Assembly: GCF_008728635.1 (NCBI RefSeq)
Contig: NZ_CP044285.1
Coordinates: 1,302,001-1,366,000 of the forward strand
Reading direction: 5' to 3'
Length of the DNA: 64,000 nt
Source of the DNA: Hymenobacter baengnokdamensis
GTDB taxonomy: Bacteria > Bacteroidota > Bacteroidia > Cytophagales > Hymenobacteraceae
Part shown: positions 1 to 64,000 of the stretch, piece by piece
Layout: every line of letters begins with the position of its first letter
How positions within the stretch are numbered: the first letter of the stretch is position 1
Position numbers and translations under genes: made by a program
Notes under the pieces: model-generated
Database searches by the model: none
What the model saw: the letters and a program-made list of their open reading frames with translations, nothing else
What the model was told of the DNA's origin: nothing

Positions 1-13
1 TTGCACACATTTC

Positions 14-1663
<1,650 letters not shown>

Positions 1664-1690
1664 GGCAGAGAAAAGGAGAAAATGAAGGAG

Positions 1691-1707
1691 GCAGTGGAAT
1701 CCACTGC
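1691..1707. promoter_or_regulatory. 17-nt palindrome upstream of TldD copy 1
   Basis: GCAGTGGA-A-TCCACTGC is a perfect palindrome with one central base, 28 nt before the start codon of the downstream minus-strand peptidase gene. The half-site CCACTGCTA occurs again at 1752-1760. This could be an operator in the promoter region of the gene, or chance; no regulator is seen nearby. Confidence 0.25.
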
Positions 1708-1813
1708 TAGTTAGGCAAAACTTGGCAGAGTTATGCCTTCAAAAGCCGGGTACCACTGCTAACAGATGTGAGTCGGGCACAAAGCGTTGCTCAATGTAGT
1801 GCGCGCAGAAAGC

Positions 1814-1848
1814 AAAAACCTCCGCACCGGGAAGGTGAAGAGGTTTTT
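1814..1848 (-). terminator. Intrinsic terminator after the PmbA-like gene
   Basis: AAAAACCTC (1814-1822) and GAGGTTTTT (1840-1848) pair, with an inner ACC/GGT pairing in the loop; the minus-strand transcript ends the stem in a T run. It lies 33 nt past the stop of the PmbA-like gene and isolates it from TldD copy 1. Confidence 0.7.
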
Positions 1849-1880
1849 AAATATATAGAATATGATATTATTTAAATTGT

Positions 1881-3215
1881 CTACACTGCGTCCGACAAGC
1901 TGGTAAACGTGAAGTCGCGAATCTTGAGCGGCGGCACCAGGTTGCCGGCCAGCCGCACCGGGCGGCCGATGGCCTCCAGGTTGTTGAGCATAATAATCGG
2001 GCTCTCGTTGAAGCGGAAATTCTTGACCGGAAACTTGATAGCGCCGTTTTCGATGTAGAACGTACCGTCGCGCGTCAGGCCCGTAAACAGGAGCGTTTGC
2101 GGGTCGACGGGGCGGATATACCACAGGCGCGTGACCAGAATGCCCTTGGCCGTACTCTTGATGAGGTCGGCGGTGCTCTGCGTACCGCCTTCCATGATGA
2201 AGCCGCCGGGGCTGGGCAGGTCAGGAATGCCCGATTTCTGCGCCCAGTAGCGCGAGCTGTACAGGTTTTTTACGACGCCCTTCTCAATCCAGGTGGTGCG
2301 CTGCTGCGGGCGGCCATCGCCCGAAAAAGTCAGGTCAGGCACCTCGGCGTTGGTGGGGTCCGAATAAATCGTAACGCGCTCATCAAACAGCTTTTCGCCC
2401 TTGCGATTGCCGCCGCCCTTCTTGCTCAGGAAGCTGCGGCCTTCGTCGGCGGCGCGGGCGTCGAACGAGCGCATGAGCGCGGCCAGCAGCGAGGCATCGG
2501 AGCCCGATACCAGCGCGTTGGGCTCCAGAATGACGGTGTACTTGCCCGGTTCAATCGCCTTGGCGCCCACCGACGACGACGCTTTGCTGGCCGCCACCGC
2601 CGTGAGGCGCGCCGCATCGAAATTCTTGATATCCGTGAAGTCGGTAGCCGCGTAGCCCGAGCCCAGGCCATCAAGCGTGCGCACGGTGATGCTGAAATCG
2701 AGGTTGGTGGTGCGCTGGTAGGCTTCGAGGCCCTTGGAGTTGCGCTTGGCTACGAAGCCGGCCTGGTCGTTCAGAAAGCCGGCCGACGACAGCTTTTTGC
2801 TGTCGCAGTACTGCATGCTGGCCGCCATCTGGCTGGCGCGGTAGTCGGGGGTAATGCCCGCCGTGCTGGCCGCAAACGACAGCGGCGACGACTGATACGT
2901 CTGCGGCCCGAGCAGCGGCATGTACTCGGGGCTTTCGGGGGCGAGGCGCGCTATTTCTTCGGCGCGCTGCACGCAGCGGCGCAGGGTGGCGTCGTCAAAC
3001 TGGTTGCAAGTAGCGGTGCCCGAGCGCTTGCCGAAGTACGAGGTCACGGCCAGCGACACGTTGTCGACGGCGCCGGCCGTGCTGATGGAGTTACGCGCCG
3101 AGCGCACGTTGCCTTCGAGGCTGCCGTTGAGCGTCGCGTCGCACTCGTCGGCGGTGCTGAAGCCGATGACCTTCTTGAGAATGTCCTGGGCTTCGGTTTG
3201 GGAGAGGATTGCCAT
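1881..3215 (-). CDS. PmbA/TldE-like metallopeptidase partner
   Basis: A 444-aa member of the PmbA (TldE) branch of the TldD/PmbA family. As expected for this branch it lacks the HExxxH zinc motif of TldD and would act as the non-catalytic half of a TldD-TldE heterodimer. Unlike its TldD neighbours it has no twin-arginine or other signal peptide (MAILSQTEAQDILKKVIGFS), so the partner of the exported TldD copies would be cytoplasmic unless exported by piggy-backing: an apparent mismatch worth noting. The central EPGKYTVILEPNALVSG and C-terminal LVPPLKIRDFTFTSLSDAV are typical of the family. It sits between TldD copies 1 and 2 on the same strand. Confidence 0.88.
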   Translation of the reverse strand: MAILSQTEAQDILKKVIGFSTADECDATLNGSLEGNVRSARNSISTAGAVDNVSLAVTSYFGKRSGTATCNQFDDATLRRCVQRAEEIARLAPESPEYMPLLGPQTYQSSPLSFAASTAGITPDYRASQMAASMQYCDSKKLSSAGFLNDQAGFVAKRNSKGLEAYQRTTNLDFSITVRTLDGLGSGYAATDFTDIKNFDAARLTAVAASKASSSVGAKAIEPGKYTVILEPNALVSGSDASLLAALMRSFDARAADEGRSFLSKKGGGNRKGEKLFDERVTIYSDPTNAEVPDLTFSGDGRPQQRTTWIEKGVVKNLYSSRYWAQKSGIPDLPSPGGFIMEGGTQSTADLIKSTAKGILVTRLWYIRPVDPQTLLFTGLTRDGTFYIENGAIKFPVKNFRFNESPIIMLNNLEAIGRPVRLAGNLVPPLKIRDFTFTSLSDAV

Positions 3216-3237
3216 ACTATATTAATGGGGGAGATTT

Positions 3238-3260
3238 GAAAATGTGCAGATGTGAAAATG
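3238..3260. repeat. Left inverted repeat flanking the four-helix-bundle gene
   Basis: The string GAAAATGTGCAGATGTGAAA and the next bases match, in inverted orientation and with a few differences, the sequence at 3700-3726 on the other side of the four-helix-bundle gene. Confidence 0.45.
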
Positions 3261-3267
3261 CTTCTGG

Positions 3268-3684
3268 TCAGCTGCCTGCGGTGGCATTGCTGGCCTTCGC
3301 CTTGCTGGAAATGATGATACGCGCTAGCAGGCGGCGCACACTCAGCAGGGTATCGGTGAGTGAGACGGGCGGCGTGGGGTAGTTGGGCGCGTGGGTACAG
3401 AGCTGCAGCCAATAGCCCGTTTCCTCGGCTTCCTTAGCGGCGATTTTACACTTATGGATAAAATCTGCTCGGCTCTCCGCGTGCTGCGCTTCGCGCACGT
3501 TAGTGCCTACCGAGGTGCCACAGCGTACTAATTGTCGGGCTACCACGTAGTGGCGAGCGCCTTCCAGTTCGCTTACATAAGCCAGTACCGTTAGCGCCAA
3601 CTGAAAAGAAAGACGGACTACCGCGTTGTCGCTGCCATAAACGGGCAGGCTCGTTTCGGCCACTAGCCATTCGCCTTCCAGCAT
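3268..3684 (-). CDS. Four-helix-bundle protein (23S rRNA IVS-type family)
   Basis: About 138 aa, starting at the ATG at 3682-3684 (MLEGEWLVAETSLPVYGSDN). It belongs to the four-helix-bundle family first seen as open frames within 23S rRNA intervening sequences; the family signature RQLVRCGTSVGTNVREAQHA followed by a KIAAKEAEETGYWLQL helix is clear. Function of the family is unknown. It lies between TldD copy 2 and the PmbA-like gene on the same strand and is flanked by imperfect inverted repeats, so it looks like an insertion into the peptidase cluster. A longer frame starting with GTG at 3720 would begin inside the right repeat and is less likely. There is no rRNA around it. Confidence 0.8.
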   Translation of the reverse strand: MLEGEWLVAETSLPVYGSDNAVVRLSFQLALTVLAYVSELEGARHYVVARQLVRCGTSVGTNVREAQHAESRADFIHKCKIAAKEAEETGYWLQLCTHAPNYPTPPVSLTDTLLSVRRLLARIIISSKAKASNATAGS

Positions 3685-3699
3685 AGCTGAGTCAACACC

Positions 3700-3737
3700 C
3701 ACATTTTTCACATCTTCCACATTTTCACATTTAAAAT
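3700..3737. repeat. Right inverted repeat flanking the four-helix-bundle gene
   Basis: CACATTTTTCACATCTTCCA and the following CATTTTCACATTTAAAAT. Its reverse complement matches 3238-3260 at about 21 of 25 positions. A direct copy of the same sequence lies at 5499-5536, downstream of the next TldD gene. Confidence 0.5.
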
Positions 3738-5390
3738 TTAACCGATTTTGCGCGCCGTATTAATCACATTCACGCCGTTGAAGCGCGTGGTGGCCGAGCC
3801 GTGGCTCACGGCCGAGCTTTGGGAGGGCTGGCCCTTGCCGTCGTTGAAGAAGCCCGCGAAGCGGTAGTCGCTCTGGTCGCACGAGCCGGCGCAGGCGCCC
3901 CAGAATTCGAGCGTGTTGGTCTGGTAAGCCACGTCTTCGAGCATTTCGGTGATTTTGCCTTTCTCGATGGCGTAGAATACCTGGCCGCCAAACTGCGAGT
4001 TGTAGCGCTGCTGGTCGATGCTGAACGAGCCGTTGCCGGCAATGTAGATTCCCTTGTCGACGCCGCTCACCAGCTCATCCACGCTGCGCTTGGTGGCGCT
4101 GGGGCGCAAACTCACGTTGGCCATGCGCTGAAACTGCACATCGCGCCACGACTGCGAGTAGCAGCAGCCATCCGAGGCGTTCTGGCCCACGATGGCCGCC
4201 TGGTCGCGGATTTTCTGGTAGTCGATGAGCTTGCCCTGGTCGATGAGCGTCCATTCCTTGGTTTTCACGCCTTCGTCGTCGTAGCCCACCGCGCCCAGCG
4301 AGTTGTGCTGGAGCTTATCGGCCACGATGGTCACGTTTTTCGAGCCGTAGGGAATGCCCTTCTTGCGCCACTCCAGGGTGGCGAAGCTGGTGCCGGCAAA
4401 GTTGGCCTCGTAACCCAGCACGCGGTCGAGCTCGGTGGGGTGGCCCACCGATTCGTGGATGGTCAGGCCCAGGTGGTGCGGGTCCAGGATGAGGTCGTAC
4501 TTGCCCGGCACCACGCTCTTGCAGGTCAGCTTCTGCTTGGTTTGCTTGGCGGCGCGGGTGGCGTCTTCCAGGATATCGTAGCTGTTTTTGTAGCCGATGA
4601 CGTCCGAGCCGGCCGGGCCGGCAATCTTGTCGGCGGCCTTGGGCGTGAGGTACTCGTAGCCCATGCCCATCGGCACGCTCAGGCTCTGGCGCGAGCGGAA
4701 CTTGCCGCTGGCCCGGTCTACCACCGTTACCCCAAACGTGGGCCAGATGCGGTGAATATCCTGGTCGATGTATGAGCCGTCGGTGCTGGCAAAGTACTTC
4801 TGCTCATTTACTTGGAACAGCGCTGAGTTTACGAACGAGGCGCCGTTGTCGGTAGCGGCCGCGTTGGCGGCCAGCAGCAAATCGGCCTTCTCCTTGATGG
4901 GCACTTCGAAAGCATTTTTCTCAATCGGCGTTTTCCAGGCCACGTCGCCGTAGCCCTTTTGGGGGGCCAGCTTCACGGGCTCCTTCTGCACCTTCGAGTT
5001 GGCCTTGGCAATGGCTACCGCGTACTGGGCTGTTTTGGCGATGCCCGCGTCGGTCATGTTATTGGTCGAGGCAAAGCCCCAGGTGCCGTTGGCAATCACC
5101 CGGATGCCCACCCCCAGGCTCTCGATATTCGCAATGCCCTGCACCTGCTTTTCGCGGGTGAAAATACTCTGGTTGAGCGTGCGCTGAATGCGGATGTCGG
5201 CGTAGGTAGCGCCGGCCGCCCTGGCGGCGTTCAGGGCTACATCGGCCATTCGCTTTTTGGCGGCCACATCGAGGCCTGGCTCCAGCAGCTGCGCCGGGTC
5301 TACGTGGTTGCCGGCCAGGCTCGGAAAACCGGGGAGCCACAGGGCTCCGGCGGCGAGGCCGGTGAGGGCGGTAAAGTCGCGTCTGTTCAA
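3738..5390 (-). CDS. TldD-like exported metallopeptidase, copy 2
   Basis: 550-aa paralogue of the genes at 14-1663 and 5537-7189. The start is TTG (5388-5390): it gives MNRRDFTALTGLAAGALWLPG, a twin-arginine signal aligned with copy 1, and places the first zinc-motif histidine at residue 312 in all three copies. HESVGHP is intact. The C-terminus NGVNVINTARKIG is shared with the others. Upstream copy 3 is 146 nt away on the same strand, so these may be cotranscribed. The differences between copies are spread along the proteins, so the duplication is not recent; each copy probably kept a role. Substrate unknown. Confidence 0.9.
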   Translation of the reverse strand: MNRRDFTALTGLAAGALWLPGFPSLAGNHVDPAQLLEPGLDVAAKKRMADVALNAARAAGATYADIRIQRTLNQSIFTREKQVQGIANIESLGVGIRVIANGTWGFASTNNMTDAGIAKTAQYAVAIAKANSKVQKEPVKLAPQKGYGDVAWKTPIEKNAFEVPIKEKADLLLAANAAATDNGASFVNSALFQVNEQKYFASTDGSYIDQDIHRIWPTFGVTVVDRASGKFRSRQSLSVPMGMGYEYLTPKAADKIAGPAGSDVIGYKNSYDILEDATRAAKQTKQKLTCKSVVPGKYDLILDPHHLGLTIHESVGHPTELDRVLGYEANFAGTSFATLEWRKKGIPYGSKNVTIVADKLQHNSLGAVGYDDEGVKTKEWTLIDQGKLIDYQKIRDQAAIVGQNASDGCCYSQSWRDVQFQRMANVSLRPSATKRSVDELVSGVDKGIYIAGNGSFSIDQQRYNSQFGGQVFYAIEKGKITEMLEDVAYQTNTLEFWGACAGSCDQSDYRFAGFFNDGKGQPSQSSAVSHGSATTRFNGVNVINTARKIG

Positions 5391-5498
5391 GGGAAAGGGA
5401 GTAAATGTAGAAAATATTTTAATGTAAAAACTTGAAAATGAGCAGTATAATAGTTGTGGGAGTAGCTGAAACGATAGTCGGTACCAAGCAGCTCATTT

Positions 5499-5536
5499 CC
5501 CACATTTCCACATCGGCCACATTTTCACATTTAAAA
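5499..5536. repeat. Third copy of the TldD 3'-flank repeat
   Basis: CACATTTCCACATCGGCCAC followed by ATTTTCACATTTAAAATT repeats the sequence at 3700-3737 in the same orientation and at the same place, just past a TldD stop codon. It marks the homologous 3' flanks of copies 2 and 3 and could represent the site without the four-helix-bundle insertion. Confidence 0.5.
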
Positions 5537-7189
<1,653 letters not shown>

Positions 7190-7410
7190 AGCGGAAAATA
7201 AATTAAAGGCAGCCGACAAAAACCGGCCGGCAAGATGGCATTTTTTTCACGAAAAAGACAGCCTGCCTGCTGGCACGTTGCAGCCCCGGCTTGCTCCTGC
7301 TGCCGAATTAGCTTAAAAATTCTTTGCTCCGGGCTTGCTGTCGCTCTTTCAAACCCTGCCGCGTAAAAGCAGGGCGGCAGGGCTGCTCCGAGTGTCACTT
7401 TACGCAGGGG

Positions 7411-7440
7411 TTGACTTTCGCGCGCTGGCTGCTATATTTC
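7411..7440 (+). promoter_or_regulatory. Bacteroidota-type promoter for the lipoprotein gene
   Basis: TTG at 7411-7413, a 19-nt spacer, then TATATTTC at 7433-7440, close to the consensus TTG-N19-TAnnTTTG. The start codon at 7479 would leave a leader of about 30 nt. Confidence 0.5.
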
Positions 7441-7478
7441 TTGCCCGCTCTCCCTTTCTCACCCGAGGTTGCCCGTTT

Positions 7479-7982
7479 ATGAAAGTAAGTCAACTCCTTG
7501 CGCTCGGTAGTCTTAGCCTGCTGACGATGAGCAACAGCTGCAAAAAAGAGGACGATGTGGTGCCTTGCAATGCCTCGGCCGACGTGACGACCGCCCAGGT
7601 GACCGGCCTGCAGCTCAACATTATCGAGCCCGTACCCAACGTGGGGCAAACCAACGAGTACATTATCAACTCCAAAGCCGAGTACCAGGCGCTTTTTGCC
7701 TGCAAAAAGCTGCCCGCGATAGATTTTACGACCCATACCCTACTGGCCGGCAAAACCCGGACGCCCGCCGGCTGCCACTTGCTGGCGCAGCAGGTAACCC
7801 AGACCTGCACCGGCTACATCTACACCGTCAAGCTGGCCTCCGACGGAGGCAGCACCGCTACCAACGTTGTGTATTACGTGCTGCTGCCCAAGCTGCCGCT
7901 TGCGGCAAAAGTGGCGTTCGATGTGCAGCTGCCGCCCGTAGCGGCCAGCAGTGGGGAGGCCGCGGTTGATGTTGTGAAATGA
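7479..7982 (+). CDS. Hypothetical lipoprotein
   Basis: 167-aa predicted lipoprotein. The ATG at 7479 gives MKVSQLLALGSLSLLTMSNS followed by Cys21 and Lys-Lys, a signal peptide with lipobox-like end; the frame is open further upstream but that part is not secretory. The mature part holds four more cysteines (in VPCNAS, FACKKL, AGCHLL, TQTCTG), which may form disulfides, and a predicted beta-rich C-terminus (YIYTVKLASDGGS, VVYYVLLPKLP). I do not recognise the family; there is a weak resemblance in layout to small PrcB-like lipoproteins. It stands alone between the divergent peptidase cluster and the convergent tricorn gene. Confidence 0.7.
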   Translation: MKVSQLLALGSLSLLTMSNSCKKEDDVVPCNASADVTTAQVTGLQLNIIEPVPNVGQTNEYIINSKAEYQALFACKKLPAIDFTTHTLLAGKTRTPAGCHLLAQQVTQTCTGYIYTVKLASDGGSTATNVVYYVLLPKLPLAAKVAFDVQLPPVAASSGEAAVDVVK

Positions 7983-8011
7983 TTTTTAGTTAATGAAGCG
8001 GTTTAGGACTA

Positions 8012-8070
8012 CTGAATTTAAGAGGGCATCCTGCTTCGACAAGTTCAGCAGGATGCCGTCTTGAATTTAG
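8012..8070. repeat. Long hairpin of the TTGTCGAAGCA repeat family
   Basis: GGCATCCTGCT (8025-8035) pairs perfectly with AGCAGGATGCC (8047-8057); outside this the sequences from 8012 and up to 8070 pair further with G-U wobbles. The loop region TTCGACAAGTTCAGCA shares its core with the palindrome at 58197-58279. It lies between convergent genes and could end transcription from both sides, but it is clearly a dispersed repeat. Confidence 0.6.
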
Positions 8071-8096
8071 TAAATATTAAAAAATAACTATGTAAA

Positions 8097-11000
8097 CTAC
8101 TTGCCAAGCTGACCCAGCAATTCCTTCACGGCCGTATCGAGCTGGGAGTCGTGGCTGGTGTAGCTCTCGCCGATGGGACGGGTTACGGGCACATCGACGG
8201 GGCGGGGGTTCATTTCCATCACCTTGCCGTCGCGGGTCGAGCGCACGGTGCTGGTGGGCAGGCGTAGCGAGGAGCCGTCGAGCAGGGTGGTGCCGGAGGT
8301 GAAGATAATCCAGCCGCCAGTGGGCTCGCCCACGATTTTGCCCAGCTTCGAGGCCCGGTAGCCTTCGCTGAAATCCTCGGCATCCGACAGGGAGTGCTGG
8401 TTGGTGACGAGCACCGTGGGCAGCTCCAGGCTGCGCTGGCCGAGGGCACTGCGGGCCGGCACGGGCGTGGCCATGTCGCGGCTGGCCATGCTGAGGTAGC
8501 TGCGCCGGGCCAGCACATCAATGGCGTACACGTTCACGAAGCCGCCGTTGTTGTTGCGTACGTCTACCACTACCCCGTCGCGGGTCATGTTTTCCGCATC
8601 GAGGTCGAGGTAGAGCTGCGAGAGCGAGGCCGCCGACATATCGAACATGTGCACGTAGCCGAGCCGGCCGCCGCTGGCCTGGGCCACGTAGGCGCGGCGC
8701 TCTTCTACCCACTGCCGGTAGTCAAGGGCCTTCTCCGTCTCGCGGCTGAGCGGGCGCACCACTACCTCCCGCTCCTTGCCATCGGCCGCCGAAACGCGCA
8801 GCGTGGTGCGGCGGCCCACCTTGTATTGCAGCAACTCGTCGAGGTTGGTAGTGCCCGTGAGGGGGTGGCCATCCACGGCCAGCAGCACGTCGCCGGGCTT
8901 GAGGCCCGCCAGCGCCGCCGCGCCCAGCGGCAGCACGGTAGTGAGGCGCAGGCGGCCGTTTTGCTCGTATTCGGTAGCATCGAAGCGCACCCCCAGGCGG
9001 CCCGTGGCCGGAGCTACGGTGCCGGTGGGCGGCGCCGCCGGGCCCATGCCCGAGTGCGAGGCATTGAGTTCGCCAATCATCAGGTTTACCAGGCGGCGTA
9101 CCTCATCCGGGGTGCGGGCCCCGGCGATGTAGGGCGCGAACTTCGCGTGTTGCGCCGGCCAATCGGTGCCGTTGAAGGTAGCATCGTTGAAGAAGTCGCG
9201 CAGGTAGGTCCAGGCTTCGTCAAACACCACGTTTTTCTCCTGCTCAAAGTCCACGTCCAGCTCGGCTGCCACGGCCACGGCGCGGGGCGTACCCTTACCG
9301 GTTTCCACAGGCACCACCTGAATGCGGCCCTGGTCGAGAAAATAGACTTCCTTGCTGTCGGGCGAAAACTGGGCCTCGCGCTTGGGACCGGCCGTAGAGG
9401 TAATCTGGCGGGCGGTGGTGGGCTCCTTGCTCAGCTCATCGAGCGGGTAAACATAAAGATTGGTCTGGTTCGACACCGTGGCCGTGAGCAGCAGCCACTT
9501 GCCGTCCGGACTGATGCGCTGCGAGCGCACATCGACCCCCACCGGCACGAGGCTCAGCCGGCGCCGAATATCGTCGAAAGTGATAGTAACGGGCGGTTTG
9601 GCCGGCGGAGTGCCGGCGGTAGCCAGCGCACCTTTCCGGCCTTTGCCGGCCCTGGCAGTCGCGCGGCTTGCTGGCTTTGCCGAGTCGGCCGCCGCCACTG
9701 GCAGGGGAGCCGGGGTAGCCGGCGCGGCGGGCTTGGCGGGCGGATTCTGGTTTTTATCGGGAGAAACGGGGCCGGGCACCGGCTCCTTAAACAGGTCGCG
9801 GAACTGGTCTTCGCGGAAGCGCGGCGTGCGCAGCTGCAAGTCGACGCGGGCTATCTGGGCATCCTCAGTACGCTGGCCGGTATCAAAAAGCAGGTACTTG
9901 CCATCGGGGCTCCACGAAAGCGAGTTGCTATTGGTATTTGCCAAAAAGCTCACCGGGCGGGCTGCGCCGCCGGCCGCGGGCACCACTTCTACGTTGGTGA
10001 AGCCTCGGGCGCCAGCCGGCGCAAAGGCCAGCCACCGGCCATCGGGCGACCACACGAACGAGCGCTCGGCGCTCAGCGGCGGGCGGCCAAAGCGGCCGGT
10101 GCCTACCACCCGCTCCTGCTTGCTGGCCAGGTCCAGCACCCGCAGTTCTTTGGCGTCGCGCTCGAAGGCCAGCAGCTTGCCATCGGGCGAAAAGCGGGGC
10201 TGCGCATCGTTCTTGGCGGCATTGGTAAGGCGGGTTTCTTGGCCGGTGGCGAAGGTGTAGCTGTACAAATGCCGGGCCCCGTCGCGGGCCGAGGCATACA
10301 CCAGGCGGCGGCTGTCGGGCGTCCAGGCCAGGTCGGTTTCGGCCGTCACGGTCGTGGTGAGGCGGGTGGCCTCGCCGCCGTCGGCGGCCGAGGCCGCAAA
10401 CACCTCGCCGTGCACAATAAAGGCCACTTTCTTGCCATCGGGCGAGAGCGCCAGCTCCTGCAGGCGGTCGGTGAAGCGCTGGCGCTCCACGCTCGGGCTG
10501 GCCGGCGCGCCCCGCCGCCGAATGGCCACCGGCTGCGCTTGGCCATTCTCCGTATTCAGGGTCCAGATGGCGAAGTCGCGCTCAAATACCACGAGCTTGC
10601 CATCGGCCGAAATGCTGGGCCACAGCACCCGGCCATCCTTGAAATTTGTTACCGGCTGCGAGGCCACCTTATCCAGGCCGATGGTCCAGATGTTTTCCGC
10701 CCCGCCCTGGTCGCTGGTGAAAAACAGCTTTTGGCCGGCCGGGCCCCACATGGGCCACAGAGCCTTAAAGCCCCCGTGGGTGAGGCCGGTGTAGGTGGGG
10801 CCACTCTTGCCCTCCTGTCGCAGCCAGATTTCCGACTCGTCGAGGTGGCTGTGGCCGTGCCGCCACCACTGGCCGGAGGCCACGCCCCGCGCCGCAAAAG
10901 CCAGCGTTTTGCCATCCGGACTGGGAGCGGCAAAAAACTCATTGGCGTAGCGGTCGGCCGATACGGCCGTGGGGGTGCCGCCGCCTACCGGCACGCGGTA

Positions 11001-11447
11001 AATATCGTTCATGCCCGATATATCGCGGCTGGTCGAGGAGTAGTACAGATACTTGCCGTCGGCCGACCACCCGTCGAGCTGGTCGAGGCCGTCGTCGAAG
11101 GTCAGCCGCTTGAGCTCGCCCGAGGCGAAGGTGAGCAGGTAGATGTCGCCGTTGCCGGTGCGCGTCGAGATGAACGCCAGCGACTTGCCATCGGGCGCAT
11201 ACAGCGGGCGGCTCTCGGTGGCGGGGTGGGCCACCAGCAGCCGGGCCTCGCCGCCGGCCACCGGCACCGTCCAGATATCACCGCCCGATACGAAAGCGAT
11301 TTCCTGGCGGTCGGGCGAGATACCCGGCTCCGAAAACGAGGGTAGCGCCGCCGGCGGGGCGGCCAGCCCCACGGCTGGCAGCACTAGCAGCAAAGGCTGG
11401 CAAAGGCGGGGGAGGTATACGTTTTTAAATATATTTTGCAACTGCAT
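8097..11447 (-). CDS. Tricorn-type serine protease (S41)
   Basis: 1116-aa exported homologue of the archaeal tricorn protease, which cleaves peptides released by larger proteases. After a signal peptide (about 1-29) come two beta-propeller regions recognisable by repeated SPDGK/WSPDGR blade motifs (about 35-560), a Pro/Ala-rich linker (about 565-620), a second short propeller part, the C1 domain with NASHSGMG (His798 likely catalytic), a PDZ domain (about 818-900) and the C2 catalytic domain with VDVRNNNGGFVN and NQHSLSDAEDF (Ser1019 or Ser1021 as nucleophile) and GEPTGGWIIF. Full length for the family. It stands alone; the antisense strand has a long open frame that is a shadow of the GC-rich coding. 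Confidence 0.9.
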   Translation of the reverse strand: MQLQNIFKNVYLPRLCQPLLLVLPAVGLAAPPAALPSFSEPGISPDRQEIAFVSGGDIWTVPVAGGEARLLVAHPATESRPLYAPDGKSLAFISTRTGNGDIYLLTFASGELKRLTFDDGLDQLDGWSADGKYLYYSSTSRDISGMNDIYRVPVGGGTPTAVSADRYANEFFAAPSPDGKTLAFAARGVASGQWWRHGHSHLDESEIWLRQEGKSGPTYTGLTHGGFKALWPMWGPAGQKLFFTSDQGGAENIWTIGLDKVASQPVTNFKDGRVLWPSISADGKLVVFERDFAIWTLNTENGQAQPVAIRRRGAPASPSVERQRFTDRLQELALSPDGKKVAFIVHGEVFAASAADGGEATRLTTTVTAETDLAWTPDSRRLVYASARDGARHLYSYTFATGQETRLTNAAKNDAQPRFSPDGKLLAFERDAKELRVLDLASKQERVVGTGRFGRPPLSAERSFVWSPDGRWLAFAPAGARGFTNVEVVPAAGGAARPVSFLANTNSNSLSWSPDGKYLLFDTGQRTEDAQIARVDLQLRTPRFREDQFRDLFKEPVPGPVSPDKNQNPPAKPAAPATPAPLPVAAADSAKPASRATARAGKGRKGALATAGTPPAKPPVTITFDDIRRRLSLVPVGVDVRSQRISPDGKWLLLTATVSNQTNLYVYPLDELSKEPTTARQITSTAGPKREAQFSPDSKEVYFLDQGRIQVVPVETGKGTPRAVAVAAELDVDFEQEKNVVFDEAWTYLRDFFNDATFNGTDWPAQHAKFAPYIAGARTPDEVRRLVNLMIGELNASHSGMGPAAPPTGTVAPATGRLGVRFDATEYEQNGRLRLTTVLPLGAAALAGLKPGDVLLAVDGHPLTGTTNLDELLQYKVGRRTTLRVSAADGKEREVVVRPLSRETEKALDYRQWVEERRAYVAQASGGRLGYVHMFDMSAASLSQLYLDLDAENMTRDGVVVDVRNNNGGFVNVYAIDVLARRSYLSMASRDMATPVPARSALGQRSLELPTVLVTNQHSLSDAEDFSEGYRASKLGKIVGEPTGGWIIFTSGTTLLDGSSLRLPTSTVRSTRDGKVMEMNPRPVDVPVTRPIGESYTSHDSQLDTAVKELLGQLGK

Positions 11448-11544
11448 AGCCGTGGCGGTAAGCGTGGAGGCTGCAAGGTAGAGCGCTGGCCTGCAATCGT
11501 TGCACAGCTGCCTGGCAAGTGCCGGCCGGCGGGTAAAAAATGCA

Positions 11545-11581
11545 TAAAAAAGGGTTCTGACCGCCAGGTCAGAACCCTTTT
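11545..11581 (-). terminator. Intrinsic terminator of the secreted nuclease gene
   Basis: Perfect 11-bp stem GGGTTCTGACC (11552-11562) / GGTCAGAACCC (11567-11577) with loop GCCA, followed by a T run on both strands. It is 40 nt past the stop of the minus-strand gene ending at 11621. Confidence 0.8.
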
Positions 11582-11620
11582 CATCGCTGTCGCAGCCCTT
11601 GGGCAGGCTGCTGATAACTG

Positions 11621-14600
11621 CTATTGCTTCTGGAAGCGGCTGGTATAGGTTTGCTGCGTGCCGATAACGCGCACCACGTATAGGCCGGCGGCCAGGCTGC
11701 CCACACGCTGGCTGAGCTGCTGGCTAAGCTGCTCGACCGAGCCGGTGCCCTTCAGCACGAGGCTGCCCGTGGTGGTATACACGCTCAGGCTCAGGCTGGT
11801 ACCGGCTTCAGGTACCTCCAGGCGTAGGGTATTGGTTACCGGGTTGGGGTACAGGCCCAGCGAGACGGTGCGCGCGGCCTGGGTAGCCAGCGCGTTGCCG
11901 GTGAAGGTATAGCGCGAGAAAACCGGGTAGTGGTCCGACGTGGTCGTGCTGTAGCCGGCAATCTGGGCCGCTACATCGGTGCGCACGGCTGCCGTGCCAT
12001 TGAGGTAGTACGGAGCCATGTTTTTGTTGGCGATAACGTTGTCAATCACCGTTTTGAAGCTGGCCGTCGATTGCAGGCCGGCCTGGGCCAGCGGCAGCGT
12101 GATGGGCAGGTAGCTGGCATCGACCATGAAATTGTTGTACGACGAAACGGCCGGCGTTACCCCGGTGGCAATGGTGCCGTTGAGCACGTCGTTGTAGTCG
12201 CCCACGATAACAGTGTTCTCATTGGCGTGGTTTGTGTCCAGCTCGGCCTTCAGCAGCTCCGAGGCCAGCTTGCGGCGGGCGTAGTCGTTGGGCGAGGTGC
12301 TGGCGGCATTGGCCTTGGCATGAATCACGATGAAATTTACTTTCTTGGTTACGCCATCGAGCGTAACGTTGGCCGTCATCTTGTACGGGAAGCGGCCGCC
12401 GGCCCAGGCATTGTAGGCCGGGCAGGCCTGCACCTCAGTGCAGCGCAGCATCCCCATAAAAGTGGGGTTGCTCACGACATCGGTACGGTACACGAAAGCC
12501 AGCTTCTGGTCGTCCACGTAGTCGGGGTCGGAGGGGCTGTCGCCGTAGGAGCCGTAGCGCGATACCTGGAAGCTATACGGATGGCCGGTAGCCGTCGAGA
12601 GCTGGGCTACCACATTTTGCAGGCGTACGGTATCTACTACTTCGGCCAGCGCATACACGTCGGCGTTGAGCGTGGTCAGCACCTTTGCAATATTGGTTTG
12701 CTGCAGGGCTTTATCGGTGGGGCCGTGGCCTGCTACTACTGAGCCAAACCATTCCACGTTCCAGTTTACCAGCTCCAGGGTCTTGTTCAGGTCATACGTG
12801 TCGCCGCTCAGGGCTACGGTGGCTGGCGCGGCTGCCCCGGCCGTGGTCACCGTAAGGGTAGCGCTGTAGGTGGTTTGGGCTGTAGTGGGCAGAAAGCGCA
12901 CCGTAACGGGCTTGCTGGTGGCATTCACCTCGGCTTTGGTCAGGGTGAGGGTGCTGGCAAAGGTGGTGCCGTCTTTGGAGAGCGTGAAGCCGGCGTTCGA
13001 CGCGGTGAGGGTTACGTCGCCGGTAAGGTCGTTGGCCGATACGTTCACCGTCTGGGTGCTGCTGGTGCTCACGGCCTGGTAGCCGAAGGCCAGCCGGTTC
13101 ACGTCGGTCAGCACCGTGGGGGCAGGCGGCGTGGCCGATTTGGTCAGCGAAATATCGTCAAGCGTCCAGCGGGCGGCGGCCGACGTAGTCGAAGCATACA
13201 CGAACGCTACATAGACTTTGGCCCCTTTAAAGGCTGCCAGGTTGATGTTGGCGGTCTGCGTCCAGATATCGGAGCCCATGGCCGGGAACGGCACGTTGAG
13301 GTCGGTCCAGGTGGCGGCGCTGGGCGCGCCCGTGCCGCTGTAGTTGGTCGATACGCGCAGCTTCAGGCCGGGGCCGTTGAAGGCGGTGCGGCTCCAGAAC
13401 GAGAGCAGCGGGTAGGGGTAGCTGGTAAGGTCGAAAGCCGGCGAGATAAACCAGTCTTCGTTCTCAATATTGCCCGAAGCGTAGCCGTTCATCTGCACGC
13501 CGTAGGGGGCCGGCGCGGCGCCGGCCGGGGCCTGCGGGTCGCGGCCGTAGCTGGTGCAGCTCCAGGTTTGGGCTCCGGTTACGCTGTATTGGCTCCAGCC
13601 ATCGGTGAGCGTAGTGGCGCAGGTATTAAACTCAAACAGCGTCTGGTTGGGGTCGGCCCCGATACCGGTCAGCGTAACGGTGCGCGTAACGGCCCCGGTG
13701 CTGGTATGGGTAATGCTGCCCGTGGTGGTACCCACGGCGGTAGGCGCAAACTTCACGTACACCGTTTGGGCAGTAGCCAGCTCGGCGGGGGTGTAGCTCA
13801 GCGAAGCGCTGTAGGTAGTGTTGTTTTTGGAAAGCGTAAATGGCCCGGTAGCTGTCAGCGTGGTGGCCGTCGTCAGGTTGGCGCCGGTGAGCTGGTAGGT
13901 CTGGGCCGCCGACGAGGTCGTGATGTTCTGGCTGCCGAAGGCCAGCGTGTTGGGCGTAGCCTTGAGGGTGGGCGTAGTGGCGGAAGGCGTGTTCCAGCTC
14001 AGCGAAAAGTCGTCGATAGCCGAGCTGGGGCGGTTGAGCGAGCCAATGGTGGAATTGGGAGCGATAATGCGGATGGTTACCGGCCCGCTCTGGTCGTCGA
14101 GCTGGGTGTCGAAGCTGACGGTTACGGTGTTGTTGGAGAACGTCGCATTGCCGGTAGTGGCCGTGCTTGAGGCTACCGGGGTAAACGAGGTTGGGGCGGC
14201 ACCCAGGCCATAGTCAACCTGCCAGGTAGCCGTGCGGGTAGACGTGCTGTCCAGCGATTGCAGCTTAAAAGTCAGTGAGAAGTCGGTTTTGCCGGTCGTG
14301 TTGGCGGCCTGAAACACAAAGGCCGGGCCGGCGCCCGTGGGCGGGGTAGCCGTGCTGGTGCCATCACCAAACGAGCCCGTCTGGCGCACGCCCAGGGCGC
14401 GGTTGGGCGCGGCCGTCTGGGCCGCAATGGTGGCGGCGCTACCCAGGCCCGTGGCCGAGGCAAAGTTCTTGAAGCCTGCGCCGGTAGCCGTCCAGGCCGT
14501 GGTGGTGCCCGGCGTGAGGATAAGCTGCGCCGCGGTGGGCGCCGTGCCCAGGCTGGTAGCCGACGCATTGGTGTATACGCTGAAGCCCGTTGGTAAGCCA

Positions 14601-14722
14601 CGCGATAAATTGTCGAAATTCTCGACGTAGGGGCTGGTGCCAAGCGTAGCCTGGGCCCTGACCCCAAGCGCAGCCAGCAGCAGGCTGCCGGCCAGGCCAA
14701 AAGAGCGGAAACATTTCATCAT
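11621..14722 (-). CDS. Secreted endonuclease/exonuclease/phosphatase with T9SS sorting domain
   Basis: 1033 aa from the ATG at 14720-14722 (MMKCFRSFGLAGSLLLAALG, signal peptide). N-terminal half: beta-sandwich adhesion-like modules (NFDNLSRGLPTGF; repeated TLTATGPFTLSKNNTTYSAS-type blocks of the choice-of-anchor kind). From about residue 655 an EEP-fold phosphoesterase domain: ELVNWNVEWFG, YALAEVVD, FIVIHAKAN, VIVGDYNDVLN and TTSDHYPVF carry the usual Asn, Glu, Asp and His residues. The last ~75 aa (LGLYPNPVTNTLRLEV ... GLYVVRVIG) form a type A T9SS sorting domain. It is thus a surface-anchored or secreted nuclease or phosphodiesterase, possibly for DNA or phosphate scavenging. It has its own terminator. 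Confidence 0.88.
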   Translation of the reverse strand: MMKCFRSFGLAGSLLLAALGVRAQATLGTSPYVENFDNLSRGLPTGFSVYTNASATSLGTAPTAAQLILTPGTTTAWTATGAGFKNFASATGLGSAATIAAQTAAPNRALGVRQTGSFGDGTSTATPPTGAGPAFVFQAANTTGKTDFSLTFKLQSLDSTSTRTATWQVDYGLGAAPTSFTPVASSTATTGNATFSNNTVTVSFDTQLDDQSGPVTIRIIAPNSTIGSLNRPSSAIDDFSLSWNTPSATTPTLKATPNTLAFGSQNITTSSAAQTYQLTGANLTTATTLTATGPFTLSKNNTTYSASLSYTPAELATAQTVYVKFAPTAVGTTTGSITHTSTGAVTRTVTLTGIGADPNQTLFEFNTCATTLTDGWSQYSVTGAQTWSCTSYGRDPQAPAGAAPAPYGVQMNGYASGNIENEDWFISPAFDLTSYPYPLLSFWSRTAFNGPGLKLRVSTNYSGTGAPSAATWTDLNVPFPAMGSDIWTQTANINLAAFKGAKVYVAFVYASTTSAAARWTLDDISLTKSATPPAPTVLTDVNRLAFGYQAVSTSSTQTVNVSANDLTGDVTLTASNAGFTLSKDGTTFASTLTLTKAEVNATSKPVTVRFLPTTAQTTYSATLTVTTAGAAAPATVALSGDTYDLNKTLELVNWNVEWFGSVVAGHGPTDKALQQTNIAKVLTTLNADVYALAEVVDTVRLQNVVAQLSTATGHPYSFQVSRYGSYGDSPSDPDYVDDQKLAFVYRTDVVSNPTFMGMLRCTEVQACPAYNAWAGGRFPYKMTANVTLDGVTKKVNFIVIHAKANAASTSPNDYARRKLASELLKAELDTNHANENTVIVGDYNDVLNGTIATGVTPAVSSYNNFMVDASYLPITLPLAQAGLQSTASFKTVIDNVIANKNMAPYYLNGTAAVRTDVAAQIAGYSTTTSDHYPVFSRYTFTGNALATQAARTVSLGLYPNPVTNTLRLEVPEAGTSLSLSVYTTTGSLVLKGTGSVEQLSQQLSQRVGSLAAGLYVVRVIGTQQTYTSRFQKQ

Positions 14723-14887
14723 GTGGAAACAGAGGAAAGAAGGTGAACAGCTGATGGATTTACTACCCGGCAAAAATAGTATTTTTCACCTTATATTCAT
14801 GCGGCCTTACTGTTTCCAAATTGCTTACTTTTTTGCGCTGGCTCGGGTGAGTAGCGTAAATCGTGTAGATTCGTGCTGGATTAAGCT

Positions 14888-14915
14888 TAAAGTAGTAGGC
14901 GCGCCTACTACTTTA
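14888..14915. promoter_or_regulatory. 28-nt perfect palindrome before the FadL-lipase operon
   Basis: TAAAGTAGTAGGCG is followed at once by its exact reverse complement. With no loop, it fits a site for a dimeric regulator better than a terminator. It lies 59 nt before the FadL start, just upstream of a possible promoter element TACATTTA (14931-14938), in the 252-nt gap between divergent genes. Confidence 0.45.
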
Positions 14916-14974
14916 TTTAAAAAACCGCATTACATTTAGCACCTCATTCTTCCCCACCTAACTTTTTGCATTCT

Positions 14975-16243
14975 ATGCAAGTCAAATCTATACTCCTCGC
15001 AGGGGGGGCGCTGCTGGCAGCCTCATCGGGAGCCCAGGCCAGCGGCTTCCAGGTAGGCCTCACCGGCCAGAAGAACGTGGCTATGGGCGGCACCGGTACT
15101 GGCTTGTACCTCGACCAGGCTTCGCAGTTTTACAACCCCGGCGCGTTTGCGTTTGCGCCTACCGGCTTTCAGGTGGGCGGCAACATGGCTATTCCGCGCA
15201 TCTCCTTTCGGCCCGATGCGGCCGACCAGGGGCAGCGTAATTTGCAGAATACCAATGTATTCCCCTTTAGCGGCTTCATCGGCTTCGGCCCGAAGGAAGG
15301 CAAATGGCGCCTTGGGGCCGGCGTGTACACGCCTTTTGGCAGCGAGGTGCATTACCAGCCGGGCTGGGAAGGGCGCTATGCGCTCACCGACATCAACCTG
15401 CGCTCGGTATTTGTGCAGGCTACGGCGGCCTATGCCATCACGCCTCAGGTGAGCGTGGGCGCGGGCCTCGTGATGCTGGCTATGGGCAGCGTAGACCTGC
15501 AGCGTGATATACCCCTGCAGGCGCAGGGCAGCACGACGCCGGCGCACGCGCAGCTCACCGGCAATGCCGACCACAAGCTGGGCTATAATGCCGGCATTCT
15601 GTTTAAGCCATCGGAAAAGCTAAGCCTGGGCATCAGCTACCGCTCGGCTATTGATGCGCACGTGGGCAGCGGCGACATTACACTGACCAACCTGCCGGCC
15701 TCGGCCCGCAGCAACTTCTCGGCAACCAGCTTCGACGTGACGCTGCCCCTGCCCGATGTATATAGCGTAGGCCTGGGTATCCGCCCCAACGATAAGCTGA
15801 CGCTGGCTTTCGACGCCAACCTCGTGGGCTGGAGCCGCTACCAGTCGCTCGACTTTACGTACGCCGGCGGGGTGCTGGGAGGAGCCGCTACTTCTTCTTC
15901 CAAGCGCGAGTACCAGGACGCCCTGGCTTTCCGGGTGGGAGCGCAGTACAAGATTACCGACAACTTTACAGTGCGGGCCGGTACCTTCTACGACATGAGC
16001 TGCGTGCGGGACGGCTTCGTAACGCCCGAAACGCCCGATGCCGACCGCCTGGGCCTGACTGCCGGCTTCACGTACGCCTTCGGTCAGCGCTTTGGCCTCG
16101 ATGCCTCCTTCCTGTTCGAAGACTTTATGAAGCGCAGCCAGACGCAGGATGACCTCATCAGCAATGGTACGACCGACCGCGTGGCCGGCACCTACAAAAC
16201 GACCATCAGCGTGCCCGGCGTAGGGCTGTACATGAAATTCTAA
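14975..16243 (+). CDS. FadL/OmpP1-type outer membrane transporter
   Basis: 422-aa outer membrane beta-barrel of the FadL/TodX family, which carries hydrophobic compounds such as long-chain fatty acids across the outer membrane. ATG 14975 gives MQVKSILLAGGALLAASSGA, a signal peptide ending near ASG. The N-terminal hatch region shows the conserved GGTGTGLYLDQASQFYNPGA block, followed by alternating beta-strands to a C-terminal VPGVGLYMKF ending in Phe, as barrels do. The GDSL/SGNH lipase gene follows after 19 nt and is surely cotranscribed, a pairing often found in Bacteroidota, fitting release of fatty acids by the lipase and uptake by the porin. Confidence 0.9.
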   Translation: MQVKSILLAGGALLAASSGAQASGFQVGLTGQKNVAMGGTGTGLYLDQASQFYNPGAFAFAPTGFQVGGNMAIPRISFRPDAADQGQRNLQNTNVFPFSGFIGFGPKEGKWRLGAGVYTPFGSEVHYQPGWEGRYALTDINLRSVFVQATAAYAITPQVSVGAGLVMLAMGSVDLQRDIPLQAQGSTTPAHAQLTGNADHKLGYNAGILFKPSEKLSLGISYRSAIDAHVGSGDITLTNLPASARSNFSATSFDVTLPLPDVYSVGLGIRPNDKLTLAFDANLVGWSRYQSLDFTYAGGVLGGAATSSSKREYQDALAFRVGAQYKITDNFTVRAGTFYDMSCVRDGFVTPETPDADRLGLTAGFTYAFGQRFGLDASFLFEDFMKRSQTQDDLISNGTTDRVAGTYKTTISVPGVGLYMKF

Positions 16244-16262
16244 TCCTGTCATTTTCCTACCC

Positions 16263-17678
16263 ATGACGACTTTATTCCCTCTGCATAAAACTGCCCGGCC
16301 GGCGCTGGCGCTACTAGGCCTGGGCCTGGGTCTGGCCGGCTGCCAGTCTAACCTGGACGCAACTGCCCCGGCTGCTTCGGCCGGCCCGCTCGACTTCACG
16401 AGCTACGTAGCAATCGGCAACTCGCTCACCTCGGGCTACAGCGACGGTGGCCTCTACAACGAAGTGCAGGCCGTTTCTTACCCGGCTTTGCTGGCTCAGC
16501 AGTTTGGCACTACCGGCAAGGGCCCGGCCAACTTCGTGCAGCCCGCCTTTTCGAGCGCCAAAAAAGATGGCTCGGGCTACATTAAGCTGCAAGTGGTAAA
16601 TGGCGCGCTGGCTCCGGTGGTGCCGTCGGCTGCCAATAGCTACTTAGGTGAGCAAGTAGCTTACACGGGGGCTAACCCTACCTTCCCGTCTGAGCTGGAA
16701 GCCTATACCGGCAACCAGCCCGACAACCTGGGAGTGCCCGGTATTTCGGTGCTAAGCGCCAGTGCCAAAGCCTCTACGGTGCCCCTGATAGCCGGGGCTG
16801 CTCAGGCCTACGGCACCCTCAATAACTTTTACCAGCGCCTGCTGCCGCCGGCCGACCGGGGCAGCAAGGACTACGTGACGTACATCGGGCAGAAAAATCC
16901 GACTTTTTTCACCTGCTGGCTGGGTAATAACGACGTGCTTACCTACGCCACCAATGGCGGCGTGGTAGACCCGGCCAACCCGTTCAGCAACATGACCGAT
17001 ACCACCAGCTTCGGGCGGGGCTACCGCGATATTCTCTCTACCATTACCAAAGCTGGTACGGTGAAGGGTGCGGTGGCGAATATCCCGAACGTGACGAATA
17101 TTCCGTATTTCACCACGGTGCCGGTTGCCACAGTAATTGCCGGTATCAAGGCCAACCCGGCCCTGCCCAATGCAGCGGGCGCCAGCCTGTACATCACCAC
17201 GGGCACCGGCACCGTGCGTGAGGCTACCTCGGCCGACCTGTTGACGCTGCCGGCCCAGTCCGTTATTGGTACGCCCAGCACCACTAACCCTTTCCCAGTG
17301 GGCGTGGGTTATTCGGCTACGCAGGCCAACCCCCTGCCCAGCAAGTATGTGCTCGATGCTACGGAAGCTGCCGCAGTAGTAGCGCGCACGGCGCAGCTCA
17401 ACACGATTATTGCTAAAACTGCCCTGCGCTTTAAAGTGCCGGTTGTAGATATGAGCACGTTCTTTACCAGTATTGCCACGCGGGGTATTACGACCAATGC
17501 CGTAAACAACTCGGCTGCCTTCGTGACCGGCAACCTTTTCTCCCTCGATGGGGTGCACCCCACGCCCCGCGGCTACGCCGTAGTGGCCAACGAGTGGATT
17601 CGGGTAATTAACAATTACTACGGCTCAACTATCCCGAGCCTGGACCCCAACATTTACCGGGGCGTGCTGCTGCCCTAA
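16263..17678 (+). CDS. SGNH/GDSL hydrolase lipoprotein
   Basis: 471-aa lipoprotein: signal peptide with lipobox LAGC (Cys27), then an SGNH esterase/lipase domain. Block I is AIGNSLTSGYSDG with Ser54 as nucleophile; block III is TCWLGNNDVL; block V is LDGVHPTPRGYAVVANEW with Asp429 and His432 completing the triad. The domain is long for the family, with insertions in the middle. It is probably anchored in the outer membrane facing the periplasm or surface, hydrolysing lipid esters for the FadL porin encoded directly upstream. A strong terminator follows. Confidence 0.88.
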   Translation: MTTLFPLHKTARPALALLGLGLGLAGCQSNLDATAPAASAGPLDFTSYVAIGNSLTSGYSDGGLYNEVQAVSYPALLAQQFGTTGKGPANFVQPAFSSAKKDGSGYIKLQVVNGALAPVVPSAANSYLGEQVAYTGANPTFPSELEAYTGNQPDNLGVPGISVLSASAKASTVPLIAGAAQAYGTLNNFYQRLLPPADRGSKDYVTYIGQKNPTFFTCWLGNNDVLTYATNGGVVDPANPFSNMTDTTSFGRGYRDILSTITKAGTVKGAVANIPNVTNIPYFTTVPVATVIAGIKANPALPNAAGASLYITTGTGTVREATSADLLTLPAQSVIGTPSTTNPFPVGVGYSATQANPLPSKYVLDATEAAAVVARTAQLNTIIAKTALRFKVPVVDMSTFFTSIATRGITTNAVNNSAAFVTGNLFSLDGVHPTPRGYAVVANEWIRVINNYYGSTIPSLDPNIYRGVLLP

Positions 17679-17708
17679 GTTGTAGCTCCGGTATTGAAGC
17701 TGACTGAA

Positions 17709-17738
17709 AAGCGCCTCCCGAACTGGAGGCGCTTTTTT
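17709..17738 (+). terminator. Intrinsic terminator of the FadL-lipase operon
   Basis: Stem AAGCGCCTCC (17709-17718) / GGAGGCGCTT (17725-17734), loop CGAACT, then a T run. It begins 30 nt after the lipase stop. Confidence 0.85.
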
Positions 17739-17768
17739 TAGGGTTGGTAGCTGCTTGGTAGCTTTCCG

Positions 17769-17955
17769 GTAGCGCGGACTTTTAGTCCGCGAGTTAAAGC
17801 AAATCAGGGAGCAATATATAGCCGGGTGCAGCGTCTGGGCGTTGTTGAAAGCGCAGCTCTGGTCGTTCAACGCCGAGACGCAAGGATGCGTCTCTACAGG
17901 GCCCTACTTTGCTGTGGGAGGCTTGGGGTACTCGCGGACTGAAAGCCCGCGCTAC
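17769..17955. repeat. MITE-like composite repeat bounded by inverted GTAGCGCGG elements
   Basis: GTAGCGCGGACTTTTAGTCC and the next bases (17769-17794) recur inverted at 17930-17955 (24 of 26 positions match); each end is itself a small palindrome. Between them lies a different hairpin, GAGACGCA (17875-17882) / TGCGTCTC (17887-17894). The same GTAGCGCGGACT unit is found at 21988-22063 and, in variant form, inside metX. No coding sequence is present. This occupies part of the 543-nt gap before metH. Confidence 0.6.
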
Positions 17956-18035
17956 TGCCCGGCCATGCACGGAGGCCGAAACCGCGCTGGACTACGATAG
18001 TCGGCATTTCGCGCCGCGTGCTTATCTTCGTAGTC

Positions 18036-18146
18036 GCTGCTATCCAGAAAGACCGAGGGACCAGGCCCGATGACGTCTTGGCAACCTACCCCGAGTAGGT
18101 GCCAACTCCTGTTCGGCCAGTCACTTAGGCCGGAGAAGATATCAGC
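18036..18146 (+). promoter_or_regulatory. SAM-I riboswitch (S-box) in the metH leader
   Basis: The S-box core is easy to read: GACCGAGGGACCAGGCCCGA, then TGACG, TTGGCAACC, and after a small hairpin (CCTACC/GGTAGG-like) TAGGTGCCAACTCC. The P1 helix forms from GCTGCTATC (18036-18044) and GATATCAGC (18138-18146) with one mismatch. A possible -7 element TATCTTCG (18023-18030) sits just before it. Downstream, GCGCC/GGCGC with a pyrimidine-rich tail (18155-18180) could be a terminator used as expression platform. SAM binding would switch off metH, which starts at 18222. Confidence 0.88.
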
Positions 18147-18221
18147 CGGAACCTGCGCCGCCCGGCGCGGCTTTCTTTCTGGATAGGAGCTGCTTGCACC
18201 TGTTTTGCTTTCAGAAAGAAT

Positions 18222-21986
<3,765 letters not shown>

Positions 21987-21987
21987 T

Positions 21988-22063
21988 GTAGCGCGGACTC
22001 GGCGAGTCCGCGCGTGTCATCACCCGAACGTTATTACGCGCGGACTCGCAGAGTCCGCGCTAC
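21988..22063. repeat. Paired palindromic repeats between metH and metF
   Basis: Two 28-nt elements, GTAGCGCGGACTCGGCGAGT... (21988-22015) and ACGCGCGGACTCGCAGAGTC... (22036-22063). Each is a hairpin (CGCGGACTC / GAGTCCGCG), and the second is the reverse complement of the first at 27 of 28 positions. They fill almost the whole space between the metH stop and the metF start, like a BIME made of two REPs. Confidence 0.7.
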
Positions 22064-22067
22064 GTGT

Positions 22068-23045
22068 ATGAAAGTAACTGAACACCTGCGCCGTGCCAAC
22101 GGCAAAACCCTGTTTTCCTTTGAGGTGCTGCCCCCGCGCAAGGGCGAAAATATCCACAGCCTGTTTGCGAATATCGAGCCGCTGATGGAGTTTAAGCCGC
22201 CATTTATTGACGTCACGTACCACCGCGAGGAGTTTGTGCTGCGCGAGCGGCCGGGCGGGTTGTTGCAGCGCAAGGCCGTGCGCAAGCGGCCGGGCACGGT
22301 GGGCATCTGCGCGGCCATCAAAAACCGCTTTGATGTAGATACCGTGCCGCACCTTATCTGCGGCGGCTTTGCCAAGGAAGAAACCGAGAACGCGCTGATT
22401 GACCTGCACTTTCTGGGCATTGATAACGTGCTGGCCCTGCGCGGCGACCCAATTAAGAGCGAAGGCCACTTTCAGCCGCACCCCGATGGCCACACCTACG
22501 CCTGCGACCTCATCAGCCAGATTGCGGCCCTCAACCACGGCCGCTACCACGACCACGACGAGCAGTACCAGCCCGAAGGCGCGGAGCCGATTCTGTGCAC
22601 CGATTTCTGCATTGGCACGGCCGGCTACCCGGAAAAGCATTTCGAGGCGCCCAATATGGGTTCGGACATTCGTTTCCTGAAGGAAAAAATAGACCGGGGC
22701 GCCGACTATATCGTGACCCAGATGTTTTTCGACAACGAGGAATTCTTCAAGTTTGAGAAGCGCTGCCGGACGGCGGGCATTACGGTACCCATCATTCCGG
22801 GCCTCAAGCCGTTAACCACTAAAAGCCAGCTTATTGGCTTGCCGCGCGCGTTCTTCCTCAGCATTCCGGAGGCGCTGGCCGAGGCCATTCACCAGGCCAA
22901 AGACAACGCCGCCGCCCGCGAGGTCGGCATCGAGTGGTGCCTCAACCAGAGCCGCGAGCTGATGGCCCACGGCGTACCCTGCCTGCACTACTACTCAATG
23001 GGCAAAGCGGAGTCTATTCGCCGCGTAGCAGCCGGACTGTTTTAA
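22068..23045 (+). CDS. metF: 5,10-methylenetetrahydrofolate reductase
   Basis: 325-aa FAD-dependent reductase making 5-methyltetrahydrofolate, the methyl donor for MetH encoded just upstream. Start at ATG 22068 (MKVTEHLRRANGKTLFSFEV); the longer frame runs through the palindromic repeat and is not credible. The family motifs FSFEVLPPRKGEN, FIDVTYHRE, DNVLALRGDP, IGTAGYPEKH and DYIVTQMFFDN are all present, as is PIIPGLKPL. The 81-nt gap to metH contains only the repeat pair; no second riboswitch is visible, so metF is probably read from the metH promoter, unless the hairpins stop transcription. Confidence 0.95.
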   Translation: MKVTEHLRRANGKTLFSFEVLPPRKGENIHSLFANIEPLMEFKPPFIDVTYHREEFVLRERPGGLLQRKAVRKRPGTVGICAAIKNRFDVDTVPHLICGGFAKEETENALIDLHFLGIDNVLALRGDPIKSEGHFQPHPDGHTYACDLISQIAALNHGRYHDHDEQYQPEGAEPILCTDFCIGTAGYPEKHFEAPNMGSDIRFLKEKIDRGADYIVTQMFFDNEEFFKFEKRCRTAGITVPIIPGLKPLTTKSQLIGLPRAFFLSIPEALAEAIHQAKDNAAAREVGIEWCLNQSRELMAHGVPCLHYYSMGKAESIRRVAAGLF

Positions 23046-23058
23046 TGATTAATGACTT

Positions 23059-23123
23059 AATGGTCAATGGTTAGTGTTGTGCTGGACCTAGGGATTACAG
23101 AACAACATTAACCATTGACCATT
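23059..23123. repeat. Inverted repeat between convergent metF and TPR gene
   Basis: AATGGTCAATGGTTAGTGTT... (23059-23080) and its inverted copy (23102-23123) match at 21 of 22 positions, separated by 21 nt. The right arm touches the stop codon of the TPR gene. It may work as a bidirectional terminator, though without a clear T run. Confidence 0.55.
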
Positions 23124-23856
23124 ACTTAAACTTCCCTTCCGGGTCGGGCTGCTTGGCCATGAGCTCGGTCAGGAACTGAAAATCGAGGCTGGATAGGCTG
23201 AGATTCTGCCCTTTATGGAGGGCTTTCCAGGCCCCGGCGTAGTTTTCCTGGTAGTAGCGCACGCGCGCCTGCGTTTGCCAGGCGTTGGCATTGGAAGAGT
23301 CGGCCAGCAGGGCCCGCTGGGCGTAGTCGCTGGCCTGGGTCAGCTCCTTCTTCTTCTTGGTTTGCTCGTAGCGGCCCAGCGCGGTATTGGCGGCATCGGT
23401 GAGCAGCAGCGGGTTGGTGGGCGCTACGGCCAGGCCTTGCAGCACCAGGGCCTGAATGGCTTCGGTAGGGGTATTGGGCCGCTGGCTCAGCACCACGGCC
23501 AGGCCCCGGTAAGGCTCGGGGTTTTTGGGGTCGAGCACCCAGGCCAGGTTAAAGCGCACTACTGCTGTATCGGGCTGGTTTTCCTGTAGATATTCATAGC
23601 CCTTCTGGCTGAAAAACTTGCTGGCTTCGGGCCGCGAGGGAAAGCTGCGGTCTACATCGGCCAGCACGGCGGGCCCCACCAGCTGCTGCGCCTGGGCCAG
23701 CGTGAGGCCCCCAAAAAGCGGCTGCAAGCGCTGCGGTCCCGCCGGTGGCGGGGTGTTTTTGCTGCCTTTTTGGGCGTGGGCCGGCAGCCCGAGCGCCGCT
23801 AATAACAAGAGGAGAGCCGCGCCGCGCCGGGCACCGGGAGTTAGCCAAAAAAACAC
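23122..23856 (-). CDS. Exported tetratricopeptide-repeat protein
   Basis: 244 aa with a signal peptide (GAALLLLLAALGLPAHA, cleavage near residue 28) and TPR-like helix pairs from about 85 to 230: YEYLQENQPDTAVVRFNLAWVLDP, then EPYRGLAVVL, NPLLLTDAANTALGRYEQTK, ASDYAQRALLADSSNANAWQ and ARVRYYQENYAGAWKALHKG. Such proteins scaffold protein complexes in the periplasm. The start is GTG (23854-23856); no later ATG would keep the signal peptide. It converges on metF. Exact partner unknown. Confidence 0.75.
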   Translation of the reverse strand: MFFWLTPGARRGAALLLLLAALGLPAHAQKGSKNTPPPAGPQRLQPLFGGLTLAQAQQLVGPAVLADVDRSFPSRPEASKFFSQKGYEYLQENQPDTAVVRFNLAWVLDPKNPEPYRGLAVVLSQRPNTPTEAIQALVLQGLAVAPTNPLLLTDAANTALGRYEQTKKKKELTQASDYAQRALLADSSNANAWQTQARVRYYQENYAGAWKALHKGQNLSLSSLDFQFLTELMAKQPDPEGKFK

Positions 23857-24001
23857 GTAGATAGCTAGTTAGAAAGTCTGGTAAAAGGAAAACGGCTAAG
23901 CCGGGGCCAGACAAAAATAAGGCGAAGCGAAGGAAGTAGGAAAAGGACGCCGCAGGCACCGGCGGCAAGGGCGCCTGCCACTGCCTGCCGGCGCGCTTTG
24001 C

Positions 24002-24337
24002 CTACCACAGGCGGGTGTCGGTGATGCCGGGCGGCAGCGGCGCTATGCTGCCCAGGCCCAGCACGCACCAGCCGGCTTCCACGCCAAAGGCGCCGCCGGG
24101 CATTACGTAGCTAACCCAGCGCAGGAGCGTCTGGCCGCTGTAAATGTGAGTGTCGGGGTCATATTCCCTGATTAACAAGGCGTCGCCGACCTGAAAGTCG
24201 CAGTCGTTTTCGCGCACGTCGAAAGGCTTGGTGCCAGCCGCTACGGCCGTGAAGCAGGGCGTCCAGAGCTGAAGCTCGTGGGTGCGCGTGCGGGCAGTGG
24301 TAACGGTCGACGTGGGAGAGGAGGTATAGGGTCGCAT
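24002..24337 (-). CDS. DUF3850 (ASCH/PUA-like) protein
   Basis: 111 aa from the ATG at 24335-24337; the frame extends further upstream only to a TTG. The conserved pattern of DUF3850 is clear: HELQLWTPCFTAVAAGTKPF, DVRENDCDFQVGDALLIREY, YSGQTLLRWVSYVMPGG and VLGLGSI. The fold is PUA-like and is thought to bind RNA or modified bases. E. coli and phage relatives are small single-domain proteins. No operon partner; the next gene upstream is divergent. Confidence 0.75.
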   Translation of the reverse strand: MRPYTSSPTSTVTTARTRTHELQLWTPCFTAVAAGTKPFDVRENDCDFQVGDALLIREYDPDTHIYSGQTLLRWVSYVMPGGAFGVEAGWCVLGLGSIAPLPPGITDTRLW

Positions 24338-24462
24338 AGGAGAGGAAGGCTGGTAAAAAAGGGCCGAATTATGTAATTTACGTAGAAAGCCCGACAACTA
24401 CTATTACCGGCGTGTTAAGAGTGCCTGGTTACCACCCGGCCGTGCCGGCTTTTCAGCCCTTT

Positions 24463-25356
24463 ATGAAGCTTTCTTTTCGCCGGCTCGCCCTACCGCCGCT
24501 GGGCCTGCTGCTGGCTACCGTAACCCTGCTGCTGGCCAACGAGTGGGCCGTGGCTCGCAGCAGCCACCGCATTGCCGATGTGCCCTACGTAGCGGCCTCC
24601 GCCCCCGATTTCGACGCCAGGCGCCACCGTCTCGATATTTACCAGCCTACCAAAAAAGCCGCGGCGGCCCGGCCGGTGGTACTTTTTATTCATGGCGGGA
24701 GCTGGAACAGCGGCAGCAAAGACGATATTCTGTACCGGGCTATTGGCCGGCGGCTGGCCCGCCGGGGCTTTGTGGGCGTGGTTATCAGCTACCGGCTTGC
24801 GCCGCAGGTGCTGGTGCCGCAGCAGGCCGACGACTGTGCCCGCGCCCTGGCCTGGACGGTGGCGCACATTAGCGCGTATGGCGGCGACCCGGCCCGCATC
24901 GTCCTCATGGGGCACTCGGCCGGGGGCGGGCTGGCCGCGCTGCTGGCCACGGGCTCCGATACGCTGCTGGCCCGGCACGGCCTGCCCGCCCACGCCGCCC
25001 ACGCGGTGCTGCTCGACGACCCGGCCGGCCTCGACATGCTCGACTACCTCACCAAGATGCAGTATCCTAATGATGCACAGTACCTGGTGCCCTTCAGCAA
25101 AGACCCGGCGGTGTGGCGGCAGGCTTCGGCGCTCTACCATATGCGGGCCGGGGCTCCGGCGTTTAGTATATATATCGGCGGCGATACGTACCCAAGTATT
25201 AGCAGCAGCGGCGAGAAGTTCCGGCAGCGGCTGGCGCAGCTGGGCGAAGCACCCCGCTACACCGTGCTGCCCGGCAAGAAGCATATCGGGATGGTGACGC
25301 AGCTCTTGTTTGAGAAAAACCAGCTGTATGCCGAGCTGGAAAGATTAGCTCAGTAA
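24463..25356 (+). CDS. Alpha/beta hydrolase (esterase/lipase family)
   Basis: 297 aa from the ATG at 24463 (MKLSFRRLALPPLGLLLATV, signal peptide or N-terminal anchor). The esterase motifs are HGGSWNSGSKD (oxyanion hole), SYRLAP, and GHSAGGGLAALLA (nucleophile Ser about residue 161). The catalytic His is probably in LPGKKHIGM near the C-terminus. This resembles the hormone-sensitive-lipase/carboxylesterase group (BD-FAE-like). It converges on the prolyl oligopeptidase gene and shares a terminator hairpin with it. Substrate unknown. Confidence 0.82.
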   Translation: MKLSFRRLALPPLGLLLATVTLLLANEWAVARSSHRIADVPYVAASAPDFDARRHRLDIYQPTKKAAAARPVVLFIHGGSWNSGSKDDILYRAIGRRLARRGFVGVVISYRLAPQVLVPQQADDCARALAWTVAHISAYGGDPARIVLMGHSAGGGLAALLATGSDTLLARHGLPAHAAHAVLLDDPAGLDMLDYLTKMQYPNDAQYLVPFSKDPAVWRQASALYHMRAGAPAFSIYIGGDTYPSISSSGEKFRQRLAQLGEAPRYTVLPGKKHIGMVTQLLFEKNQLYAELERLAQ

Positions 25357-25368
25357 GGCCCCAAAAAG

Positions 25369-25401
25369 AACCTCATGCTGCGCACCGCGCAGCATGAGGT
25401 T
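25369..25401. terminator. Bidirectional terminator hairpin
   Basis: 15-bp perfect stem AACCTCATGCTGCGC (25369-25383) / GCGCAGCATGAGGTT (25387-25401), loop ACC, preceded by A and followed by T on the + strand. It lies between two convergent genes and can serve both. Confidence 0.75.
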
Positions 25402-25429
25402 TAAAAATAGGCGCTTTCGCAGCCGTGCG

Positions 25430-27562
25430 CTACTGGGCCATGGGGTACTTCAGGCCCATATTCTCGAACAGGAAAGCCCACTTGTCGGTCTGCTCGCCGA
25501 TAACCTGGGCCGTGGAGCGGCCCGCGCCGTGGCCGGCTTTGGTTTCGATGCGGATGAGCACCGGGGCCGGGCCCTGCTGGTCTTCCTGCAGGCGCGAAGC
25601 AAACTTAAACGAGTGCGCCGGCACCACGCGGTCGTCGTGGTCGGCGGTGGTGATGAGCGTGGCCGGGTACACGGCCGGCTTGAGGGCGTGGTAGGGCGAG
25701 TACTTGTAGAGGTACTGAAACATCTCGGGCGAGTCCTGGGCCGTGCCGTAGTCGTAGGCCCAGCCCGCGCCGGCCGTAAACTGGTTGTAGCGCAGCATAT
25801 CCATAACGCCCACGGCCGGGAAAGCCACCTTAAACAGCTCGGGCCGCTGGCTCATGGTAGCGCCCACGAGCAGGCCGCCGTTCGAGCCGCCCGAGATGGC
25901 GAGGTAGTCCTTCGAGGTATAGTTATTCTTGATTAAATATTCAGCAGCGGCTATGTAGTCGTCGAACACATTCTGCTTCCGGAGCTTGGTACCGGCCAGG
26001 TGCCAGGTTTCGCCATACTCGCCGCCGCCGCGCAGGTTGGGCACGGCATACACGCCGCCATTTTCGAGCAAAATGATATTGGACGTGTTGAAGCTGGGCG
26101 TGACGCTGATATTGAAGCCGCCGTAGGCATAGAGCAGCGTGGGGTTTTTGCCGTTCAGCACAAGACCCTTTTTATAGGTAAGCAGCATCGGAATGCGGGT
26201 GCCGTCCTTGGAGGTGTAAAACACCTGCTTCGACTCAAACTTGCTGGGGTCGAAGGCCACGCCGGCCTTTTTGTACACGCTCGATGTGCCCGTGGCAATG
26301 TTGTACTTAAAAATGGTGGGCGGATAGATGTAAGACGTAAACGTGTAATACGTCTCCTTTTCGGCCTTCTTGCCGTTGAAGCCGCTGGCCGAGCCCAGGC
26401 CGGGCAGCTGAATGGCGTGCTCTTTCTTGCCGCTCATATCGTACTGCTCCACCAGCGAGGTCGCATCTTTGAGGTAAGTAGCGAAAATTTTGCCGCCCAC
26501 GGTCGATACGCTGAGCACATTCTTGGTTTCCGGAATGAGGTCGTGCCAGTTGGCCTGCCTGGGCGCGGTGGCCTCCACCGTTACGAGCCGAAAGTTGGGC
26601 GCTTTGTAATTGGTGTAGATGTAGAGCTTGCTGCCCACGTTCTCCACCACGTGCGAAATGCTCTGCTCGTCGGGCACTACGCTCACAATGGCGCTGCCGG
26701 GCTTGCTCAGGTCCTGCACGTACAGCTCGTTGCCGCTGGTGGTATTCGCGCCGGTGATGACGAGGAAGCGCTCGTCCTCCGTGAGGTGCGCCCCGATGTA
26801 GCGGTGCGGGCTTTTCTCACCACCAAAAATCAGCTTGTCGGTGCTTTGCGGCGTGCCCAGCTGGTGATAGTAGAGCTTGTGAATCTGGGTTTTACCGGCC
26901 AGCTGGCTGCCGGCCTTGGGCTTGTCGTAGCTGCTGTAGTAAAAGCCGGCGTTGCCCTTCCAGGCCAGGCCCGAGAATTTCACGTCCTTGAGCGTATCGC
27001 CCACGATGTGCTTATCGGCGGTACGCAGCACGATAACCTTGCGCCAGTCGGAGCCGCCTTCCGAAATCTGGTAGGCGGCCAGGCTGCCGTCGTGCGTAAA
27101 CTCGATGCCGGCCAGGGAAGTGGTGCCGTCTTTCGAGAACGTATTCGGGTCGAGGAACACCTCCGGCGCGCCCGCGCCGAGCTGCCTATACAGCACGTAC
27201 TGGCTTTGCAGACCGGTATTCTTCGAGAAATAGGTGTACTTGCCCTCCTTGGTAGGCGAAGAGTATTTTTCGTAGTTCCAGAGCTTGGTGAGCCGCTCGC
27301 GGATGGCCTCGCGGTAAGGGATTTTACCCAGATAATCCTGCGTCACCCGGTTTTCGGCCTGCACCCAGGCTTTGGTATCGGCCGCTTGGTCGTTTTCGAG
27401 CCAGCGGTAGGGGTCGGCCACCTTGGTGCCGAAGTACGTCGTGACGGTATCCACCTTGCGCGTCTGTGGGTAGGGCAGGGGCTTGATGGTAGCTACTGTT
27501 TGCGCGACGGCCGGCCCGGCGGCCAGCAGCGCAAGCGCGAAAGTCGGGAAAAGGTATTTCAT
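25430..27562 (-). CDS. Prolyl oligopeptidase family serine peptidase (S9A)
   Basis: 710 aa from the ATG at 27560-27562, which gives MKYLFPTFALALLAAGPAVA, a signal peptide, so the enzyme is periplasmic or secreted. The N-terminal part (about 25-430) is the seven-blade propeller that shields the active site; the C-terminal alpha/beta hydrolase domain has ISGGSNGGLLVGATMSQRP with Ser560, TTADHDDRVVPAHSFKF with the catalytic Asp, and AGHGAGRS with His678. Length matches family members (about 700 aa). It cleaves small proline-containing peptides after proline. Monocistronic. Confidence 0.93.
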   Translation of the reverse strand: MKYLFPTFALALLAAGPAVAQTVATIKPLPYPQTRKVDTVTTYFGTKVADPYRWLENDQAADTKAWVQAENRVTQDYLGKIPYREAIRERLTKLWNYEKYSSPTKEGKYTYFSKNTGLQSQYVLYRQLGAGAPEVFLDPNTFSKDGTTSLAGIEFTHDGSLAAYQISEGGSDWRKVIVLRTADKHIVGDTLKDVKFSGLAWKGNAGFYYSSYDKPKAGSQLAGKTQIHKLYYHQLGTPQSTDKLIFGGEKSPHRYIGAHLTEDERFLVITGANTTSGNELYVQDLSKPGSAIVSVVPDEQSISHVVENVGSKLYIYTNYKAPNFRLVTVEATAPRQANWHDLIPETKNVLSVSTVGGKIFATYLKDATSLVEQYDMSGKKEHAIQLPGLGSASGFNGKKAEKETYYTFTSYIYPPTIFKYNIATGTSSVYKKAGVAFDPSKFESKQVFYTSKDGTRIPMLLTYKKGLVLNGKNPTLLYAYGGFNISVTPSFNTSNIILLENGGVYAVPNLRGGGEYGETWHLAGTKLRKQNVFDDYIAAAEYLIKNNYTSKDYLAISGGSNGGLLVGATMSQRPELFKVAFPAVGVMDMLRYNQFTAGAGWAYDYGTAQDSPEMFQYLYKYSPYHALKPAVYPATLITTADHDDRVVPAHSFKFASRLQEDQQGPAPVLIRIETKAGHGAGRSTAQVIGEQTDKWAFLFENMGLKYPMAQ

Positions 27563-27640
27563 AGAAAAAAGGGAAAGAGGAAACTCAACTGCTGTGCTGC
27601 GTTTGTAAAAGACAGTCACAAAAAAGCCCGAAAACAATTG

Positions 27641-28132
27641 TCAGCCAAAGAGTGCGCCCTGGCGCTGAGGTTGCTCGAAGGCCAGCAGCCAGCGCTTGCG
27701 CGCCAGCCCTCCCGCGTAGCCGGTAAGCGAGCCATCGGCCCCGATAACGCGGTGACAGGGCCACACGATAGCCAGCGGATTCTGGCCATTGGCCGCGCCC
27801 ACGGCCCGCACCGATTTCGGGTTGTTCAGGCGTTGGGCTATGTCGAGGTATGAGGCAGTGCGGCCGTGGGCAATGCTGCCCAGCGCGGCCCACACCTGCC
27901 GCTGAAAATCGGTGCCGGTGCGCGGGGCGCAGGCCAGGTCAAATTCGCGCAGCTCCCTGCCAAAATACGCTTGCAGCTGGCGGTAGGGCTCTTGCAGGCA
28001 AGCCGCCAGGCCAGCGGCGGGCGTCGGGGCGTGCGCGTCCGGGTCAAGAAACTGCACGGCGTGCAGCCCCGCATCGGAAGCGTGCAGGGCCAGCGTGCCA
28101 ATGGGAGAGTGCAGATAGGCGAGCGCGTCCAT
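27641..28132 (-). CDS. ogt: Methylated-DNA-[protein]-cysteine S-methyltransferase
   Basis: 163-aa suicide repair enzyme removing alkyl groups from O6-alkylguanine or O4-alkylthymine. The active-site motif is IVWPCHRVI with acceptor Cys126; the DNA-binding helix-turn-helix part is FQRQVWAALGSIAHGRTASY, and the C-terminal GSLTGYAGGLARKRWLLAFE is typical. No AraC/Ada domain, so this is the short Ogt/MGMT type rather than Ada. It lies 78 nt upstream of the prolyl oligopeptidase gene on the same strand. Confidence 0.93.
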   Translation of the reverse strand: MDALAYLHSPIGTLALHASDAGLHAVQFLDPDAHAPTPAAGLAACLQEPYRQLQAYFGRELREFDLACAPRTGTDFQRQVWAALGSIAHGRTASYLDIAQRLNNPKSVRAVGAANGQNPLAIVWPCHRVIGADGSLTGYAGGLARKRWLLAFEQPQRQGALFG

Positions 28133-28171
28133 AAGGCCGCAAGGTAAGGCAAGAGGAGGCGTAGAAATAAA

Positions 28172-28222
28172 CAGGACTTACACAAAATAGCCCGCCCAGC
28201 AGGTAATCTTATGTAAGTCCTG
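28172..28222. repeat. Inverted repeat CAGGACTTACA, possible terminator or element ends
   Basis: CAGGACTTACACAAAAT (28172-28188) pairs with ATCTTATGTAAGTCCTG (28206-28222), allowing two G-U pairs, with a 17-nt loop. It lies past the end of the GH1-like gene on the minus strand. It may end that transcript; GGACTTAC-type ends also occur on insertion sequences, so a relict is possible. Confidence 0.45.
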
Positions 28223-28242
28223 AAAAAGAGTGTTTTGGCTTC

Positions 28243-29442
28243 TTAGCCCAGCACGAGCTGGGCGGCTTTCACCCTAGTGGGCTGCGCCTGCTGCACCATC
28301 GCCTGGGCGGCGCGCAGTGCCTCAGCGCTGGGCTCGTGCAGCACGCGGCGGGGTGGGCCATCGGGCCGCAGCTCAGCATCCCAGAGGCCCGAGCGGTGCC
28401 AGTTGTCCAGGAAATCCCAGTCGGGGCGGTCTATGATGGGGTAAATACAAGCCCCGAGCAGCGGCAGGCCCTTGCTCAGGGTCTTGGCGCACTCGCGGCC
28501 AATCATCTGCCACCACAGGGGACGGTCTACGCCCGGGTGGCTGGTTTCGGTTACCACGAAAGGGCGCTTGTAGCGTTTATAAGCCTGGGCCAGCAGCTCG
28601 CTCAGCGGCACCCAGCGGGGGTCCATTACGGGGTCGTTCCAGCCCAGGTGGCGGTGCGGATGCAGCTGCCACTGGTTGTCGTAGTAGTAGTTGAAGCCCA
28701 CGATGTCGAGCAGGCTTTCGTGGCCGCCCAGCTCGGGGCACAGGCGGCCCGCCAGGATGTCGGTGGCCTGAAACTGGTCGCGGTGCATACGCCTGGCTTC
28801 GCGCTGGTGGCTCAGCCAGGGGTTGGGCGGGGGCACGATGTTGATGAGGGGCTCGGTGCTGAGAAAGCGAATGCCGGGGTCGGCCTCGCGCAGGGCCCAG
28901 CTGCCTTCGATGTAGGCACGCATCAGGCCGTACTTTACCTCCCAGCCCTGGCCCACGCAGTAGGGCGAGGTGCCCCGGGCGTCGCCGCCGAGCCACGACA
29001 TAAAGCTTACTTCGTTAATCGGCGTCACGATGAGCGTACCCTCGGGCCGCTCCGAGCGGTAAAAGTCTACGAATGCCCGACAGAGCGCCGCGAAGCGCCG
29101 GGCAAACATGGGGTGCAGCGGCGTCAGGTCGTCGGGGTAGCCGAAATGGCACAAGTCCCACACCTGCTGAATGCCGTGGCGCTGCCCCGCATCAAGCATG
29201 ACTTTTACCGTGCTCCAGTCGTACTGGTAGGGCGTTTTCTCAATCATCGCCCAGCGAATTCCCTCGCGCACGGTCTTGACGTTGAACTGCGCCAGGTCGG
29301 CATAGTCTTCGTCGAGCAGCGGCAGGTGGCCGGTGAGGGGCAGAAAGTCGACCCGGTTGCCAAAGGCGTTGAGCTGGTCGGTACACTCGTAGCCGCCCCA
29401 CCAAAAGGATTTAAAGGGTGTTTCTGTTCGTAATGGTTTCAT
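28243..29442 (-). CDS. GH1-like glycoside hydrolase family protein
   Basis: 399 aa from the ATG at 29440-29442, no signal peptide, so cytoplasmic. The fold is a clan GH-A TIM barrel: FWWGGYECTDQLNAFGNRVD at the start, ..TPINEVSF with putative acid/base Glu144, and FVVTETSHPG with putative nucleophile Glu299, equivalent to the NEP and TENG sites of family 1. The motif around Glu144 is NEV instead of NEP. Such proteins are often annotated as family 1 glycosylhydrolase or as the barrel part of SDR fusions. Substrate unknown. The CDF transporter gene lies 46 nt upstream on the same strand, with further carbohydrate genes beyond. Confidence 0.7.
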   Translation of the reverse strand: MKPLRTETPFKSFWWGGYECTDQLNAFGNRVDFLPLTGHLPLLDEDYADLAQFNVKTVREGIRWAMIEKTPYQYDWSTVKVMLDAGQRHGIQQVWDLCHFGYPDDLTPLHPMFARRFAALCRAFVDFYRSERPEGTLIVTPINEVSFMSWLGGDARGTSPYCVGQGWEVKYGLMRAYIEGSWALREADPGIRFLSTEPLINIVPPPNPWLSHQREARRMHRDQFQATDILAGRLCPELGGHESLLDIVGFNYYYDNQWQLHPHRHLGWNDPVMDPRWVPLSELLAQAYKRYKRPFVVTETSHPGVDRPLWWQMIGRECAKTLSKGLPLLGACIYPIIDRPDWDFLDNWHRSGLWDAELRPDGPPRRVLHEPSAEALRAAQAMVQQAQPTRVKAAQLVLG

Positions 29443-29487
29443 ATACAAAAGAATGAATAGAGGCCAGGGAGCTGGAAACCACCCGCG

Positions 29488-30411
29488 CTATACGCGCCCG
29501 GCCAGCGACTTGGCTTCAATAAAAATGCGCTTAAACTCCGGAAACTCAGTCCGGATGGCGTCCTGCACGGCTTCTACCGCCCCCTCAACCTGGGTGGCCG
29601 TGAGGTGGTCATCAAACTCCACGTCGAGCGCCAGCACCACATCGTCGGGGGCGAGGTACATCGTCAGGGGCGGGCGCACCAGCGTTACGCCGGGCGTTTG
29701 GCGGGCCAGCGCCAGCACCTGCTGCGCGGCTTCTGCAGTGATGCCTTCGCCCACCAGCAGCGCTTTGGTGCGCGACACCAGCAATACGGCCACGCCCATC
29801 AGCAGCAGGCCGATGACCAAGGACGCCGCCCCGTCGAACGCGGGGTTACGGAGCAAGTGCCCCAGGTATACGCCCAGCAAGGCAACGAGCAGGCCGGCTA
29901 CGGCCGCCACGTTTTCGAGCACCGAGGCAAACACGGCCGGGTCGCGGCTCGTGCGCAGGGTGTGCCAGAAGCTGCTGCCGGCCAGCCGCTTTTCCAGCAG
30001 GGCCCGAATGGCCAGCCACGCCGCGGCGCCCTCAAAAAAAATAGATACCCCCAGTACTATATAGTTCCACAGTGGGTTTTCGAGCGGCTCAGGGTGCCGC
30101 AGGTGCTGGATGCCTTCGTAAAAAGACATGCCGCCGCCAATGGAAAAAATGAGCACAGCCACAATCAACGCCCAGAAATACAGCTCTTTGCCGTGGCCGA
30201 ATGGGTGCTGCTCATCGGCCGGGCGCTGGCTGCGGCTCAGGCCATACAGCAGCAGGCCACCGTTGCCGGTATCAACCAGTGAGTGAATTCCTTCGGAGAG
30301 CATCGCCGACGAGCCGGTGAGGTAGGCCGCTACAAATTTGCTGACGGCAATGGCTACGTTGGCGGCAATACCGCCATAAAGGGAGAGCTTGGAAGAAGAG
30401 GATGCTGACAT
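29488..30411 (-). CDS. Cation diffusion facilitator family transporter
   Basis: 307-aa inner-membrane metal efflux carrier (Zn, Mn, Fe or Co). Six transmembrane helices can be read in the first ~210 residues. The metal site motif in helix 2 is SEGIHSLVDTGN (His, Asp), followed by the HPFGHGKE loop typical of CDF proteins; helix 5 carries the aspartate in NPAFDGAASLVIG. The C-terminal cytoplasmic domain (about 220-307) holds LAPDDVVLALDVEFDDHLT and ends KRIFIEAKSLAG, as in the MntP/FieF-like subgroup. Its place next to carbohydrate genes seems incidental. Confidence 0.9.
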   Translation of the reverse strand: MSASSSSKLSLYGGIAANVAIAVSKFVAAYLTGSSAMLSEGIHSLVDTGNGGLLLYGLSRSQRPADEQHPFGHGKELYFWALIVAVLIFSIGGGMSFYEGIQHLRHPEPLENPLWNYIVLGVSIFFEGAAAWLAIRALLEKRLAGSSFWHTLRTSRDPAVFASVLENVAAVAGLLVALLGVYLGHLLRNPAFDGAASLVIGLLLMGVAVLLVSRTKALLVGEGITAEAAQQVLALARQTPGVTLVRPPLTMYLAPDDVVLALDVEFDDHLTATQVEGAVEAVQDAIRTEFPEFKRIFIEAKSLAGRV

Positions 30412-30494
30412 AGGAAGCCCCTATGTACGCGCCGGGTGGGGCGAGGTTGGGCCCGGCCGGCTTTCGGTACGGATGGAAGAAACCTGGCGCAGCC

Positions 30495-31814
30495 TTATTG
30501 CGCCTTTACATAAAAAGGAATATTGCCGGTTGCGACGTTGCCGTGGCCATCCGACGCGTACAGAAACAGGCGGTAGGCGCCGGCCTTGGCCGGCGCTTGC
30601 AGCTGCGCCTTGCCGGCGCTTTCGGCCGACAGCAAGCCCGCAATCGGGGCGGGGCGACTCTCGCGGTCGCCCCCGTTTTTGAGGTCGGTGCTTTCGGGCA
30701 GCAGCTCCCAGCGATACGTCAGCGGGTCCTTATCGGGGTCGGTGACGACGGCCGCGGCCGGATAGGGCTGGCTGGCTTTCAGGTACACGGTATCGGCGGC
30801 CTGGCGGCCGTTGAGGCGCAGGGAGGCCAGGTGTGGGGCGCGGTTGCGGGGCCAGTGCCCGCTCCACAGGTACTGCATCACGTCGACCACTTCCGTTTCC
30901 TGCCCGTCTTCCGTAAAAATGCCGTACCAGGTGGGCGTGCGCTCCTGCTTCTGGCCCCACAAAAACACGTAAGTACCCAGGCACTGGGTTTTGTCCTGCT
31001 CTACAGAAGCCTCGTAGCGGCTTTTGTAGACGGCCGCTTTCTGGCTGCTGGTTTCTTCCACGGCGGCTTTCCAGGGCAGCTGCTGGCTTTCCCAGTGGCC
31101 GGTGGGCCCCCACTCGGTTACGAGGTAGGGGCCGGTCCAGCCGGTAGTGCGCACCTGCTGCGGAATGGCGGCCAGGCCCGCGTACGTGTTGATAGACAAA
31201 ATATCAACCGCCGGGCACTGGGCTTTGATGCGGGTTACCTCGCGGGCATTCAGGCCGGCCAGGACGGTCGAAGTCGGGTGGTTGGGGTCGACTTCATGAA
31301 TCATGCGGGCGATGTCGTTCACGGCGTCCCACACCTTGGGGTTGGTGTACTCCAGGTTCAGCTCGTTGCCGATGCCCCACAGCAGCACGGCCGGGTCATC
31401 TTTGTACTTAAGTACTTCGGCCTTAACCTTCTGGAGCTGCGCTGCCACGGCCTGCGGGTCGTCGTAGTTGAAGCCGTGGCGCTCGCGGGCCACGTCGAGG
31501 CCCATCATCACGGTCAGGCCATTGGCATGAGCGGCCTGCAATACCTGCGGGGCCTCGGCGGTGCTCCAGGTGCGGATGGAGTTGCCGCCGTAGGCGGCAA
31601 TGCGCTCCGGGAACTGGCTGCCGCCCGCGCCGCGCACAAAGTAAGGCTTGCCCGCGCGCAGGAGCTGGTAGCGGCCATTGGCATGGCTGATTTCGACCTT
31701 TACCGCCCCCGGCGGCACGGCCCGGACGGTGGTAATCAGCAAAAGCCCGGCCAGCACCAGCAAGCCCGGCACCCGGCTGAAGCCAGCAGAAGAAGTAATT
31801 TCAGGCATTGACAT
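30495..31814 (-). CDS. Exported GH2-type TIM-barrel glycoside hydrolase-like protein
   Basis: 439 aa from the ATG at 31812-31814 (a second ATG follows at 31808). An N-terminal hydrophobic segment (VPGLLVLAGLLLITTVRA) is a signal or anchor. The barrel begins with GRYQLLRAGKPYFVRGAGG, shows LLWGIGNELN with putative acid/base Glu151 and GPYLVTEWGPTG with putative nucleophile Glu234, as in GH2 catalytic domains. A C-terminal beta-sandwich from about 330 (APHLASLRLNGR ... GAYRLFLYASDGHGNVAT) follows. There is no N-terminal GH2 sugar-binding domain. It is divergent from the beta-glucuronidase gene, with 133 nt between starts, and may share regulation. Substrate not known. Confidence 0.75.
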   Translation of the reverse strand: MSMPEITSSAGFSRVPGLLVLAGLLLITTVRAVPPGAVKVEISHANGRYQLLRAGKPYFVRGAGGSQFPERIAAYGGNSIRTWSTAEAPQVLQAAHANGLTVMMGLDVARERHGFNYDDPQAVAAQLQKVKAEVLKYKDDPAVLLWGIGNELNLEYTNPKVWDAVNDIARMIHEVDPNHPTSTVLAGLNAREVTRIKAQCPAVDILSINTYAGLAAIPQQVRTTGWTGPYLVTEWGPTGHWESQQLPWKAAVEETSSQKAAVYKSRYEASVEQDKTQCLGTYVFLWGQKQERTPTWYGIFTEDGQETEVVDVMQYLWSGHWPRNRAPHLASLRLNGRQAADTVYLKASQPYPAAAVVTDPDKDPLTYRWELLPESTDLKNGGDRESRPAPIAGLLSAESAGKAQLQAPAKAGAYRLFLYASDGHGNVATGNIPFYVKAQ

Positions 31815-31947
31815 GGGGTAAAGAAAACAGCTCTGCCGCTCCTGGCAAAGCCCAGCCCTTAATTTTAAACAACTTTCTGCCATACAAGGCCAGCCATCGG
31901 TGCTGAGGAGATACCGGAACTGCCTGTCACTGCCCGCCTTTTTTTCC

Positions 31948-33810
31948 ATGACTTACTCTTTCCTGCTAAGGACGGCCACCGCAGTACTGCTGCTTGCCAG
32001 CACCTTCACGGGCCGCCCCCTGCGGGCCCAGACTCCACTGCTCCAGCATGCTTCCGGCCGAAGCGTGCTCAGCCTCGACGGACGCTGGAACTACATCATT
32101 GACCCGTACGAGACAGGGTTTTACGACTACCGCCGCGAGGCCTTCGACCAGTCGCCCTCGGGTAAGGGCGGCTACTACGACAACCAAAAGCCCAGCTCGA
32201 AGCAGCAGCCCGAGCTGATTGAGTATGATTTCGACCAGGCGGCCACGCTGCAGGTGCCCGGCGACTGGAACTCGCAGGACTCCAGGCTGCTGTACTACGA
32301 AGGCACCATCTGGTATAAAAAGAGCTTTACGCTGACTCCGAAGGCAAATAAAAGGTATTTTCTATATTTTGGGGCCGTCAACTACGAGGCGCATATCTAC
32401 CTGAATGGCAAAAAGCTGGGTATGCACCGGGGCGGCTTCACGCCCATTCAGTACGACATCACCGATAAGCTGAGCCAGACGGGTGATAACTTCGTCATTG
32501 TCAAGGCCGATAATACCCGCCACGCCGACGCCGTGCCAACCATCAATACCGACTGGTGGAACTACGGCGGCATCACCCGCGAGGTGTTTATTGCCGAAAC
32601 GCCGGCCACGTACATTGCCGACTACCAGGTGCAGCTGGCCAAAAATGACCCGACCACGCTGGCCGGTTACGTGCAGCTCGCTGGCGATGAGCGGGCCGGC
32701 CAGACGGTTACGCTCACCATCGCCGAGGCCGGCCTTCGGCAAACTCTCAAAACTGACACCGACGGCCGTGCCACGTTTCGCGTGCCGGCTAAAAAGCTCC
32801 AGCGGTGGTCGCCCCAGCGCCCGAAGCTCTATGCCGTGAGCTTGGCCAGTGGCCCCGACGTGGTGCAGGACCGCATCGGCTTCCGCACCATCCAGACGCG
32901 GGGCCAGGATATTCTGCTTAATGGCAAGCCCATATTCCTGCGCGGCATTTCGATGCATGATGAGAACCCGCTCATTCCGGGCCGGGCGCGGGGCGAGGGC
33001 GACCTGCGCATGCTGCTGACCTGGGCCAAGGAGCTGGGTTGCAACTACGTGCGCCTGGCCCACTACCCCCACAACGAAATTATGCTGCGCCTGGCCGACG
33101 AGATGGGCCTGCTGGTGTGGGCCGAAGTGCCGGTGTACTGGACCATTGCCTGGGAAAACCCGGCCACCTACCAGAACGCCGAAGCCCAGCTCACTGACCT
33201 CATCTCGGTGGGAAAAAACCGCGCCAGCATCGGGGTGTGGTCGGTGGGCAATGAAACGCCGCCCAGCGCGCCGCGCCTCAAGTTTATGACCAGCCTGGTG
33301 CACAAAGCGCGCAGCCTCGACGATACCCGCCTGGTGTCGGCGGCGCTGGAGCTGCGCCGCGATGGCTACGCCGTGACCGTGGACGACCCGCTCGGGGCCG
33401 AGCTGGACCTCACCAGCTTCAACGAGTATGCCGGCTGGTACTGGGGCGGCAAGCCCAGCGAGATTACCCAGTTCAAGTTCGCTATTAAGTACGATAAGCC
33501 CGTTATCATCAGCGAGTTTGGGGGCGATGCGCTGGCCGGCTACCACGGCGATGCCGACACCCGCTGGAGCGAGGAGTACCAGGAAGCGCTCTACGTAAAT
33601 CAGCTCCGAATGCTGAGTGGCATCCCTGGCCTGCGCGGCATGACGCCCTGGATTCTGGCCGACTTTCGGGCCACCCGCCGGCAGCACCCGGTGTTTCAGC
33701 AGGGCTTCAATCGGAAAGGCTTGATTTCCAGTGATGGCACGAAGAAGAAAGCGTTTTTTGTCTTGCAGGAATATTACCGCCAGCAGGCCCTGAAATACGA
33801 CGCTAACTAA
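31948..33810 (+). CDS. Glycoside hydrolase family 2, likely beta-glucuronidase
   Basis: 620 aa from ATG 31948 (MTYSFLLRTATAVLLLASTF, signal peptide, likely periplasmic). N-terminal sugar-binding domain (about 40-235: LSLDGRWNYIIDPYE, PGDWNSQ, FLYFGAVNYEAHIYLNGKKL), immunoglobulin-like domain (to about 325), then the TIM barrel with FLRGISMHDE, NYVRLAHYPHNE, WSVGNETPP (acid/base Glu436) and VIISEFGGDA (nucleophile Glu523). The DWWNYGGITRE block and the mannonate dehydratase gene 56 nt downstream support a beta-glucuronidase giving glucuronate, but beta-galactosidase or another GH2 activity cannot be excluded from sequence alone. Confidence 0.83.
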   Translation: MTYSFLLRTATAVLLLASTFTGRPLRAQTPLLQHASGRSVLSLDGRWNYIIDPYETGFYDYRREAFDQSPSGKGGYYDNQKPSSKQQPELIEYDFDQAATLQVPGDWNSQDSRLLYYEGTIWYKKSFTLTPKANKRYFLYFGAVNYEAHIYLNGKKLGMHRGGFTPIQYDITDKLSQTGDNFVIVKADNTRHADAVPTINTDWWNYGGITREVFIAETPATYIADYQVQLAKNDPTTLAGYVQLAGDERAGQTVTLTIAEAGLRQTLKTDTDGRATFRVPAKKLQRWSPQRPKLYAVSLASGPDVVQDRIGFRTIQTRGQDILLNGKPIFLRGISMHDENPLIPGRARGEGDLRMLLTWAKELGCNYVRLAHYPHNEIMLRLADEMGLLVWAEVPVYWTIAWENPATYQNAEAQLTDLISVGKNRASIGVWSVGNETPPSAPRLKFMTSLVHKARSLDDTRLVSAALELRRDGYAVTVDDPLGAELDLTSFNEYAGWYWGGKPSEITQFKFAIKYDKPVIISEFGGDALAGYHGDADTRWSEEYQEALYVNQLRMLSGIPGLRGMTPWILADFRATRRQHPVFQQGFNRKGLISSDGTKKKAFFVLQEYYRQQALKYDAN

Positions 33811-33816
33811 GATTGC

Positions 33817-33827
33817 TGGTCTGACCA
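33817..33827. promoter_or_regulatory. FadR/GntR-type operator in front of uxuA
   Basis: TGGTC-T-GACCA, flanked as GCTGGTCTGACCAGGC. The FadR consensus in E. coli has the core TGGTCNGACCA, and other FadR-subfamily GntR regulators (UxuR, ExuR) that control uronate genes use related TGGT..ACCA sites. It lies 40 nt before the uxuA start. Confidence 0.45.
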
Positions 33828-33866
33828 GGCAAGCCGGACGGTCGATTAAACATACGCATACTCCTC

Positions 33867-35033
33867 ATGCCTCTTCTTCAAAGCTGGCGCTGGTTTGGCC
33901 CCAACGACCCGGTAAGCCTGGCCGATATCCGCCAGGCCGGCGCAACCGACGTAGTATCTGCTTTACACTATATCCCGAATGGCGAAGTATGGCCGGTGGC
34001 CGATATCCGTGAGCGCCAGGAGATTATTCGCCAGGCCGGGCTGACGTGGAGCGTTGTCGAGAGCGTGCCGGTGCACGAAAACATCAAGACCCGCACCGGC
34101 AACCACCAGCACTACATTGCGAACTACCAGCAGTCTGTTCGTAACCTGGCGGCTTGCGGCATCTACACGGTTACCTACAATTTTATGCCAGTGCTCGACT
34201 GGACGCGCACCGACCTGGCTTTTCCGGTGGCCGACGGCTCGCGGGCGCTGCGCTTTGAAAAGGCCGCCTTCGTCGCCTTCGATGCGCTGCTGCTCCGGCG
34301 GCCGGGCGCCGCGCACGACTATTCCGCCGCCGAGCTGGCCCGCGCCGAGTCGCGCCTGGCGGCCATGAGCGCGCCCGAGCGCCAGCAGCTGGAGCGCAAC
34401 GTGATTGCCGGCCTGCCGGGCAGCGAGGAAAGCTTTACGCTCGCCCAGTTTCAGACGGCGCTCGATACCTATCAGGGCATGGATGCCGCCCGGCTGCGCC
34501 ACCATCTAATACTTTTCTTGCAGGCTATTGTGCCGGTGGCCGAGGAGGTGGGCGTGAACCTCGCCCTGCACCCCGACGACCCGCCCTACCCCATTCTGGG
34601 GCTGCCGCGGGTGGTAAGCACCGCCTCCGACGTGCAGGCCCTGCTCGACGCGGTGCCCTCGGTGCGCAATGGGCTGTGCTTTTGCACCGGCTCGTTTGGC
34701 GTGCGGCCCGACAACGACCTGCCCGCCATGGTGCGCCAGTTTGCCGGCCGCATTCACTTTATTCACTTGCGCAGCACCCAGCGCGATGCGGAGGGCAATT
34801 TCTACGAGGCCAACCACCTGGAAGGCGATGTAGATATGTACGCCGTGATGCGCGAGCTGATTGCCGTGATGCAGCAGCGCCAGGTGCGCCTGCCCATGCG
34901 CCCCGACCACGGCCACCAGCTGCTCGATGACCTGCACAAGCAAACCAACCCCGGCTACTCGGCCATCGGCCGCCTGCGCGGGCTGGCCGAGCTGCGCGGC
35001 CTGGAGCTGGGCATTACGCGCGCCGCATTCTAA
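33867..35033 (+). CDS. uxuA: Mannonate dehydratase
   Basis: 388 aa; dehydrates D-mannonate to 2-keto-3-deoxygluconate in glucuronate breakdown (Fe2+ or Mn2+ dependent). Clear UxuA motifs: [20 protein letters not shown] at the N-terminus, [69 protein letters not shown] and [11 protein letters not shown] with metal-binding His, Cys and Asp residues. Length is normal for the family. Cytoplasmic. It follows the beta-glucuronidase gene on the same strand. UxuB (fructuronate reductase), UxaC, KdgK and KdgA are not in this window. Confidence 0.96.
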
Positions 35034-35043
35034 AAGGCAAGCT

Positions 35044-35076
35044 CATGCGCAGCCAGCTTAGCGCTGGCTGCGCATG
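35044..35076. terminator. Hairpin between convergent uxuA and GH43 genes
   Basis: CATGCGCAGCCAGC (35044-35057) pairs with GCTGGCTGCGCATG (35063-35076), loop TTAGC. It starts 11 nt after the uxuA stop and its right arm encodes the last residues of the GH43 protein. No T run on the plus strand, so termination is only possible. Confidence 0.45.
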
Positions 35077-36608
35077 ATAAAGTTGTTGAATACTACCGTA
35101 CTGTCCTCGGCGCCCTGGGCTACCAGCGCCACGCGCACGCCCCGGTCCCAGGGCGGCAGGTAGGTGCCATTAACCGTAAAATTTTCGGTGGGTAGGGCTT
35201 GCCAGGTAGCGCCATCGGTGCTGTAAGCGAAGCGGTAGCGCTGCCCGCCCCACACTTCGAGGCGCAGGGTAATGGTGGCGCAGGGCGCCACAAATTCCTG
35301 CACCAGGCAGTGCTGCTTGCCGCTTTTGAGGTGCCACACTTGCAGCTGCCCGTTGCCGGCCATCAGAGCCAGGGCGTTGTAAGGGTCGCCGACCGCGGCC
35401 AGGCCCGCGAAGGTATCAGCCGGCAAATCGGCAAAATGGAGGGTTGTAGCGGCTTTATAAGAGGCTACGTGCGTGCGCCGCGCCACCACCGCCCCCAGCC
35501 GTACCGGGCTCGCCCCCAGCCGCAGCTGGCCCTGGTGCACGGCAGTGCGCGGGCGCGCTGCCCCCAGCGGCCATTGCCACTCGAGGCCCAGCTCTGCGCC
35601 GGCAAATTCTTCGGCAATATGCAGGCGGCCCATATCGGTAATGGGCAGGGCCTGCGGGCTGCGCCGCACAAACTCGGGCCAGCCGTCGGCATTCCAGGTA
35701 AACTCGCTAAGCAGGCCCTGCCGACCCACAAACTCGTGGCTCTGGGCAAAATAAGCGTGGTGCAGCAAAAACCAGCGGCCATCCAGCTCGGCTACTGTGC
35801 CGTGGCCGGGGCATTTCCAGGTGGTATTGCTGCTTAATATAGGGTTTTGCGAATATTTTTCCCAGGGCCCCAGCAGGTGGCGCGAGCGGGCCACGCCGGT
35901 AGCGTAGTTGCAGCCCTTGCCGCAGCAGCTGTTGCCGGCGTAAAACATGTAGAACCAGCCCTGGTGGCGCACCAGCGCCGAGCCTTCTACCAGCGGGCCT
36001 TCCCACCTGGCGTCGTTGCCAAACAGCTCGGTAGCTTCGCCGATAAGGGCGGTGCGCTCGTCGTTGAGGCGCTGCGCCCAGATGGGCGTATCCTGCTGAA
36101 TGCTATTGCCATCCTCCTTCCAGATGAGGTAGAGGTCGCCGTGCTCATCGGGCATGGCAAAGCCGTCGATAGAGCCGGCTTCCTGGCCCACCAGCGGGCC
36201 GTGGTCGTGGTAAGGCCCTTCGGGGCGGTCGGCGCTGGCCACGGCCACACACAGCATCCCGCCTTTCTTGCGGGCCGTGTAGTACACGTAAAAGCGGCCG
36301 TTTTCCTGGTAAAACTCGGGGGCCCAGAAGTTGGAGCCCGCCCAATCGGGAAGCTTATCGGGGAAAACGTGGCCAACCAGCTCCCAGTCCAGTAGGTTTT
36401 TAGAAGTAAACAGGGGGAAGATGGCACCCCACTCGGCCGTAGTAGCGCTGGCCCAGTAGGTATCGCCCACCTTAAAAACGGTCGGGTCGGGGTAATCGCC
36501 GGGCAGCACAACCTGGTCGTAGCTGGGGCGGGTGGGAGCGGGCCGGCTGGCGGGCGAAAAGCCGGGAGCAGCGGCCAGAGCAGAGGCGAGTTCTAGTTCG
36601 ATTGACAC
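35058..36608 (-). CDS. Glycoside hydrolase family 43 (beta-xylosidase/arabinofuranosidase type)
   Basis: 516 aa. Five-blade propeller catalytic domain (about 30-325): VLPGDYPDPTVFKVGDTYWA with the general-base Asp, GSNFWAPEFYQENGRFYVYY, GSIDGFAMPDEHGDLYLIWK with the second Asp, and WEGPLVEGSALVRH with the acid Glu. C-terminal concanavalin-like sandwich (about 345-516) as in many GH43 xylosidases. The start is GTG (36606-36608) and there is no signal peptide; a start further upstream is not available because of a stop. It fits xylan or arabinan side-chain removal beside the glucuronidase and uxuA. Convergent with uxuA. Confidence 0.85.
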   Translation of the reverse strand: MSIELELASALAAAPGFSPASRPAPTRPSYDQVVLPGDYPDPTVFKVGDTYWASATTAEWGAIFPLFTSKNLLDWELVGHVFPDKLPDWAGSNFWAPEFYQENGRFYVYYTARKKGGMLCVAVASADRPEGPYHDHGPLVGQEAGSIDGFAMPDEHGDLYLIWKEDGNSIQQDTPIWAQRLNDERTALIGEATELFGNDARWEGPLVEGSALVRHQGWFYMFYAGNSCCGKGCNYATGVARSRHLLGPWEKYSQNPILSSNTTWKCPGHGTVAELDGRWFLLHHAYFAQSHEFVGRQGLLSEFTWNADGWPEFVRRSPQALPITDMGRLHIAEEFAGAELGLEWQWPLGAARPRTAVHQGQLRLGASPVRLGAVVARRTHVASYKAATTLHFADLPADTFAGLAAVGDPYNALALMAGNGQLQVWHLKSGKQHCLVQEFVAPCATITLRLEVWGGQRYRFAYSTDGATWQALPTENFTVNGTYLPPWDRGVRVALVAQGAEDSTVVFNNFIMRSQR

Positions 36609-37001
36609 GGGAGGAGTGCAAAAAAGAATAGAAAGAAAACAGGATGGGGTGGGAACACCTTTTCAGGTTACAAACATACACCCAAGCCGCAAACGCCAAG
36701 CGAGCGCGTTGCTGTTTCTCGCTCAAAACTCCTGAATTATCGTTGAAATAATGGCTCTGCTAGCTGACTAGCCGAGTAAAAGGCCGGAAGTCAGCTATTT
36801 TAGGCATGTTTTTACTTAAATACCAGTTGGCCGCCAAATTCAGTAAAAGTATAGCTGCTGCTGAAAACACGTTTTTCGGAATTAGTATTCAGCATAATAA
36901 AACTTTAATTTTCTCAAGAAATATGGTTTGTCAACGGTGTCGTGACGCCGAGAAATAAGCACCTTATGCACCCCTGTTCGTGCCAAATGACTCAAACGCA
37001 A
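36609..37001. other. AT-rich intergenic stretch without recognisable gene
   Basis: About 390 nt between the GH43 start and the tRNA terminator. The right part is much richer in A and T than its surroundings. I see no open frame of note, RNA fold or repeat from the families found elsewhere. It presumably holds the GH43 promoter. Confidence 0.5.
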
Positions 37002-37045
37002 AAACCCGGAAAGCAGCTTCTAAACGAAGGTTGCTTTCCGGGTTT
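37002..37045 (-). terminator. Terminator after tRNA-Thr
   Basis: AAACCCGGAAAGCA (37002-37015) pairs perfectly with TGCTTTCCGGGTTT (37032-37045); the minus-strand product ends in a T run. It lies 8 nt after the tRNA 3' end. Confidence 0.8.
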
Positions 37046-37053
37046 GCTATGTG

Positions 37054-37126
37054 AGCCGATTATTGGACTCGAACCAACGACCTGCTCATTACGAATGAGC
37101 TGCTCTACCAGCTGAGCTAAATCGGC
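37054..37126 (-). tRNA. tRNA-Thr (anticodon CGT)
   Basis: 73 nt with full cloverleaf: acceptor GCCGATT/AATCGGC, D arm GCTCAGCTGGTAGAGC, anticodon stem GCTCA/TGAGC with loop TTCGTAA (anticodon CGT), T arm GTTGG-TTCGAGT-CCAAT. Discriminator base T; CCA is not encoded. Reads ACG codons. Confidence 0.95.
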
Positions 37127-37263
37127 ATTTCCCTGGGCCGGCCTGCGCCGTTTGGGCTGCAAATATAGGGTGCCGGCTGGTCGCGGCGCAACCCTTGCCG
37201 AAATTTTACGCAACCCCGCTGCCTGTGGTACGTCTGACACTGGAAACTCCTTACATAACCTCT

Positions 37264-37707
37264 ATGAAAATGCTGCCTTCTCTGGCGGCCGGCTTTGCCG
37301 GGGCCGCCGCGCTTACGCTGCTGCACGAAACCGCCCGCCGCCTGCGTCCCCAGGATGCGCCACGCATGGATGTGCTCGGCGAGCGCGGCCTGCGCAAAGT
37401 ACTGGGCCTGGCCGACCTGCCCCAGCCCGACGGCGGTACGCTCTACACGGCCACTATGCTCGGCGATATAGTAAGCAACGGGTTATACTACACCGTAGTA
37501 GGTAGTGGCAGGCATAGCCTGCGGCGCGGGCTGCTGTTGGGCGCAGCGGCCGGGGTGGGAGGCGTGCTGCTGCCCGGCCCACTGGGCCTGGGCGAGGCCC
37601 CCAGCAACCGCACGCCCCAAACCCAGGCCATGACCGTAGCCTGGTACACCTTTGGTGGGCTGGTAGCCGGTGCCGTGGCCCAGGCCCTGCGGAAGGCGCG
37701 CAAATAA
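37264..37707 (+). CDS. Hypothetical small membrane protein
   Basis: 147 aa from the ATG at 37264 (MKMLPSLAAGFAGAAALTLL). It has an N-terminal hydrophobic segment followed by HETARRLRPQDAPRMDVLGE, a middle Gly/Ala/Leu-rich segment (RGLLLGAAAGVGGVLLPGPL) and a third near the C-terminus (AWYTFGGLVAGAVAQALRK). The family is not known to me; proteins like it are seen in Hymenobacter relatives as conserved membrane proteins. It ends 14 nt before the stop of the convergent LD-carboxypeptidase gene. Confidence 0.7.
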   Translation: MKMLPSLAAGFAGAAALTLLHETARRLRPQDAPRMDVLGERGLRKVLGLADLPQPDGGTLYTATMLGDIVSNGLYYTVVGSGRHSLRRGLLLGAAAGVGGVLLPGPLGLGEAPSNRTPQTQAMTVAWYTFGGLVAGAVAQALRKARK

Positions 37708-37720
37708 TATAGGAAAAAGT

Positions 37721-38623
37721 CTATTGAAGCAGGTGGCTGCCCGTGGAGCCTACCGTGAGGGTGGCGGCCCGGCCTATTATCAGGGCCTGGTTATCAGCTT
37801 CGTGGCCGGTAGGGAAGCCGTAGCCTACCGGGAAACTATAGCGTTGGGCGTAGTGGTCGATAATCTCATAAGCCGTCTGGCCGAAAGGAATAGCGTTGTC
37901 ACGCATCTGCGAAAAATGGCCGACTACCAGTCCGGCCAGGCCAGTTAGCTGCCCGCTGCGGTGTAGGTGCAGCAGCATGCGGTCGATGTGGTAGAGGTAC
38001 TCATCCAGGTCTTCGAGAAATAAGATGCGCCCCGTGAAGCTGGCCTGCGAAGAAGTGCCCGTGAGCGTATGCAACAGGCTGAGGTTGCCGCCTACCAGCT
38101 CGCCCTGGGCGGTGCCGGCCCGGTTAAGCGGGTGCGCCGGAGCGTCGTAGCGAAGCGGCTCGCCAAACAGCGCGCGGCGCAGGCTTTGCACAGCAGCCTC
38201 GCCCCCGGCCTGGCCAAACAGCCCCGGCATCACGCTGTGAATACTCTGGTAGCCCAGGCGCAGTAAATGGCTGTGCAGCACGGTAATATCCGAAAAGCCG
38301 GCTAGCCATTTCGGGCTTTCGGCAAAGCGACTGAAGTCCAGCTCATCGACCAGCCGGGCCGTGCCGTAGCCACCTTTGGCGCACAAGATGGCCCGAATGC
38401 CGGGGTCGTCGAGCTGGCGCTGCAAGTCGCGGCGGCGCAGCGCATCCTCACCGGCAAACTGGTGGTGGGTAGCCTCAATACTCTCGCCCAATATTACCTC
38501 CAGGCCCCAGCTGGTGAGTAGCTGGCGGGCAAAGCTGACCTCGGCCGTGCTGATTTTGCGGGCCGTGGCCACGATGGCCACGCGCTGGCCGGCTTGCAAA
38601 AAAGGAGGAGCAATTGAGGGCAT
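37721..38623 (-). CDS. LD-carboxypeptidase (peptidase S66)
   Basis: 300 aa from the ATG at 38621-38623. Murein LD-carboxypeptidase, which removes the terminal D-Ala from tetrapeptides during cell-wall recycling in the cytoplasm. S66 motifs: CAKGGYGTARLVDELDF, WLAGFSDITVLH with the nucleophile Ser, LVGGNLSLLHTLTGT, ILFLEDLDEYLYHIDRML with the catalytic Glu, and GFPTGHEADNQALIIG with the catalytic His. No signal peptide. Length is typical (E. coli LdcA 304 aa). Convergent with the small membrane protein gene. Confidence 0.93.
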   Translation of the reverse strand: MPSIAPPFLQAGQRVAIVATARKISTAEVSFARQLLTSWGLEVILGESIEATHHQFAGEDALRRRDLQRQLDDPGIRAILCAKGGYGTARLVDELDFSRFAESPKWLAGFSDITVLHSHLLRLGYQSIHSVMPGLFGQAGGEAAVQSLRRALFGEPLRYDAPAHPLNRAGTAQGELVGGNLSLLHTLTGTSSQASFTGRILFLEDLDEYLYHIDRMLLHLHRSGQLTGLAGLVVGHFSQMRDNAIPFGQTAYEIIDHYAQRYSFPVGYGFPTGHEADNQALIIGRAATLTVGSTGSHLLQ

Positions 38624-38771
38624 AAACACGTCGTAGAAGCTGAGGGGCCAAAGTTCATACACAAACCCTAGCCAGCAGGCCAACCTTGCGTACAAAACGT
38701 CCGTTGGCAGTTACGGACCTTTTTACTCTTCTCACGCTCAGGCTGGTCGCGCAGCGGCGACATTTATCTCT

Positions 38772-40013
38772 ATGAAACGACTGCTCTACTTTTTACTGAC
38801 TTTTCTGCTGGGGGCAGCCCCGCGCCTGGCTTCGGCCCAGCTGGCACCCATCGACACCACCGGCGGGCGCTACTACCGGCCGGTTTTTTCGAATGTAACC
38901 GTCACGAGCAACGTTGCTTACGGCTCGGCTACCAAGTATGATGGCACTACCCAGCAGCTGATGATGGACATCTATGAGCCCGCCGGCGATACCGTAAAGC
39001 GCCGGCCGCTTATCATCTTTGCCCACGGCGGCGGCTTTGTAGCGGGCAGCAAAATGGATAGCTACCCGGTAGCTTTTTGCACCCGCCTGGCCAGGCTGGG
39101 GTACGTGACGGCGAGCATCGAATACCGACTTGGTTTTGCCTTCACGGGCTTTGCCGCGCCGGCCGATACGCCCAAGATTGCGCAGGCCGCCCTGCGGGGA
39201 GCCCAGGATATGAAAGCCGCCGTGCGGTTCTTTCGCAAAGATGCCGCCACGGCGCGTATGTATCGAGTATTCAGTAATTACATTATTGTGAGCGGCTCGT
39301 CGGCCGGCGCCTTTGCGGCCCTCGAAACCGGCTATCTCGATAAAGCCAGCGAAGTGCCCAGCTACCTCGACCTCACGGCGCTGGGGGGCGTGGATGGCAC
39401 CAGCGGCAACCCCGGCTACAGCAACGCCGTGGCCGCCGTGCTCAGCTTAAGCGGCGCTACCGAAAGCCCGAACATCATAGAGCCCGGTAACGCGCCGCTA
39501 TGCAGCGTACACGGCACCCGCGATGCGACGGTTCCGTATTTGCAGGGCCGCATTGGCTCGCTGCTGCCACCTAAGTATGTGTATGGCAGCGGTCGCCTCA
39601 ACCCCCGCGCTACGGCAGTGGGCATCCGCAATACCCTGCGGCCGCTAAAAGGGGCCGACCACGTTCCTTTTGAAACCAATGCCGCCTACGCCGACACGGT
39701 TTTCTGGACCGTGCGCGACTTTTTACGGCCGCTGCTGCGGCTGCCCGGTACGGCTTTGGCAACGCGTACGGCCAGTCCGGCGGTGCCTATTGCCTTCGCC
39801 TATCCCACGCCCGCCCGCGACGCGGTGCAGCTTGCCCTGCCCGAAAACTGGCGCGACCTCGGCGAAGCGCAGCTAATCGACCTGACCGGCCGCGTAGTGC
39901 AGCAGCTGAAGCCCCAGTCCCAGCAGCTGCAGCTGCTGCGCGGCAGTCTGGCCCCCGGTATCTACTCGCTGCGGTTTGCCGGGCAAACTCCCACGCGGGT
40001 GGTATTCGAGTAG
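38772..40013 (+). CDS. Secreted alpha/beta hydrolase with T9SS sorting domain
   Basis: 413 aa with signal peptide MKRLLYFLLTFLLGAAPRLA. Carboxylesterase-type hydrolase: MMDIYEPAGDTVKRRPLIIF leading into AHGGGFVAGSKMD (oxyanion hole), SIEYRLGF, VSGSSAGAFAALETGYLDK with nucleophile Ser, SVHGTRDATVPY (acid) and LKGADHVPFE (His). From about residue 345 a type A T9SS C-terminal sorting domain (FAYPTPARDAVQLALPENWR, LIDLTGRVVQQL, LAPGIYSLRFAG). It is therefore exported and probably fixed to the cell surface. Natural substrate unknown; acetyl or feruloyl esterase activity on plant glycans would fit the region. Confidence 0.85.
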   Translation: MKRLLYFLLTFLLGAAPRLASAQLAPIDTTGGRYYRPVFSNVTVTSNVAYGSATKYDGTTQQLMMDIYEPAGDTVKRRPLIIFAHGGGFVAGSKMDSYPVAFCTRLARLGYVTASIEYRLGFAFTGFAAPADTPKIAQAALRGAQDMKAAVRFFRKDAATARMYRVFSNYIIVSGSSAGAFAALETGYLDKASEVPSYLDLTALGGVDGTSGNPGYSNAVAAVLSLSGATESPNIIEPGNAPLCSVHGTRDATVPYLQGRIGSLLPPKYVYGSGRLNPRATAVGIRNTLRPLKGADHVPFETNAAYADTVFWTVRDFLRPLLRLPGTALATRTASPAVPIAFAYPTPARDAVQLALPENWRDLGEAQLIDLTGRVVQQLKPQSQQLQLLRGSLAPGIYSLRFAGQTPTRVVFE

Positions 40014-40074
40014 CTGCGGCGAATAAAGCCTCGTGCTTTTCCCCACTCAAATCCTTTTGGATTTCCGGTGCCGC

Positions 40075-41112
40075 TTACTCAGCCGCCGCGAGCTGCGCGG
40101 CATAGAAGTGTTCCAGATGCTGGGCTATCTGGTTGACTTCCAGTAAGAAGCCGTCGTGCCCGTAGCCAGAGTCCAACTCGCCGTAGGTGGCCCCGGTAAT
40201 ACCGGCTGCCAGCTCGCGCTGCTCACTAAGCGGAAACAGCACATCGGATGTAATCCCCAAAACCAGCGTGCGCGCCCGGATGCGGGCCAGCGCGGCGGCC
40301 ACGCTACCGCGCTGGCGGCCTAGGTGGTGCGTATCCATGGCCCGGCTAAGGGCGACGTAGCTATACGCATCGAAGCGGGCCACGAGCTTATCGCCCTGGT
40401 AGCGCTGGTAGCTGCTGGCGCGGTAGTCGCGCAGGCGAGGGTCGTCGGCCTCATCGGTTTGGGTGGCCCTGTACGCCTCGTAGCCACGGTAGCTGAGCAG
40501 GGCGGTAGCGCGGGCTGCGCGCAGGCCCGCGCTACCGCCCTGCTCAGCGTGCGCCAGGTACGTAGGGTCGGCTTCGATGGCCAGCCGCTGTGCTTCGTTG
40601 AAGGCAATGCCCCAAGCCGAGTGCCGGGCATTGGTAGCGATAACGGCCAGGTGCTGCATCTCCTCGGGCTGCGCAACGGCCCATTCCAGCGCCTGCTGCC
40701 CGCCCAGCGAGCCACCGATGAGCGTATGAATCCGGGCCAGCCCCAGGTGTTGGCGCAGCGCCTCATGCGCGGCGGCCAGGTCGCGGATGGTGAGCAAAGG
40801 AAACTCCTCGTAGCGCGGGGCGCCGGTAGCGGGGTCGGGGCTGAGGGGGCCAGTGCTGCCATAGCACGAGCCCAGCACGTTGGCACACACGATAAACCAG
40901 TTAGCCGGGTCAAAAAAACAGCCTGCTCCGAATAGGCCGGCCCACCAGTCCAGCACGTCGGCGTTGGCCGTAAGGGCGTGGCACACCCACACCACGTTGT
41001 CGCGGGCCGCGTTGAGCTGGCCCCAGGTGCGGTAGGCTACCCGAGCGCCGGCCAGCGTCGCGCCGCTTTCCAGAGGGAAAGGGTCCGGTAGTAATAATAT
41101 ATTATTTTTCAT
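40075..41112 (-). CDS. metX: Homoserine O-acetyltransferase
   Basis: 345 aa; acetylates homoserine with acetyl-CoA in the first committed step of methionine synthesis. Alpha/beta-hydrolase fold with LIGGSLGGQQALEWA (Ser135 as nucleophile), GITSDVLFPLSEQ (Asp) and GYGHDGFLLE (His). WVCHALTANADVLDWW and GSCYGSTGP are typical. It follows metY by 83 nt, so the order metY-metX forms an operon behind a SAM riboswitch. Odd: codons 189-196 and 200-207 are exact reverse complements of each other (see the separate repeat). The reading frame is intact. Confidence 0.95.
   Translation of the reverse strand: MKNNILLLPDPFPLESGATLAGARVAYRTWGQLNAARDNVVWVCHALTANADVLDWWAGLFGAGCFFDPANWFIVCANVLGSCYGSTGPLSPDPATGAPRYEEFPLLTIRDLAAAHEALRQHLGLARIHTLIGGSLGGQQALEWAVAQPEEMQHLAVIATNARHSAWGIAFNEAQRLAIEADPTYLAHAEQGGSAGLRAARATALLSYRGYEAYRATQTDEADDPRLRDYRASSYQRYQGDKLVARFDAYSYVALSRAMDTHHLGRQRGSVAAALARIRARTLVLGITSDVLFPLSEQRELAAGITGATYGELDSGYGHDGFLLEVNQIAQHLEHFYAAQLAAAE
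40492..40548. repeat. Perfect 24-bp inverted repeat inside metX
   Basis: Arms 40492-40515 and 40525-40548 are reverse complements at 24 of 24 positions with a 9-nt spacer. On the coding strand the first arm encodes AEQGGSAG (189-196), the spacer LRA, and the second arm ARATALLS (200-207), so both arms are whole codons in frame. The inner part GTAGCGCGGGC / GCCCGCGCTAC matches the intergenic palindrome family at 17930-17955. Confidence 0.85.
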
Positions 41113-41131
41113 ATACTAACAAAATAACGTA

Positions 41132-41184
41132 GCCCGCAGCGGGCACGGGGACTTTTTCAGAAGCCTCCGTGCCCACTGCGGGCC
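41132..41184. repeat. Imperfect hairpin between metY and metX
   Basis: GCCCGCAGCGGGCACGGGG (41132-41150) pairs with the stretch ending at 41184 containing CCGTGCCCACTGCGGGC (about 17 of 19 positions). It fills the 83-nt space between the two genes of the operon and could lower read-through or protect the upstream mRNA from decay. It looks like another dispersed palindrome. Confidence 0.55.
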
Positions 41185-41195
41185 AGCAACTCGGG

Positions 41196-42617
<1,422 letters not shown>

Positions 42618-42795
42618 TCAGGTAGAGAAAGCCTGGCTACTACTTTCGGAAAACTTCTTCCGTAATCAAAAAGCTGATTATGAGGCGCATAACTAACGGT
42701 GTGTGGCGCAGCGCGCCCCGGTGCCGGCCTGCTCACGCACGGCCCGCAGTAATTAGTACCCGCGAAGAAGGAAAGGGAGTGCCGGGCCGAAAGGC

Positions 42796-42825
42796 TTAGC
42801 CTTGGCAACAACAGCACATTCGCAT
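42796..42825 (-). CDS. Possible Cys-run leader peptide (MRMCCCCQG)
   Basis: Nine codons in the metY leader, 120 nt after the SAM riboswitch and 214 nt before metY: ATG CGA ATG TGC TGT TGT TGC CAA GGC TAA. Four adjacent Cys codons are rare. The frame is open upstream to another ATG at 42934-42936 (46 aa in all), but the short form is the more natural leader peptide. The stop codon lies in the loop of a small hairpin AAGGC-TTA-GCCTT. It may sense cysteinyl-tRNA during translation, as Cys-rich leaders do in actinobacteria; this is inference. Confidence 0.4.
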   Translation of the reverse strand: MRMCCCCQG

Positions 42826-42943
42826 TCGCCGGGCGGGGCTGCCAGAGCCGGCCAAAGCAGAAGGGGAACGGTGGCCGCGGCCGCGCACGAAAGTGCCGGA
42901 AGCGGGGAAGACAGCGGAGGAGAATGCGTGTGGCATGGTACTC

Positions 42944-43062
42944 GATTTATAGCCCCCCGGGCTGCGTGGCAGCTGCCGGGGTAGGAATTGGCACCTTTCA
43001 GCTAGTGAAGGTTGCCAGCGGGTCAGGGAGCCTAATCTCTCGCCGCTTCTGTATAAAACTTA
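42944..43062 (-). promoter_or_regulatory. SAM-I riboswitch in the metY-metX leader
   Basis: On the minus strand the S-box core reads GCGAGAGATTAGGCTCCCTG, then ACCCGCTGGCAACC and, past a hairpin, AAAGGTGCCAATTCC. The ends can pair as TTTATA (near 43056) with TATAAA (near 42947) to form P1. A consensus promoter lies about 50 nt upstream. SAM binding should repress metY-metX. It differs in detail from the riboswitch before metH, but keeps the same conserved core. Confidence 0.88.
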
Positions 43063-43108
43063 CAATAACTGCCCCGCCTGCTGCGGGGGAGTACCGGTTT
43101 GGTAAGCG

Positions 43109-43139
43109 CAAAGATAGGGGCAGCGACCGGTTGCGCAAA
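43109..43139 (-). promoter_or_regulatory. Consensus promoter of the metY-metX operon
   Basis: On the minus strand TTTG (43136-43139), 19-nt spacer, TATCTTTG (43109-43116): an exact match to the Bacteroidota form TTTG-N19-TAnnTTTG. Transcription would start near 43102, about 40 nt before the riboswitch. Confidence 0.7.
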
Positions 43140-43225
43140 TTTTTTTGCTGAAAGCTGCGGAATAATTCTGAAAAGCCGGCGAACATCCGAAACAGGGCCG
43201 GGAAGACCGGGGTCGTTTATAAACA

Positions 43226-43255
43226 AAAAGGCCACCCCAATGCTGGAGTGGCTTT
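43226..43255. terminator. Terminator of the LysM gene
   Basis: Stem GCCACCCCA / TGGAGTGGC with one mismatch and loop ATGC, framed by A run and T run, 27 nt past the LysM stop on the minus strand. It separates this gene from the metY promoter. Confidence 0.7.
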
Positions 43256-43281
43256 TCTCACCTTTTTTCTGCAAAAAGTAC

Positions 43282-43581
43282 CTAGATACTAGGTAGGGTT
43301 AACTCCTGGCCCACTTCAATGTGGTCGGGGTTACTGCCGATGATGGCCTGATTGGCCTCGTATATCTGGTGCCACTTGGCGGCATCGCCGTAGTGGTTTT
43401 TAGCAATCTTGGAGAGCGAGTCGCCGCTTACAACCGTGTAGGTAGTGCCCGCAGCGGCAGGGGTAACCCCAGCCGCGTTGTTACCGAAAAAGTCGGTACC
43501 AGCGCCGGTGCCAGCAGCCGGCTGCGCGGGGGCAGCGGGCTTTTTGTCACCCTCATTATTTAAAAAATCGAGCAGGCCCAT
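43282..43581 (-). CDS. Small LysM-domain protein
   Basis: 99 aa: a short N-terminal part MGLLDFLNNEGDKK, an Ala/Gly/Pro-rich linker (about 15-45), then one LysM domain (YTVVSGDSLSKIAKNHYGDA to HIEVGQELTLP). No signal peptide is visible, which recalls the LysM part of cytoplasmic potassium-binding Kbp/YgaU, although the BON domain is missing. It may bind peptidoglycan if exported another way. Single gene with its own terminator. Confidence 0.8.
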   Translation of the reverse strand: MGLLDFLNNEGDKKPAAPAQPAAGTGAGTDFFGNNAAGVTPAAAGTTYTVVSGDSLSKIAKNHYGDAAKWHQIYEANQAIIGSNPDHIEVGQELTLPSI

Positions 43582-43759
43582 GCGACAAGTGCAGTTAAAT
43601 GAGTGTGAAAGAGAACAGAATGCCCAGGCGGGCAGGGTGCCTTGGTGAGCTTTTTACGGCGGCGGACTGATAGGGTTACCACGGATAACTAAAAAAATAA
43701 GGATGCGTAAGCACAGCCATACCAACGCCGCTTTTCTTCACACCCTTTCCCCTTTTCTC

Positions 43760-44170
43760 ATGAATCTTTCACCCGTTTCTTTCCGGTCTTATTTTGCCTC
43801 GCTGCTGAGTGTGCTGGCTTTGCTAGTTATGGTTTCGTCTTGTGGCAGCGATAAAGGCAAAGTGGAGGGCGTGAGCATGCTCTACGGCTCAAGCAGCAAA
43901 GTGTGGGTAACCGACAAGCAGACCGATGCCGCCGGCGATAAAGTGAAGCAGGATGCCGCTGCCCAGGACATGGAGATAAGCTTTGCCTCGAATGGCACGT
44001 ATGCCGGCACGCAAAGCGGCAAGTACACATTCGACCAGGCCGCCAAAACCATTACCCTCACTCCTGAGGGCAGCCCTACCAGCAACACGTTTAACGTAGA
44101 AACCCTGACCGACAGCAAGCTGACGCTGGTAGGCACCAGCGGGGCCAAGCTGATGCTGAAAGCAAAGTAG
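43760..44170 (+). CDS. Hypothetical lipoprotein
   Basis: 136 aa from the ATG at 43760 with signal peptide and lipobox VSSC (Cys28). The mature part (GKVEGVSMLYGSSSKVWVTD, MEISFASNGTYAGTQSGKYT, AAKTITLTPEG, KLTLVGTSGAKLMLKAK) resembles small lipocalin-like Bacteroidota lipoproteins in which a short beta-barrel of about 100 residues follows the anchor. Function unknown. A good terminator lies 41 nt after its stop, inside the end of the convergent gene. Confidence 0.75.
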   Translation: MNLSPVSFRSYFASLLSVLALLVMVSSCGSDKGKVEGVSMLYGSSSKVWVTDKQTDAAGDKVKQDAAAQDMEISFASNGTYAGTQSGKYTFDQAAKTITLTPEGSPTSNTFNVETLTDSKLTLVGTSGAKLMLKAK

Positions 44171-44205
44171 CACGTACTGGCTGATTACGAAGGGCTTATG
44201 CCCGC

Positions 44206-45309
44206 CTATTGGCCTCGCTCCGTTATCGGGGCGGGGCCTTTTTTATGGCCCCGGCCAGCGAGCCAGCGGGGCAGGTAGGCCACACCCAGCGCCAGGTAGA
44301 AGTAGTACGTCACGATGCGGTAGAGCAGCACCAGGAAGCTCGTCATGGCAGCCGTGCCCATAAAGCGGCCGAAGAACGTCGGAAATGCGCCTTCGGCAAT
44401 GCCCGCGCCTCCCGGCGTAATGGCCAGCAGCAGAATAACTTTGTAGGTGATGTTGCGGGCGAAGATGAACAGAAAGGTGCCGGTAGTCATGGGGGCGAAA
44501 GCGGCGATGAGGCAGCCGATAACGGCGTAGCGGGCCGTCCACACAAAAGCCGTGCTCAGGCAGGCCCGCCACCAGTAGGCCGCGCCCGCATCGCGCAGCT
44601 GGGCCGAGGCATTAACCATTTCCTGCCCCTGGCGGTAAGCCAGCCGCCGAAACCGCCGGATGAACCGCAGGGAAGTAAGCCGCACCAGCAACCGCCGCAC
44701 CGAATGCGGATTCACAAACAAGGCGTAAAGAAGCAGGCCCGCGTAGGCCGACACGGCTACATAGCTGAAAATGAATAGTACCCGTAGCGTTTGCACAAAT
44801 GCCGACTGCAGGCCGTGCGGGTACAGGCCATCGGCGGCGAGCCACACCACCAGGGGCACCATCAGGACATAGTAGAGGTTATCGAGGAAAGCCGTTACGA
44901 TGGTGTAGGCCAGCGCTTTGCCCAGCGGAATGCCTTCGCGGGTGAGAATGACCGGCGCGGCCGCCGTGCCGCCCGCGGCCGAAGGCAGCACGCAGGAGGC
45001 AAACTCCCAGACTACAATTACCGAAAAGGCCTGCCGCCAGCTTAGCTCGCGCTCCGAGATGCTGCGTATTCTATATATATACCCCAGGTCGCGGGCCCAG
45101 AGCACCAGCAGCGTGATAAAGAGCCATTGCCATTTGGCATGAAGCAGCGGGGCGAGGTCGCCGGGCTTGTAGGAGCGCCAAAACAGAAAGGCTACTACGC
45201 TCAGCCCAATCAGCGCCGGCAGCACAATGCGCGACGGCCGAAGCTGCCGCATTAAGTCGGCTTCCTGGCGGGCATGGGCTGGGGGCGGAGTAGGCGAGGC
45301 TGGCAGCAT
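44206..45309 (-). CDS. Flippase-like membrane protein (LPG synthase TM/UPF0104 family)
   Basis: 367 aa from the ATG at 45307-45309; another ATG at 45250-45252 is equally possible. About eight transmembrane segments (IVLPALIGLSVVAFLF, WLFITLLVLWARDLGYIYRI, YYVLMVPLVVWLAADGL, VLFIFSYVAVSAYAGLLLYA and others). The conserved block AFSVIVVWEFASCVLPSAAG and the late motif LLLAITPGGAGIAEGAF are the hallmarks of the family containing the flippase part of MprF. No synthase domain follows. Possibly moves or modifies lipids in the inner membrane; substrate unknown. Confidence 0.82.
   Translation of the reverse strand: MLPASPTPPPAHARQEADLMRQLRPSRIVLPALIGLSVVAFLFWRSYKPGDLAPLLHAKWQWLFITLLVLWARDLGYIYRIRSISERELSWRQAFSVIVVWEFASCVLPSAAGGTAAAPVILTREGIPLGKALAYTIVTAFLDNLYYVLMVPLVVWLAADGLYPHGLQSAFVQTLRVLFIFSYVAVSAYAGLLLYALFVNPHSVRRLLVRLTSLRFIRRFRRLAYRQGQEMVNASAQLRDAGAAYWWRACLSTAFVWTARYAVIGCLIAAFAPMTTGTFLFIFARNITYKVILLLAITPGGAGIAEGAFPTFFGRFMGTAAMTSFLVLLYRIVTYYFYLALGVAYLPRWLAGRGHKKGPAPITERGQ
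44211..44244 (+). terminator. Terminator of the lipoprotein gene inside the convergent CDS
   Basis: GGCCTCGCTCC (44211-44221) and GGGGCGGGGCC (44228-44238) form an 11-bp stem with two G-U pairs, loop GTTATC, then a T run. It overlaps the last codons of the flippase-like gene on the other strand. Confidence 0.7.
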
Positions 45310-45368
45310 AGGCAGGGAAAGGTCGGGCAAAAATACTGCCGCTTGCCCGGCCCGCTTGCCGGCTCCTG

Positions 45369-45405
45369 AAAAAGCCCTGCCGCAAGTGCTGCGGCAGGGC
45401 TTTTT
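45369..45405 (-). terminator. Terminator of the TonB receptor gene
   Basis: AAAAAGCCCTGCCGCA (45369-45384) pairs perfectly with TGCGGCAGGGCTTTTT (45390-45405), loop AGTGC. It lies 28 nt past the receptor stop. Confidence 0.85.
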
Positions 45406-45432
45406 AATCAGAGCATTAAAGCAAGTGGCCGG

Positions 45433-48400
45433 CTACGGGCGCCCGCCTGGACTACCCGCCGGGGTGATGCCGCCCGGCGAGGTAGTGCCCGGCGAGGGCG
45501 CATTGGCCGGCGTGCTGTTGACGGGCGCGGCGGCCGGCGTGCGGGGCTTCACGGCCGAGCTGTCGGCGGGCTGCTGGGTAGCGGGCAGGCCAGGGCTGGC
45601 CGGAGTTGTAGCGCCGGGCGCGGCGGAAGCCGGGCGGCCGGTAGTGCCCGCCGGGTAGGCCGCCTGGTTACGCAACTGCTGGAGCGAGTCGGCCGGAATG
45701 GTGCGGCGCGTGGAGTCGGTAGCGCTGGCCGGACGGCCCCCGCCGCCGGGCCGCTGCCCGGCGCCCGGATAACCACCGGGGCGTCCGCTACCCTGGCCGT
45801 TTGGCCGGCCGCCTCCCTGGCCGCCGGCACCACCAGCACCACCAGCGCCGACGCCGCCCAGGTCGCCGCCCAGGCCACCACCCGTATCGCCGCCTTCTTT
45901 CAGGTCGTCGTTGTTGACGCCCTTGCCGCGGCGCCCGGTGTCGCCGGCCGTCAGCTTGCCAATGCGGTAGCTGAAGTTAATTTTAAAGTTCAGGTTATGA
46001 ATAACGTTGGTGCTGTTCTGGGTCAGCACCGGGCCGTTGATGGGCACGTTCGTGCCGTTGTACTCGTAGCTGTCGACATAAGGCGTCGAAACGTCGGTGT
46101 GGATGCGAATCTGGCCGGTGAAGAAGTTCTCCGCCCCGAAGCCGATGCTGCCCCGCTTCTCGGCAAAGCTCTTCTGCAAGCTCAGGCTATAGATACCAAA
46201 GCCGCTCTGGTAGCCCTGGAGCTGCACCTGCTGGCCCCGGTAAAAGCCAAAGAGCTGCAGCGAATAGCTGTTGCCCAGGTCGTAGGAGCCGAAGGCCCGG
46301 GCATTTATCACAAAGCCCTGGTTGCTGGAGTTATAGAGCTTGCTTTCATCGTTGTTGCGCAGCACGGCATAGTATACATCCGTGCTGGCATTGAGCGAGA
46401 GCTTGCCCGAGTTGGCCCCCGCGAAGAAGCTGCCGCCATAAGCGTTTTCGGTGCCCGCATTGCGGAAAGTGCTTAGCAGCGCGCCCTGGATGTGGTTGGG
46501 GTTGAGTGAGTCGGGCAGGGGCACCCGCACGGTTTGGATAGCGCCGGTGGTATTGCGCATGAAGGCCGTCAGGTTCAGATTCACCTTCTGCTTTACGGTG
46601 GTGCTGTAGCCCAGCTCGTAGTTGTTGGTGTACTCGGGCCGCAGCGTGGGGTTACCGGCCGAGGCGTTGAGCGGGTTGCTGGCCTGCACGTTGGGGTTGA
46701 GGAACTGCAGCGATGGCCGCTGAATACGGCGGTTGTACGACAGCTTCAGCACGTTGCCGTTTTCCAGCTTGCGCGAAAAGTTGACGCTCGGCACCAGCAC
46801 CCCGTAGTTGGGAATAGCAGTGTTGGTGAGCACGCCTTTGTTATTGGTAAAGTCGGCCGAAATGGTCGTGTACTCGAAGCGCGCGCCCGGTTTCAGGGTA
46901 AAGCCTTTAGGCAGCCCGATGGTGTAGGTGGCGTAGGCGGCCGTTATGTTCTGGCGGTAGAGAAACGAGTTGTTGAGCGAGGCACTGCCGGCAGGTGGCT
47001 GCAACGACGGGTCGTAGAAGTAGCTGTAGTCGCTGCTCACGCGCCGGACGATGTCCTTGGCTCCGAGCTCCAGCAGCTGATTTTTGACGGTGGGCGTCTG
47101 GTAGTCGAGCTGGGCGGTGGATTCCTGGTTGTAGCTGTTGTTGTCGTTGCCCAGCTGGCCGAGATACTTGCCTTTCGACAGGTCGCTGGGGTCAAATACG
47201 CTGTTGGTGAAGTTGTTCGTCTGATTGTTGCGGCTAAACAGTGTCAGTATACTCAGCTCGCGCTGCTCGGTTTGGTAGGTGTGGGTAAAGTTGAGGCTAG
47301 CATCAATGGTGTTCGACTGATTGGTCGAAACCACATCGCGCAGCGAGTTGGCGGTCAGCGAGCCGCCGTTAGTGCCAATGCGGCTCAGCAACCCATCCTG
47401 GTAGTTGTCGGAGTTGCGCACGCCGTAGGCCAGCGAGCCGGCCAGCGAGTTATGCTTATCGAAGTCGTAGGTCAGCCCCAGCGTGTAGCGCCCAAAGGCA
47501 TCGCGGCGCCGGGTATCGGCCGACTGCTCCACCGTGGTGCGGTCGCCATTGGTCAGGCTGATGCTATTCTGAGTGTTCTCGAAGCTGCCCGGCTGATTGT
47601 AGCTGGTGCGCCCAAAGCCGCCCAGCGAGACGCCAAACTTGCCGTTGCGGTAGTTGCCGTTCAGGCCCAGGTTGCTGGCCCGCATGCCCGCGCTGGTATT
47701 GATGCCCAGCGAGCCGCCTCGCAGGTTGTCACTCTTCGTAACGATGTTGATAATGCCGCCCGAGCCTTCGGCATCGTATTTGGCCGAGGGCGAGGTAATC
47801 ACCTCCACGGTCTGAATCTGGTCGGCCGGAATCTGCTTCAGCGCGTCGGCCACGCTGCTGGCCGCGATGGTCGAGGGCTTGTTATTAATCAGTACCCGAA
47901 TATTGCTTGAGCCGCGCAGGCTCACGTTGCCATCCAGGTCCACGCTCAGCAGCGGCACGCGCTTGAGCACATCGGTGGCATCGCCGCCGGCGGTAGTTTT
48001 GTCCACATCAGCGTTGTAGATGGTACGGTCTACGCGCTCCTCAATGAGCGGCTTTTTGCCGGTTACCACTACTTCGCCCAGCTTTTGGGCCGCAGCGGCC
48101 ATCGCTACCGTGCCCAGGGCCACGTTGCCCCCGCTGGCCGGAACCACTATGTTGTTGCGGACCTGCGTCTGGTAGCCGATAAAGCTTACCTCCACGCGGT
48201 AGGTACCGGCCGGCACGGGCAGGACAAACTTGCCATCGTCGCCCGCCACGCCACCGTTCACGGGGCTATTGGTGGTGGGGTTGATTACATTCACGGTGGC
48301 GTACGATACCGGCTTGCCCGTAGCAGCATCGGTTACGGTGCCCGAGAGCCGGCCCGCCGTGCTGCGCGCGGCGGCCGTTGTGGCCGGCCGGCCGCCGGCC

Positions 48401-48486
48401 TGGCTGTAGCCCAGCAAGGGGCTGGCTAATAAAACAGCGGTAAGGAACCCAGCTGTGGGTAGCGTATTCTTGCTCATAAAATTCAT
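45433..48486 (-). CDS. TonB-dependent outer membrane receptor with Gly/Pro-rich C-terminal tail
   Basis: 1017 aa from the ATG at 48484-48486 (MNFMSKNTLPTAGFLTAVLL, signal peptide; a second ATG at 48477). A carboxypeptidase-like regulatory domain (RLSGTVTDAATGKPVSYATV, to about 125) precedes the plug (LGEVVVTGKKPLIEERVDRT; IRVLINNKPSTI; EGSGGIINIVTK) and a large barrel of the OMP_b-brl_3 type ending FKINFSYRIGKL, then GVNNDDLKEGG. After this comes an unusual tail of about 150 residues, rich in Gly, Pro, Ala, Ser and Thr, so the protein does not end on the barrel strand. The imported substrate is unknown. Single gene, divergent from dxs. Confidence 0.88.
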   Translation of the reverse strand: MNFMSKNTLPTAGFLTAVLLASPLLGYSQAGGRPATTAAARSTAGRLSGTVTDAATGKPVSYATVNVINPTTNSPVNGGVAGDDGKFVLPVPAGTYRVEVSFIGYQTQVRNNIVVPASGGNVALGTVAMAAAAQKLGEVVVTGKKPLIEERVDRTIYNADVDKTTAGGDATDVLKRVPLLSVDLDGNVSLRGSSNIRVLINNKPSTIAASSVADALKQIPADQIQTVEVITSPSAKYDAEGSGGIINIVTKSDNLRGGSLGINTSAGMRASNLGLNGNYRNGKFGVSLGGFGRTSYNQPGSFENTQNSISLTNGDRTTVEQSADTRRRDAFGRYTLGLTYDFDKHNSLAGSLAYGVRNSDNYQDGLLSRIGTNGGSLTANSLRDVVSTNQSNTIDASLNFTHTYQTEQRELSILTLFSRNNQTNNFTNSVFDPSDLSKGKYLGQLGNDNNSYNQESTAQLDYQTPTVKNQLLELGAKDIVRRVSSDYSYFYDPSLQPPAGSASLNNSFLYRQNITAAYATYTIGLPKGFTLKPGARFEYTTISADFTNNKGVLTNTAIPNYGVLVPSVNFSRKLENGNVLKLSYNRRIQRPSLQFLNPNVQASNPLNASAGNPTLRPEYTNNYELGYSTTVKQKVNLNLTAFMRNTTGAIQTVRVPLPDSLNPNHIQGALLSTFRNAGTENAYGGSFFAGANSGKLSLNASTDVYYAVLRNNDESKLYNSSNQGFVINARAFGSYDLGNSYSLQLFGFYRGQQVQLQGYQSGFGIYSLSLQKSFAEKRGSIGFGAENFFTGQIRIHTDVSTPYVDSYEYNGTNVPINGPVLTQNSTNVIHNLNFKINFSYRIGKLTAGDTGRRGKGVNNDDLKEGGDTGGGLGGDLGGVGAGGAGGAGGQGGGRPNGQGSGRPGGYPGAGQRPGGGGRPASATDSTRRTIPADSLQQLRNQAAYPAGTTGRPASAAPGATTPASPGLPATQQPADSSAVKPRTPAAAPVNSTPANAPSPGTTSPGGITPAGSPGGRP

Positions 48487-48627
48487 AACGGCCAAAGTGC
48501 GTAATTAACCAGAAATGGTTGCACCTGGCAGCCGGTTTTTGTTGATTCGCCGACGAGAACGAGTATTATCCCGACCAAAGGCTGGCGCAAAGGTCGGTCC
48601 GTAAGAACCGCCCGCGCACCCTTGTCG

Positions 48628-48635
48628 TACCTTTG
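48628..48635 (+). promoter_or_regulatory. Possible -7 promoter element of dxs
   Basis: TACCTTTG fits TAnnTTTG exactly, 69 nt before the dxs start. No good TTG element is seen at the proper distance upstream. Confidence 0.4.
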
Positions 48636-48703
48636 GGGGCGGCGGGCCAATCTTTTAGCCTGCTTAGCGGTTAGCTACTGCGCTCTCTCTTCTGCCTGCC
48701 CCG

Positions 48704-50644
48704 ATGATAATTGAACCCGGCCCGCTCCTGGCGGCGATATCCTCGCCCGACGACCTTAAAAAGCTCGCCCCCGAGCAGTTAGTGCAGGTAAGCACCGAGC
48801 TGCGCGACTTTATCATCGACACGGTGAGCATCTACGGCGGGCACTTCGGCGCCTCGCTCGGCGTGGTCGAGCTCACGGTGGCCCTGCACTACGTTTTTAA
48901 CACCCCCTACGACCAGCTGGTGTGGGACGTGGGCCACCAGGCCTACGGCCACAAAATCCTGACCGGCCGGCGCGACCGCTTTCCTACCAACCGCCGCTAC
49001 GGGGGCATGTCGGGCTTCCCGAAAATGTCGGAAAGCCAGTACGACGCCTTTGGGGTGGGCCACAGCAGCACCAGCATCGGGGCGGCGCTGGGCATGGCGG
49101 TGGCTTCCGATTATAAAAAGGAGTTTGACCGCCAGCACATTGCCGTGATTGGTGATGGCGCCATGACGGCCGGCATGAGCTTTGAGGCGCTCAACCAGGC
49201 TGGAGCTATTCGCAACAACATGATTGTGGTGCTCAACGACAACTGCATGAGCATCGACCCCAACGTGGGCGCGCTCAAGGAGTATCTTACCGACATCACG
49301 ACCTCGCGCACCTACAACAAAGTGCGCGACGAGCTCTGGAACGTGCTGGGCAAGCTCAGCAAGTTTGGCCCCAACCCCCAGCAGATTGCCCGCAAGGTAG
49401 AAGCCGCCATGAAGGCTACGCTGCTCAAGCAAAGCAACCTGTTTGAGGCGCTGAACTTCCGCTACTTCGGGCCCGTGGACGGGCACGACGTGCAGCACCT
49501 GGTAGCCGTACTCAACGACCTCAAAAGTATTCCCGGCCCCAAGCTGCTGCACTGCGTAACGGTGAAGGGCAAAGGCTACGCGCTGGCCGAGAAAGACCAG
49601 ACGCTGTGGCACGCGCCGGGCTTGTTTGATAAAATTACGGGCGAAATATATAGTAAAACCCCTGATAAGCCCCAGCCACCGAAGTACCAGGACGTGTTCG
49701 GTCATACCCTCGTCGAGCTGGCCCAGGCCAACGATAAGCTAATGGGCGTGACGCCGGCCATGCCCAGCGGCTCGTCCTTGAACATTATGATGGCGGCCAT
49801 GCCCGAGCGCGCCTTCGACGTGGGCATTGCCGAGCAGCACGCCGTGACGTTCTCGGCCGGCCTGGCTACGCAGGGCCTGGTGCCGTTCTGCAACATCTAC
49901 TCGTCGTTTATGCAGCGCGGCTACGACCAAGTGGTGCACGACGTGGCGCTGCAAAATCTGCACGTGGTGTTCTGCCTCGACCGCGCCGGCTTTGCCGGCG
50001 CCGACGGCCCCACCCACCACGGCTGCTACGACCTGGCTTACCTGCGCTGCATCCCTAACATCGTGGTGTCGGCTCCCATGAATGAGCAGGAGCTGCGCAA
50101 CCTGATGTACACGGCCCAACTGCCCGAAAATGCCGGCCCGTTCAGCATTCGCTACCCGCGTGGCGAAGGGGTAATGCCCGAGTGGCGCACGCCCTTGCAG
50201 CGGGTGGCCATCGGCACGGGCCGCGTGGTGCGCGAAGGCGAGGCGGGCGGCGTGGCCATCCTCAGCATCGGCCACATCGGCAACTATGCCGTGAAGGCCA
50301 CCGAGGCGCTGGCCGCCGAAGGCCTCAGCGCGGGCCACTACGACCTGCGCTTCTGCAAGCCGCTCGATGAGGAAATGCTGCTGGCCGTGGCCCGCCGCTA
50401 CCGCGCCATTGTAACGGTGGAAGATGGCTGCCTGCAAGGCGGCTTCGGCTCGGCAGTACTGGAGTTTCTGGCCGACCACGGCCAGCACCTGCCCGTGCGC
50501 CGCCTCGGCATCCCCGACCGCGTGGTGGAGCACGGCACCCAGGACCAGCTCTATAAAGAGTGTGGGTTCGATGCTGAGGGTATTGCCCAGGCCGTGCGCG
50601 AGCTGGGCGCCCAGGTGGTGGCCCGCGAGTCCGTAATGGTCTAA
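48704..50644 (+). CDS. dxs: 1-deoxy-D-xylulose-5-phosphate synthase
   Basis: 646-aa thiamine-diphosphate enzyme joining pyruvate and glyceraldehyde 3-phosphate, the first step of the MEP isoprenoid pathway. TPP site VIGDGAMTAGMSFEALNQAG (Asp151) with NDNCMSI; transketolase Pyr domain DVGIAEQHAVTFSAG (Glu377), FCLDRAGFAGADGPTHHGCY and IRYPRGEG; C-terminal domain with DLRFCKPLDEEML and EDGCLQGGFGSAVLE. The N-terminal part ISSPDDLKKLAPEQLVQVST is normal for the family. Start ATG 48704. The following gene overlaps its stop by one base (TAATG). Confidence 0.97.
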   Translation: MIIEPGPLLAAISSPDDLKKLAPEQLVQVSTELRDFIIDTVSIYGGHFGASLGVVELTVALHYVFNTPYDQLVWDVGHQAYGHKILTGRRDRFPTNRRYGGMSGFPKMSESQYDAFGVGHSSTSIGAALGMAVASDYKKEFDRQHIAVIGDGAMTAGMSFEALNQAGAIRNNMIVVLNDNCMSIDPNVGALKEYLTDITTSRTYNKVRDELWNVLGKLSKFGPNPQQIARKVEAAMKATLLKQSNLFEALNFRYFGPVDGHDVQHLVAVLNDLKSIPGPKLLHCVTVKGKGYALAEKDQTLWHAPGLFDKITGEIYSKTPDKPQPPKYQDVFGHTLVELAQANDKLMGVTPAMPSGSSLNIMMAAMPERAFDVGIAEQHAVTFSAGLATQGLVPFCNIYSSFMQRGYDQVVHDVALQNLHVVFCLDRAGFAGADGPTHHGCYDLAYLRCIPNIVVSAPMNEQELRNLMYTAQLPENAGPFSIRYPRGEGVMPEWRTPLQRVAIGTGRVVREGEAGGVAILSIGHIGNYAVKATEALAAEGLSAGHYDLRFCKPLDEEMLLAVARRYRAIVTVEDGCLQGGFGSAVLEFLADHGQHLPVRRLGIPDRVVEHGTQDQLYKECGFDAEGIAQAVRELGAQVVARESVMV

Positions 50645-51345
50645 TGCCGCTAGCCTGCCCGACCCTACAACAGCCCAAGTGCCGCTGGTGGCTTGGGCTT
50701 TTGCTCGGAATGAGTTGCGGAGCAGCGTGGGGGCAGGCTGCTCCGTTGGTTTTTCCGGAGATGGCACCTGTTACCCGATTTAAGGTGATAGGTAGTCGTC
50801 CGCATTTTCGAGGGAGTTTCAGCCCGCTGGTCATTACCCGGCAAGAGGCGCAAGTGAACGGGAAAAGCTATACTGCCTTCGAAGAGAAGATGGGCAAAAA
50901 GCCTGCTGGAAGCGGCCCGCTGCCATTCCGGTTGCGGCTGGCTGGCGATAGCCTGCTCATGCCCCTCGTGGTATACGACTTCGTGCCAGCGGCTTGCCGG
51001 GCCCGTTTGCTCGATAGCCTCGGCTCAGGGCGGCTGGAAGGCACTTTCTTTCGCTTCGGCGCGGCCGTCGGCACCAAGTGGACGTGTTTATCTTCTTACA
51101 GCTGGGCGCACAAGTGGAATACCGTAACTACTGAGCTGCGCGAAATAAAGCGCACGGACGCTGGCGAGCTGTTGTACGTGCTGGCTTTTCAGGAAGATTA
51201 TTATGGCGTCAGCGACTATGAGTTCTGGCGCGAATTCGTGATTTCGCGCGAGCGTGGCCTGGTGCAGCTGACCGGGGAAGGCATGTTTGGGGGCAAGCAG
51301 GTGTACGAGCGTGCCGACAAGCCTGCCTCGACAAACCACCCCTGA
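50644..51345 (+). CDS. Hypothetical exported protein translationally coupled to dxs
   Basis: 233 aa. The start ATG shares one base with the dxs stop (TAATG), suggesting coupled translation. A signal peptide is likely (CRWWLGLLLGMSCGAAWGQA, cleavage near 31). The mature part has FKVIGSRPHFRGSFSPLVIT, a conserved-looking FEEKMGKKPAGSGPLPFRLR region and a C-terminal beta-rich part (YVLAFQEDYYGVSDYEFWRE, FVISRERGLVQLTGEGMFGG) that reads like a domain reporting on conversion of measured traits. No family recognised; there is no obvious link to isoprenoid synthesis. Confidence 0.65.
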   Translation: MPLACPTLQQPKCRWWLGLLLGMSCGAAWGQAAPLVFPEMAPVTRFKVIGSRPHFRGSFSPLVITRQEAQVNGKSYTAFEEKMGKKPAGSGPLPFRLRLAGDSLLMPLVVYDFVPAACRARLLDSLGSGRLEGTFFRFGAAVGTKWTCLSSYSWAHKWNTVTTELREIKRTDAGELLYVLAFQEDYYGVSDYEFWREFVISRERGLVQLTGEGMFGGKQVYERADKPASTNHP

Positions 51346-51680
51346 AGCAGCCAGGTAGCGTTGCAGCCGTACACCGACCCGGGTACCAACCAGCCCCATT
51401 GGCGCTGTTGGTAGTTGCCTTGCGGGTTGCCGGGAGGTGCAAACTGGTAGCGGTACTGCACCTCCCACCCGAAGGTAGCCCCCTGGCTTGGTCCACCGCA
51501 TCAACGTCTACTACCTCGATAACGGCTATTGTGATTGCTACCGCGCGGACGAGCTACAGGCGGCCTGAACTTACTGCGTCTGCTTCTGCCGGGTTTGGCG
51601 CGTGTCGCACAACAAAGATTGACCGCTGCAACGGGGAAGCATGGCGCAAGTACCCCTCTTATAACATTATAACATTCACG
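51346..51680. pseudogene. Gap with possible remnants of decayed genes
   Basis: No intact gene. Two stretches read like real protein: on the minus strand about 51345-51490 (WEVQYRYQFAPPGNPQGNY, then QWGWLVPGSVYGCNATWLL), without a credible start or end, and on the plus strand about 51485-51568 (LVHRINVYYLDNGYCDCYRA, ending DELQAA and a stop). Both have the amino-acid mix of genuine proteins but are too short. They may be left-overs of deleted genes; chance cannot be ruled out. Confidence 0.25.
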
Positions 51681-51683
51681 AAA

Positions 51684-51711
51684 AAGCCTCTGGCCATGCG
51701 GCCAGAGGCTT
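51684..51711 (-). terminator. Terminator of the RCC1-repeat gene
   Basis: AAGCCTCTGGCC pairs with GGCCAGAGGCTT around loop ATGC(G), with a T run at the minus-strand 3' side. It lies 80 nt past the stop of the gene at 51791. Confidence 0.75.
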
Positions 51712-51790
51712 CATTAAGTGCCACAAGGGTGAGCCCTGCTTGCGGCTTTACACGCCGCCGGTGGCAGTTTTGGTTAACCGGTCGCAGCGG

Positions 51791-54721
51791 CTACTCTACC
51801 GCCAGGCGCAGGGCATGAGCGCCGGCGCGCACCACGTACACGCCGGCCGGCAGCCCGGTCGGCAGCGCCAGCGCGGCCGTGCCCGCCGCATCGGCCGGGG
51901 CCGAGGCCACGAGGCGGCCCAGCGCGTCGTACATCATCACCACCGTGCCGGGCAGCGCGCCCCTGAGCGTGGCCCCCGGCGCGGTGGCCGGGTTGGGGTA
52001 CAGGGCCAGGCCGGCTTGGGCAGCCAGCGTCACTACCCGCACCGGCGAGTAGCTGAGCGTGCCATCGATATCTACTTGCCGCAGGCGGTAGTAGGCGGTG
52101 CCCGCGCCAGCGGGCAGAGCGGCATCAAGCAGCTCGTAGTGGTGGGGGCTGCTGCTGCTGCCCGCGGCCGCCAACGTGCCGATGCGCGCGAAACTGGTGC
52201 CATCGGGGCTGCGCTCTACCTCAAAGAAATCGCTACTTTTCTCCGAAGCCGTGGCCCAGGCCAGGCGCACGGCCGCCGGCCCGGCGGCCGTGGCCGTGAA
52301 GGCGGTAAGCACCACCGGCAGCGGGGCTTGGTTGCGAATGTAGACCAGTGAGTTGGTGGTCGTGCCATCACCAAGCTGACCAAGACTGTTGTAACCAGCC
52401 ATAAAGACCGCCGCGCTCTGGCCCAGCACCAGTGCGTGGTTGGCCCCCGGCCCCACCGCCAGCCCACGCCACTGCGTCAGGCCGCTGTATTCGGCCGCCG
52501 GAGTCGTGCTATTGGTTGTTGAGTTGATGCCCAGCTGGCCGTAGGTATTATAGCCCCAGGTGTAGAGCCTGCCATCGGCCGCCAGGGCCTGCGAAATGTA
52601 GTTGTTGGCCATCACCTGCACCAGGCGGGTGCCGGCCGGCAGTGCCCCCTGACTCACGGCCACTGGCGTGGTGCTGGTGGTGGTGGTGCCATTGCCCAGC
52701 TGGCCGTAGATGTTCTGGCCCCAGGCGTAGGTAGTGCCATCGGCGGCCAGCGCCACCGCGTGGTAGTTGCCGGCCGCTATCTGCACCAGGCGCGTGCCCG
52801 TGGGCATTGCCCCCTGGCTCACGGCCACGGGCGTGCTACTGCTAGTGGTGCTGCCGTTGCCCAGGTAGCCACTACTATTCAAGCCCCAGGCGTAGGCGGT
52901 GCCATCGGCGGCCAGGGCCAGCGAGTAGCTGCTGCCGACGGCCACCTGCACCAGGCGCACACCGGCCGGCAGGCTCACGGCTACCGGCGTGCTGCTGGTG
53001 GTGGTAGTGCCGTTGCCCAGTTGGCCACTACTATTCGAGCCCCAGGCATAAGCCGTGCCATCGGCGGCCAGCGCCAGCATGTGCGAGGGACCAGCCGCCA
53101 CCTGTACCAGGCGCGTGCCCGTGGGCATGGCCCCCTGGCTCACTGCCCCCGGCGTGCTGCTGCTGGTGGTACTGCCGTTACCTAGTTGGCCGAAGTTATT
53201 ATAGCCCCAGGTGTAGGCTGTGCCGCTAGCGGACAGGGCTATGGTGGTGAAGTCGCCGGCCGCTACCTGCACCAGGCGCGTGCCCGCAGGCATGGCGCCC
53301 TGCCCGACGGCCACGGGCGTACTATTGGCGGTGCTGTTGGTGGTGCCATTGCCCAACTCGCCGTGGGTATTGCTGCCCCAGGCGCCCAGAACGCCGCTGG
53401 CTTGCACGGCCACCGTGTGCCGGCTGCCCACGGCGGCCTGCACGTAGCCGCGCGGCTGGACCAGCCCGGCTACCGCCACCGGCGTGGTGGCCAGCGTGGT
53501 CGAGCCGCTGCCCAGCTGGCCGCTGCCGTTGGTTCCCCAGGCGTAGGGCATGCCGTCGGCCGCCAGCGCCAGCGAGTGCGCGGCCTGGCTGCCGGCCGCC
53601 ACCTGCCCAAAGAGCAGACCGGCCGGGGCGGCGCCCTGGCTCACGGCCACCGGCACCGGGCTGCCGGTGGGGGCGTTGTTGGTGCCCAGCTGGCCGCTGG
53701 CGTTGTCGCCCCAGGCGTAGAGGCTGCCGTCGGCGGCTAGGGCCAGCGAATGCATGGCCCCGGCCGCCACCTGCACAAAGCGAGTGCCGGCCGGCATGGC
53801 CGCCGCCAGCGGGGCGTTGCTCGAAGCGGGGGTAGTGGTGCCGAGCTGGCCAGCGCTGTTCAGGCCCCAGGCATAGACCGTGCCGTCGGCAGCCAGGGCC
53901 AGCGAGAAGCCCTGCCCGGCGGCCACCTGCACAAAGCGGGTGCCAGCCGGTGCGGCGCCCTGGCTCACGGCCACCGGCGTACTGCTGCTGGTGTTGGAGG
54001 TGTTGCCGAGCTGGCCGCTGGTGTTATCGCCCCAGGCGTAGAGGGTGCCATCGGTGGCCAGGGCCAGCGAATGCGTGGCCCCGGCCGCCACCTGCACAAA
54101 GCGAGTGCCGGCCGGGGCGGCGCCCTGGCTCACCGACACCGGTATCGTGCTCGGGGCCGTGGTGCCGTTGCCGAGCTGGCCGCTGGTGTTGCCGCCCCAG
54201 GCGTAGAGGCTGCCGTCGGCGGCCAGGGCCAGGGCGTGCAGCTGCCCGGCGGCTACCTGCACGAAGCGCCCGCCCGTGGGCAAGCTCACCGCCACGGGTA
54301 CCTGGCTGGAGGCTGTGGTGCTATTGCCTAGCTGGCCGCTGGCATTGTCGCCCCAGGCGTAGGCGGTGCCATCGGCGGCCAGGGCCAGCGAAAACAGTTT
54401 GCCGGCCGCCACTTGGACCAGGCGGGTGCCGGTGGGCATAGCCCCCGAGCTCACAGCCACTGGCGTGCTGCTGGTGGTGGTGCTGCCATTGCCGAGCTGG
54501 CCGCTGCCGTTGGCGCCCCAGGCATAGAGGCTGCCATCAGGCCTCACCAGCAGCGAGTGGGCGCTGCCTGCGGCAAGCTGGCCGTTGGGCGGCAGGCGGC
54601 GGGCCGACGGCAGTCCGGCCTGGCTGACCAGGGATACCAGCAGCAGTACCGCTAGCCCAACCGGCCGGCCAAGAAAACATTGGCGCAACGTTGCGACAAG
54701 CCAGCAAGAGAAAGTAGTCAT
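51791..54721 (-). CDS. Surface RCC1-repeat protein with T9SS sorting domain
   Basis: 976 aa. Signal peptide (VGLAVLLLVSLVSQAGLPSA), then about 14 repeats of RCC1 type, each with a core such as LYAWGANGSGQLGNGSTT and VQVAAGxxHSLALAADG (about 50-770), enough for two seven-blade propellers. From about 800 a fibronectin-like or linker part (LTAFTATAAGPAAVRLAWAT; FEVERSPDGTSFARIG), and the last ~75 residues form a type A T9SS sorting domain (GLALYPNPATAPGATLRGAL, YDALGRLVASAP, GLPAGVYVVRAG). It is presumably displayed at the surface or secreted. RCC1 propellers bind proteins; the ligand is unknown. The DNA repeats are close enough to allow recombination. Confidence 0.9.
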   Translation of the reverse strand: MTTFSCWLVATLRQCFLGRPVGLAVLLLVSLVSQAGLPSARRLPPNGQLAAGSAHSLLVRPDGSLYAWGANGSGQLGNGSTTTSSTPVAVSSGAMPTGTRLVQVAAGKLFSLALAADGTAYAWGDNASGQLGNSTTASSQVPVAVSLPTGGRFVQVAAGQLHALALAADGSLYAWGGNTSGQLGNGTTAPSTIPVSVSQGAAPAGTRFVQVAAGATHSLALATDGTLYAWGDNTSGQLGNTSNTSSSTPVAVSQGAAPAGTRFVQVAAGQGFSLALAADGTVYAWGLNSAGQLGTTTPASSNAPLAAAMPAGTRFVQVAAGAMHSLALAADGSLYAWGDNASGQLGTNNAPTGSPVPVAVSQGAAPAGLLFGQVAAGSQAAHSLALAADGMPYAWGTNGSGQLGSGSTTLATTPVAVAGLVQPRGYVQAAVGSRHTVAVQASGVLGAWGSNTHGELGNGTTNSTANSTPVAVGQGAMPAGTRLVQVAAGDFTTIALSASGTAYTWGYNNFGQLGNGSTTSSSTPGAVSQGAMPTGTRLVQVAAGPSHMLALAADGTAYAWGSNSSGQLGNGTTTTSSTPVAVSLPAGVRLVQVAVGSSYSLALAADGTAYAWGLNSSGYLGNGSTTSSSTPVAVSQGAMPTGTRLVQIAAGNYHAVALAADGTTYAWGQNIYGQLGNGTTTTSTTPVAVSQGALPAGTRLVQVMANNYISQALAADGRLYTWGYNTYGQLGINSTTNSTTPAAEYSGLTQWRGLAVGPGANHALVLGQSAAVFMAGYNSLGQLGDGTTTNSLVYIRNQAPLPVVLTAFTATAAGPAAVRLAWATASEKSSDFFEVERSPDGTSFARIGTLAAAGSSSSPHHYELLDAALPAGAGTAYYRLRQVDIDGTLSYSPVRVVTLAAQAGLALYPNPATAPGATLRGALPGTVVMMYDALGRLVASAPADAAGTAALALPTGLPAGVYVVRAGAHALRLAVE

Positions 54722-55319
54722 AAAGCGTACAGTAGTGGTGGATAAGGAGCAAGTGCCTGGCTTAGGGGGTGGCCGGGTGCTTCAGGTGCGCGGAAAAGCG
54801 CAACGGGGTCGGCGCCCGGCCCCGAAATCACGCTTCCCACCTAACAACCCGACAAAGGTACCGGCCCTTTCAGCGCGGCGGTATCGCATAAACATGCGAT
54901 GGCCTAGACGCGCGGACTCTAAAGATGTCATCAAGAACACCGTAAAATCCAGGCTGGGCGTAGCGGTATCCGGGTAGGGCATCCCCACTGGAGCCTGCGC
55001 TTCCCCAAAGGCGGGGGCGATGCGGAATGACAGGGCACAGGGCTACCCCGGTCTTACCCGGCGCCAGCACATAAAGAGGTTGTTTTGCAGGAGTGTCGGC
55101 ACTGACCGGTCAGCCGCCGGCTCGGCGCACCAGCGGCGGCCGTCGGCAGAACAAGGCCTCCTACCTGCCCCCAACGAAACTGTTTATGCTGAATGGCGAA
55201 AAAATCCTGGTAACTTTATTCGCGTCCCCACCATCCTCCGGGACCATACCCCTGGCCTCTGCTGAAGCTGGCTGCCCGGCTGCCAGGCCAAACAATAGCC
55301 CGATTGGAATTGTCTTACT
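54722..55319. other. Intergenic region without recognised gene
   Basis: About 600 nt between the divergent RCC1 gene and the aldo/keto reductase. A partial copy of the palindrome family (ACGCGCGGACTC near 54909) is the only repeat recognised. Open frames here are short and lack protein-like composition. Confidence 0.4.
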
Positions 55320-55358
55320 GAACGCCACCAGCGGGGCCTCGGCCGGCTGGTGGCGTTC
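55320..55358 (+). promoter_or_regulatory. Hairpin in the aldo/keto reductase leader
   Basis: GAACGCCACCAGC (55320-55332) pairs perfectly with GCTGGTGGCGTTC (55346-55358), 13-nt loop that is itself GC-rich (GGCC repeats), followed by a pyrimidine-rich stretch. It ends 22 nt before the start codon, so it may be an attenuator or control translation. No known riboswitch class was recognised. Confidence 0.4.
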
Positions 55359-55380
55359 ATACTTACTTCCTTTTCCACTA

Positions 55381-56241
55381 ATGGCTACTACCACTGCTTA
55401 CCCCGCCACGTTCACCATTGGCGGCGACCTTACTGTGAACCGCCTCGGCTACGGGGCCATGCGCATCACCGGCAAAGGTATCTGGGGCCCACCCCAGGAC
55501 CACGACGAGTCTATCCGGGTGCTGAAACGCGCCGTGGAACTGGGCGTGAATTTTATCGACACTGCCGATAGCTACGGTCCGAACGTGTCGGAAGAATTGA
55601 TTGCCGAGGCGCTGCATCCTTACCGGCAGGGCCTGGTTATCGGTACCAAGGGCGGGCTGCTGCGCACCGGCCCCGACCAATGGCCAATGGATGCCAGCCC
55701 CAAGCACCTCGAAGAAGTGCTGCACGGCAGCCTCAAGCGCCTCAAGCTCGACCAGATTGACTTATACCAGCTGCACCGCGTCGACCCCAAGGTGCCGTTT
55801 GAGGATACGCTGCGCTTCCTGCAAAAGGCTCAGAAAGACGGCTTGATTAAACACATTGGCCTCTCGGAAGTCGATGTGGACCAGATTAAGAAAGCGCGGG
55901 AGTTCGTCGAAATCGTGTCGGTGCAGAATATGTACAGCGTCGACAACCGCAAGTGGGAAGCCGTGCTCGACTACACCCGCGAGCAGCATATGGCCTTCAT
56001 TCCGTGGTTTCCGCTGGCGGGCGGCAACGCCGAGGCCCTGGCCGCGCTCGACCACGTAGCCCAAAAGCACGGTGCTACTCAGCAACAGATTGCCCTGAGC
56101 TGGCTGCTGCACTACTCGCCCAATATCCTGCTCATTCCCGGCACCTCAAAGGTGAAACATCTGGAAGAGAATATGAAAACTGCTGATATTCAGCTTTCGG
56201 CCGAAGACATGGCGGCCCTCGACAAGCTAAAGGCGGCGTAA
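55381..56241 (+). CDS. Aldo/keto reductase
   Basis: 286-aa NADPH-dependent oxidoreductase of the TIM-barrel aldo/keto reductase family. The catalytic tetrad is visible: Asp and Tyr in FIDTADSYGPNVSEELI, Lys in VIGTKGGLLRTGP, His in DLYQLHRVDP. The cofactor region near the C-terminus reads LLIPGTSKVKHLEENMKTAD. The start is ATG 55381 (MATTTAYPATFTIGGDLTVN); the frame is open further upstream but that part contains the leader hairpin. Cytoplasmic; substrate unknown. Confidence 0.92.
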   Translation: MATTTAYPATFTIGGDLTVNRLGYGAMRITGKGIWGPPQDHDESIRVLKRAVELGVNFIDTADSYGPNVSEELIAEALHPYRQGLVIGTKGGLLRTGPDQWPMDASPKHLEEVLHGSLKRLKLDQIDLYQLHRVDPKVPFEDTLRFLQKAQKDGLIKHIGLSEVDVDQIKKAREFVEIVSVQNMYSVDNRKWEAVLDYTREQHMAFIPWFPLAGGNAEALAALDHVAQKHGATQQQIALSWLLHYSPNILLIPGTSKVKHLEENMKTADIQLSAEDMAALDKLKAA

Positions 56242-56370
56242 CGCCAAAGCGCCGATGCGCGTTAGAGAAAGCCGGGCAACATAGGGTTTGTTGAATAGAT
56301 GAGGCATTGGCTGAATATTCACTAAAAACTATGTTGCTCGGCTTTTGTCATTCCTCTTAGGCAAGCTGCT

Positions 56371-56934
56371 ATGCGTACGCTCCCAAAGTTTCTTAAAATG
56401 CCCTTGCTGGCGTTGGCGCTGGGCCTCGGCGCCTGCTCGGCCGAGCAGCTGACGCAGACCGACCAGAAAACAGGCGTTAATCTGGCGAGTTACCAGACGT
56501 ACAATTTTATGGACGAAACGGCCCGCAACGATTCTGCTTTTCAGCATTCGGGCTCGGGTATTTTTGATTTAAAGCGGGCCGTGGCGCACGAGCTGGAAAG
56601 CCGGGGCTTTCGGCGGGCTGCCCAGCCCGACCTGTGGGTGAATATTGGCATCGTAACCCAGCAGAAAGACCAGACCCGACAAACTGACTTCCGCACCGAC
56701 GGAGCTCCGCAGTACATCGGCCAGCGCAACTACCACTGGCAGGCGCAGGAAGTCGTGACGGGCCAGTACCAGGAAGGCACCGCCACCATCGAGCTGGTGG
56801 ATGCCGCCCGCAAAGAGCAGGTGTGGCAGGGCACTACCACCCGCGTGCTCTCGCGCAACACCAGCAAGTCGGCGCGGCAGATTGACGAGGGCGTGGCCGA
56901 GCTGTTCAGGAAGTTTCCGGTGCCGACGCGCTAG
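56371..56934 (+). CDS. DUF4136 lipoprotein
   Basis: 187-aa lipoprotein with lipobox LGAC (Cys22). The DUF4136 pattern is plain: YQTYNFMDETARNDSAFQHS, LKRAVAHELESRGFRRAAQP, PDLWVNIGIVTQQKDQTRQT, EGTATIELVDAARKEQVWQG and a C-terminal IDEGVAELFRKFPV. Function of the family is unknown. Its stop overlaps the stop of the convergent oxidoreductase gene by four bases. Confidence 0.88.
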   Translation: MRTLPKFLKMPLLALALGLGACSAEQLTQTDQKTGVNLASYQTYNFMDETARNDSAFQHSGSGIFDLKRAVAHELESRGFRRAAQPDLWVNIGIVTQQKDQTRQTDFRTDGAPQYIGQRNYHWQAQEVVTGQYQEGTATIELVDAARKEQVWQGTTTRVLSRNTSKSARQIDEGVAELFRKFPVPTR

Positions 56935-58097
56935 TGGGTGTTGGTGCGGTCGATGAGCTGCACCACGTCTTTGGTTGAAACCGAATGGCCGGTTTCGGCA
57001 GCGCGGTAGATAGCTTCGAGCAGCTGCACGTCGCGCAGGCCCATCTGGCCGGGCACGCGGGTGGGCTTGTTCAGCAATACACACTGGGCAAAATCGTCCA
57101 GCTGGGCGGCCTGCTGGTTGATGTTGGGTAGGTTGAGCAGCCCATCATTCTTGCTGGTGCGGCCAGCTAGTCCGCCATAGCCGAAGGCGGGCTCCAGCTC
57201 AAACCACCCATTCGCCGCGTCGGCCCGCAGGCGGCCTTGCATGTTTTCGGTGTAGCTGGTGCGGCAGTCGGCCACCGTGCCATCGGCGAACCGCATCTGC
57301 CAGCTCACGCCGGCCTCCACTTCTTTGAAGTAGCCGGTGCCGGTTTCGGGAGTGAACTTCGCCGTGACCGAAACCGGCACCTGGCCTTTGGTATAGAGAC
57401 AGCCTTGCAGGCAGTAGATGCCCATGTCCATGAGCGGGCCGCCGCCGCTAAGTTTTTTATTTACCCGCCAGGGTGTGCCGTTGTTGAATTTGAAGCCGTT
57501 GTCGGCCGCCAGGCGGGTGATGTTGCCATACGCCTGCGTCTGGCCCAGGCGCATCATGGCCTGGTTGTGCGGCTCGAAGTGCAGCCGGTAGCCGATGCTG
57601 AATTTCTTGCCGGCCTTTTCCATCGCCGCAATCATGCGCCGGGCATCGGCCACTGAGGTCGCCATTGGCTTTTCGCAGATGACGTGCTTGCCGGCCTGCG
57701 CCGCCCGCACCACGTACTCGGCGTGCAAGGCATTGGGCAGCACCACGTACACAATGTCGATGGCCGGGTTGTCAATCATGCGGTCGAAGGTCTGGTAGTC
57801 GTAGCAGTTTTTGGCCGGAATACCGTACTGCTTCTGCCACTGCGCCGCCTTGGCCGGCGAGCCCGTAACCACGCCCGCCAGCTGGCAGTACTTGGTTTGC
57901 TGCAAGGCCGGGGCCAGCTCGCCGGTGCTGTAGTTGCCCAGGCCCACCAGCGCCACCCCCAGCTTGCGGTAGGGCGCCAGCCAAGTGAGCGGGCTGGCCA
58001 GCACTGAAGTGCCGGCCAGCGTAGCGCCCGCGCCGAGCGAGAGCCTGCGCAGGAAATCGCGGCGGGAAGAAGCAGAAGTCAGCCGGTCGGTAGTCAT
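56931..58097 (-). CDS. Gfo/Idh/MocA family oxidoreductase, Tat-exported
   Basis: 388 aa. N-terminal twin-arginine signal (SSRRDFLRRLSLGAGATLAG) as in periplasmic glucose-fructose oxidoreductase, so the enzyme is probably folded with its NAD(P) before export. The Rossmann domain starts KLGVALVGLGNYSTGELAPA, has VLPNALHAEYVVRAAQAGKH and the family motif CEKPMATSVADA. The C-terminal domain holds GGGPLMDMGIYCLQGCLYTK with the catalytic-region Asp and Tyr. The substrate is probably a sugar. Divergent promoter side faces a palindromic repeat. Confidence 0.9.
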   Translation of the reverse strand: MTTDRLTSASSRRDFLRRLSLGAGATLAGTSVLASPLTWLAPYRKLGVALVGLGNYSTGELAPALQQTKYCQLAGVVTGSPAKAAQWQKQYGIPAKNCYDYQTFDRMIDNPAIDIVYVVLPNALHAEYVVRAAQAGKHVICEKPMATSVADARRMIAAMEKAGKKFSIGYRLHFEPHNQAMMRLGQTQAYGNITRLAADNGFKFNNGTPWRVNKKLSGGGPLMDMGIYCLQGCLYTKGQVPVSVTAKFTPETGTGYFKEVEAGVSWQMRFADGTVADCRTSYTENMQGRLRADAANGWFELEPAFGYGGLAGRTSKNDGLLNLPNINQQAAQLDDFAQCVLLNKPTRVPGQMGLRDVQLLEAIYRAAETGHSVSTKDVVQLIDRTNTH

Positions 58098-58192
58098 GCG
58101 GAAAAGAGAAAGGGTCTTTCAGCATACCGCTGGCCTGGTGAGCAGGTTACGTCGGGCTTAGTTGGGCGGGTTATAATTATCAGCCATTAAAA

Positions 58193-58283
58193 AAAGCGTC
58201 ATGCTGAGCTTGTCGAAGCATCTCTATCGCGTCATTGGAAGCGGTGCGGTAGAGATGCTTCGACAAGCTCAGCATGACGTTCT
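58193..58283. repeat. Long palindrome of the TTGTCGAAGCA repeat family
   Basis: Arms 58197-58230 and 58246-58279 match in inverted orientation at 33 of 34 positions, loop 15 nt, with A run before and T run after. The core TGCTGAGCTTGTCGAAGCAT is shared with the hairpin at 8012-8070. It lies between the pirin gene and the Gfo/Idh/MocA gene and could also stop transcription. Confidence 0.75.
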
Positions 58284-58324
58284 TTTTTCATTATTGATTA
58301 CGCGTAGGCCGAGTGAAAACGCCT

Positions 58325-59206
58325 TTACTCGTCCTCCGGAAACTTGCCCATATTGCCGCTCTCGAAGTCGGCAATGGCCGCCATCAGCTCCTCATTGGTA
58401 TTCATCACGAACGGCCCGTAGGTAGCCAGCGGCTCTTCGATGGGCGCGCCGGCCAGCACCAGCACGAGGCTGTCTTCAGTGGCCGTGAGCTGCACGTCGG
58501 CCGAGTTCCAGCCCAGCACCACGAGCTGGTGGGTGTGGGCGGGCCGGTCGCCGTTGACCAGCACCGCGCCGCGCACCACGTAGAGGCCCACGTTGTAGGC
58601 GGCGGGCAGCGTCAGCACGAAGTCATCGGCTTTCCTCAGCTGCAAATCGAGAAGCGTGAGGGGCGAAAACGTACTGGCTGGCCCAGTCGCCCCACCATAG
58701 CTGCCCGCAATAACGCGGATGCTGCCCTGGCCGCCCGGCACCGGCACGCTCGGAATGCGGGCCGCCCGCAGCTCCTGGTACTTGGGTGCTACCAGCTTAT
58801 CGGCTTTCGGCATATTCACCCACAGCTGCAACAATTCGAGGGTGCCGCCGCGCCGGGCAAAGTCGCGGTCGTACATTTCGGCGTGGCGCAGGCCGGCGCC
58901 GGCGGTCATCCACTGCACGTCGCCGGGGCCGATGGTGCCATCGTGGCCGGCTGTGTCGCGGTGAGCGAGGTAGCCATCGTACACCACGGTCACCGTTTCG
59001 AAGCCCCGGTGCGGATGGGGCGGCGAGCCCAGCGGCGTGTCGGTGGGCGCAATCTGCATCGGCCCGATGTGGTCGATAAGCAAATACGGGCTCAGCTGCC
59101 GGATGCGCGGCCCCGGCATGGGGCTGGTCACGTCGAAGCCGTCGCCAACGGCTTTTTTGTTGCCATCAATAACCTGGAAAACGCGGCGGAAGGAGGGAGC
59201 GGCCAT
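58325..59206 (-). CDS. Pirin family protein
   Basis: 293-aa bicupin of the pirin family. The N-terminal cupin keeps the metal ligands: His64 and His66 in PHPHRGFETVTVV, and His108 and Glu110 in AGAGLRHAEM. FQVIDGNKKAVGDGF at the start and PFVMNTNEELMAAIADFESG at the end are typical. Bacterial pirins act as quercetin dioxygenases or bind other metabolic enzymes; which applies here is not known. The gene is single, upstream of a long palindrome. Confidence 0.92.
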   Translation of the reverse strand: MAAPSFRRVFQVIDGNKKAVGDGFDVTSPMPGPRIRQLSPYLLIDHIGPMQIAPTDTPLGSPPHPHRGFETVTVVYDGYLAHRDTAGHDGTIGPGDVQWMTAGAGLRHAEMYDRDFARRGGTLELLQLWVNMPKADKLVAPKYQELRAARIPSVPVPGGQGSIRVIAGSYGGATGPASTFSPLTLLDLQLRKADDFVLTLPAAYNVGLYVVRGAVLVNGDRPAHTHQLVVLGWNSADVQLTATEDSLVLVLAGAPIEEPLATYGPFVMNTNEELMAAIADFESGNMGKFPEDE

Positions 59207-59277
59207 TAGCAGATAAAATGCGGGGTGAGTGCAGGTTTTATAAGCCGGGGCGGGGCGAAAGGTTATGGTGTGCTACG

Positions 59278-59808
59278 CTAGCTAATGATGTCCGGGAACG
59301 CAGTCTTCGCCTGTCGATGAGAGATTACAAGGCAATTAACAATATTGAAAAGCTCTAGATACTGGGGGCGCATAATCTCCTTAAGCTTGTCATTTACGAA
59401 TGATAATTTTATTTCGTCGGCTGGCGCACAGTGGATTATATGAATTAAGTGTGCAGGGTTAGACCGCGGCCAAGATGGTGGTAAACATGCGTCAATATCT
59501 AGGCTAGAGGCGAGGGCAGTACGCACGGCAGTAAGCATCGCAATGACCGATAGAGATTTATGAAATAAATCAACCGCCCGGTTGCCTAGTTTAGGTTCGG
59601 TGGCTTGCAGCCAAACAGAATAGTCCTTTAGCTCAGCGATGTAAAGATGTTGGTTGCTAGGCTCATACCAGCCTATATCCATTTCACCTAGGTTATGAGC
59701 AGAGCGGCGTTGGTAGCCAACACAATTTTCAAAAGCAAAATATTCATAGCCGGTCAGGTCAAGCGTAATCGCTGACTCGGTAAATGGCATGGTGAAATTT
59801 TGTTTCAT
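59278..59808 (-). CDS. PD-(D/E)XK nuclease-like partner of an AAA ATPase
   Basis: 176 aa, family not recognised. The first 70 residues fit a PD-(D/E)XK nuclease core: Glu27 in YEYFAFENCVG, Asp44 in LGEMDIGWYEP, then Glu59-Leu-Lys61 in LYIAELKDYSVW, with strand predictions around each. The rest is helical (AVDLFHKSLSVIAMLTAVRT) and ends LFNIVNCLVISHRQAKTAFP. Its ATG overlaps the ATPase stop (ATGA), so the two are translationally coupled and very probably work together. The low GC content marks transfer. Nuclease activity is an inference from the motif only. Confidence 0.6.
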   Translation of the reverse strand: MKQNFTMPFTESAITLDLTGYEYFAFENCVGYQRRSAHNLGEMDIGWYEPSNQHLYIAELKDYSVWLQATEPKLGNRAVDLFHKSLSVIAMLTAVRTALASSLDIDACLPPSWPRSNPAHLIHIIHCAPADEIKLSFVNDKLKEIMRPQYLELFNIVNCLVISHRQAKTAFPDIIS

Positions 59809-60884
59809 TTGCTCAGTGCGGCAGCTATTTCCTGGTCAAACATTTCAAGCGCCGCATCTACAATAGGATTAGCCGGTAAGCCATCCCGTAAATCAGAAAA
59901 CATAGGTTGTACTAGGCCATCTGTAGCTTGTGGTACTAGCGAACAGCATTGCATACTAAGCTTAGGATTTTGCTGAGCACAAATGACAAGTTGTTTGGCC
60001 ACGAAGTAATTATGCGAAGTGAGGAATATCTGTACGCCAGCTTCTGCCAAGTTTACCAGCATACCCATTAGGGCGCGGATGGCTTTAGGGTGAAGAGCAG
60101 TTTCGGGTTCGTCTAAAAATAGAATGGTGCCTTTATGAAGCTGGCGGTTGCGGATGAGCGTAGTCAAGATACCAATTTTCTTGATGCCTTCTGCCGTGAG
60201 AGCCATTGGGAATTCCTGTTTGCCCTTGAAAAAAACGAACCTCTCCTCTTTTTCAGTTTGACGGATTTCACCACTAAATAATTCTTCTAATGCAGTATTA
60301 ACGCGCTTCAATGCCTGGGCATAGTCACCCCGACCAGTTGGCACATCTAGGCTATTGATTAAGTCGAGGTAAGTGTCATCAAATCCTAATAAATCGTTTG
60401 GGTCACGGGTGAACCGAATAGCTCGGAAGGCAGTTAAGACTTCTTTAGCCGGTATGAAAAGGGCATTGAAACTAGCATCAGCCAATTCCAAATGCTCATT
60501 GACATCAGCTACAGTAGTACGCGCCGACTCTGTGAACGAAGCGACTAAGTGTGGCTTAAGTCCATCAACTGTACTAAAAGTTAGCTCTAAGCTAAGCTTC
60601 TCCTTACTTCCTTTGGTTACAAGAGAACCAATGCCAGTGGTAACGCGAGGCTGAAAAACGGTATCGAGCTTTTCACTGAAAGTATTTTTGAAAAGTGGTG
60701 ATTTAGTGGTTGCGTAACGACTACGACTAACAATTTCTAGTGATTTGCTAGCCGCATATAATAGTCGAAGCACACCCGTTTTACCCGTATCGTTCTCCCC
60801 AATAATTAAATTAATATTGCCTACGTTGGATAAATGAAATTCCGATAGGCGGAGAAAATTGCGGATTGTGATTTTCTCAAGCAT
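59805..60884 (-). CDS. AAA/ABC-type ATPase of the OLD/RecF-like group
   Basis: 359 aa. Starts MLEKITIRNFLRLSEFHLSN; Walker A GENDTGKT (29-36), signature-like ALTAEGIKKIG (228-238), Walker B TILFLDEPE (253-261) and H-loop TSHNYF (His291). This layout, with a short insertion instead of a coiled coil, matches the AAA_15/AAA_21 ATPases found in OLD, PARIS, Septu and similar anti-phage systems; a TOPRIM domain as in OLD is missing. First gene of a two-gene unit with the nuclease-like gene. A sampled 60-nt line has 42% GC against 63% just outside, so the pair was probably acquired. Confidence 0.82.
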   Translation of the reverse strand: MLEKITIRNFLRLSEFHLSNVGNINLIIGENDTGKTGVLRLLYAASKSLEIVSRSRYATTKSPLFKNTFSEKLDTVFQPRVTTGIGSLVTKGSKEKLSLELTFSTVDGLKPHLVASFTESARTTVADVNEHLELADASFNALFIPAKEVLTAFRAIRFTRDPNDLLGFDDTYLDLINSLDVPTGRGDYAQALKRVNTALEELFSGEIRQTEKEERFVFFKGKQEFPMALTAEGIKKIGILTTLIRNRQLHKGTILFLDEPETALHPKAIRALMGMLVNLAEAGVQIFLTSHNYFVAKQLVICAQQNPKLSMQCCSLVPQATDGLVQPMFSDLRDGLPANPIVDAALEMFDQEIAAALSK

Positions 60885-60931
60885 CAGGAATCAATTTAGG
60901 TTGATAATTAGTTAATAGGCCCAAAACTACA

Positions 60932-60963
60932 ACGCGGCGGCCCCGTTGCCGGAGCCGCCGCGT
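60932..60963. terminator. GC-rich hairpin between cytochrome and ATPase genes
   Basis: ACGCGGCGGC (60932-60941) pairs with GCCGCCGCGT (60954-60963), 12-nt loop. It lies 19 nt past the cytochrome c stop; only a weak T-rich tail, so its role as terminator of the dehydrogenase-cytochrome operon is probable but not sure. Confidence 0.5.
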
Positions 60964-60981
60964 AAATATTCGAAAAATAAG

Positions 60982-61434
60982 TTATTTGGGCAGCGTGGCG
61001 CGCACGGCTTTCACGTCGGCCACCTGCACGGCGCTGGCTTTGTTGCCGAAGTTGTTGCGCACGTAGGTGAGCACGTCGGCTATCTGCTGGTCGGTGAGGT
61101 AGTTCTGGGCGGGCATGTGCTGCTTGTAGTCGTTGCCGTCGATTTCGATGGGCTCGGCCAGGCCGGCGAGCACGATGTGGGCCAGCTTGGCCTTGTCGCC
61201 GAGCACGTAGCTGGTTTTGCTGAGCGGTGGGTTCATGTTGGGTACGCCGCCGCCATCGGCCATGTGGCAGGTGATGCACACGTTCTTATACACCACCGCG
61301 CCACGTGTGAGAGACGCGGCCATTGCCGGATTGGCTTTGGTGCTGGTTTTCTTCGGGGCCGGGCGGTGCTGGGCTTGCAGCGAGAGCACGCCGCCGGCCA
61401 AGGCTAGCGCCAGGAAAGCTGATTTGAAAGTCAT
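60982..61434 (-). CDS. Class I cytochrome c
   Basis: 150 aa with signal peptide MTFKSAFLALALAGGVLSLQ. One haem site CITCH (Cys53, Cys56, His57) and a likely axial Met107 in YKQHMPAQNYL; the C-terminal helix LTDQQIADVLTYVRNNFGNK is typical. The start ATG shares one base with the stop of the sugar dehydrogenase gene upstream (TAATG), so the cytochrome is probably its electron acceptor in the periplasm. Confidence 0.92.
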   Translation of the reverse strand: MTFKSAFLALALAGGVLSLQAQHRPAPKKTSTKANPAMAASLTRGAVVYKNVCITCHMADGGGVPNMNPPLSKTSYVLGDKAKLAHIVLAGLAEPIEIDGNDYKQHMPAQNYLTDQQIADVLTYVRNNFGNKASAVQVADVKAVRATLPK

Positions 61435-62716
61435 TATTTCTTAGCGGTATACACGATGCGGTAGATGGTGCCTTTCTGGTCGTCGCTCACGTAAAGAGAG
61501 CCATCGGGACCCTGGGCGAGGCCGCAGGGGCGGTGGTCGGCGCGGCCGCTGGCCGTTTTCTCCGCCGAGCCCGAGAAGTTATCGGCAAATACTTCCCACT
61601 GCCCGCTGGGCTTGCCATCCTTAAACGGCTGAAAAACCACGTAGTAGCCGGCCTGCGGCTCGGGCGCACGGTTCCAGGAGCCGTGGAAGGCGATGAAGGC
61701 GCCGTTGCGGTACTTGGCCGGGAACATCGTGCCGGTGTAGAAGAGCAGCCCATCGGGCGCCATGTGGCCAGGGTAGGCCGCCGCCGGGTCGATGTAGTTG
61801 CCGGTAGCCTCTTTTTTGCCATCGCCGCCGTACTCGGGGCCCTGCATCTTCTTGTGTTGCAGCTGGTCGTAGTAGAGGTAGGGCCAGCCGGCGTTGTCGC
61901 CTTTCTTGAGAGCGTACAGGCACTCGGCAGGCAGCTGGGCTGATTGCTTTTCGGTGTAGAACTGGGGCCAGTTATCGGAGAGCTGGTCGCGGCCGTGCTG
62001 CATCACGAAGAGCTGGTTGTCCTGCGAATTCCAATCCAGGCCCACCACGTTGCGCAGGCCGGTGGCGTAGCGGATGCCATCGGGGTAGCGCTGGTTGAGC
62101 TTATCGGCCTTAAACTGCCAGATGCCCCGGCCGAGTCCAGAATGGGGCAGTTCGGAATACCCTTCGAGCCGCGCGTGCGGTCCTGCTCCTGGCAGGCGTT
62201 GGCGTAGGCGCCGATGTTGACGTAGAGGTTGTCGGCGTTATCGAGCACGATGGATTTCGACTCGTGCTGGCTGCCCACTTTCAGGCCGCGCACCAGCAGC
62301 TCGGGCTTGGTGGGGTCGGTCACTTCGCCCTTGGCGTCGAGCTTGTAGCGGTACACGGCGTGGTCGGACGAGGCGTAGAGGTAGCCGTTTTTCTCGTACA
62401 TGCCCGTGCCGCCGTAGTCTCCGAAGCCGCCCGTCACGGTGGCTTTGCCATTGGCCTGGGGTCGTAGCTCCAGGATGCCTTTACCGTCTTTTACTTTATT
62501 CAGCTTTACATATATAATTCCCTGGGGCGTGACGGCGATGTGGCGGGCCCGGCCGCCGGTTTCGGCCACTTTGAGGGCGCCGAAGCCGGCGGGCAGCTTC
62601 AGGCCGGCATTGTCGGGGTCGGGGGCTACCGTGACGTTGGTCTGGCTGGCGAGCAGCGCCAGGCTGCCGGCCAGAGCAGGCACGGCCAGCAGGTAGCGGG
62701 GAGAAAAGAAACGCAT
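61434..62716 (-). pseudogene. PQQ-type sugar/sorbosone dehydrogenase, frameshifted
   Basis: Exported quinoprotein dehydrogenase of the six-blade soluble glucose dehydrogenase fold, in two frames. The first part (from 62716, MRFFSPRYLLAVPALAGSLA, signal peptide) is in frame to CPILDSAG; the second continues as GIWQFKADKLNQRYPDGIRY, then VVGLDWNSQDNQLFVMQHGR and ends near LAQGPDGSLYVSDDQKGTIY. Restoring one C to the C4 run at 62125-62128 joins them into about 427 aa. So this is either a one-base deletion inactivating the gene or a sequencing error; the rest of the protein shows no decay, favouring the latter or a recent event. Coupled to the cytochrome c gene. Confidence 0.82.
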
Positions 62717-62855
62717 AAGGCGAGGAGATAAAGGATTGAAGAAAAGCTTGCAGTCAGCACTTCCCCCAACTGCAACTAGTGGGAGAAGGTTGGGCCTGAC
62801 CCCACTTTTCGGTAAAAGTCAAGTAAAGGTGCGGCGGGTTGCGCCAGCGGGCGGG

Positions 62856-64000
62856 CTAATGGGCCGGCGGCTCGGGGGTGGTCAGCAGCTGCACGGGCTG
62901 GCGGCCCCCGAGCCGCACGCGCAGCCAGGCGGCCAGGCGCTGCTGCTCGGGGGCAGGCAGTGGGTGGCGCACCCCCAGGGCCACCACCACGGTGGTGTCG
63001 GCGCGCAGCGAGTCGGCGGCCGGCCGCACCAGGTAGCTCAGGCCCAGCTGGCGCACGGTTGGGTGCTGAGCCTGCACCTCGCGCAGCAGCGTGGCGGCGG
63101 CTGGCAGGCGGGGTGCCAGGGTATCGGGCCGGTTGGCCAGCAGCTGTTGCAGCTGGGCCAGGCGGCTCTCGTAGGTCAGCAGGGTGTGCTCATTACGGCT
63201 GCGCAGGTCTTCGAGCAGGCTGGAGCGCATGGCCTGCGCATCGGCCGAGTCGACGCGTGCCAGGCCCTGGCGCACCGTAAGCTGCACGCCTTGCAGGCGG
63301 TAGGTGGCCAGCCGGGCACGGGCGGCGCGGAGCTGGCCAAGCGTGAGGTGCTGGCCGGCCAGCAGTACGTTGATGGTGCGCGGGCCGGGCAAGATGCGGC
63401 TCGTGACCACGTAGGTGCCGGGCTGATTCAGCTGCTCGTCCACAAAGCGCTCGGCGTTGTGGGTGAAAGTGTCATCGCGCACAATGCCAACAGCCAGGTA
63501 CACGCTGGGTGCGGCCGTGAGCAGGGCCAGCCCCCAGATGATGACCCGCACGCGCCGGGTGCGCCGCGGGCTGTCAAACGTGTGCCGGGGTACTGGCAGA
63601 ATGCGCACTACCAGGAAAGTAGACAGGCTGATGAATACGCAGTTAATTGAAAATAAGTACAGTGCGCCGCCGGCGTAGGCCCAGTGCGCGGTGGCCAGCC
63701 CGTAGCCGGCTGTGCATAGCGGCGGCATGAGCGCCGTGGCAATGGCCACGCCCGGAATCACGTTGCTGTGCTCGCGCCGGGTAAGGCCTACCGCCCCGGC
63801 GGCTCCGCCAAACAAGGCGATGAGCACATCCCAGGTAGAGGGCTGGGTGCGGGCCAGCAGCTCGGAGCCGGCGTCGGTAAGGGGCGTGAGGCGAAAGTAA
63901 AGCGCCGACACCACCAGGCTCAGTACCGTGGCCGTGAGCAGGCTCTTGAGGCCGCGCCGAATCAGGGCCTGCTCCATGGTGGCCGCGCCGTAGCCAATGC
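62856..64000 (-). CDS. DUF389 membrane protein, 5' end outside the window
   Basis: At least 380 aa, open to the window edge; the residues before the internal Met (IGYGAAT) belong to the protein, so the true start lies beyond 64000. Transmembrane segments (SLLTATVLSLVVSALYFRLT, WDVLIALFGGAAGAVGLTRR, NVIPGVAIATALMPPLCTAG, GGALYLFSINCVFISLSTFL, WGLALLTAAPSVYLAVGIV) and the conserved GVAIATALMPPL block identify the DUF389 (TIGR00341-like) family. A long soluble C-terminal part (about 170 to end) has LPGPRTINVLLAGQHLTLGQ and ends in Pro/Ala. Function unknown. Confidence 0.85.
   Translation of the reverse strand, partial: IGYGAATMEQALIRRGLKSLLTATVLSLVVSALYFRLTPLTDAGSELLARTQPSTWDVLIALFGGAAGAVGLTRREHSNVIPGVAIATALMPPLCTAGYGLATAHWAYAGGALYLFSINCVFISLSTFLVVRILPVPRHTFDSPRRTRRVRVIIWGLALLTAAPSVYLAVGIVRDDTFTHNAERFVDEQLNQPGTYVVTSRILPGPRTINVLLAGQHLTLGQLRAARARLATYRLQGVQLTVRQGLARVDSADAQAMRSSLLEDLRSRNEHTLLTYESRLAQLQQLLANRPDTLAPRLPAAATLLREVQAQHPTVRQLGLSYLVRPAADSLRADTTVVVALGVRHPLPAPEQQRLAAWLRVRLGGRQPVQLLTTPEPPAH

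Follow-up and report, generated by a model that had tools for sequence, protein, structure and literature searches.

The window, that is, the whole stretch of 64,000 nucleotides that was analysed, is part of a single-contig 4.43-Mb genome (G000, the own genome in the counts below). Two minus-strand genes overlapped by ATGA (59805..59808 by ORF coordinates), where the sequence-only reading had placed them. The upstream gene (59805..60884, minus strand; 359 aa, ATG start) encoded an ABC/AAA_21 ATPase matching the PADLOC model HEC-02A, and the downstream gene (59278..59808, minus strand; 176 aa, ATG start) encoded a partner matching HEC-02B and predicted to be a PD-(D/E)XK-like nuclease. Together they formed a compact pair of 1.6 kb, the overlap of which would couple their translation. 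Two promoter-like sites were found versus 3.0 expected, and none was established as the pair's own promoter. The GC content of the pair was 44.1% against 61.9% for the whole window, close to the 42% against 63% that had been estimated from sampled lines. Segments of the same length (n = 1248, step 50) averaged 61.8% GC (sd 3.7%), and the pair was the sole region below 50%: each 1.6-kb segment under that value (step 50) overlapped it. Third-position GC was 0.39 in the ATPase gene and 0.45 in the partner gene, versus 0.84 in both neighbouring genes.

The ATPase carried a Walker A motif (GENDTGKT, residues 29-36), a Walker B motif with Asp258-Glu259, an H-loop histidine (His291) and a signature-like TAEGIKK at 230-236. 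Only AAA_21 (E 4.3e-22) and AAA_15 passed the Pfam cut-offs, and neither the ATPase nor its partner had a Pfam match to TOPRIM at E 1; the initial description of a complete ABC/AAA ATPase with Walker A, Walker B and His291 and without TOPRIM stood. The PADLOC HEC-02A model (PDLC04214) was matched over positions 1-336 of 338 (E 2.7e-100, 334 bits). Weaker PADLOC matches were to AriA (85 bits), PD-T4-4_A (70 bits), Old (52.7 bits) and GajA (38.8 bits), and weak hits also came from models of RecF and UvrA and from chains of Rad50 and UvrA. The wider family was compared in 14 ATPases, three encoded on plasmids and 11 in genomes (among them the own one); Lys35, Asp258, Glu259 and Ala231-Glu232 in the signature region were invariant, and His291 was nearly so, being absent from the Parabeggiatoa copy. 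A relative of the ATPase at 29% identity was also present in the short, unannotated phage records MT839135.1 and MT837741.1.

In the partner, Asp44, Glu59, Leu60, Lys61 and Lys84 were identical in all 120 aligned sequences and Glu11 was conserved in 119 of them (own included in both counts); with five residues identical throughout, the pattern is more than chance. D44, E59 and K61 make up the D ... E-X-K active-site arrangement of the PD-(D/E)XK superfamily, as had been proposed for Asp44 ... Glu59-X-Lys61 of the 176-aa protein. The PADLOC HEC-02B model (PDLC04224) was matched by residues 9-167 over positions 4-168 of 182 (E 5.5e-14, 50.5 bits), and was the sole PADLOC match at E 1, with none to PtuB or PD-T4-4_B. 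No Pfam match was found at E 1, and the A3 profile matched nothing among PDB sequences at E 1. A TOPRIM or HNH partner was rejected, neither being matched in Pfam or PADLOC at E 1. Structure prediction, suggested earlier as a check of the 176-aa protein, gave a mixed outcome: the model was confident (pLDDT 94.8) and its topology fitted PD-(D/E)XK, whereas Foldseek returned no match at E ≤0.001. The VIA list for the partner contained many DNA nucleases, e.g. FokI, EcoO109I, BspD6I and McrBC, along with unrelated rows, including ten for acetyl-CoA carboxylase; absence from fold lists was not counted as evidence. A PD-(D/E)XK fold of the partner is likely.

Pairing was conserved; a gene-neighbourhood search for homologous pairs had been proposed with the initial reading. 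The ATPase adjoined the partner in nine of ten other genomes compared (G019, which is L003; L004 to L010; L012; L013), five of which belong to one genus, so that the independent lineages are fewer. At L006 (G280) the ATPase was matched in its C-terminal part only, and at L004 the partner ORF was short (113 aa), with about 240 bases between the genes. The tenth, L013, held a distant HEC-02B-like gene (1501-2079) without an ATPase, flanked by genes that we take to be leucyl-tRNA-synthetase-like and AsnC-like. At L009 (1495-2061) and L086 (around 8611), the HEC-02B gene diverged past about residue 131 and ran antisense into an hsdM gene.

The distribution was patchy. The partner was found in two of 99 genomes searched, the own genome and G019, the other carrier in the same genus; it is rare among relatives, in line with the acquired unit of the sequence-only reading. 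The PADLOC partner model was matched in nine of the 395 genomes searched in the phylum, counting the own one, and the own partner was a divergent member, at 49 bits versus 74-92 for six of the eight other genomes found. The 176-aa protein matched nothing in the plasmid search, and a distant member of the partner family matched two plasmids, of Pseudanabaena and Polaromonas, and nothing in a scan of viral contigs. On plasmids of Pseudanabaena, Polaromonas and Comamonas (n = 3), the ATPase had a small gene directly 3' of it, the Comamonas one being assigned as partner from position and a weak alignment only.

A second HEC-02 branch was commoner in the genus, with 172-196 bits to the HEC-02A model. 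At 17 of its 18 ATPase loci, a downstream gene with the D...E-X-K pattern overlapped the ATPase gene or lay at most 2 bases away; the 18th (L025) had an overlapping 218-aa ORF beyond the distance limit, for which the motif was not scored. The four scanned partners of this branch all matched HEC-02 models, and hhalign joined one of them to the own partner family (probability 92.5, E 4.9e-7). PADLOC labels were uneven here, the 170-aa model that fits second-branch partners being named HEC-02A. Among the loci of this branch (L016-L033), upstream sequence was common to L018 and L028, and to L024 and L032, a hint from sequence that further preferred sites may exist.

Defence genes lay beside the pair in four of 11 neighbourhoods outside the own genome. 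On the Polaromonas plasmid pPNAP01, the pair was embedded in a BREX-2 cluster (pglW, pglX, pglZ, brxD), with pglX on one side and the remainder of the cluster on the other. It adjoined a TmtA-like (Tiamat-like) protein and an HNH type IV enzyme in G307 and HsdM in G342, and in G193 it followed a NACHT protein and an ATPase of the MoxR type. In the other seven (G315, G280, G207, G121, Pseudanabaena, Comamonas and H. rubidus), inspection by eye and of the annotation revealed no defence gene, and none was recognised next to the own pair in the ORF list of the window. The H. rubidus pair occupied a different place from the own one, between two genes that we take to be transaldolase/glucose-6-phosphate isomerase-like and glycosidase-like. 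Conserved pairing, rarity among relatives and, in some genomes, defence neighbourhoods are in line with the acquired two-gene unit postulated at the outset.

The pair occupied a slot at 59269..60922, defined by comparison with the genome that has the nearest cytochrome c gene (G005): the DNA alignment between the two stopped at window position 59268 and resumed at 60923. The slot was anchored by two minus-strand genes kept in relatives, 60982..61434 and 58325..59206, which we take to be cytochrome c-like and pirin-like, respectively. Protein identity to G005 was 98.7% and 96.9% for these two flank genes, DNA identity was 93.8% on the cytochrome c side and 88.9% on the pirin side, and the junctions were sharp. 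The same slot in G005 held a different two-gene pair, with a 422-aa ORF matching PDC-M29A (141.8 bits) and a 182-aa ORF matching PDC-M29B (43 bits); GC was 0.49 in that ATPase gene, dropping to about 0.4 in places, and 0.55 in its partner. Behind the upstream cytochrome c gene, the repeat search found a terminator-like 14-bp stem (60932..60963, minus strand), which by eye and with small changes was kept in 12 of 14 relatives and would shield the pair from read-through.

A PDC-M29-type ATPase was found near the cytochrome c gene in eight of the 14 relatives inspected, which is not a genus frequency because these 14 were the top cytochrome c matches, drawn from 73 genomes (own excluded) with such a match among 120 searched (own included). 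Three of the eight ATPases (G005, G033, G531) and their three partners were scanned with PADLOC, and the other five ATPases were assigned from a common N-terminal sequence. One of the eight was split into two ORFs and one lay behind a desaturase gene. A small downstream gene was present in seven of these eight loci, L072 having none of at least 100 aa in its ORF list. The remaining six relatives had a desaturase alone (three) or other genes (three). A pirin match fell within the fetched stretch in five of the eight PDC-M29-type loci (partial in L070; with a desaturase in the slot in L079) and in three of the other six relatives. Across the Hymenobacter loci L039-L053 and L068-L081, the slot was filled by ATPase genes of the PDC-M29 type, by a fatty-acid desaturase or by genes of other kinds; the desaturase was scanned in Pfam in the L075 copy, and L076, L078 and L079 have the same start. 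At L071 (3812-5071, reverse orientation), the PDC-M29-type ATPase of G514 appeared as two ORFs. Beyond the cytochrome c-like gene, the window contained a dehydrogenase-like gene in two frames (62003-62716 and 61434-62048; 61434-62716 in all); the matching pieces in relatives such as L039 keep to a single frame, and the split may stem from a frameshift or from an error in the assembly.

The ORF list of the window contained no recognisable integrase, and the repeat search of 58900-61300 found no direct repeats at the slot borders. The one direct repeat in that interval (25 nt) lay inside the cytochrome c gene. Of the two inverted repeats, one was the terminator stem. The other, an 18-nt pair at 78%, had its arms outside the slot, in the pirin-like and cytochrome c-like genes, and was taken for chance. 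The contents of the slot would thus appear to have been replaced repeatedly by recombination in the shared flanks. The chances are about even that the slot, bounded by the cytochrome c terminator and the promoter of the pirin gene, serves in Hymenobacter as a small exchange site without an integrase, where different two-gene ABC-ATPase defence modules swap, HEC-02 here and PDC-M29 in relatives, and so have the same role. No prior description of a slot common to HEC-02 and PDC-M29 was found in the main texts of the literature searched.

Both proteins and the adjacency of their genes agreed with HEC-02 as defined in PADLOC (ATPase model, partner model, adjacent genes; PADLOC-DB 2.0.0, 2023), and the PADLOC search proposed with the sequence-only reading returned HEC-02 for both. 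The pair is not new, because PADLOC-DB listed both proteins as HEC-02 in 2023; the earlier proposal of a new defence module is given up on this account, and also because WonAB is a tested system of the same design. Unlike what the HEC name implies, the own pair lay outside any Hma cluster, alone between housekeeping-type genes. PD-T4-4 has the same two-gene design, but its ATPase model PD-T4-4_A was matched far more weakly (70 bits) than HEC-02A (334 bits), and the partner did not match PD-T4-4_B at E 1. PDC-M29 likewise combines an ATPase, with a gene of low GC, and a small downstream gene at the same slot, but it belongs to another ATPase branch and its partner matches PDC-M29B, not HEC-02B. 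PARIS, OLD, Gabija and Septu have ABC ATPases related to the own ATPase, but their nuclease parts are TOPRIM or HNH (the latter in PtuB of Septu) and the own partner matched neither at E 1, which upholds the claim that it is distinct from the TOPRIM (PARIS, OLD) and HNH (Septu) partners. TOPRIM nuclease parts among these four systems are described in excerpts of PMC10568477. HEC stands for Hma-embedded candidate, and the name and the preprint of Payne et al. (2024) are cited in the excerpted text of PMC12988326; operons of an OLD-ABC ATPase and a novel REase (Krishnan et al., 2020) are cited in that of PMC12137116. Statements on these two works draw on excerpts of PMC12137116, PMC12988326 and PMC11411939. 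In the main texts of the literature searched, no experiment on an HEC-02 pair and no text naming HEC-02 with PADLOC were found, and the sole search match for HEC-02 or PDC-M29 was a paper on cellulose.

WonAB, from the WASA-1 prophage of Vibrio cholerae, is the nearest tested design and combines an ABC ATPase resembling OLD with a PD-(D/E)xK nuclease (PMC12137116, in excerpts, as for all that follows on WonAB). Both proteins are needed, ATPase or nuclease mutants lose protection, and overproduction of the nuclease is toxic only with an active ATPase. Translation is inhibited and infection aborted, genomic DNA is not degraded according to those excerpts, and phage DNA is still replicated, with a 2.7-fold defect. 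Its authors excluded simple sequestration, and assigned WonAB to a broader, uncharacterised family in which ABC-ATPase sensors are paired with nucleases. The own pair shares with WonAB a two-gene operon in which an OLD-like ABC ATPase without TOPRIM precedes a small PD-(D/E)xK-type protein, and is likened to it by design, not by sequence. The H-loop histidine is His333 in WonA and His291 in the own ATPase, which means that the stretch ahead of it is not of the same length in the two proteins.

Taken with these comparisons, the pair is probably an anti-phage system of the HEC-02 type that was gained by horizontal transfer, with the ATPase as sensor and the nuclease as effector, and with abortive infection as in WonAB. 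The ABC ATPase, probably a dimer, would act as sensor and regulator, and the small PD-(D/E)XK-like protein, made by coupled translation, would be the nuclease effector, held in or licensed by a complex with the ATPase. A phage cue would lead the complex to activate the nuclease, which would then cut host or shared nucleic acid and stop the infection, most likely abortively.

The main rival, considered rather unlikely, is a restriction-like attack in which the ATPase would load the nuclease on invading DNA, and phage or plasmid DNA would be destroyed without shutdown of the cell. The many DNA nucleases in the VIA rows of the partner (FokI, EcoO109I, BspD6I, McrBC) and the homologous pairs in or beside BREX-2, HsdM and an HNH type IV enzyme are consistent with such an attack, whereas the pair came without a methyltransferase or self-marking partner, and in WonAB genomic DNA stays undegraded and phage DNA replicates (2.7-fold defect) (excerpts of PMC12137116). 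An addiction module of the toxin-antitoxin type, the nuclease being neutralised by the ATPase, is improbable: overlapping genes, a small putative toxin, low GC, a patchy distribution and homologues on plasmids would suit it, but the protein encoded upstream, a full ATPase whose catalytic motifs are conserved, is not a small labile antitoxin, and simple sequestration was excluded for WonAB by its authors (excerpts of PMC12137116). A housekeeping role in DNA repair, as a RecF/SbcC-like ATPase with a nuclease, would account for the weak matches of the ATPase to RecF, UvrA and Rad50; it is highly improbable given a partner in two of 99 genomes (own included), the atypical GC of the pair, another module at the same site in the nearest relative, and defence neighbourhoods in some other genomes.

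If the pair is WonAB-like, the HEC-02 branch would be tied to a tested sensor-plus-nuclease design. The range of the branch here covered the own phylum and plasmids of a cyanobacterium and two betaproteobacteria. By position, the slot ties HEC-02 to PDC-M29, and it lends independent support to both as defence modules. The likely catalytic residues are clear from the 120 aligned sequences and, because the pair is also compact (1.6 kb) and comes from an environmental genus, it is directly testable.
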